From Thermoplasmata archaeon (GTDB taxonomy: Archaea > Thermoplasmatota > Thermoplasmata > Lutacidiplasmatales > UBA184): a DNA stretch of 35,907 bases. Position 1 is the stretch's first letter. Every line of letters starts with the position of its first letter. Below, in pieces: positions 1-35,907 of the stretch. The notes under the pieces were generated by a model. That model searched no databases and was not told where the DNA came from. It was given only the letters and a program-made list of their open reading frames with translations. The DNA lies in NCBI GenBank assembly GCA_030037695.1, contig JASHQF010000007.1:1-35907 (forward strand), given 5' to 3'. A program made the position numbers and the translations under genes.

Positions 1-260
1 GTCGGGCCCCGCGCCGTCGAAGAGTCGAGGAGGAGATCGAGGAGCCCGCGAGGGCTGGCCACCCCCGCGGCCCGGTGGAGATCGCGCACGAGGTCCTTCT
101 CGCTGAGGACGCCGGCGAGCGCCCCGTCGGCCCCCACGACGGGCAGGCCGGAGACGTGGAACTCCCGCATCAAGCGGGCCGCCTCGATCAGGTGGGCGTC
201 GGCCCGTACTTTCACCACGGATCGGGTCATGATCTCGCGGACGGGACGGCCCTCCTCCAT
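1..260 (-). CDS. CBS-domain protein (C-terminal end truncated by window edge)
   Basis: Reverse-strand translation from ATG at 260: MEEGRPVREIMTRSVVKVRADAHLIEAARLMREFHVSGLPVVGADGALAGVLSEKDLVRDL..., a typical CBS motif pattern. Confidence 0.85.
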   Translation of the reverse strand, partial: MEEGRPVREIMTRSVVKVRADAHLIEAARLMREFHVSGLPVVGADGALAGVLSEKDLVRDLHRAAGVASPRGLLDLLLDSSTARGP

Positions 261-331
261 GGGGGGGCGCCCCCTCCGCGACGCCGGTACCGTCCCCCGT
301 CCCTCCGCCGGCGGCGAGGGGGGCACCCCGT

Positions 332-2014
332 TCATGTTACCCCCGTCGGTTCGCCCGAGGTGCCGAGGTCGATCCGAAGCGCCCGGGGTTCGCGAGGCAG
401 TCCGGGCATCGTCTGGATCTCTCCGAGGAGCGCGACGAGGTATCCCGCCCCGGGGGCCCGAACGAAGCGACGCACCCGGACCCGAAAGCCGCGGGGCCGG
501 CCGAGTCTCTTCGGGTCGTCGCTGAGCGAGAGCGGCGTCTTGGCGAGACAGACCGGGACCTCGTCGGCCTCCGGTAGCTCGCCAGCGGCGATCTGGTCCT
601 CGGCGACCGGGTCGAGGTCGACGCCGTCGCCTCCGTAGATCTGCCGGACGATCGTGTCGATCTTCCGGAGGAGCGGCTGGCGCGGGCTGTAGATCGGTCG
701 GGCGGCGCGGCCCTCCCGCGTCGCCGCCACGACCGCGCCCGCCAGCTCCACCCCCCCGGCCGAGCCCTGAGCGTAGCCGGCCGAATCCTCGACGCGAACG
801 GAGGCCCGGGCGAGATGGGCCCGCACGGCCGCGAGCTCCTCGGGTCCGTCCTCGGGGAATCGATTGAGGGCGACGACAGGGGCGAGCCCGAACGCGCGGA
901 GGTTCGCCAGATGCTGATCGAGGTTCTCCAGCCCCGGGTCGAGGGAGCGTGGGTCCGGACCCCCGGCCGCATGGGCACGGATCCCGGGAACGCTCGCCAC
1001 AAGCACGGCGACGATCGGCTCGAGGTCGACGGGCGGGGCGAACAGGTCGACGAACTTCTCCGCCCCGAGGTCGGTCGCGAACCCGGCCTCCACCACGACG
1101 ACCTCCGCCAGGCGCCGCGCGACCTCGAGCGAGGCGACGGTCGTCGTACCGTAGGAGAGGTTCCCGAACGGTCCGCCGTGCACGAGGACCGGGGTCCCTT
1201 CGGACGTCTGCAACAGGTTCGGTTGGACGGCGTGGCGGAGGAGCGCCGCCATCGCTCCGCCGGCGCCGAGATCCGCCGCCGACACGAACGCCCCGGTCCG
1301 TGTGCGGCCGACTTCGAGGCGTTCGAGCCGTTCGCGGAGATCCGCGGGGCTCCGCACGAGTCCGAGGAGCGCGGTCACCTCAGAGGCGGGGGTGATGACG
1401 AACGACGCCGAGCGGAGGGGGCCGTTGCCGAGACCACGCCCGATCTCGATCTGGCGGAGCGCGCGATCCTCGACATCGAGCGCGCGAGGCCACGCGATCG
1501 AGCCCGGATCGAGACCGAGCGGGTTGCCGTGGTGCAGATGGTTGTCGATCATCGCAGCGAGGAGGTTGTGCGCGTTCGTGACGGCGTCCAGATCGCCGGT
1601 GAGCCCGAGGTTCACCTCCGACGACGGCTCGACCGTCGCCCGTCCACCCCCCGCACCACCCCCCTTGATGCCGAAGACTGGGCCCAGCGAGGGTTGCCGC
1701 AGGCAGGCGATCGCGCGCACCCCCAGGCGGTGGAGGGACGACGCGAGCGCGAGGGTCGTTACCGTCTTGCCCACGCCGCCCCCCGTCGGCGTCATCCCGG
1801 TGACCAGGACGATCGTCCCGCGACGCCCGGTCCCGGCCGCCGGCACGCGCGCCGGGTCGATCTTGGCGATCCAGCGGCCGCGCGGCGACCACGCCTCGGC
1901 AGGGAGGCCGAGCTCGCGGACGATCTCCTCGATCGGCCGCAGGCCGCTGCGGGCGACGCCCGTTCCTCCGGTCGTCAAGGCGCCCCGTCCGATGGCCTCG
2001 GCCCCGCTCGGCAT
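332..2014 (-). CDS. fhs: Formate--tetrahydrofolate ligase
   Basis: 560 aa; VTGMTPTGGGVGKTVTTLALASSLHRLGVRAIACLRQPSLGPVFGIKGGGAGGG, NLGLTGDLDAVTNAHNLLAAMIDNHLHHGN, VVVEAGFATDLGAEKFVDL are FTHFS signatures. Confidence 0.95.
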   Translation of the reverse strand: MPSGAEAIGRGALTTGGTGVARSGLRPIEEIVRELGLPAEAWSPRGRWIAKIDPARVPAAGTGRRGTIVLVTGMTPTGGGVGKTVTTLALASSLHRLGVRAIACLRQPSLGPVFGIKGGGAGGGRATVEPSSEVNLGLTGDLDAVTNAHNLLAAMIDNHLHHGNPLGLDPGSIAWPRALDVEDRALRQIEIGRGLGNGPLRSASFVITPASEVTALLGLVRSPADLRERLERLEVGRTRTGAFVSAADLGAGGAMAALLRHAVQPNLLQTSEGTPVLVHGGPFGNLSYGTTTVASLEVARRLAEVVVVEAGFATDLGAEKFVDLFAPPVDLEPIVAVLVASVPGIRAHAAGGPDPRSLDPGLENLDQHLANLRAFGLAPVVALNRFPEDGPEELAAVRAHLARASVRVEDSAGYAQGSAGGVELAGAVVAATREGRAARPIYSPRQPLLRKIDTIVRQIYGGDGVDLDPVAEDQIAAGELPEADEVPVCLAKTPLSLSDDPKRLGRPRGFRVRVRRFVRAPGAGYLVALLGEIQTMPGLPREPRALRIDLGTSGEPTGVT

Positions 2015-2040
2015 AATCCTAGGGGACAGTCCGGGCGACG

Positions 2041-2085
2041 CTGCATAAGCCGAAGGTCATGCCGAGTTGACCTGTCCGTTATCCC
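2041..2085. promoter_or_regulatory. Divergent promoter region: TATA-like ggcttatgcag (- strand, 2041-2051) for fhs, central element GGTCATGCCGAGTTGACC (2055-2072), TATA-like cgttatccc (2077-2085) for the 2108 gene
   Basis: TATA-like boxes centred about 32 nt and 28 nt upstream of the two start codons (2014 -, 2108 +) flank a GGTCA...TTGACC inverted repeat. Confidence 0.5.
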
Positions 2086-2107
2086 TCGACCGGGCGCTCG
2101 CTCCTTC

Positions 2108-2905
2108 ATGTCCGTCTCCGCCCAAACCCCAGCTCCGAAGTCCCGCGCGCACTCCCGCGCCGGGGGCCCGCGCCGGGAGCGCGCGACGAGCCCCAGGTCG
2201 GCTCTCCGCCGGGTCCTTCACCGTTCGAGACCCGATGCCGCCGCGAACGAACCGACGGCCGAAGAACGAGAGGCCCGGACGCTCACGAGCCAGGTGATCG
2301 GGGAGCTCCGGACCCAGGTCGCCATCGAGCGCGCAGAGGTGCTCGAGCCGCTGGTCCGCCGACTCCAAGACTTCTCCCGACGCCTCGCGCTCCGGGAACC
2401 GATCCCCTCGCAGTACCTTCGCGAGGGTCTCGACCTCTGGCAGGCGTACGTGGAGCGACTGCACGACGAGCACATCCGTGAGCTGGCGACGGTGGGGGTC
2501 GGCGGCCCTCGACCCGAGCGGGGGGACGCCACGCTGGTCGAGATCGAGCAGGACCCCTCCCGAGCGGAGGCCAGGATCGGTGAGGTCCGTTCGATGCTCG
2601 CCAGCTACGCCGAGGGGTACCGGGTCTTCGGGGATCTCATGAGCCCGGCGATCCGGGGGAACACGCTCGCCGAGCTCGCGTGGGAGGAACTCGAGGAAAG
2701 GTTCCTCGGAACGTGGACGCCGCCTACGCTCTCGGTGATCGCCCGCGAGAAGCTGCGCAGCGCGCTGGCCGCGACGCGCCGGACGACCGAGCAGTTGCGG
2801 CGTCAGGTGGAGGATTTCCTCCAGCGCACGGCGCAGTTCGGACCCCCGGGATCCGAGCCCGTGGAGGCTCGCCCCGCCCCCGAACCGTCGCCGGCCGCGG
2901 CGTAG
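2108..2905 (+). CDS. Hypothetical protein, probably alpha-helical
   Basis: 265 aa from ATG 2108 (MSVSAQTPAPKSRAHS...); charged helical segments; no family recognised. Confidence 0.7.
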   Translation: MSVSAQTPAPKSRAHSRAGGPRRERATSPRSALRRVLHRSRPDAAANEPTAEEREARTLTSQVIGELRTQVAIERAEVLEPLVRRLQDFSRRLALREPIPSQYLREGLDLWQAYVERLHDEHIRELATVGVGGPRPERGDATLVEIEQDPSRAEARIGEVRSMLASYAEGYRVFGDLMSPAIRGNTLAELAWEELEERFLGTWTPPTLSVIAREKLRSALAATRRTTEQLRRQVEDFLQRTAQFGPPGSEPVEARPAPEPSPAAA

Positions 2906-3007
2906 GAATCTCGGGACGAAGCGACACCTCGAGGTCCCCCCGCGAGCGGGGCCGGTCAAGCTCGCTTCACTGGGCGCTTAACTCCGAGCGGGCGCATCGT
3001 CGGGCCG

Positions 3008-3931
3008 ATGGCACCGATCTCCCCGACCTCCCGGATCTGGATGGACGGACAGCTGGTTCCCTGGACGGAGGCGCGCATCCATGTCCTGACCCACGGCCTC
3101 CACTACGGCTTCGCGATCTTCGAGGGGATCCGGTGCCACAAGACGTCCCGGGGGACCGCGGTGTTCCGCCTCCGCGAGCATCTGGAGCGTTTCCGCGACA
3201 GCGCCAAGATCTACGCGATGCCGCTCCGGTACTCGCCGGACGACCTCGAGAAGGCGGTCGTCGACCTGGTGCGGAGCAACGGGGCGCCCGAGGCGTACAT
3301 CCGACCGATCGCGTTCACGGGCTATGGCGAGATGGGTCTCGATCCGTCCGGAAGCCGCCTCGACGTGGCGATCGGGATGTGGCCGTGGGGGGCGTACCTC
3401 GGCGCCGCCGGGAACGAGCGGGGCGTGCGGGCGACCGTCTCAAGCTGGACCCGGGTCGATTCGCGCTCGCTACCCCCGCAGGCCAAGTGCGCGGCGAATT
3501 ACGCGAACGGCATCCTCGCCAAGCTGGAGGCGAAGGCCGCCGGTTACGACGAGGCCCTCCTCCTCAACACGGCAGGGCTCGTCTCGGAAGGGCCGGGAGA
3601 GAACGTCTTCCGCGTTCGCAACGGGGTGTTGAGCACGCCTCCGGCGAGTGCAGGGATCCTTCGGGGGGTCACCCGGGACACGATCGTGCGCCTCGCGCGC
3701 GAAGCCGGCATCCCGTTCCAGGGGACGGGGTTCACCCGGGAGGAACTGTTCACGGCGGACGAGCTGTTCTACACCGGGACCGCCGCGGGCGTCACCCCGA
3801 TCCGCGAGGTCGACGGGCGTCCGATCGGCACGGGCGTCTACCCGATCGCCCGGCGGCTCCAGGGCCTGTACGACGACGCCGTGCGCGGCCGACTGCCCCA
3901 GCACGAAGCCTGGCTCACCTTCGTACCATGA
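3008..3931 (+). CDS. ilvE: Branched-chain amino-acid aminotransferase (class IV)
   Basis: 307 aa; WMDGQLVPWTEARIHVLTHGLHYGFAIFEGIRCH, SSWTRVDSRSLPPQAKCAANYANGILAKLEAKAAGYDEALLLNTAGLVSEGPGENVF, YTGTAAGVTPIREVDGR. Confidence 0.95.
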   Translation: MAPISPTSRIWMDGQLVPWTEARIHVLTHGLHYGFAIFEGIRCHKTSRGTAVFRLREHLERFRDSAKIYAMPLRYSPDDLEKAVVDLVRSNGAPEAYIRPIAFTGYGEMGLDPSGSRLDVAIGMWPWGAYLGAAGNERGVRATVSSWTRVDSRSLPPQAKCAANYANGILAKLEAKAAGYDEALLLNTAGLVSEGPGENVFRVRNGVLSTPPASAGILRGVTRDTIVRLAREAGIPFQGTGFTREELFTADELFYTGTAAGVTPIREVDGRPIGTGVYPIARRLQGLYDDAVRGRLPQHEAWLTFVP

Positions 3932-5136
3932 GCGGCCTGCGGAACGCCCACGTCGGCGACCCGCCCTCCCACGGAGGCATGGGGCCTGCCGTGGGGAGCC
4001 GCTGGCTGCTGGCGCGGGACGAGTTCCCGTCGCTGCTCGACGCCCTTCGGCGAGCCGGCTACCGCATCGTCGGACCGACCGTGCGCGACGGGGCGATCGT
4101 CTACGGATCGATCCGGTCCGTCGCCGACCTTCCCGAGGGGTGGACCGATCGTCAGAGCGCCGGCGCGTACCGCCTCGAACGGCGACCGGACCGGGCCCTG
4201 TTCGGCTACAACGTCGGTCCGCACAGCTGGAAGAAGTACCTCTTTCCGCCCCGCGAGCACCTGTTCACGCTGCGTCGGACCGACGCCGCGAAGTTCGAGG
4301 TCTCGGTCCCCGAGGATCCCGATCCGCCCATGGCGTACCTCGGCGTGCGGGCCTGCGAGATCGCCGCGCTGAACATCCAGGATCGGGTGTTCGTGGGCGG
4401 CGCGGCGGTCGACCCGGGGTACGCGCGTCGCAAGGCTCGTCGCCTCGTCGTGGCCGTCCAGTGCGGGCAGGCCGGGGGGACCTGCTTCTGCGTGTCGATG
4501 GGCACCGGGCCCGCGGTCCGGGACGGGTTCGATCTCTCGCTGACCGAACTGCTCGACGAGGGACGCCACGAGTTCTTGGTCGAGATCGGCACGGCCGACG
4601 GCGCGCGCGTCCTCGACGGAGTGCCGTTGCGGCCGGCCGAGCCGTCGGACGTTCGGGCCGGGGAAGCGCGCGTGGCCGACGCCGCCCGGGCCATGGGGCG
4701 GGCGATGGACACCGAAGGGATCCACGACCTGCTCCTCGGCAACCTGGAGAGCCCCGTGTGGGACGACGTGGGGCGACGGTGCCTCGCCTGCACGAACTGC
4801 ACGCTCGCTTGCCCGACCTGCTTCTGCCATTCCACCGAGGAGGTCCCCGACCTTTCCGCCGAACGCGACGAACGGTGGCGGCGGTGGGACTCGTGCTTCA
4901 ATCTCGCGTTCTCGGAGCTGCACACCGGGAGCGTGCGATCGACGACCCCGGCCCGGTACCGCCAATGGCTCACCCACAAGCTCGCGACGTGGTTCGACCA
5001 GTTCGGGAGCTCCGGCTGCGTCGGGTGCGGGCGCTGCATCACCTGGTGTCCCGTCGGGATCGACCTCACCGCCGAAGTGCGTGCGATCCGCGCCGCCGCG
5101 CCGCGGCCCGGACCGGGGGCGGGGGGGACCGCATGA
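3928..5136 (+). CDS. hydB: 4Fe-4S protein, sulfhydrogenase beta-subunit-like
   Basis: [60 protein letters not shown] 3928 overlaps the ilvE stop (ATGA). Confidence 0.85.
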
Positions 5137-5603
5137 ACGGCCCGGTACGCCCGATCACGTCCGCCGAGCTCGAAGCGCACGCCTTCCTGCACGGACTGAG
5201 CGCCCGCTTCCTCGCGGAGCTGCTCCCGCACACCGAGCGGCGCGAGTTCGCCGCCGGGCATACGGTCGCGCGGGAAGGGGACCCGGCCCGGGAGTTCTTC
5301 CTGATCGAGGTCGGCAAGGTCGCGCTCGAGATCGTAGCCGAGGGTCGGCCCCACCTCACGGTCCTTACGCTCGGCCCGGGGGAGGTGTTCGGGTGGTCCT
5401 GGCTGGTACCTCCCCACCTGTGGCGGGTCGATGCGCGGACGCTGAAACCGTCGCGGGTCGTCGTCGTGGCGGGCCCTGCCCTGCGCGACGCCCTGGAGGC
5501 ACACCCTGAGGACGGGTACCGGTTCCTTCGGCGACTCGTTCCGATCCTCGCCCGACGGCTCGACGCCACGCGGCTGCAGGTGTTCGATGTCTACCGCCCC
5601 TGA
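5133..5603 (+). CDS. Cyclic-nucleotide-binding (CRP-like effector) domain protein without an evident HTH
   Basis: 156 aa; [42 protein letters not shown]...[17 protein letters not shown]; ends soon after the beta-barrel and helix. Confidence 0.85.
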
Positions 5604-6462
5604 GATCGCGGGGCCGGTCGCGCCGGTCCCTTCGCACGGAGGTCCGCTCGAGCCCGCGCCGTTCACCGTACGGGCCCGGGCCCAAGAGACCCGTGACACC
5701 GTGAGCCTCGTCCTCGCCCCGGCCCCAGGGTCGGAGGTCCCCGCGTTCCGGCCCGGTCAGTTCAACATGCTCTCGGTCCCCGGCCGGGGCGAGGTGGCGA
5801 TCTCGATCAGCGGGGACCCCGGTCGGGCCGGGGAGTGGGTCCATACGGTCCGTGCCCTCGGTCTGGCCACCCAGGCGTTGGCGGGATCGATGCCGGGGAC
5901 GCTGATCGCGGCGCGGGGCCCGTACGGCCAGGGCTGGCCGGTCGACCGCGCCTGGGGCAAGGACGTCGTGATCGTCGCGGGCGGGGTCGGCCTCGCGCCG
6001 GTCCGGCCGCTCCTCCTCGAGCTGCTCCGGCACCGGGCCAGGTTCGGGCGCCTCGAGGTGATCTACGGCGCGCGGACCCCGGACGACCTGCTCTACGCAC
6101 CGGAGCTCGCGGCGTGGCGCGGCCGGACCGACGCGCGGTTCCAGGTGACGGTCGACGCCGCGGGCCGGGACTGGTACGGCGACGTCGGCCTCGTGACCCA
6201 ACGCCTCCCCGACGCGCGGTTCGACCCGGCCTCCGCGGTCGCCTTCCTCTGCGGGCCCGAGATCATGATGCGCCTCACCGCCGAGACCCTCGAGGGCCGG
6301 GGGCTCCCGCGGGAGGGGATCTGGGTGTCGCTCGAGCGGACGATGCAGTGCGGGGTCGGCCTGTGCGGACACTGCCAGTTCGGCCCGTACCTCCTCTGCC
6401 GGGACGGCCCGGTCCTCCCCTACCGGGACGTCGCGCGGCTGTTGCGCATCCGGGGGCTGTAG
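5587..6462 (+). CDS. hydG: FAD/NAD(P)-binding oxidoreductase, sulfhydrogenase gamma-subunit-like
   Basis: [68 protein letters not shown]. Confidence 0.9.
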
Positions 6463-6463
6463 C

Positions 6464-7246
6464 ATGGCCGTCCGCCCACGGCTCGCCGTCTGGAAATTCG
6501 CCTCGTGCGACGGCTGCCAGCTCTCGCTCCTCGATTGCGAGGACGAGCTGCTGGCGGTGGCGGGGGAGGTCGAGATCGCGAACTTCGTCGAGGCGTCCAG
6601 CGCGGTCGCTCCAGGGCCCTACGATCTTTCCCTGGTCGAGGGGTCCGTCACCACCCCCGAGGACGCGCGCCGGATCCAGGAGGTGCGGGCCCAGTCCAAG
6701 CACCTGGTGACGATCGGCGCGTGCGCCACGGCGGGCGGGATCCAGGCGCTGAGGAACTTCCAGGACGTCGAGGAGTTCCGCCGGGCGGTCTACGCCCGCC
6801 CGGAGTACATCGCGACCCTGGCGACCTCGACCGCGATCCGCGACCACGTCCCGGTCGACTTCGAGCTCCGGGGCTGTCCGATCAACAAGGCGCAGGTGCT
6901 CGAGGTCATCGCCGCGTTCCTGCACCGCCGTCGCCCGACGGTGGCCACCGGCAGCGTCTGCGCCGAATGCAAGCGGCGGGGCGTCGTCTGCGTCGTCGTC
7001 GCCCAGGGAACGCCGTGCCTCGGACCGGTGACCCAGGCGGGCTGCGGCGCGATCTGCCCTGCCTACCGTCGGGGCTGCTATGGCTGCTTCGGACCGCAGG
7101 ACTCCCCGAACACGCCGGCCTGGTCCTCCCGCCTCGGCGAGCTGGGGCTGGCGCCGGGGGCGATCCTGCGCATCTACCGCACGTTCAACGCGGCGGCTCC
7201 GGCGTTCCGCGCCGCGGGGGACGCTGCCGTCCAGGAGGGCGGATGA
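6464..7246 (+). CDS. hydD: [NiFe]-hydrogenase small subunit (sulfhydrogenase delta-like)
   Basis: [59 protein letters not shown]...[30 protein letters not shown]. Confidence 0.9.
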
Positions 7247-8538
7247 CCGACCGCACGATCGCGGTGGACTACCTCGCCCGGGTCGAGGGGGAGGGCTCGC
7301 TGCGGCTCCGGCTGGAGGGCGGCAAGGCGAAGGAGGTCGAGCTCCGCATCTTCGAGCCCCCCCGGTTCTTCGAGGCGTTGTTGCGCGGCAGGTCGTACCT
7401 CGAGGCCCCGGACATCACCGCGCGCATCTGCGGCATCTGCCCGGTCGCCTACCAGATGAGCGCCTGCCACGCCCTCGAGCGGGCCCTCGGGCTCCGGGTC
7501 GTGGGGCCCCTCCGCGATCTCCGCCGCCTCCTCTACTGCGGGGAGTGGATCGAGAGCCACGCTCTCCACATCTACCTCCTCCACGCCCCGGATTTCCTCG
7601 GCTATCCGGACGCCATCCGCATGGCGAAGGACCATCGGGCGACGGTCGAGACCGGCCTCGCGCTCAAGCAGGCGGGGAACGCGATCCTCGAACTGCTCGG
7701 CGGACGGGAGATCCATCCGATCAACGTCCGCGTGGGGGGCTTCTACCGGGTCCCCCCACGGGAGGAGCTCGAGACCCTCCTGCCGACGCTCGAGGCCGCC
7801 CTCGGGGCGGCCGAGCGCACCGTCCGGTTCGCCTCGGGCCTCCCGTTCCCGCGCGTCGAGGAGGCGTACGAGTTCGTCGCCCTGCGTCATCCGGAGGAGT
7901 ATCCGATGAACGAGGGGGAGCTCGTCTCGAGCGAGGGCCTCGTCCTGCCCCAGGAGCGGTTCGAGGAGGCGTTCGAGGAGGTGCAGGTCCCGTACTCGCA
8001 CGCGCTCCAGGCGCGCCGTCGCGGGGGTGGCGCGTACCTGGTAGGGCCGCTCGCCCGGTTCGCCCTGAACCACGATCGGCTGCCCCCGAAGACGCGGCGG
8101 GTCGTGGAGGAGATCGGGCTCGAGCCCGTCGTCCGGAACCCGTACCGGAGCATCGTCGTCCGCGCGGTCGAGGTGATGTTGGCCTGCGAGGAGGCGATCC
8201 GGCTGATCCGGGGCTACGCGCCGCCCGAGCGACCGCACGTCGACCCTCCGGGGGAGCTCGCCGGCGCCTCCGGCGCTGCGGTGACCGAGGCCCCCCGCGG
8301 GATCCTCTTCCATCGCTACGAGATCGGCAACGACGGGCTGATCCGCGCGGCACGGATCGTGCCCCCGACCTCCCAGAACCAGGCCCGCATCGAAGAGGAC
8401 CTCCGGCATCTCGTCGACGCGAGGCCCGATCGAACGGACCGCGAGCTCACGGACGCGTGCGAGCGCGCGATCCGCAACCACGACCCCTGCATCTCCTGCG
8501 CGACCCACTTCCTGCGGCTGGAGGTCGAACGTGCCTAG
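7243..8538 (+). CDS. hydA: [NiFe]-hydrogenase large subunit, group-3b-like (sulfhydrogenase alpha)
   Basis: N-terminal [27 protein letters not shown] and C-terminal [19 protein letters not shown] Ni-binding motifs; ATG 7243 overlaps hydD stop. Confidence 0.93.
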
Positions 8539-9040
8539 GACGGACGCGCTCCCCCGGCCGCTGGTGATCGGGCTCGGGGCCGAGGCCCGTTCGGATGACG
8601 GGATCGGCCTCGATGTCGTCCGGGCGCTCCGCACGGAGCCGGCCCTGCCGGCGGAGGTCGTCGAAGGTCCCGCCGACCTCTCCCGATTGCTCGACCTCTG
8701 GTCCGGGCGGCCGCTCGTGATCCTCGTCGACGCCGTGCGCTCGGGGGCGCCGCCGGGCACGGTCGTCCGATGGGACGGGGGCGAGGCGACCCGGCTTCCG
8801 TCCGGGCTCGCCCTCTCCACCCACGGGCTCTCTCTCCCCGACATGCTCCATCTCGCCGCCTTCCTCGGCCGCCTCCCCCCCCGCCTCGTCGTCTTCGGGA
8901 TCGAGGCCCGAGAGTTCGGACCGGGGACCGACCGCTCCCCGGAGGTCCGGGGAGCCGTGCCCGACGTCTGCCGTCGGATCGTCCGGGAGATCGCGGGCCG
9001 TCCGGCCCGCCCCCGTCCGGAGGGATCGCCCCATGCATGA
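8531..9040 (+). CDS. Hydrogenase maturation protease (HycI/HyaD family)
   Basis: [66 protein letters not shown] start overlaps hydA. Confidence 0.88.
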
Positions 9041-9329
9041 AGAGCGATTGTTCCGCGACCTGCGGGCGAAGATGATCGCGATCGCCGAGGTCGAGGGGGT
9101 GCACCGGATCGCGGGCGCACGCCTCTGGGTCGGCGCCCTGGCGCACGTGAGCGAGGCCCGACTTCGGTCCGCGTGGCCCGCGATCGTCGAAGGGACGCCC
9201 GCCGAGGGCTCTCGGCTGGACGTTGAGCTGTCGAGCGATCTCGCCGATCCCCGCGCGCAGGGGATCGTGCTCGCCTCCGTCGAGGTTCCCCGCGAGAGCT
9301 ATCTTGCGGGGGGAGCTGGAGGCGACTAG
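9033..9329 (+). CDS. HypA-like protein lacking the zinc-ribbon domain
   Basis: 98 aa; starts [65 protein letters not shown], matching the HypA N-terminal pattern, but contains no CxxC pairs; sits between the maturation protease and hypC. Confidence 0.65.
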   Translation: MHEERLFRDLRAKMIAIAEVEGVHRIAGARLWVGALAHVSEARLRSAWPAIVEGTPAEGSRLDVELSSDLADPRAQGIVLASVEVPRESYLAGGAGGD

Positions 9330-9330
9330 G

Positions 9331-9582
9331 ATGTGCCTCGCGGTGCCGGGCCGCATCGAGCGGATCTCCGTCGCGGAGGACGGGGCCCGGACCGCCGACG
9401 TCGTCTTCCCCGCGGGACGTAGGACCGTGAGCCTCCTGTTCCTCCCGGAGGCCGGCGAGGGGGACGTCATCCTGGCGCAGGCCGGGTACGCGATGCGACG
9501 CCTCACCCCGGAGCAGGCGGCGAGGGTGGTCAGGGCTACCTCTACCGCAGACGCGTCCGCGCTGGCCGGGGGGGCTCGGTGA
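9331..9582 (+). CDS. hypC: Hydrogenase assembly chaperone HypC/HupF
   Basis: MCLAVPGRIERI N-terminus with the conserved Cys2; 83 aa. Confidence 0.9.
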   Translation: MCLAVPGRIERISVAEDGARTADVVFPAGRRTVSLLFLPEAGEGDVILAQAGYAMRRLTPEQAARVVRATSTADASALAGGAR

Positions 9583-10544
9583 CGACGGCGGAGCCCGGAG
9601 CACGCTGGGGTCTCGGTCTCGGTCTCGTCCTGACCACCGCCGTCGTGAGCGGGATCTCCACGTTCGTGAACGCCTACGCGGTCGGGAACACCAGCTCGGA
9701 CGGATTCGTGACCGTGCGCAACCTCGTCGTGGTCGCGATGCTGGTCCCGCTGGCGTTCCTCGCCGCCCGCTACCGTCCCATGCCGGGGCAGCTGCGCGTC
9801 CAGGATTGGGGCCGGCTCGCCCTGATCGGGGTCGTCGGCGGCTCGGTCCCCTTCCTCCTGTTCTTCCGCGGGCTCGAGCTCGCGACCGCGGCCGGGGGGG
9901 CGACGACCGCTTCGTTCCTCTACCGCACGCTGTTCCTTTTCGCGGCGGTCTTCGCGGTCGTCGTCCTCCGCGAGCGGCTGCATCCCGGGTTCCTCGCCGC
10001 GGCCGGCGTGATCCTCGCGGGCTGCTACCTCCTGCTCTCCCTCACGTCGGTCGTCTGGACCGACGGGAGCCTCTACGTCCTCGCCGCAACGGTCCTCTGG
10101 GCCGGCGAGTACACCGTCTCCAAGCGGGCGCTCGCCGACCTCCCGTCGACGACCGTCGCCCTCGGGCGGATGGGGTTCGGGGGGGCGATCCTCGTCGGCT
10201 ATCTCACCGCGACCGCCCAATGGGGTGGCGTGGCGGGGTTCTCCCCCGTCGAGTGGGGTTGGGTCGGGGTGAGCGCGCTCCTGCTCACCGCCTTCGTGGC
10301 CACCTGGTACACGGGCCTCGCCCGGATCGACCTCGGGGTGGCCACGTCGGTCCTGGTGCTCGGCTATCCGGTGACCTGGCTCCTCGCGGTGACCGTACGG
10401 GGGGCTCCGGTGTACGCGGGCCCCCTGCTCGGCGTGATCGCGGTCCTCGGCGGGATCGTCGCGGTAGTCGTGCTGGACCGGCGTCGCCTCATCTCGGGAC
10501 GGGCGGCGGCCGCCACCCCGGGACCCCCTCCCTCCGGCGCCTAG
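9579..10544 (+). CDS. EamA/DMT-family membrane transporter
   Basis: 321 aa, about 10 hydrophobic segments; FFRGLELATAAGGATTASFLYRTLFLFAAVFAVVVLRERLHP. Confidence 0.85.
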   Translation: MTTAEPGARWGLGLGLVLTTAVVSGISTFVNAYAVGNTSSDGFVTVRNLVVVAMLVPLAFLAARYRPMPGQLRVQDWGRLALIGVVGGSVPFLLFFRGLELATAAGGATTASFLYRTLFLFAAVFAVVVLRERLHPGFLAAAGVILAGCYLLLSLTSVVWTDGSLYVLAATVLWAGEYTVSKRALADLPSTTVALGRMGFGGAILVGYLTATAQWGGVAGFSPVEWGWVGVSALLLTAFVATWYTGLARIDLGVATSVLVLGYPVTWLLAVTVRGAPVYAGPLLGVIAVLGGIVAVVVLDRRRLISGRAAAATPGPPPSGA

Positions 10545-10545
10545 A

Positions 10546-11280
10546 ATGGAAGGGTACCAGCTGGCGGCACGGTTCAGCCTCGCGACCAACCGCCTCCAGT
10601 TCTGCGGGCCCTCGGACGCCGAGCCGACGCTCTATCGGGCGATCGTGGACGGGGCCGGGCGGGAGTCGGCCGAGGCCGCCCTCTCGAAGTTCGAGGCGCT
10701 GTACCCGTACCTCGAGGCGATCGCGGAGCGGTCCGGGCTCCGGCCGTTCGACCACGAGGTGGTGGAGGCGTACTGGATCGGGAACCGGCTGCTCGACGCG
10801 TTCGATCGGGAAGGGTTCGCTCGGATCCTACGCGCGCTCCAGCGCCGGGGGCTCCCCGAGTTCGTCGCCACGGAGCGCACCGCGAGCCTGCCCGCGGGAG
10901 CGCTCCCCCACCACGTCTTCCACGTCGCCTTCGTCGGGGCGGGCGCCGTGACGGGCCATGTCGAGACGAACCTCTCGAACCTCGAGGCGTGTCGGCCGGG
11001 GCTCGCCGAGGTCCTGGCGTGCGGGCGCGACCGTCTCGAGGTTCGCCAGCCGGCGCTCGTGCTCCGGGACGGCGCGCTCGCGCTCGGCGAGCCGAGGACG
11101 AGGTCGGTGGCCTACGACCCGCGGATGCTCCCCGGCCTCGCCGTGGGGGACCGGATCGCGGTGCACTGGAACTGGGCCGCGACGCGTCTCGAGCCGTCTC
11201 AGGCGCGCGCGCTGGAGGAGTACACCGCCCGCTCGCTGCGCGCAGCGAACGAAGCTCCGTCCCCGGTCGTGCTCGAATAG
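10546..11280 (+). CDS. Uncharacterised hydrogenase-cluster protein (possibly DUF6390-like)
   Basis: 244 aa; YQLAARFSLATNRLQFCGPSDAEPTLYRAI...HHVFHVAFVGAGAVTGHVETNLSNLEACRP; 1-nt gap after the transporter. The family name is from memory and unverified. Confidence 0.65.
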   Translation: MEGYQLAARFSLATNRLQFCGPSDAEPTLYRAIVDGAGRESAEAALSKFEALYPYLEAIAERSGLRPFDHEVVEAYWIGNRLLDAFDREGFARILRALQRRGLPEFVATERTASLPAGALPHHVFHVAFVGAGAVTGHVETNLSNLEACRPGLAEVLACGRDRLEVRQPALVLRDGALALGEPRTRSVAYDPRMLPGLAVGDRIAVHWNWAATRLEPSQARALEEYTARSLRAANEAPSPVVLE

Positions 11281-11320
11281 CCTCGCTCGATCGCCCGGCC
11301 CCCGCGTTGCCTCGAGCGTC

Positions 11321-11338
11321 GGTCAAGCCGAATTGACC
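11321..11338. promoter_or_regulatory. GGTCAAGCCGAATTGACC inverted-repeat element upstream of GNAT gene
   Basis: Perfect GGTCAA/TTGACC arms; 16/18 identical to the element at 2055-2072. Confidence 0.5.
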
Positions 11339-11386
11339 GGGGGTTCTTCCGCCGGTACGGCCGGTACCCCGTCGGGGGATCGGCCG

Positions 11387-11986
11387 ATGTCGGAGGACGT
11401 CACGCTCGACGTGCCCATCGACTGGGAGCTCGAGGGGCCGGCCACGCTGCGGGACGGCACCCGGATCTGGATCCGCCCGGTCCGACCTGCGGACCGGAAC
11501 GACCTGATCGAGTTCGTCGACCATGTCTCGGTCGACTCGCTCGAGCTGCGGTACTTCGCCGCGACCCGGCCCGAGACCGCCGTCGAAGCGATGCTACGCC
11601 CAAGCCCGGGGGAGGACCGGGTCTCCCTGCTGGCGATCGGGGGAGCCGAAACGGGACCGCGCGTACTGGGGCAAGCCGAGTACGTCCGCGACCAGGCCGA
11701 TCCTTCCACCGCGGAGACGGCGTTCCTCGTGCGGGACGCGTGCCACGGGCTCGGCTTGGGCACGATCCTCCTCCACTGGCTCGCCCGGATCGCGCGCTGC
11801 CGGGGCGTGCACCGATTCGTGGCCTACGTTCAGGCGACGAACCAGCCGATGATCGACGTCTTCCGCAACAGCGGCTTTCCGGTCGTCGAGTCCGGATCCG
11901 GCTACGTGCTCCGGGTCGATTTCTCGATCCTGGAGCCCCCCGCGCAGTTCCCGTTCGTCGAGCTCGAGCACGCCACGGCGGGCTGA
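11387..11986 (+). CDS. GNAT-family N-acetyltransferase
   Basis: 199 aa from ATG 11387; RDGTRIWIRPVRPADRNDLIEFVDHVSVDSLELRYF..., LVRDACHGLGLGTILLHWLARIARCRGVHRFVAYVQATNQPMIDVFRNSGF. Confidence 0.85.
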   Translation: MSEDVTLDVPIDWELEGPATLRDGTRIWIRPVRPADRNDLIEFVDHVSVDSLELRYFAATRPETAVEAMLRPSPGEDRVSLLAIGGAETGPRVLGQAEYVRDQADPSTAETAFLVRDACHGLGLGTILLHWLARIARCRGVHRFVAYVQATNQPMIDVFRNSGFPVVESGSGYVLRVDFSILEPPAQFPFVELEHATAG

Positions 11987-12097
11987 GCGGATCCCACGGC
12001 CCGCCGGTGATCGCGCCCTGGGGCACGACGGGGGTTCGACCCGGCCCTCGGCGATCCACGTCGAGGGCTCCCGAGGTCCCGAACGGCCCCGCGCGGG

Positions 12098-12487
12098 TCA
12101 CCGGGGGGCCATGCTGCGGTCCCGCGGTCGCGCCGTCGACCCTCCGCCGAGAAGGGATCGGGCCAACGCGACCAGCGGCTCGGCCGAGAGCGGGAGCGGG
12201 ACCAGCCGCAACCCGGGTCGATCGGCGAGCTGGGGATCCCTCGCGCCGATCACCACCAGGCGATCGACCGGGAGCTCCCCTCGCGACCAACGCCGAGCCG
12301 TGCGGCAGAACGGCTCGTTGCACGCGACGATGACCGCCGCCGTGGGCGAAGGACCGCTCAGTCCCGGGTCGTCCCGCGCGACATCGTGGACGAGACGGCA
12401 CGGGATCCCCTCGGCCCGCAGGAGGTCCAGGATCGAACGGCCGAGGCTCGGGGTCTCCCCGACGATCAGGACTTCCCGAGGGCCCAT
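12098..12487 (-). CDS. Receiver-like (pseudo-receiver) domain protein
   Basis: 129 aa; MGPREVLIVGETPSLGRSILDLLRAEGIPCRLVHD...AAVIVACNEPF...DRLVVIGARD; flavodoxin-like beta/alpha alternation, no phospho-acceptor Asp at the expected place. Confidence 0.55.
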   Translation of the reverse strand: MGPREVLIVGETPSLGRSILDLLRAEGIPCRLVHDVARDDPGLSGPSPTAAVIVACNEPFCRTARRWSRGELPVDRLVVIGARDPQLADRPGLRLVPLPLSAEPLVALARSLLGGGSTARPRDRSMAPR

Positions 12488-12592
12488 CGAGCGGGGACGA
12501 CGGGCCCGGGGGATAGTCGTCCCGTCAGCCCCGGTTGACTCGCGCGGTCCCCGGCCACCGTCCGGGGCGTCGGCTCGAGCGGGGGAACCCCC

Positions 12593-14092
12593 ATGAGCCC
12601 CCTCCCGCTCCGCCGGTCACCGCCGGTGACCGAGGACGTGCTCGACGCCGCACTCTACGATCGGCTCTTCCGGGCCGCGCCGGTGGGCGTCGCGCTCGTC
12701 ATCGCTCCGGGGACGATCGCGTGGGCGAACCCCGCGTACTTCGCCGTGACCGGCCGAACGCCGTCGGTCGTCGGGACCGACTTCCACGCGATCCCCGACC
12801 ACGACGGGACCTGGTCGCCGGCGATCCGTGCCGCGATGGACGCGGCCCTGAGGGAGGGGACCCCGAGCACGTTCCCCTCGGTCCGGGCCCGCTACCGGGA
12901 GGGCTCGGGAGGCACCTTTCTGGACGTCGACGTGCAGCCGCTCGACGGGACGCCGGGGGAGCCCCGGCAGGCCGTCCTGCTCGTCCGGGACGTGACGGAC
13001 CGGGCCGCGGAGCACGAGCGGGCCGAGCTGTTCTACGCCTCGTTCCGCTCGTCCACGAACGCGATGCAGCTCACCGACGCGGCGGGGATCATGGTCGACG
13101 TGAACCCGGCCTACGAGCGGATCTACGGCTACTCCCGAGCCGAGTGCGTCGGGCGACGCCCCAACCTGGTCCGCAGCCGGCACACGCCGGCCGAGGTGTA
13201 CGAGCGCATGTGGCAGGAACTGCTCGATCCCGAGCGCGGCTACTGGTCGGGGGAGATCCTCAACCGCGATCGGTGGGGGCGCGAGCGGCCCGTCCTCCTG
13301 TCGATCACGGCGATCCGCGACCGCGGCGGGGCGATCACCCACTACCTCGGGGTGGCGGTCGATCTGTCCGAGCAGCGCAGTTGGGAGATGCGCGCCGCTC
13401 ACTCCGACCGGCTCGCCTCGGTCGGGCAGCTGGCGGCGGGGGTCGCCCACGAGATCAACACCCCGCTCGCGAACGTCATGCTCGTCGCGGAGAGCGTGCG
13501 CCGGCGCTCGCAGGACCCGTGGGTCCTCGACCGGCTCGGGACGATGACCGAGCAGATCGAGTCGGCGGCGAGGATCGTTCGGGGCCTTCTCGACTTCGCC
13601 CGTCGGGAGGAGCCCCACACCGTCGAGCTCGATCTTATCGAAGTCGTTCGCACCGCGACGGAGTTCCTGCGGGGGAAGCGGTCGGCGGACGTGACCCTCC
13701 AGGAGGAGTATCCTGCGGCGCCCGTCCCCGTCCTCGGCGATCGCGGTTCGCTCGTGCAGGTCGTCACGAACGTCCTCAACAACGCCTACGACGCGATCCC
13801 GGGCGTAGGGTCGGTCCGCGTGGCGGTGCGGCGCCGCGGCAACCGCGCCGAGGTCGAAATCGTGGACAGCGGCCCCGGGATCGCACAAGAAGTGCTCGCG
13901 CGGATCTTCGAGCCGTTCTTCACTACGAAGCCCGAGGGTCAGGGCACGGGCCTCGGGCTGGCGATCTGCCACGGGATCGTCCAGTCGCATCACGGGACGA
14001 TCACGGCCCGGAACGTGCCGGGCGCCGGCGCCGGATTCCTCGTATCGCTGCCGATCGCGGGTACGGCCCGGACGCGCCCGGACCCGGCGTGA
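12593..14092 (+). CDS. PAS-PAS sensor histidine kinase
   Basis: 499 aa; two PAS blocks (WANPAYFAVTGR..., VDVNPAYERIYGYSRAECVGR), H-box RLASVGQLAAGVAHEINTPLANVM, N/G boxes NVLNNAYDAI, DSGPGIAQEVLARIFEPFFTTKPEGQGTGLGLAIC. Confidence 0.95.
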   Translation: MSPLPLRRSPPVTEDVLDAALYDRLFRAAPVGVALVIAPGTIAWANPAYFAVTGRTPSVVGTDFHAIPDHDGTWSPAIRAAMDAALREGTPSTFPSVRARYREGSGGTFLDVDVQPLDGTPGEPRQAVLLVRDVTDRAAEHERAELFYASFRSSTNAMQLTDAAGIMVDVNPAYERIYGYSRAECVGRRPNLVRSRHTPAEVYERMWQELLDPERGYWSGEILNRDRWGRERPVLLSITAIRDRGGAITHYLGVAVDLSEQRSWEMRAAHSDRLASVGQLAAGVAHEINTPLANVMLVAESVRRRSQDPWVLDRLGTMTEQIESAARIVRGLLDFARREEPHTVELDLIEVVRTATEFLRGKRSADVTLQEEYPAAPVPVLGDRGSLVQVVTNVLNNAYDAIPGVGSVRVAVRRRGNRAEVEIVDSGPGIAQEVLARIFEPFFTTKPEGQGTGLGLAICHGIVQSHHGTITARNVPGAGAGFLVSLPIAGTARTRPDPA

Positions 14093-14301
14093 CGGGGCGC
14101 CCGAAGGGGGGCCTGCGCTGGGTCGGATCAACGAGGGTCGAGAAGGTTTCGCGGCGACGGTGCGGCCTGCCCTGAAGCGACGGGCGCCTACCCTCCCGGG
14201 GCCGTCCCTCCGGGTCCTCGTCGGCTGCAATTCACGGACGGTTTAAGTGGGGGGCCTCGCTCCTCCCACCGAGGTCCCAGAGTTGGGAAGGGGTGGAAGA
14301 A

Positions 14302-15060
14302 ATGGCGTTCGCACCGTTCATCGATGACCTCGGGCTCGTCGTCGCGCTGATTCTCGCCGGAGCCGCGGTCCTGACCTACACCGCGGTCCGAGCGTTCTGG
14401 CACATTCTCCGGAACGATCCCGCCCGGGTACGCGCGACGATCAAGGCGTCCGCGGTCCCGGTCGGCATCATCGGCTTCCTGGCGCTCGGCATCGGGGTCT
14501 GGATCGAGCTCACCTGGCCGTTTCTGGTGTCGGACGGCCTCGGATCGTACAACATCTTCTTCGGCGACGTCATCACCCTCTTCTCGATGGTCATGATCGT
14601 CTACGCCCTCGTCGGGTTCTTTGGGCTCAAGCTAGAGTACGCGGGCCTGTTCGGGTTCGTGGCGGGGGTCATCACCGCGTGGTACGGGTACTGGGGGTAC
14701 ACGACCCTGACGGGATCGGGTACGTTCGGGCTCACGAAGGACCCGCTGGAGACGTTCCTGCTCTACGGAGCGTACGCTGCGGCGGCGGTCTTTTCGCTGC
14801 CTGCCGCGCTCTTCGTGGACTGGTGGCTCGAGCACCCGGGGCGGACCTTCCCGAAGCTCTCCGTGAGCCGGAAGCCGATCTCGGAGGCGGGCGGGGAGAG
14901 CGGCGTGTCGAGCGACGCGTCCGCATCAGGACCGTACCGCCTGCCGATGTGGGCCTACGCGGTGACCGTCTGGTTCCCCGCTTTCATGTTCCTGGCAGCG
15001 CTCGCCGCGTGGTTCTACATCGGAGATATCCTTCCGGGCCACCTCGCCAGCCCGCCGTGA
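14302..15060 (+). CDS. DUF981-like integral membrane protein
   Basis: About 252 aa with 6-7 hydrophobic segments (alternative GTG start 14293); upstream TATA-like ggtttaagtgg. Confidence 0.7.
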   Translation: MAFAPFIDDLGLVVALILAGAAVLTYTAVRAFWHILRNDPARVRATIKASAVPVGIIGFLALGIGVWIELTWPFLVSDGLGSYNIFFGDVITLFSMVMIVYALVGFFGLKLEYAGLFGFVAGVITAWYGYWGYTTLTGSGTFGLTKDPLETFLLYGAYAAAAVFSLPAALFVDWWLEHPGRTFPKLSVSRKPISEAGGESGVSSDASASGPYRLPMWAYAVTVWFPAFMFLAALAAWFYIGDILPGHLASPP

Positions 15061-15336
15061 GCGGGAGGGTCCGTCTCGCGGCTCCGCCCGTCCTCCGAGA
15101 GGTCGAAGGGACCTGAGGCGTCGTATCTCTCCGGTCCGACGTAGCACCCCCGGGAGACTCGGGCACCGAGGCGACGGGACGAGACCGCCCCGCGGGCGAC
15201 AGGGTTCGGTGAGGGGGGTCTCTTGCCCCGAGGCCCCCACCCCGGGGACCTGCCCGGTCCGCAGGTCTCGGACCGCGCAGTACCGACCGCGGTCCCGTAG
15301 CAAGCAGTTTACCTCCCCCGTCGCTACGCGACCGAC

Positions 15337-16377
15337 GTGCGCGTCCTAGTCGTCGACGACGATCGCGTCTTCCGGGAGGAGCTCGCCGAGCTCCTCCGGG
15401 ACGACCAGCACGAGGTCGAGGCCGAGGGATCGGTCGCGAAGGCGGTCGAGCGCCTGGAAGGGGCCGAGTTCGACGTCGTGCTCACCGACCTCAAGATGCC
15501 CCGGCAGGGCGGGCTCGACCTGCTGCGGACGGTCCGGGCCCGGTGGCCCCGAACGTTCGTCGTGATGGTCACCGGCTTCGCGACCGTGGAGAGCGCCCTC
15601 GAGGCGATGAAACTGGGCGCGTTCGACTACATCCGCAAGCCGTTCCGGCTCGAGCAGGTGCGCGAGACGCTGCGGCTCGTGACCCAGGAGCGGGAGTTCG
15701 ACCTGTCCCGGGAGCTCCAGCGGGACCCCCGGCAGGAGGCCCGTGACCTCGCCGAGGGCGCCCGGCAGGAGGTACTGTTCTTCGGTGACGCCGGGGAGGC
15801 ACCGATCCCCCACGTGACCGTCGTGCCGCTCGACCCCGCGAGCCTCGTGAGCCTTACCGACCGGACGCGGACGTTCCTGGAGGAGCACCCCGACGGCGCC
15901 GTGGTCGTGGCGGGGGCGGAGCGGCTGCTCGAACACCACCGGCTCGAGGAGGTCGTGGCGGTGTTCGACCGGCTCCGGGCTCTCCTCGCCGGACATGGTC
16001 CGCTGCGGGTCGGGTTCAACCCGCGGAGGGTCCCCGCGTCCGCCGCGGCCGCCCTCGGGGCTTCGGTCTCGAGCGACGAGGTCCACGCCACGCTCGAGGC
16101 GCTCGCGAGCCCGATCCGGCGCAAGGCCCTCCACCGTCTCGCCGAGTCGCCGGCCTCGTTCGGGGAGGTGATGCGGGCCGCCGGGGTGGACGATTCCCCC
16201 AAGATGTCGTTCCACCTGCGGCGTCTCGTGGACGCGGGCCTCCTTCACCACGAGGCCGACGCGTACCGCCTGACCCCCCGGGGCGAGGCGAGCGTCCGGC
16301 TGCTGCGCGACGCCACGTTCCTCCCCCCATCGTCGAGCGAGGCGAACCTCGCGTTCCCTCGACGCCGCGGCGCGTGA
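15337..16377 (+). CDS. Response regulator: receiver + middle DUF835-like domain + ArsR-like winged HTH
   Basis: GTG start; VVDDDRVF, VVLTDLKMPRQGGLDLL, VVMVTGFATVESALEAMKLGAFDYIRKPF; HTH LEALASPIRRKALHRLAESPASFGEVMRAAGVDDSPKMSFHLRRLVDAGLLHH. Confidence 0.85.
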   Translation: MRVLVVDDDRVFREELAELLRDDQHEVEAEGSVAKAVERLEGAEFDVVLTDLKMPRQGGLDLLRTVRARWPRTFVVMVTGFATVESALEAMKLGAFDYIRKPFRLEQVRETLRLVTQEREFDLSRELQRDPRQEARDLAEGARQEVLFFGDAGEAPIPHVTVVPLDPASLVSLTDRTRTFLEEHPDGAVVVAGAERLLEHHRLEEVVAVFDRLRALLAGHGPLRVGFNPRRVPASAAAALGASVSSDEVHATLEALASPIRRKALHRLAESPASFGEVMRAAGVDDSPKMSFHLRRLVDAGLLHHEADAYRLTPRGEASVRLLRDATFLPPSSSEANLAFPRRRGA

Positions 16378-16462
16378 CCCGACGACCTTCGGATCGTACC
16401 GGAACGGATCCTAGGCGAACGGGTCGCCGAGCCCCGCACCGGGGGCGGAGCGCCGGGGCGCG

Positions 16463-17599
16463 TTACGGCGATGCCGGGGAAGCGGCGCTCACCGAGTGGA
16501 TGGCCGGGAACTGGAACGGCACGAGGCTCCACGACCGCCCGGCGTCCGGGCTCGCGAACAGCTGGCCCGTCGTCGTCCCCACGTAGATCCCGGGCGGGTC
16601 GAGGGCATCGGTCGCGATCCCCTCGCGCTGGACGCCGAAATCTCCGGGGAACGCCCCGGGCCGGACCAGACGCCGCCACTTGCGGCGCCGGTCGTTCCAC
16701 TCGAGTACCTGGAAGTGGCCCCCACCGATCACCCGGGCCCGGTCGTTGAGCGGTACGAAGTAGGCGCGGCCGGGCGCGGAGGGCGGGGAGGCGACCCCGA
16801 AGCCGAAGTCGCCACCGAGCGCCTTGCCGATCCGGGTCCACGAATCCATCCGGTCGCGGGAGACGTAGATCCCCCCGTGGTCCTGCCGGTAGAACGTGTC
16901 CGGGTCCTCGGCGTCGAGGGCCACGTGGTGGACGCACTGGCCGGTCTCGGGGAATTTCTCGGGCAGGAACGGGGTCTCGACGCCCCGGTTCCTCGGTCGC
17001 CAGCTCGCCCCGCCGTCCTCCGAGCGGAACGTCCCCACCGCCGAGAGGCCGATGTACAGGCGCCGCGCGTCGCGGGGGTCGACCAGGATCGTGTGCAGGC
17101 ATGCGCCCCCGAACCCCGGGGCCCAGTCCTTGCGGGCCGGATGCTCGTTGATGCTGGCGATCGGCTCCCAGCTCCGGCCGAGATCGGTCGACCGGAACAG
17201 GAGGTGCGGATCGGCGCCGAGGTACAGCGTCTCGGGCTCCGAGGCGAGCCCGGGCTCGATGTGCCAGAGGTTGTTGAGCGGCCGTGGGACCGGGGTCGAC
17301 GGGCTCGCCTCGTTCATCTGGAAGGCGCGGTCCTTACGCAACGGGTTGAGCGGGGTCGCGATCTCCTTCCACTTCCGTCCCCCGTCGCGGGATCGCTGGA
17401 CCTCGGGCCCGAAGAACGGGTTGTTCACGGCGGCGTAGAGGTCGCCGGGGTGCCGGGGGTCGGCGACGACATGGTAGACCTCGTTGCCCTCGTGGGCGAC
17501 CGGGCCGACCTTCCAGCGTCGGCGCCGGGCGTCCCCGGTCACCACGTACGTACCCTTCCTCGTCCCCACCAGGATCCTCACCGGTTCTTTCCGCGCCAT
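16463..17599 (-). CDS. BNR/sialidase-like repeat (beta-propeller) protein
   Basis: 378 aa; repeated VQRSRDGGRKWKEI, LFRSTDLGRSWEPI, TFRSEDGGASWRPR, LFASPDAGRSWSLV Asp-box-type motifs. Confidence 0.9.
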   Translation of the reverse strand: MARKEPVRILVGTRKGTYVVTGDARRRRWKVGPVAHEGNEVYHVVADPRHPGDLYAAVNNPFFGPEVQRSRDGGRKWKEIATPLNPLRKDRAFQMNEASPSTPVPRPLNNLWHIEPGLASEPETLYLGADPHLLFRSTDLGRSWEPIASINEHPARKDWAPGFGGACLHTILVDPRDARRLYIGLSAVGTFRSEDGGASWRPRNRGVETPFLPEKFPETGQCVHHVALDAEDPDTFYRQDHGGIYVSRDRMDSWTRIGKALGGDFGFGVASPPSAPGRAYFVPLNDRARVIGGGHFQVLEWNDRRRKWRRLVRPGAFPGDFGVQREGIATDALDPPGIYVGTTTGQLFASPDAGRSWSLVPFQFPAIHSVSAASPASP

Positions 17600-17610
17600 G
17601 ACCGCTCCTC

Positions 17611-17898
17611 CTACCCTCCGGCGATCGAGTGCAGGATATCGACGCTCCGCGCTCCCTCGAGGCCGGTCGAGACCCCGGACGTCCCGCTCACGTCCTTGCC
17701 GTCGACGAACACCCGGACGTACTTGCGGAGCTGGCCCGTTTCGTCGCGCAGTTTGAACCGGAGCTTCGGGTAGCGGCCCTCGAGCTCGTCTAAGAGCTGC
17801 TCGACAGAGTCGGCGGCGACCGACTCGCGCCCCTTGGGGCCGAACTCTCGGAGCCAGCTATCGAGCCGGACCTCCAGCTTCGCCACCGTCCGCTTCAC
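17611..17898 (-). CDS. MoaD/ThiS-family ubiquitin-like protein
   Basis: 95 aa ending ...VRVFVDGKDVSGTSGVSTGLEGARSVDILHSIAGG (C-terminal Gly-Gly); DSVEQLLDELEGRYP segment. Confidence 0.88.
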   Translation of the reverse strand: MKRTVAKLEVRLDSWLREFGPKGRESVAADSVEQLLDELEGRYPKLRFKLRDETGQLRKYVRVFVDGKDVSGTSGVSTGLEGARSVDILHSIAGG

Positions 17899-18004
17899 CC
17901 CCGGAGGATCGCCCCGAGACCGCGCCGTTACATGAAAAGGTGGCGGAGGAGGGGGCGGGCCGGCGGGTTCCCCGAACGCGCCGCGATCGGCACCCGGGCG
18001 GGCC

Positions 18005-18436
18005 CTAGGCGCGGTCGGGTTCGTCCTCGCACGGCGGGATCGCCTCCCCGTGCGGGCATCGGGCCGGGTGGCCCTCGGCTTCGCAGAGGCGTTCCACGGT
18101 CTTGTGGGAGAGGGAGAGGTCGACCTCGCGGGCCGCCCGGCACGTATCCTCGGCAGAGAGTCCGAGCTGGTCGAACAGTCCCTCCGCGATCCGATGGTGC
18201 CGGTCGTACTCGACGATCGTCCGCCGTCCCCGTTCGGTGAGCCGGGACTTGCCGCGGTACCGTTCGATCAGCCCGAGCTCCTCGAGCTGGGTCAGATGGC
18301 CGAGCGCCGTCGGGGGGCGAAGGCGGAGGCGCCCGGCGATCCCGTTGAGCGAGGCGCCACGTTCCGGGGTCTGCCCCGCGCGCACGGCCTGGAGGGCATC
18401 GACCTGCCGGCGGGTCAGGCGCTCGAGCGTCTCCAT
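18005..18436 (-). CDS. DtxR/MntR-family metal-dependent regulator
   Basis: 143 aa; wHTH GIAGRLRLRPPTALGHLTQLEELGLIERYRGKSRLTERGRRTIVEYDRHHRIAEGLFDQLGLSAEDTCRAAREVDLSLSHKTVERLCEAEGHPARCPHG. Confidence 0.9.
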   Translation of the reverse strand: METLERLTRRQVDALQAVRAGQTPERGASLNGIAGRLRLRPPTALGHLTQLEELGLIERYRGKSRLTERGRRTIVEYDRHHRIAEGLFDQLGLSAEDTCRAAREVDLSLSHKTVERLCEAEGHPARCPHGEAIPPCEDEPDRA

Positions 18437-18452
18437 CGAACCTTGTATGGGA

Positions 18453-18471
18453 AGTCCTAATTTATAGGATT
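18453..18471 (-). promoter_or_regulatory. DtxR-like operator/TATA: AGTCCTA-attta-TAGGATT inverted repeat (6/7 arm match) overlapping CTATAAATTA on the minus strand
   Basis: Read directly; TATA-like box is about 28 nt upstream of the dtxR-family ATG (18436), implying a leaderless transcript. Confidence 0.65.
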
Positions 18472-19329
18472 CCCCGACTTTTCAGGTCCGGATCGGCCCC
18501 CTCCGGGCCGCCGAACGCCGGGGCGTCGGGCCCCGGGCCGTGGGCCGGACGCGCTCCGCTCGTCGAGTCCCGACTCCAGGAGCTGCTGGAGGAGTCGCTC
18601 GTGCTTGCGCTCGTCCGACTCCATGCTGTCCCAGAGGACGCGCATGATGCCGCCGAGCTCGGGTCCGAGACGTACCTCGTCCGTCGCCTCCGCCTCCCGC
18701 TCCCGGGCGATGAGGTGCTCGACGTCCGCGCGCGAGATCCCGGTGGGGGCGCTCGACGTCACGCCCCGGTCCAGGTACGCCGCCAGCGACGCGACGATCT
18801 CGGCGTGGCGTAGGCTGTCGGAGGCGATCTGCCGGAACACCGCCCGGGTCAGCTCGTCCCGCGATCGTTGCGCGAGCCGCATGCACTCGGCGACCGCGTT
18901 CTGCTCGCCCGCGATCCGGTTGCGCAGCCATCGGGGCACCTTGCGCCGGAGCTCGACGTCGAGGCCCCCCTTCGCCCGGCGCGGGCCGTCGGCGCCGGTG
19001 CGCCCCCGGGGGCGATCGGCGAGGCGGATCGCCGCCTCGAGCACGGCCTTCGGACCGGCCTCTCCGTCGACGAGCGCCTGCGCCGTGGAGCGCGCGATCG
19101 CTCGGGCCTCCTCGTCGCCCAGGAACTGCTGGAGGACCGGCCCGAGGCGTTTCCCGGAGAGGTACTGGGAGATCGACGACACCACCACGCCGAGGAGGAG
19201 GGCGGCGCGGCGCTCGGACAACCCGAATCCCTCGACGAGCTCGCGGGCCACGAGCGCCTGCACGATCTGGACCGACGCCCCGGGGGACGGCACGGACCGC
19301 GCCATCGACGGGGCGTCGGAGCCCGGCAC
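18457..19329 (-). CDS. HTH (XRE-like) regulator fused to a ferritin-like four-helix domain
   Basis: N-term FGLSERRAALLLGVVVSSISQYLSGKR; C-term AGEQNAVAECMRL, IASDSLRHAEIVASLAAYL, IAREREAEATDEV, MESDERKHERLLQQLLE (E/H-rich helices with ExxH-type motif). Start uncertain (GTG 19329 or internal ATG). Confidence 0.75.
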   Translation of the reverse strand: MPGSDAPSMARSVPSPGASVQIVQALVARELVEGFGLSERRAALLLGVVVSSISQYLSGKRLGPVLQQFLGDEEARAIARSTAQALVDGEAGPKAVLEAAIRLADRPRGRTGADGPRRAKGGLDVELRRKVPRWLRNRIAGEQNAVAECMRLAQRSRDELTRAVFRQIASDSLRHAEIVASLAAYLDRGVTSSAPTGISRADVEHLIAREREAEATDEVRLGPELGGIMRVLWDSMESDERKHERLLQQLLESGLDERSASGPRPGARRPGVRRPGGGRSGPEKSGNPIN

Positions 19330-19360
19330 CGTACATAGCCGCTCGCGCGGGACGACGGTC

Positions 19361-20170
19361 CTAGACCGCGTTGACCGCGAACCCGAGCACGAAGCCTACC
19401 ATGATGCCGAGGTAGACGAGACGGTTCCGGGCCAGCGACAGGGCCCGGGATTCGAGCGGCCGGAAGCCGACGCGCAGCATCGGTAGGATCGCGTAGGCGA
19501 TCGCCCCCATCGCGAGGGCGTCGAAGATCGTGATGAACAATGCGTTGCTCCAGACGTAGCCGATCGCGCCCCCGACGATCGTCGGCAGTCCTCCGATCAG
19601 GAACAGCCCCGCCATGAGGGCCGGGGTCCGGCGGGCGTTCGTGCCGAGGAACGGGGAGGCGATCGGGAACCCCTCGGTCACGTTCTGGAGGAAGAACCCG
19701 AGGAAGACGACCGCCAGGATCCCGAGGGCGCCGGCGGTCCAGTTCACCCCGAAGACGAGACCCTCCGTGAGGTTCTGCAGTCCGATCCCTAGGGCGATGA
19801 TCAGGGCGGTGTTCCGTGGGCTCGGCTCCGTGGCCGCTGCCGTGCCGGCGCCGGTCTCGGACCCCGGGTCCTCAGCCCGAGCGGCGCGGGGGAAGTTGTC
19901 GATCGCGTAGAGGCCGACGAACGCCGCCAGGAACCCTACGCCGAACGCGACGGAGTAGCCGCCGTTCGCCACGTAGCCGTTCGGGTACAGGATCGGGGCG
20001 ACATCGGAGAAGATGTCGGCGAGCAGGAAGACGAGGATGCCGATCGCGACCGCGTTGAGCGCGACCGCCCACCGCCCCTGCGCCCGCTTGCTGTAGACGA
20101 CCGGCCAGGAGAGGAAGATCGACATCCCCATCGCCGTCGTCAGCGCGAGGAACACCCAGAAATCGCCCAC
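19361..20170 (-). CDS. ZIP-family metal transporter
   Basis: 269 aa, about 8 TM; GIGLQNLTEGLVFG and FLQNVTEGFPIASP resemble ZIP TM4/TM5 motifs with Gln in place of His. Confidence 0.8.
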   Translation of the reverse strand: MGDFWVFLALTTAMGMSIFLSWPVVYSKRAQGRWAVALNAVAIGILVFLLADIFSDVAPILYPNGYVANGGYSVAFGVGFLAAFVGLYAIDNFPRAARAEDPGSETGAGTAAATEPSPRNTALIIALGIGLQNLTEGLVFGVNWTAGALGILAVVFLGFFLQNVTEGFPIASPFLGTNARRTPALMAGLFLIGGLPTIVGGAIGYVWSNALFITIFDALAMGAIAYAILPMLRVGFRPLESRALSLARNRLVYLGIMVGFVLGFAVNAV

Positions 20171-20407
20171 GTGGCCTCGGGAGCGTTTACCCGGCGTGCG
20201 GCTTAAGCGTTTTGTCTGTGAAGCAGCGACACTTTGTGTTCACTGAAGAAACGAATCCGCCCCGGGCTCGTCGCGGGGCCGACCGCTCCGTCCCGGGACC
20301 TCCCCGTCGCCCCGCGTTATATCCCGCCCCTCGGTGGCCGTCGCCTTGAGGCGGGCGCCCGTTGCCGCGAGAGGAGCCGGACGCCCTCGGCCCCGGGGTC
20401 CACGACG

Positions 20408-21373
20408 GTGAACGGGGTGGCCGTCGCGCTGGTCGCCGCGGCGCTCGCCTTTGCGTTCAGCATCGGTGCCCACTACACGGGCGCCTGCATGGGCATGCCG
20501 TACGCGGCCGGCGCGCTCCGCGCCGTCACGGCGCTGGTGATCATGGCCCCCGCGACGTTCCTCGGCGCCCTTCTCGCGAGCGGCCGGGTGGAGACGACCG
20601 TCGGGCACGGCATCCTCCTCGGCGGCACGGTCGACTACGGAGTCGCCCTCGCGATCCTGGCGAGCGCCCTGCTGCTCACGAGCCTGTACAACTTCGCGAC
20701 CTTACCGACGTCGACGATCCAGATCCTCGTGTTCTCGGCGGTCGGGGCGGGGCTCGCGGCGGGGATCCCGATCGATTGGGGGACGATCGGCACGTTCCTC
20801 GTGCTCTGGGCGATCGCCCCGGTCGCGGCGTTCGGTCTCGGCTACCTCTTCACCGTCGCCTTCGACCGACGCGGCGCCCCGGAGGGACGTTCCGCGCCCC
20901 TCGCCCGGACTGCCGTGTGGGGCCTCGCGGCGGTGGGGACCGCCGCGTCGTTCGCGATGGGGGCGAACGACGTCTCGAACGCGACCGGCGGGCTCGTGAT
21001 GACCGGGCTGTTCGGTCTCGGAACGGCGGCGCTCGTCGGGGGGATCGGGCTGGCCGCGGGGATCCTCACCTGGGGCCGGCCCCTGCTCGAGAAGGTCGCG
21101 TTCCGCATCGTGAAGCTCGACCCCCGCATGGCGATCGGCTCGCAGATCGCCCAAGCGGGGATCGTCCTCGCCTACACCGCGTTCGGCTACTTCACGTCGA
21201 TGAACCAGGCCCTCGTGGGGGCGATGCTCGGCGCGGGGCGGGCCCGGGGCGAGCAGACGGTCTTCCGGCGGGCGGTCGGCGAGATCGCCCTCGGTTGGGC
21301 GCTCGGACCGGTCTCGGGGCTCGCCCTCGGCTTCGCCCTGGCCACGCTCGTGGGACACCTCGGCCTCGGCTGA
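20408..21373 (+). CDS. PiT-family inorganic phosphate/anion permease-like
   Basis: GTG 20408; FSIGAHYTGACMGMPYAAGAL (N-half) and ASFAMGANDVSNATGGLVMTG (C-half PiT signature). Start uncertain. Confidence 0.8.
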   Translation: MNGVAVALVAAALAFAFSIGAHYTGACMGMPYAAGALRAVTALVIMAPATFLGALLASGRVETTVGHGILLGGTVDYGVALAILASALLLTSLYNFATLPTSTIQILVFSAVGAGLAAGIPIDWGTIGTFLVLWAIAPVAAFGLGYLFTVAFDRRGAPEGRSAPLARTAVWGLAAVGTAASFAMGANDVSNATGGLVMTGLFGLGTAALVGGIGLAAGILTWGRPLLEKVAFRIVKLDPRMAIGSQIAQAGIVLAYTAFGYFTSMNQALVGAMLGAGRARGEQTVFRRAVGEIALGWALGPVSGLALGFALATLVGHLGLG

Positions 21374-21413
21374 GGAGGGCCGCCCAGTGGCGTGGCCGCC
21401 AGCGCACGCTTAA

Positions 21414-21446
21414 GTTACCTTGTGTAATTCGGTATCCCAAGGTTAC
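21414..21446. promoter_or_regulatory. Inverted repeat GTTACCTTG-N15-CAAGGTTAC at the pirin promoter
   Basis: 8/9 arm match; overlaps TATA-like gcttaagtta and the region just before ATG 21451. Confidence 0.55.
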
Positions 21447-21450
21447 AATC

Positions 21451-22332
21451 ATGCCCGAACCGATCCGTTCGATCACCCGACGGTTTCCCGGGACCCCCAC
21501 GATCGAGGGGGCCGGCGTGCACCTGCGTCGATCGTTCTCGAACCGGGAGGTCCCGCTCTTCGACCCGTTCCTGCTCCTCGACCGCTTCGGTTCGCGGCGG
21601 CCCGAGGACTACCTCGCCGGGTTTCCGTGGCATCCCCACCGGGGGATCGAGACGGTCACCTACGTCCTCGGGGGCCGCGTCGCGCACGGTGACACGCTCG
21701 GCAACTCCGGCGTCATCGGCGCCGGCGACGTCCAGTGGATGAACTCCGGCAGCGGGATCATCCACCAGGAGATGCCCCAACGTACCGACGGGATGCTCAC
21801 GGGGTTCCAGCTGTGGGTCAATCTTCCGGCTCGGGAGAAGATGGGCCTTCCTGCCTACCGGGGCCTCGGCTCCGACGATTTCCCGAACGTTCCGCTCGAG
21901 GACGGGGGCTCGGTGAAGGTCGTCGCGGGGAGCTTCCGTCGGGTCGAGGGCCCGGTGCGGGGGATCCCGGTCGATCCGACGTACCTGGATGTCCAGGTCG
22001 CGCCGGGGGCCTCCCTCGAGCTTCCCGTGCCGAACGGGCACACCGCCTTCGCCCACGCCGTCGAGGGGGAGGGGAGCTTCGACGGGGCCGATCCCTCCCC
22101 GGTCGCGGCCGGCGAGACGGTGCTGTTCGGGTCGGGGGGAGGCGTGCGCTACCGGTCGGGGGACGCCGGCGGTCGGTTCCTGTTCGTCACCGGCCGCCCG
22201 CTCCACGAGCCGGTCGCCTGGTACGGACCGATCGTGATGAACCGCCCGGAGGAGCTCCGCACGGCGATGCAGGAGCTCGAGCGCGGCGACTTCGTCAAGC
22301 ACCGTCGGCCGATCGTCGAAGAGCGCCCGTAG
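21451..22332 (+). CDS. Pirin-family protein
   Basis: 293 aa; FDPFLLLDRFGSRRPEDYLAGFPWHPHRGIETVTYVLGGRVAHGDTLGNSGVIGAGDVQWMNSGSGIIHQEMP, LWVNLP. Confidence 0.95.
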   Translation: MPEPIRSITRRFPGTPTIEGAGVHLRRSFSNREVPLFDPFLLLDRFGSRRPEDYLAGFPWHPHRGIETVTYVLGGRVAHGDTLGNSGVIGAGDVQWMNSGSGIIHQEMPQRTDGMLTGFQLWVNLPAREKMGLPAYRGLGSDDFPNVPLEDGGSVKVVAGSFRRVEGPVRGIPVDPTYLDVQVAPGASLELPVPNGHTAFAHAVEGEGSFDGADPSPVAAGETVLFGSGGGVRYRSGDAGGRFLFVTGRPLHEPVAWYGPIVMNRPEELRTAMQELERGDFVKHRRPIVEERP

Positions 22333-23356
22333 TCGCGAGCAGCTCGTCGAGCGCGGCGCGGAGCACCTCGACCGAGCGGGCGAGCTCGGCGACCGCGATC
22401 GATTCCCGGTTCGTGTGATCGAGCCGGGCCTCGCCGGGGCCGTAGGCCGCCCCCGGTACCCTCCACGCCGGGGCGACCAGGTTGAGGTCGGACGTGCCCG
22501 TCTTCCTCCAGACCGTGGGTCGACCCCCCGCCCGTCGGATCCCGCCGATCAGGGCCCGGGCGACCGGGTTGGTCGGGGGGACCTCGAGGGGTTCGACCCG
22601 GATGCGCGGTCGCACGGCGGCGGGGGCACCTTCCTGGGGGAGTCCCGCGAGAAGCTCGGCCGTCGACCGCCCGGGGGGAAGGCGGAAATCGACCGTCACG
22701 CGGGCCGTTTCGCGGCCGGCCACCGTCGCGCTCGTCCACCCGACGATCTTCGAACCGAGCGTACGGAACGGCGTCGGCCCCGGTGCCTCCTCCACGCTCC
22801 GACGGACCGCGGCGAGCCACGACGACGCTCGATCCGCCGCCGTCGGCTGGGCGGAGGCGAAGTGCGTGCGGGGCCCCGCGAACACGGCCTCGACCTGGAG
22901 CTCCCCTTTGTACCCTACCGTGACCCCGTCCCATCCGCTGGGCTCCCCGGCGATCACGGCGTCCGGGCGGTGCCCCCGGAGGAGATGGCGAGCGCCCCGG
23001 CTGTCGATCTCCTCCTCGACCGCCGCGACGACCCGGTACTCCCCGGGGGAGGAGAGGCGCGGGCCCGCGAGGAGCGCCGCGGCGAGCGGGCCCTTCGCGT
23101 CGACCGCCCCTCGCCCGTACACCCGGCCGCGGGCGGACCGCACCGGGAGGCGCCCCTCGACCGTGTCGATGTGGCCGAGGTACATCACGGAAGGCCGACC
23201 GCGCCCCCGGCGCGCGATCCCGTTGCCGACCGCGTCGATCGCGGTCGAGTACCCTAGGGCGCGGGCCGCCCGAACGAAGGCGAGCACCGCCGGCCGCTCC
23301 CGCCCGGAAGGACTGTACGCCCGCAGGAGGGGGAGGAGCAGCGCCTCCTCATCCAC
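22295..23356 (-). CDS. lysK: [LysW]-L-lysine/L-ornithine hydrolase (M20 family)
   Basis: 353 aa, GTG start; YLGHIDTVEGRLPVRSARGRVYGRGAVDAKGPLAAAL, AAVEEEIDSRGARHLL, AGEPSGWDGVTVGYKGELQVEAVF; operon context. Confidence 0.88.
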   Translation of the reverse strand: MDEEALLLPLLRAYSPSGRERPAVLAFVRAARALGYSTAIDAVGNGIARRGRGRPSVMYLGHIDTVEGRLPVRSARGRVYGRGAVDAKGPLAAALLAGPRLSSPGEYRVVAAVEEEIDSRGARHLLRGHRPDAVIAGEPSGWDGVTVGYKGELQVEAVFAGPRTHFASAQPTAADRASSWLAAVRRSVEEAPGPTPFRTLGSKIVGWTSATVAGRETARVTVDFRLPPGRSTAELLAGLPQEGAPAAVRPRIRVEPLEVPPTNPVARALIGGIRRAGGRPTVWRKTGTSDLNLVAPAWRVPGAAYGPGEARLDHTNRESIAVAELARSVEVLRAALDELLATTGALRRSADGA

Positions 23357-24503
23357 GGACGATCGCCTCCTCGACCGCGGCGAGGCCGGCCGCCCAATCC
23401 TCCTCGGGGATCACGAGCGGCGGGATCAAGCGGAGCACGGTCGATCCCGCCGAGATCGCCAGGAAGCCGCGCTCCTCCAGCGCCGCGAGGATCGGGGCGA
23501 CCCGCTCCCGCAGCTCCACGCCGAGGAGCAGGCCGAGCCCCCGCACCTCCCGGATCCGTTCGGAGCGGATCCCCCGGAGACGGTCGAGGGCCAGCTGGCC
23601 CAGCCGCTCGGCGCGCTCGGCGAGGCGGTCGCGGACGACCGTCTCAAGGGCCGCGATCCCCGCCGCGCACGCCAGCGGGCTGCCGCCGAACGTGGAGTGG
23701 TGGGACCCCTGGAACCGGGACTCGACCTCGGGGGTCGTCACGGTCGCGCCGATCGGCACGCCGCCGGCGAGCGATTTGGCGAGGGTGAGGAGATCCGGGA
23801 CGACCCCCGCGTGCTGGAAGGCGAACAAGCGGCCGGTGCGGCCGATCCCGGTCTGCACCTCGTCGAACCCGAGGAGCGCCCCGACCCGTTCGGTCACCGT
23901 ACGCGCCGCGCGGAGGTACTCGGCGCTGGCGACGTGGACCCCGCCTTCCCCCTGCACCGGTTCGATCAGGAGCAGGGCGGTCCGCTCGTCGACCTCGCTC
24001 TCGAGGTCCTCGGGCTCGTTGAAGCCGACGTGGGCGAACTCGGGGACCAGCGGCTCGAACGGTTCTCGCAGCTCGCGGCGCCACGTCGCGCTGAGGGCCC
24101 CCAGGGTCCGTCCGTGAAACCCGCGACGAGCCGCGACGATCTTGGGGCGGCGCGTCGCGCTGCGCGCGATCTTGATCGCCGCCTCGACCGCCTCGGTCCC
24201 CGAATTGGACAGGAACACCGACCCGAACGACGGGGGCAGGAGCGACAGGAGCTTGCGGAGGAACTCGGTCCGAACGGGGCTCTCGTAGCCGCTCCCCAGG
24301 TAGAGCAGCTCGCCGGCCTGGGCTTGGATCGCCCGCACGACGTCCGGGGCCGAAGCACCCAGGTTGCCGACGCCGTGGCTCGCCCCGAGATCGACGTACC
24401 GCCGACCGGAGGCGTCGAACCACGAGGCCCCCTCGGCCCGTACGATCACCGGTCGCGCGCGGCCGTGCGCACCGAACTCTGCCCCACCGCCCGGCCCGCT
24501 CAC
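23349..24503 (-). CDS. argD: [LysW]-aminoadipate semialdehyde/glutamate semialdehyde transaminase
   Basis: 384 aa, GTG 24503; FLSNSGTEAVEAAIKIARSATRRPKIVAARRGFHGRTLGALSAT, LLGFDEVQTGIGRTGRLFAFQHAGVVPDLLTLAKSLAGGVPIGA. Confidence 0.92.
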   Translation of the reverse strand: MSGPGGGAEFGAHGRARPVIVRAEGASWFDASGRRYVDLGASHGVGNLGASAPDVVRAIQAQAGELLYLGSGYESPVRTEFLRKLLSLLPPSFGSVFLSNSGTEAVEAAIKIARSATRRPKIVAARRGFHGRTLGALSATWRRELREPFEPLVPEFAHVGFNEPEDLESEVDERTALLLIEPVQGEGGVHVASAEYLRAARTVTERVGALLGFDEVQTGIGRTGRLFAFQHAGVVPDLLTLAKSLAGGVPIGATVTTPEVESRFQGSHHSTFGGSPLACAAGIAALETVVRDRLAERAERLGQLALDRLRGIRSERIREVRGLGLLLGVELRERVAPILAALEERGFLAISAGSTVLRLIPPLVIPEEDWAAGLAAVEEAIVRG

Positions 24504-25294
24504 GCGATCACCGTGCCGTGGCCCGCGAGCGCCGCCGCGATCGGACGATCGACCGAGGAGGGGGCGATGATCGCTCGCCCGACCCCGGTGGCGACGGCCT
24601 GCCGCGCCGCCAGGAGCTTCTTGCGCATCCGACCCGAAGCGAGGGGCAGCACGGCATCGACCTCGGCCGGGGCGACGCGGGGGACGACGGAGGCGGGGTC
24701 GCCGGGGGCCCGCAGGAGGCCGGGTACGTTGGTGAGCAGCACGAGCTCCGTCGCCCCGATCGCCGTGGCGACGCCCGCCGCCACCTGGTCGGCGTCGACG
24801 TTGACGATCTCGCCGGTCTCGGTGACGGCCGGGGGCCCGACGACCGGGAGGATCTGGCCCGCGAGCATCCACCGCAGGAGGTCGCCGTCGACGCGCTCCA
24901 CGGCGCCCGCGAGCTCGTCGGGGAGATGGACGACCTTCTCGCCGACCCGGGCGCGGGCCCCGGTCTTCTTCCGGGCAAGGATCAACCGGCCGTCCACGCC
25001 CGACAGCCCGATCGCGCGCACCCCCCGGGCCCCGAGCGTCGCGACGAGATCGGTCTGGACCCGGCCGGCGAGGCCGAGGACGACCGCCTCGAGGTGGCGC
25101 GCGTCCGACCGACGGGAGACGACCCCGCTCGGGCTCGTGTAGTACTCGGGCGCGATCCCGAGCGCGGCGCTGATCCGGTCGACCTCGGCCGATCCGCCGT
25201 GGACCAGGACGCAGTCGGGCCGGTCGACGAGCTCTTCGGCGAGCGCCGCGACGGTATTGCCGGGAGCCCCTCCGATCTTCACGACGATCGCCAC
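24500..25294 (-). CDS. argB: [LysW]-aminoadipate/glutamate kinase
   Basis: 264 aa, GTG 25294; VAIVVKIGGAPGNT, VLVHGGSAEVDRISAALGIAPEYYTSPSGVVSRRSD, NVDADQVAAGVATAIGATELVLLTNVPGLL. Confidence 0.9.
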   Translation of the reverse strand: MAIVVKIGGAPGNTVAALAEELVDRPDCVLVHGGSAEVDRISAALGIAPEYYTSPSGVVSRRSDARHLEAVVLGLAGRVQTDLVATLGARGVRAIGLSGVDGRLILARKKTGARARVGEKVVHLPDELAGAVERVDGDLLRWMLAGQILPVVGPPAVTETGEIVNVDADQVAAGVATAIGATELVLLTNVPGLLRAPGDPASVVPRVAPAEVDAVLPLASGRMRKKLLAARQAVATGVGRAIIAPSSVDRPIAAALAGHGTVIA

Positions 25295-25311
25295 CGCTGC
25301 CTCCTCGCGAT

Positions 25312-26337
25312 CTAGACCGGGTGCAGCCCGAGGAACCCGAGGCCGGTCGTCTCGGGGAAACCGGCGCGCACGTTCAGGCACTGCACGGCGTTCCCGGCCG
25401 CCCCCTTGCCCAGGTTGTCGAGCGCCCCGAGCACCACCGTCCGGCGGGTGTGCGGGTCGGCGGCGAAGCCGAGGTCGCAGAAGTTCGTGCCCGCCAGGAT
25501 CTTCGGCTCGGGTTCCCGGTGGATCCCGTCCGCCTCGTGCACGAGGCGAACGAACGGTTCCTCGCCGTACGCCCGGCGGTACAGTTGCCAGAGCCCCTTC
25601 TCCTCGAGCGGCTCGGTCGGGAACGCGTGGACCGTCGCGAGGACCCCACGGACCGCCTCGACCGCGTGGCAGGAGAGCGCCACGGTCGCGCCCGTCTCCT
25701 GCTCGATCTCGGCCGTGTGGCGGTGGCCGGCCGGGGCGTAGGCGCGCATCACGCCGGAGCGCTCCGCGTGGAGCCCCGCGGGCCCGGCGTCACGGCCGCT
25801 CGCCGACGATCCGCTCTTCGCGTCGATCACCACCGGGCGGGCTCCCAAGAGCCCGGCGGCCGCGAGGGGCCGCACCGCCAGGATCGCCGCGGTCGAGATG
25901 CAACCCGGGACCGCGATGAGGCGCGCCCGGCGGAGCTGGTCCCGGTGGAGCTCGGGCAACCCGAAGACGGCGTCCGCGAGGAGCGCGGTGTCGGTGCGCT
26001 CCGTCCGGTAGTAGTGGGCGTACGCGGCCGGGTCCTTCAGTCGGAAATCGGCGGAGAGGTCGATGACGAGGCTTCCGCCGTCCAGGAGCCCCGGTACGAT
26101 CGGGGCGGACTCGGTGTGCGGGGTCGCCAAGAACGTCACGTCCGTGGGCTGGAGCTCGGTCCGGGGGACGAACTGGAGCCGGGTCGCCTTGCGCAGGTTC
26201 GGGTGGGCCTTGGCGATCGGCTTGCCCGCCATCGTCTCCGAGGTGACCTGCGTCAGCTCGACCTCGGGGTGCCCGAGCAGGAGGCGCACGAGCTCGCCGC
26301 CGACGTACCCCGAGCCGCCGACGACCGCCGCCTTCAT
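25312..26337 (-). CDS. argC: [LysW]-aminoadipyl/glutamyl-phosphate reductase
   Basis: 341 aa; MKAAVVGGSGYVGGELVRLLLGHPEVELTQVTSETMAGKPIAKAHPNLRK, IAVPGCISTAAILAVRPL. Confidence 0.92.
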   Translation of the reverse strand: MKAAVVGGSGYVGGELVRLLLGHPEVELTQVTSETMAGKPIAKAHPNLRKATRLQFVPRTELQPTDVTFLATPHTESAPIVPGLLDGGSLVIDLSADFRLKDPAAYAHYYRTERTDTALLADAVFGLPELHRDQLRRARLIAVPGCISTAAILAVRPLAAAGLLGARPVVIDAKSGSSASGRDAGPAGLHAERSGVMRAYAPAGHRHTAEIEQETGATVALSCHAVEAVRGVLATVHAFPTEPLEEKGLWQLYRRAYGEEPFVRLVHEADGIHREPEPKILAGTNFCDLGFAADPHTRRTVVLGALDNLGKGAAGNAVQCLNVRAGFPETTGLGFLGLHPV

Positions 26338-27185
26338 CGTCGGGCGACCTCAAGCGCGTAGTCGACGATCCGGCCGGCCACGTCGACCCCGGTCGCTCCC
26401 TGCAGGGCCTTGAACTCCGGGGTCGGATTCACCTCGTGGACCACGAGCTCCCCCCGCCGCTCCATCAGGTCGACCGCGAGGACCCCGCCGCCGACCGCCT
26501 GGGCCGCGCGCACGGCGAGCTCGGTGAGCTCCGGGCCGAGCGGGGCGGGCTCGGCGACGGCCCCCCGGGCGGCGTTGGTGCGCCAGTCGTCCGAGCGCCG
26601 GTACATCGCCCCGACGACGGTATCGCCGACGACGAACGCCCGGAGGTCCCGCCCGGGCTTCTCCACGAACTCCTGCACGTAGAACACCGAGTGGATCGGC
26701 GAAGGGAGCGCCTCCTTGTGCTCGAGGATCTGCTCGGCCGACGCCGGGTCGTCGACCTTGGCGAGGAGCCGGCCCCACGAGCCGACCGCGGGCTTGAGGA
26801 CGGCCGGGTAGCCGATCGCCTCGATCGCCTTCGTCGCCGCTTCCGGGGAGAGCGCCACGATCGTCCGGGGGGTCGGGATCCCCCGTTCCGCGAGCCGCAG
26901 GGAGGTCCGGACCTTGTCCCCCGCGAGCTCGAGGACGTCAGGCTCGTTGACGGTCCGGACCCCGTAGTGCTCGAAGCACCGGCCGGCGTAGACGGCCCGG
27001 GTGTGGCTCACGCTGCGGTTGAGGACCACGGGAGGGAGCCCCTCCGGGCGTTCGAGCCCGAACGTGACGTCCCGGTCGTCGAACCGGACCAGCCGGACGC
27101 CGCGGCTCTCCGCCGCGGCGAGGATCGCCTTCTCTTCGGGGCGGACGATCGTCAGGAAGAGCCCGAGGGACGGGCCGCTACTCAC
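26334..27185 (-). CDS. lysX: LysX/ArgX: alpha-aminoadipate(glutamate)--LysW ligase (ATP-grasp)
   Basis: 283 aa, GTG start overlapping lysW stop; YPAVLKPAVGSWGRLLAKVDD, YVQEFVEKPGRDLRAFVVGD, LVVHEVNPTPEFKAL. Confidence 0.9.
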   Translation of the reverse strand: MSSGPSLGLFLTIVRPEEKAILAAAESRGVRLVRFDDRDVTFGLERPEGLPPVVLNRSVSHTRAVYAGRCFEHYGVRTVNEPDVLELAGDKVRTSLRLAERGIPTPRTIVALSPEAATKAIEAIGYPAVLKPAVGSWGRLLAKVDDPASAEQILEHKEALPSPIHSVFYVQEFVEKPGRDLRAFVVGDTVVGAMYRRSDDWRTNAARGAVAEPAPLGPELTELAVRAAQAVGGGVLAVDLMERRGELVVHEVNPTPEFKALQGATGVDVAGRIVDYALEVARR

Positions 27186-27339
27186 CCCAATCCTCGGCCT
27201 CTTTCGGGGCCGTCTCGACCGCGAACGGGGCCGTGGTGAGGACCTCGAGCTCCGTCCCGCAGTCCGGGCAGGGGAAGATCTCCCCTACGATCTTTTCGTC
27301 GTTGGCGACGCTGGCCGCACACGTGGGGCATTCGGTCAT
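27178..27339 (-). CDS. lysW: LysW amino-group carrier protein (absent from the supplied ORF track because it is short)
   Basis: 53 aa: MTECPTCAASVANDEKIVGEIFPCPDCGTELEVLTTAPFAVETAPKEAEDWGE; zinc-ribbon Cys pairs and diagnostic C-terminal EDWGE. Confidence 0.96.
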   Translation of the reverse strand: MTECPTCAASVANDEKIVGEIFPCPDCGTELEVLTTAPFAVETAPKEAEDWGE

Positions 27340-28778
27340 GCTGGTGCCTCCCGGACGAGGCGGTCGACGTCGTCGACCGACCGTGCGAGGGAGGAAAGGG
27401 AACGTTGGCGCTCCTCGAGCCGCGCGTGGGCGAGCGCGAACTGGCGGGCGAGCGGGGTCTCGCCCGGACCGCCCGGGGAGATGCGACGATCGCTCGCGGC
27501 CTTGGGGTCGAGCGCCGCACCGAGCCCGGGGGCGAGGGCGAGCAGCCGCCGCCGGACCTCGTCCGGACTGAGGGCGGTCGTGCCCGGACCGAGGGCCGCG
27601 GCGACCGCCTCGTGGGCCTGCCGGAACGTGCGACCCCCGGCGACGAGATGCTCGGCGACATCGGTCGCGTAGAGCTCCGGGTCGCTCGCCGCGCTCGTCA
27701 GTCGTGCCCGGTCGAACCGGAGCTTGCCGACGAGCACCGCGAGCGCCTCGAGGGTCCCCTCGACGCTCGCGACGGCGTCCAGGACGGGGCCCTTGTCCTC
27801 CTGGAGGTCCCGATCGTAGGCGAGCGGCAGCCCTTTGAGCGTCGTGAGGAGGGCGAGCAGGTCACCGACCGCACGGCCGGTCTTGCCGCGCACGAGCTCG
27901 GCGACGTCCGGGTTGCGCTTCTGGGGCATCGCGCTGCTGCCCGAGCCCAGGTCGGGCGTGCGGTCGAGGAAGGCGAACTCCCGGGAGGAGAACAGCACGA
28001 TCTCCTCGCCGAGGGCGCTCGCGTGGACCGCGAGCAGGGCGAGGTCGAACAGGAGCTCGGCGAAGTAGTCCCGGTCGCTCACCGCATCGAGCGAGTTCTC
28101 GAACGCGCGGGCAAAGCCGAGGCGCTCGGCCACGTACGCGGGATCGATCGGGAGGGTGGTGCCGAGGAGCGCCCCCGCGCCCAGGGGCGAGACGCTCGCC
28201 CGCGCGGCGGTCGCCGCGAGCCGATCGAGGTCCCGGTCGAACCGCCAGAAATGCGCGAGCAGGTGGTGGCCGAGGGCGCCCGGCTGCGCCCGCTGCAGGT
28301 GCGTGTACCCGGGCATCGGTGTGGCCCGCTCCTCGGCCGCCCGATCGACCAGGGCCCGCTGGAGCTCGAGGAGGCGCCGACCGAGGCCCGCGATCGCGGC
28401 CCGCAGGTACAACCGCTCGTCGAGCGCGATCTGATCGTTGCGGCTCCGGGCGGTGTGGAGCTTGCCCCCCACGGGGCCGAGGAGCTCCGTCAGGCGGACC
28501 TCGACGTTCGTGTGGACGTCCTCGAGATCGGTCCGCCACGGGAACGTTCCCGTGGCGATCTCTCCCGCGATCGTCCGCAGTCCCCGCACGATCGCCTGCG
28601 CCTCCGCGGGGGGGACGATCCCCGTCCGGCCGAGCATCTCGGCGTGCGCGATGCTACCGGCCAGGTCGAACGGGGCGAGGGCCCGATCCACGGCGAGGGA
28701 GCTCAGGAAGGCGATCGTGGGGGTGCGCACGTAGGAAGGCCCGGGGACCGCTGTGGCGGCCGGTGCGGCCGGGGCCAT
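27336..28778 (-). CDS. argH: Argininosuccinate lyase
   Basis: 480 aa from ATG 28778; DVHTNVEVRLTELLGPVGGKLHTARSRNDQIALDERLYLR, MPGYTHLQRAQP, GSSAMPQKRNPDVAELVRGKTGR. Confidence 0.96.
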   Translation of the reverse strand: MAPAAPAATAVPGPSYVRTPTIAFLSSLAVDRALAPFDLAGSIAHAEMLGRTGIVPPAEAQAIVRGLRTIAGEIATGTFPWRTDLEDVHTNVEVRLTELLGPVGGKLHTARSRNDQIALDERLYLRAAIAGLGRRLLELQRALVDRAAEERATPMPGYTHLQRAQPGALGHHLLAHFWRFDRDLDRLAATAARASVSPLGAGALLGTTLPIDPAYVAERLGFARAFENSLDAVSDRDYFAELLFDLALLAVHASALGEEIVLFSSREFAFLDRTPDLGSGSSAMPQKRNPDVAELVRGKTGRAVGDLLALLTTLKGLPLAYDRDLQEDKGPVLDAVASVEGTLEALAVLVGKLRFDRARLTSAASDPELYATDVAEHLVAGGRTFRQAHEAVAAALGPGTTALSPDEVRRRLLALAPGLGAALDPKAASDRRISPGGPGETPLARQFALAHARLEERQRSLSSLARSVDDVDRLVREAPA

Positions 28779-28780
28779 CG

Positions 28781-30025
28781 TCAGGTCCGCCGCCGCGCCG
28801 GTCGGGGGTTCGGCGCCTCCGCGGCGACCGGGGCGGGCGCGGTCGCGGCCCAGGTGCGCGCCGGGAGGCCCCAGACGTAGATGAACCCCTCCGCCATCTC
28901 GGGGCGGAACCGATCGCCCGAGGCGTACGTCGCGAGCGACGGTTGGTAGAGCGAGTAGGGGGACCGCCGGCCGGCGATCGAAGCGGTCCCCTTGAACAGC
29001 TTCATCGACACCTCCCCCGAGATCCGCTCCTGCGTCGATCGGACGAACGCGTCGAGCGCCTCGCGCAGCGGAGCGAACCACAGCCCGTCGTAGATCAGCG
29101 AGGCGTAGCGAAGCTCGACCGACCGCTTGAACTCGAGGACATCGCGGGGCAGGATGAGGGCCTCGAGCGCCTGGTGCGCCCGCACCAGCACCGACGCCGC
29201 GGGGCATTCGTAGATCTCGCGGGACTTGATCCCCACCACCCGGGACTCGAGGTGATCGATCCGACCGACGCCGTGCTCGCCCGCCAGGGCGTTCAGGCGT
29301 TCGATCAGGACGTCCGAGGGGAGCCGCTCACCGTCGAGCGCGATCGGCGCGCCCCGCTCGAACTCAAGCTTGACGTACTGCGGGACCTCGGGAGCGGTCT
29401 GGGGCGACCGGGTCCAGCCGAACACCTCCTCGGGCGGCTCGACGGCCGGGTCCTCGAGGACCCCGCACTCGATCGAGCGGCCCCAGAGGTTCTCGTCGGT
29501 GCTGTAGGGTGACGCGCGGGTCGCCGCGACCGGGATCCCGTGGGCCTCGGCAAAGGCGACCTCCTCTTCCCGCGTCATCCTCCACTCCCGCGCCGGGGCG
29601 ATCACCCCGAGCTCGGGCGCGAGGCTCGTGGTCGAGAGATCGAAACGGACCTGGTCGTTGCCCTTGCCGGTGCAGCCGTGGGCGACGAACGCCGCGTGCT
29701 CCTTCCGGGCGATCGCCACCAGGTGACGCGCGATCAGCGGCCGGGCGAGCGCGGTGCTGACCGGATAGACCCCCTCGTAGAGGGCGTTCGCCCGGAGCGC
29801 CGGCACCACGAACTCGTCGGCGAACTCCCGCTTGGCGTCCGCCACGTAGGCGGCGACCGCGCCCGACGCTTCGGCCTTCGCCCGCACGCGCTCGAGATCG
29901 ACGGGCTGGCCGACATCGACCGTGAGCGTGACGACATCGAGCCCCTTGGTCTCCCGCAGCCAGGGGATCGCGACCGAGGTGTCGAGCCCCCCCGAGTAGG
30001 CGAGCACTACCTTCTGTCGGACCAA
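28781..30025 (-). CDS. argG: Argininosuccinate synthase
   Basis: 414 aa, TTG start; VVLAYSGGLDTSVAIPWLRE, AHGCTGKGNDQVRFDL, SPYSTDENLWGRSIECGVLEDP. Confidence 0.97.
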   Translation of the reverse strand: MVRQKVVLAYSGGLDTSVAIPWLRETKGLDVVTLTVDVGQPVDLERVRAKAEASGAVAAYVADAKREFADEFVVPALRANALYEGVYPVSTALARPLIARHLVAIARKEHAAFVAHGCTGKGNDQVRFDLSTTSLAPELGVIAPAREWRMTREEEVAFAEAHGIPVAATRASPYSTDENLWGRSIECGVLEDPAVEPPEEVFGWTRSPQTAPEVPQYVKLEFERGAPIALDGERLPSDVLIERLNALAGEHGVGRIDHLESRVVGIKSREIYECPAASVLVRAHQALEALILPRDVLEFKRSVELRYASLIYDGLWFAPLREALDAFVRSTQERISGEVSMKLFKGTASIAGRRSPYSLYQPSLATYASGDRFRPEMAEGFIYVWGLPARTWAATAPAPVAAEAPNPRPARRRT

Positions 30026-30065
30026 CGGCGTCGCCTCGTGAACGACCGCGCCACGGCGCGCGAGG

Positions 30066-30075
30066 GATTTATAGG
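30066..30075 (-). promoter_or_regulatory. TATA-like box ccctataaat for the arg operon
   Basis: Reverse complement of 30061-30080 is cgcgccctataaatccctcg; about 45 nt upstream of the argG TTG. Confidence 0.55.
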
Positions 30076-30108
30076 GCGCGACCGCCTACCGACACGATTG
30101 GGCATAAC

Positions 30109-30124
30109 TGTCCAAATTTTGACA
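30109..30124. promoter_or_regulatory. Palindrome TGTCCAAATTTTGACA immediately upstream of the ACT regulator start
   Basis: 16-mer with 7/8 self-complementary positions; ends 3 nt before ATG 30128. Confidence 0.6.
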
Positions 30125-30127
30125 AAC

Positions 30128-30778
30128 ATGCCGAACCGAGCCCCCTCGATCGCCCGCCAGGTACGCGAGTACCTGGATGCGGACCCCGTCCTCGCCGACG
30201 CGATCCGCTCGGGCGTCGCGAACCACTCGGCGATCGCGCGTCGGGTCGCCCTCGATCTGGGGATGACGCGGCGGGAGGCGGTGATCGCGGCCGTGCGCCG
30301 ATTCCCGCGGGGCCGGGGCGAGGCGGTGCGGGAGGCCGGCGTCCGCCGCATCCTCCGCAAGAGCCGCATCGAGACCCGGACGAAGGTCGCGGCGATCACG
30401 CTCACCCTCGGTTCCGATGTCCTCCACCATCTCGGGGACGTCGTCGAGGAGCTGCTGGACGAGGGGTCGCTCTGCCGCGTCATCCAGGTCTCGCGGGGGA
30501 CGGTCGTGCTGGTGGACGAGGATTCCGTCGGCCGGGTGCTTCGGACGCTGAGGGAGGCCCAGGTCGTGCGCGTCCGCAAGGGCCTCGTCGAGGTCGCCGT
30601 CACGAGCCCGGAGAGCATCGAGGAGACCCCGGGGCTCCTCCGCCTCCTCACGGGGGTGCTCGCGAGCCAGGGGATCAACATCGTCGAGGCGCTCTCCTGC
30701 TACACCGACACGATCTTCCTCCTCCACCACAACGACCTCAGCGCGGCCGTCTCGGTGCTGACGAAGGCCCTCGTCTAG
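30128..30778 (+). CDS. ACT-domain amino-acid metabolism regulator (COG2150-like)
   Basis: 216 aa; HTH-like N-term HSAIARRVALDLGMTRREAVIAAVRRF; C-term ACT-like ITSPESIEETPGLLRLLTGVLASQGINIVEALSCYTDTIFLLHHNDLSAAVSVLTKAL (first residues VTSPE in the sequence). Confidence 0.85.
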   Translation: MPNRAPSIARQVREYLDADPVLADAIRSGVANHSAIARRVALDLGMTRREAVIAAVRRFPRGRGEAVREAGVRRILRKSRIETRTKVAAITLTLGSDVLHHLGDVVEELLDEGSLCRVIQVSRGTVVLVDEDSVGRVLRTLREAQVVRVRKGLVEVAVTSPESIEETPGLLRLLTGVLASQGINIVEALSCYTDTIFLLHHNDLSAAVSVLTKALV

Positions 30779-30864
30779 GGCGCCCGGCGCGCTCAAACGG
30801 TAAGTGCGGGGGCGGGCTCGCGGTCCCTCCGGCCCCCTACCGAGGCAGGCCGCCCGGAGCGACA

Positions 30865-31347
30865 TTGACCGGCAAGGTCGTCCGCACCACCGTCTCGCTC
30901 GAGCCCGAGCTCCTCGCCCAGCTCGATCGCTGGGTCGCCCGCCGGAGCAACCGGAGCCGGTCGGACGCCGTGCGGGACCTCATCCGCCAGCACGCGACGC
31001 GCGAGACCCTCGCCGATCCGGGCGCCGATGCCCTCGGCGCGGTCGCGCTGCTCTACCGGCATACGACCCCGAACGTGCTGCGCCGGCTCACGGCCGTGGA
31101 GCACCGGTGGGGCGATCACGTGCGGTCGACCCAGCACATCCATCTCGAGGGGGATGCCTGCGTGGAGGTGGTCGTGCTGTTCGGCCGCCGCTTCGAGGTC
31201 GCCGCGGCGGCCGAGGAGCTTCGCGGGGTGAAGGGGATCCTGGGCGGCGGCTACCTCTCGGCCTCGCCCTCGGTGGCGGGAGGCACGACCGGCCATCGCC
31301 ACCCCCATCCCCGGACCGCCCGGCGCGGTTCCCCGGGGCCACGGTAG
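30865..31347 (+). CDS. nikR: NikR-type nickel-responsive regulator
   Basis: 160 aa, TTG start; RHH KVVRTTVSLEPELLAQLDRWVARRSNRSRSDAVRDLIRQ; metal site HRWGDHVRSTQHIHLEGDACVEVVVLFG; His-rich tail. Confidence 0.9.
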   Translation: MTGKVVRTTVSLEPELLAQLDRWVARRSNRSRSDAVRDLIRQHATRETLADPGADALGAVALLYRHTTPNVLRRLTAVEHRWGDHVRSTQHIHLEGDACVEVVVLFGRRFEVAAAAEELRGVKGILGGGYLSASPSVAGGTTGHRHPHPRTARRGSPGPR

Positions 31348-32474
31348 TGCCCCTCTCGCCCGAGACGACCCTCGCCCGCTCGGTCCTCGAGCGGTACCTG
31401 GGAGTCCGCGCGGGCGAGGTCGTGGTCGTGGAGGCGTGGAGCCACGCGCTCCCCTGGGCGCGAGCGTTCGCGCCCGAAGCACGCCGGCTCGGGGCGGACC
31501 CCGTCCTCGCCGTGGAAGACGAGGAAGCGTTCTTCCTCGCGCTCGCGACGGCGCGTCGGGGCGGCGTTCCCCGGACGGCGGAAGCCCTCGCCGAGATCGG
31601 AGATGCGTACGTCTACTTCGGAGGACCGGAGGAGTTCCCCCGCCTCCTGGGCCTCTCACCGTCCGACCGGGCAGGGGTCGTCGACCGGCACGGTGCGGGC
31701 TGGCGTCGGCGGGCCGCCCGGAGGCACCTTCGGGCCGCGCGCCTCGCGATCGCGCAGGCGACGCCGACCGCCGCGGCGCGGTACGGGGTCGATCTCGCCG
31801 CTTGGCGTCGCGAGCTGCTCGCGGCGAGCCTGGTCCCGCCCGGGGCGCTGCGTCACCGGCTCCGCCGCTGGCTGCGACGGGGGGTCCGGGGGCGCTCGGT
31901 CCGGATCACCCACCCGAACGGCTCGGACCTGTCGATCTCCCTCGCACCGCGCCGGTGGCGCGCGGAGATCGGGGACCCGCCGCCGGGTTCGCCGTGGATC
32001 GACGTACCCACCGGCGCGCTCCTGCTGCCGATCCGGCCCGGCGGGACGCGCGGGACCTGGGAAGCGAACCGCGCCAGCTTCGATCGCTTCCAAGAGCCTC
32101 CCGTCGCCCAAGGGGCCCGTTTCACCTTCCGCGACGGCCGGCTCCGCGCGTTCGAGTTCGACCGGGGCGGCGAGACGTTCGCACGGGCGTACGCGGCCGG
32201 AGGACCGGGCCGCGACCGGCCCGCGGCGCTGCTGATCGGCCTGAACCCGGCGATCGACCGGGCGCCCGAGTGCGCCGAGCTCGGCGAACGTTCGATCGCG
32301 CTCCTGCTCGGGAGCAACCGGCGGGCCGGCGGACGAAGCACCACCGGGATCGCCTACCTCTCGGTGCTCGCCGGCGCGGACCTCGAGCTCGACGGACGCA
32401 GCTGGGCGAGCGCCGGCCGGCTCCGCAACGCGGGAGCGCTCCCCCGGTCGGCTACCGCCCGGTCCGCTCGGTGA
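31347..32474 (+). CDS. M29-aminopeptidase-like protein with degenerate metal-ligand motifs
   Basis: 375 aa, GTG start overlapping the nikR stop; GEVVVVEAWSHALPWARAFAPEARRLGADPVLAVEDEEAFF; WIDVPTGALLLPI; LIGLNPAIDRAPECAELGERSIALLLGSN. Confidence 0.6.
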   Translation: MPLSPETTLARSVLERYLGVRAGEVVVVEAWSHALPWARAFAPEARRLGADPVLAVEDEEAFFLALATARRGGVPRTAEALAEIGDAYVYFGGPEEFPRLLGLSPSDRAGVVDRHGAGWRRRAARRHLRAARLAIAQATPTAAARYGVDLAAWRRELLAASLVPPGALRHRLRRWLRRGVRGRSVRITHPNGSDLSISLAPRRWRAEIGDPPPGSPWIDVPTGALLLPIRPGGTRGTWEANRASFDRFQEPPVAQGARFTFRDGRLRAFEFDRGGETFARAYAAGGPGRDRPAALLIGLNPAIDRAPECAELGERSIALLLGSNRRAGGRSTTGIAYLSVLAGADLELDGRSWASAGRLRNAGALPRSATARSAR

Positions 32475-33387
32475 GGACCGGTGCGATCGCCTCGAGCAGC
32501 CGGCCGGCATCCTCGAGGTGCCGCACCGACAGCTGCTCCACGTTCACCCCGAGCGGGGGACGGACCCCGTCGGCCCGGCCGGCGTCGCGTATCGCCCGCC
32601 AGACGGCGACCGCCCGCTCGATGCTGCGGTGGGACCCTTCCCCGTTCTCTCCCTCCAGGATCGCGCGCTCCGCCTCCTCCGACACGTCCGCGCCGAGCCA
32701 CCGTACGAACTCAAGGTCCGCCTCGTCGGCGACGGGAGCGAGGCTCACGACGACCGCGGCCGGCGGGATCCCCGCCGCCGCGCAGAGCCGGTCGTACTGC
32801 CGGACCAGCTCGACGACCGGGGCGGGATCAAAGACCAGTTGCGTCGTGAAGAACCGAGCTCCGGCGCGCGTCTTCGCGACCATCCGGTGGGGCTCGCCGC
32901 GTCGTTGCGGGATCGCCACGTTGCCCAAGATCCCGCGGGCCCCGGAGAAGATCGGGTGGGCGAGGGCGTTCGCCTCGGCGACCGGCGGGCCGGGGTAGGG
33001 GATGAAGCGGCTGCTCCCCCCGACCAGTACCGCGTGGCGCAGACCGAGGGCGACCGTCTCGCGCGCCCAGGCGCGCAGCGCCTCGGCGTCGGTGAGGTGG
33101 GCTACGACCTTCGTTACGATCGCCTCCGTTCCGGTCCGCGCGGCGAGCTCCTTGGCGAAACCGCGCGGATCGCCCGCGCGGTAGCGTGGCCGCCCCTCGT
33201 GGTTCTCCTCGACGAGCTCCGGGACGTTCACGGCGTCGACCCGGGGCGTCCGCTCGAGCGTACGGACGACCTCCCCGAGCCTCGCTTCCAGACGAGGCGG
33301 CGGCGTACGTGCGGGGGGCGGGACCGGCGCGAAGAACAGGGGAGCCGAGCCGAGCGCGATCTCTAAGGGACGATGCGGAGGGTTCAT
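32452..33387 (-). CDS. Methylenetetrahydrofolate-reductase-like (MetF-like) protein
   Basis: 311 aa from ATG 33387; TPRVDAVNVPELVEENHEGRPRY, EAIVTKVVAHLTDAEALRAWARETVALGLRHAVLVGGSS, GNVAIPQRRGEPHRMVAKTRAGARFFTTQLVFD. Confidence 0.8.
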   Translation of the reverse strand: MNPPHRPLEIALGSAPLFFAPVPPPARTPPPRLEARLGEVVRTLERTPRVDAVNVPELVEENHEGRPRYRAGDPRGFAKELAARTGTEAIVTKVVAHLTDAEALRAWARETVALGLRHAVLVGGSSRFIPYPGPPVAEANALAHPIFSGARGILGNVAIPQRRGEPHRMVAKTRAGARFFTTQLVFDPAPVVELVRQYDRLCAAAGIPPAAVVVSLAPVADEADLEFVRWLGADVSEEAERAILEGENGEGSHRSIERAVAVWRAIRDAGRADGVRPPLGVNVEQLSVRHLEDAGRLLEAIAPVLTERTGR

Positions 33388-33556
33388 CGGCCGCGAAGGG
33401 GCGGGCGAGCGACGGACCCCGTTAAACCGTTGCTCCGGAGCCGCCGGTTGCTCGGGGCGCAACGGGGGGACCGTCGGAGCAAGAGACCGACCGACGGATC
33501 GGGCCGCCCGCCGGACGGTCGCCAACCGCTATCCGCCTTCTCCCCGTTCTCGTCCC

Positions 33557-34036
33557 GTGAGCGCCCGACGGATCGGGTCCTGGCTGTCCCTCCTGCGCCA
33601 GTCGATCTCCGTCGGGTACGACTTCGGGGCCCGCCCCCTAGAGGCGCTCCTGTGGGTCGCGGAGACGGTCGAGCGCTCCGTCTACGAGCCGGGCTCGCTC
33701 GTCCGGATCCCGGACGGGTACGCCTTCGCGCTCGCCAATCCTCCGCTCCGCAGCGGGGCGTTCGCCACCGCCCGCCTCGCGATCGACCGGCAGCCGGTGG
33801 ACCCCGCCGACCTCTTCGTGCGCGAGCTCGGACGCCCGTGGCGGAGCGCGGCGTCCCTCTCGCGCGACGACCCCTTGCGGCTCGCCCCCGGCCGCAGGAC
33901 GGAATTCCGGGCCCGGGTCGCCCCCGGGGTCTCCGCGCGGACCGTGGCGTTCCGGCTCGAGCTGGAGAGCGTCGCGATCCCACCCCTCGTCTGGTTCGAA
34001 TTCGAGGATCTCCCTCGCGCGGAGGGCGACCGGTGA
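33557..34036 (+). CDS. Hypothetical protein coupled to the debranching-enzyme gene
   Basis: 159 aa, GTG start; TATA-like cgctatcc about 26 nt upstream; overlaps next gene (GTGA). Confidence 0.65.
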   Translation: MSARRIGSWLSLLRQSISVGYDFGARPLEALLWVAETVERSVYEPGSLVRIPDGYAFALANPPLRSGAFATARLAIDRQPVDPADLFVRELGRPWRSAASLSRDDPLRLAPGRRTEFRARVAPGVSARTVAFRLELESVAIPPLVWFEFEDLPRAEGDR

Positions 34037-35907
34037 CCGGCGACGCCGGCCCCCAGTTGCTTCGGAGCCTCGCCTCGGCGCTCGTGCTCGACGGGAACGG
34101 CGACGTTCAGCTCGAACGGGAGACCCGGGGAGCCCCGATCGAATGGGGCGGGGTCTACGGCCAGCTGGTCCGGCTCACGGGCCCGTGGCGCCTCACCGTC
34201 GATACCGGTCGCACCGTCCTCACCCTGCCCGAGGGCCGGACCCGCGGCCAGACGGTCGGCGAGCTGTTCCAGACCGTCCACCGCTGGGGCGAGCTCGAGG
34301 CGAGCCAGGAGATCGCCCCGATCCCGGGCGATCCGGGCGCCGTCCGGACCCTTCGCCTCACGTCCCACGCCGCCACCCCGACCCCGGTCCAGGTCGAGAG
34401 CGAGCTCGTTCCGTACCTCCTGCCCGTGCTCGTCGAGGGGATCCGTCCCACCGACTTTCGCGCCGAGACCCGGGCCGAGGAGCTCCGGATCAGCCACAAG
34501 GGGTTCGGGCTCTCGATCCGCTCGTCCGTCGCGCCGTCGTACCTCCTGGTGAACCGGGCCTCGTGGCGAGGCGGAAAGTATGCCGGACCCATCGATCGGT
34601 TCGCCTCGATCCACGAGCTCGTCGTCCCCGCCGGCGGGACCGCCCAGGTGACGTTCGCCGTCCGGGGTGGCTTGGGCCGGGACCTCGACCGGACGCCGCA
34701 CGACCCGTTCCCGCGGCCCGGCGACGCCGCGGCAGAGATCGCCCGGGCCGACTGGTCGTGGCTCGCATCGACCCCACGGATGCGCTTCCCCGACGCCCCC
34801 GAGCTCGAGCGAGGGTACAACCTCGCTCGCCTCGCCCTCCGGCGACTGTTCACGGACCCGGGGGACGACCTCACCGGGCTGGTCGCCGGGTACCCCTGGT
34901 ACGCCTCGATCTGGGGGCGGGACCTGGCCTGGATGCTCCCGGCGGTGATCTGGCTCGGGGACCCTACCTGGGCCGCCCGCTCGATCGCCTCGGCGTTCCG
35001 GTTCCAGGACCGCGCGGAGCTCCCGATGCTCGGCGGGGAGCCGGGGGAGCTCCCGATGCAGCTGTCCCCCGGGCCGATCTTCTTCTACGGCACCTCGGAC
35101 ACGACGCTGTACTTCCCGGAGCTCGTGCTCCGGTTGCTCCGGCACACGGGCGATCCCGAGCTCGCCCGCGCGTGGACGAAGAACGTCGACCGAATCGTGG
35201 CCTGGGGGCTCCGGCGCACGGACCCCCGCACCGGCCTGCTCCGCAACGGCGGCGAGGCCGCCGCGATCGAGGCGGCGACGGCGGCGATCGCGAAGGTGCG
35301 GTACGGGATCGACGCGGTCGACACCACGATCTGGGACTCGGCGGACCGTCGGGATCACGCGATCGACGTGCAGGTCCTCTGGCACGGGGCCCTCCGGGCG
35401 GCCGTCGAGCTCGCGGCCACGATCGGGTCGGAGCGGGACGTCGCCGAGATCGCGGCCCTGTCCGATCGCGTCCGGGCGACGATCCGCTCCGCGTATCCGT
35501 GGGCTGAGGAGGAGTACCTCTACGACAGCGTCCGCGCCGGCCGCCCGGTCGCGGAGCTCCGCCCCAACGCCCTACGCGCGGTGAGCGCGGGCCTTCTCGA
35601 CCCAGAGCTCGCGCGTCGGGTCGTGGCCCGGGCCGCCCGCGACGATCTCACCACCCCGTGGGGGGTGCGCACGCTCTCTTCCCGGGACCCGCGGTACTCC
35701 CCCGAGGCGTACCACGGCGGCCAGGTCTGGACGATCGCGACGGCCTGGGCGGGGGACGCGGCGTTCGCGGTCGGGGACGCCGACCTCGGGGTCGACTATC
35801 TCGGCCGGATCGCCCGTCGCTTGATCGACGAGGGCGGCGGCGCGAACGAGTGCTACCGGGGGGATCGGCCCGAACCGTTCGACTCCTGCTTCCTGCTCGG
35901 TCTCAGC
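34033..35907 (+). CDS. Glycogen-debranching-type enzyme (amylo-alpha-1,6-glucosidase family), truncated by window edge
   Basis: Open frame to the window end (625 codons): YPWYASIWGRDLAWMLPAVIWLGDP, GTSDTTLYFPELVLRLLRHTGD, YHGGQVWTIATAWAGDAAF. Not listed in the supplied ORF track in this frame. Confidence 0.85.
   Translation, partial: MTGDAGPQLLRSLASALVLDGNGDVQLERETRGAPIEWGGVYGQLVRLTGPWRLTVDTGRTVLTLPEGRTRGQTVGELFQTVHRWGELEASQEIAPIPGDPGAVRTLRLTSHAATPTPVQVESELVPYLLPVLVEGIRPTDFRAETRAEELRISHKGFGLSIRSSVAPSYLLVNRASWRGGKYAGPIDRFASIHELVVPAGGTAQVTFAVRGGLGRDLDRTPHDPFPRPGDAAAEIARADWSWLASTPRMRFPDAPELERGYNLARLALRRLFTDPGDDLTGLVAGYPWYASIWGRDLAWMLPAVIWLGDPTWAARSIASAFRFQDRAELPMLGGEPGELPMQLSPGPIFFYGTSDTTLYFPELVLRLLRHTGDPELARAWTKNVDRIVAWGLRRTDPRTGLLRNGGEAAAIEAATAAIAKVRYGIDAVDTTIWDSADRRDHAIDVQVLWHGALRAAVELAATIGSERDVAEIAALSDRVRATIRSAYPWAEEEYLYDSVRAGRPVAELRPNALRAVSAGLLDPELARRVVARAARDDLTTPWGVRTLSSRDPRYSPEAYHGGQVWTIATAWAGDAAFAVGDADLGVDYLGRIARRLIDEGGGANECYRGDRPEPFDSCFLLGLS

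Follow-up and report, generated by a model that had tools for sequence, protein, structure and literature searches.

A palindromic element at a fixed distance upstream of BRE/TATA, the putative operator of an activator in one family of uncultured Thermoplasmata

An 18-bp palindrome, GGTCAA-N6-TTGACC, recurs at a constant distance from the TATA box in promoters of one archaeal family, and it is probably an operator bound by a dimeric transcription factor, sequence-specific and most likely an activator, that acts upstream of BRE/TATA. The element was followed from a 35,907-nucleotide stretch of a Thermoplasmata archaeon (contig JASHQF010000007.1; hereafter the window) into related genomes, which are MAGs. 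Protein binding, a dimeric state, activation and a signal are what we infer from sequence. Motif and regulon appear to be undescribed and the mechanism to be of a known kind; the literature on TTGACC inverted repeats in archaea yielded nothing relevant. To our knowledge few archaeal activators are known, and we found none described for this archaeal group.

Site 1 (GGTCATGCCGAGTTGACC, positions 2055 to 2072, no strand assigned; 11/12 arm bases) is common to two divergent promoters. On the minus strand lies fhs (formate--tetrahydrofolate ligase; 332 to 2014; PF01268, E=4e-177), its start 40 nt from the palindrome edge; on the plus strand lies the gene of a helical protein of an undescribed family (2108 to 2905; hereafter the 2108 protein), whose ATG is exactly 35 nt past the palindrome. 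An initial annotation had reported this 18-mer and its recurrence at 11321 to 11338, and both copies are present and 16/18 identical. The second (site 2, GGTCAAGCCGAATTGACC, plus strand; 12/12 arm bases) has an ATG 48 nt downstream, that of a GNAT acetyltransferase gene (11387 to 11986, plus; PF00583), and is followed by a weak TATA-like TTCTTCC (11344-11350, plus) that is a poor match. The TATA-like boxes said to flank site 1 are likewise in place, each 5 nt from the palindrome: GTTATCCC for the 2108 gene (2078 to 2085, plus) and, for fhs, TGCATAAG, which reads CTTATGCA on the minus strand (2042 to 2049, minus; composite score, 26.8).

With up to 3 mismatches, the degenerate 18-mer was found twice in the window, against 0.07 expected from dinucleotide-preserving shuffles, and sites 1 and 2 are the only near-perfect matches in the window's own genome (1.58 Mb, ~78% complete, 159 contigs). 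The window holds at least two further sites that the initial annotation had not listed. Site 3 (GGTCAAGCTCGCTTCACT, then gggcg, CTTAACTC; 2954 to 2971, plus) has a start codon 36 nt downstream, where an ilvE-type class IV aminotransferase is encoded (3008 to 3931, plus; PF01063, E=9e-53), and is among the composite-pattern matches described below. Site 4 (AGTCAACCGGGGCTGACG on the minus strand, then ggacg-ACTATCCC; 12523 to 12540, minus) lies 35 nt from the start codon of a receiver-like protein (12098 to 12487, minus), a recurrent target named by reading its sequence, for which no accepted Pfam match was obtained. A weak candidate, CGTCGGCTGCAATTCACG-gacgg-TTTAAGTG (14219 to 14236, plus), upstream of a DUF981 gene (14293), scored 15.9, with just 5.8 from the palindrome part, and was left out of the confirmed sites; membrane-protein genes resembling the DUF981 gene have a site in genomes G004 and G047.

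Comparison of 39 sites places the specificity in the arms GGTCAA/TTGACC and the 6-bp gap. The initial annotation had noted a core, GCCGA, shared by the two copies; their 16/18 identity stands, and the importance of the core is unsupported, since GCCGA is weakly preferred over the 39 sites and its identity in two copies is therefore not the important part.

The same arrangement is retained in related genomes, where conservation in orthologous promoters, another check that the initial annotation had named, was seen for the fhs/2108 region, 2108 homologues, ilvE, GNAT and others. In G043 (locus L064), whose 2108 protein is 61% identical, the fhs/2108 intergenic region keeps the palindrome, with TGTCATCTCGGGTTGACC aligned to site 1, and both flanking boxes, the fhs box as CTTATGCC and the 2108-side box unchanged. 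Site 3 is degenerate in the window; its G043 ortholog is a perfect 12/12 (GGTCAAGCTCGGTTGACC-ccgag-CTTAACTG). Homologues of ilvE with the site were found in G043, G040, G004, G021 and G012, and GNAT homologues with the same upstream site in G058 (L097) and G047 (41% identity). In two of the aminotransferase upstream regions (L030 of G040 and L039 of G004), a second, weaker palindrome lies 31 bp from the first; 31 bp is about three helical turns and thus the spacing expected for two dimers on one DNA face.

Across 63 genomes of the genus, GGTCAA-N6-TTGACC with at most 1 mismatch gave 177 matches, against 31 for a reversed palindromic control (summed rows). Sites were chosen at ≥11/12, so arm conservation among them is by construction, and the tests of spacing, location and target are independent of that selection. 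Genome G047 was covered to ~99%, in stretches, and G000 in part, with genes predicted by a simple codon-usage caller. At ≥10/12, G047 had 15 intergenic sites, and 180 half-sites permuted to the same base composition averaged 4.7; at ≥11/12, the numbers were 4 and 0.28. The intergenic excess occurred at the 6-bp gap only, and coding matches showed no excess over permuted half-sites. Among loci fetched by the motif alone, 64 of 81 distinct sites (~79%; ≥11/12) were intergenic. The intergenic-versus-coding comparison that the initial annotation had proposed thus came out in favor of the motif, also at the correct TATA spacing in G047 (17 intergenic, 2 coding). Site 1 is tallied as coding among the 81 because the caller made a spurious antisense open reading frame over 2057-2959. 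Several complete genomes, e.g., G018 and G026, have few or no sites. In G047 the regulon seems clustered: 24 of 45 composite intergenic sites are on contig C6 (L114, L128-L141), which makes up 19% of the assembly, and 2 are on the 380-kb contig C2.

The palindrome is set in a fixed promoter grid. In 39 intergenic promoter orientations with a start codon 26-62 nt away, a TTAW TATA core occupies +7 to +10 from the palindrome edge, A/T reaches 92% at both +9 and +10 (background, ~29%), and the bases right before the core are mostly G/C. Start codons cluster 34-36 and 43-48 nt from the palindrome, with the peak at 34-36. Matrices trained on sites outside G047 found, in this held-out genome, 17 intergenic and 2 coding sites at the true palindrome-TATA spacing; when the spacing was set to any of 17 other values, the intergenic count was 0-4. 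In G047 promoters at large, A/T content peaks at -26/-27 from the start codon, which fits leaderless mRNAs, and a model learned de novo from 628 palindrome-free promoters recovers a BRE-like element and a TATA core; in palindrome promoters, the best match to that model begins 1 or 2 bases past the palindrome. Fixed spacing, start distance and de novo core together place the palindrome at leaderless or short-leader promoters, immediately before BRE/TATA, and the constant spacing to TATA bears out the position that the initial annotation had proposed for an archaeal activator. BRE adenines appear modestly reduced at palindrome promoters: any A at -6 to -4 occurs in 9 of 23 palindrome promoters and 196 of 311 others (p=0.027; control from one genome), and A at -4 in 2 of 23 and 110 of 311 (p=0.01; small sample). 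A weaker core promoter as a whole was unsupported (p=0.30).

The genes downstream recur between genomes. In 20 genomes, 38 of 59 downstream genes fall into 14 families occurring in at least two genomes, and between-genome homologous pairs number 42; the remaining genes of those loci give 7.7 on average (maximum, 20). Recurrent targets are the 2108 family, class IV aminotransferase, GNAT, malic enzyme, thermosome, universal stress protein, 2-oxoacid:ferredoxin oxidoreductase gamma/delta (POR gamma/delta, PF01558), a ferredoxin/alpha operon (2-oxoacid oxidoreductase alpha, PF01855), cation ATPase, alcohol dehydrogenase, and DoxX-like, cupredoxin-like and receiver-like proteins; the cupredoxin-like, receiver-like and some DoxX-like names come from sequence reading, with no Pfam hit. 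Conservation in orthologous promoters extends to POR gamma/delta, thermosome and malic enzyme. Rarer targets are Dps-type ferritin, Hsp20, OsmC, AsnA (PF03590), proline-type aldehyde dehydrogenase and TusA. The target theme is central redox metabolism, amino acids and stress. A similar mix is found in the DosR dormancy regulon of mycobacteria, with universal stress proteins, Hsp20, a CBS-domain protein, ferredoxin and a cation ATPase; DosR, a bacterial response regulator, recognizes a different motif and acts at sigma-factor promoters, and no homology is implied. At two loci (L217 of G051 and L226 of G022), the site lies between a DoxX-like membrane protein gene and, by eye, an apparent divergent tRNA gene, and the membrane protein alone is at the expected distance (38 nt).

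Two targets belong to families with little annotation. The 2108 family is among the most recurrent, with homologues in 23 of 63 genus genomes (noted at L044, L064, L065, L067, L072-L075 and L078-L085) and homologues carrying the site down to ~20-30% identity. Its protein has no Pfam match above cut-off, and a 14-row alignment was made; the family reads as all-helical, with a variable N terminus, a conserved E-x6-P-L and a late Trp. That the 2108 protein is the regulator itself found no support: its AlphaFold model is a helical bundle (pLDDT 82) with no fold match in the PDB at E<0.001. Proteins resembling the receiver-like one are encoded downstream of sites in G023, G027, G033, G047, L105 and the sister-genus genome G229. 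In the window, the receiver-like gene is divergent from a gene for a PAS-domain histidine kinase (12593 to 14092, plus; PF08448, PF00512, PF02518); orthologous pairs in three other genomes have the palindrome too, in the intergenic space at L034 and L105 and next to the kinase gene at L224. The divergent pair is a possible signaling input of the regulon.

A composite pattern, GTCAAN6TTSACN5SNTWAW, delimits the taxonomic range. The 78 genus genomes yielded 29 matches and 0 control matches, and ten genomes from the family's other genera yielded 4 and 0. In the rest of the class (~170 genomes), the count was at background, with 5 matches and 3 control matches; the motif is restricted to one archaeal family. 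Of the sister-genus matches, one is 35 nt ahead of a 2108-like gene and another 34 nt ahead of a receiver-like gene. Scanning a genome-wide collection returned 40 matches, two of them from MAGs titled Thermoplasmata archaeon, and the rest resemble what chance should produce for a pattern of this length. GC content (near 71%) and genome size are consistent with a probable placement in "Candidatus Lutacidiplasmatales", which is described with ~69% GC, 2.1 Mb and aerobic and facultative anaerobic lifestyles (PMC9287336).

Under the preferred reading, a predicted dimer would bind GGTCAA-N6-TTGACC, with half-site centers 12 bp apart, immediately upstream of BRE/TATA at promoters with short leaders or none. 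Acting from this constant distance, the factor would most likely contact TBP and/or TFB and recruit them to promoters with a weak BRE, activating genes for 2-oxoacid:ferredoxin oxidoreductase, amino-acid and one-carbon metabolism, redox proteins and stress proteins; the one palindrome at 2055 may drive both fhs and the 2108 gene. The label "activator" derives from position, and position alone is not proof of activation. It is preferred because the grid has the geometry of Lrp-type activators and TFB-RF1 and because BRE adenines appear reduced (p ~0.03, small sample).

Archaeal Lrp-type activators bind, as dimers, a site whose position a few base pairs before BRE is highly constrained, and they contact TBP; elsewhere, genes under Lrp-type control include those for 2-oxoacid:ferredoxin oxidoreductases and ferredoxin and amino-acid genes (PMC2995911). 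Lrp/AsnC activators (Ptr2 of Methanocaldococcus jannaschii, Ss-LrpB, LysM) share the site position and target classes with the present system, whereas the operator sequence differs and the regulon here adds chaperonin, stress and cupredoxin-like genes. TFB-RF1 of Thermococcales recognizes a palindrome that precedes a weak BRE and a normal TATA by a conserved distance (PMC5937170); as there, the palindrome-promoter distance is conserved across a family of genomes. The TFB-RF1 motif is 13 nt long (TCTGAANTTCAGA), with two operons reported to be controlled; the motif here is 18 nt long and found at tens of promoters, and its sequence, GGTCAAN6TTGACC, is not the TFB-RF1 operator.

No protein was linked to the motif, and an Lrp/AsnC-family regulator is tentatively put forward as the single most likely binder, a guess based on site position and overlap with known Lrp targets: amino-acid metabolism and 2-oxoacid:ferredoxin oxidoreductase genes are both among the targets. 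Motif-rich and motif-poor genomes alike have 5-6 AsnC/Lrp genes in nearly every case checked, and no autoregulatory palindrome was seen at Lrp genes in the 30 loci examined. Each of the 20 genomes has HTH_10 (Bat-type) genes, with somewhat higher numbers where the motif is abundant, and Crp-type HTH hits are mostly below cut-off. The family-profile hunt (HTH_10, AsnC, Crp) gave no discriminating candidate, and no convincing palindromes were found at HTH_10 or AsnC genes.

The same position could serve repression: a dimer beside BRE would block TFB/TBP or RNA polymerase, with stress or nutrient signals causing derepression. The palindrome does border BRE, and some archaeal regulators repress from promoter-proximal sites; the repressor sites in that account, however, overlap the core promoter or sit downstream of TATA (PMC2995911). 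Here the palindrome never leaves the upstream side, and 17 of the qualifying G047 sites share a single phase and spacing, which is activator geometry, and the BREs look weaker, not stronger. We therefore regard a repressor operator as unlikely. Strict spacing to TATA would also suit an extended core promoter peculiar to this lineage, in which the element is recognized by TFB, one of its paralogues or a general factor, and by no regulator. Against this, only some 20-45 of ~1,400 G047 genes have the palindrome, the targets are functionally non-random, and the two-fold palindrome is unlike the asymmetric BRE found de novo in the 628 other promoters, so this explanation is quite improbable. A chance palindrome, or a repeat spread through sequence duplication, is refuted by the enrichment, spacing and ortholog tests, despite a few GGTCAN8TGACC matches in coding sequence: permuted half-sites and other spacings did not give equal counts, and gap sequence and flanks differ between sites, which are thus not copies. 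Enrichment, fixed spacing, intergenic placement, ortholog conservation and recurrent targets all agree with the initial suggestion of a real regulon motif, as opposed to a chance palindrome.

With an activator operator as the preferred reading, a wider version is conceivable, although we hold it to be doubtful: an undescribed global energy/redox regulon of a whole uncultured Thermoplasmata family, whose activator, from a new or re-purposed regulator family, would rescue weak-BRE leaderless promoters and would be wired to the PAS kinase/receiver-like pair and a new helical family. The activator-site reading makes predictions that are testable in vitro with recombinant TBP/TFB, namely a transcription start site ~36 nt from the palindrome edge and one protein at tens of promoters. 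The grid of palindrome, BRE, TATA and start codon needs only MAG sequence to be recognized; it supplies a ready-made regulon for soil archaea that are uncultured, names ~14 recurrent target families and links unannotated families (2108, receiver-like) to central redox metabolism.
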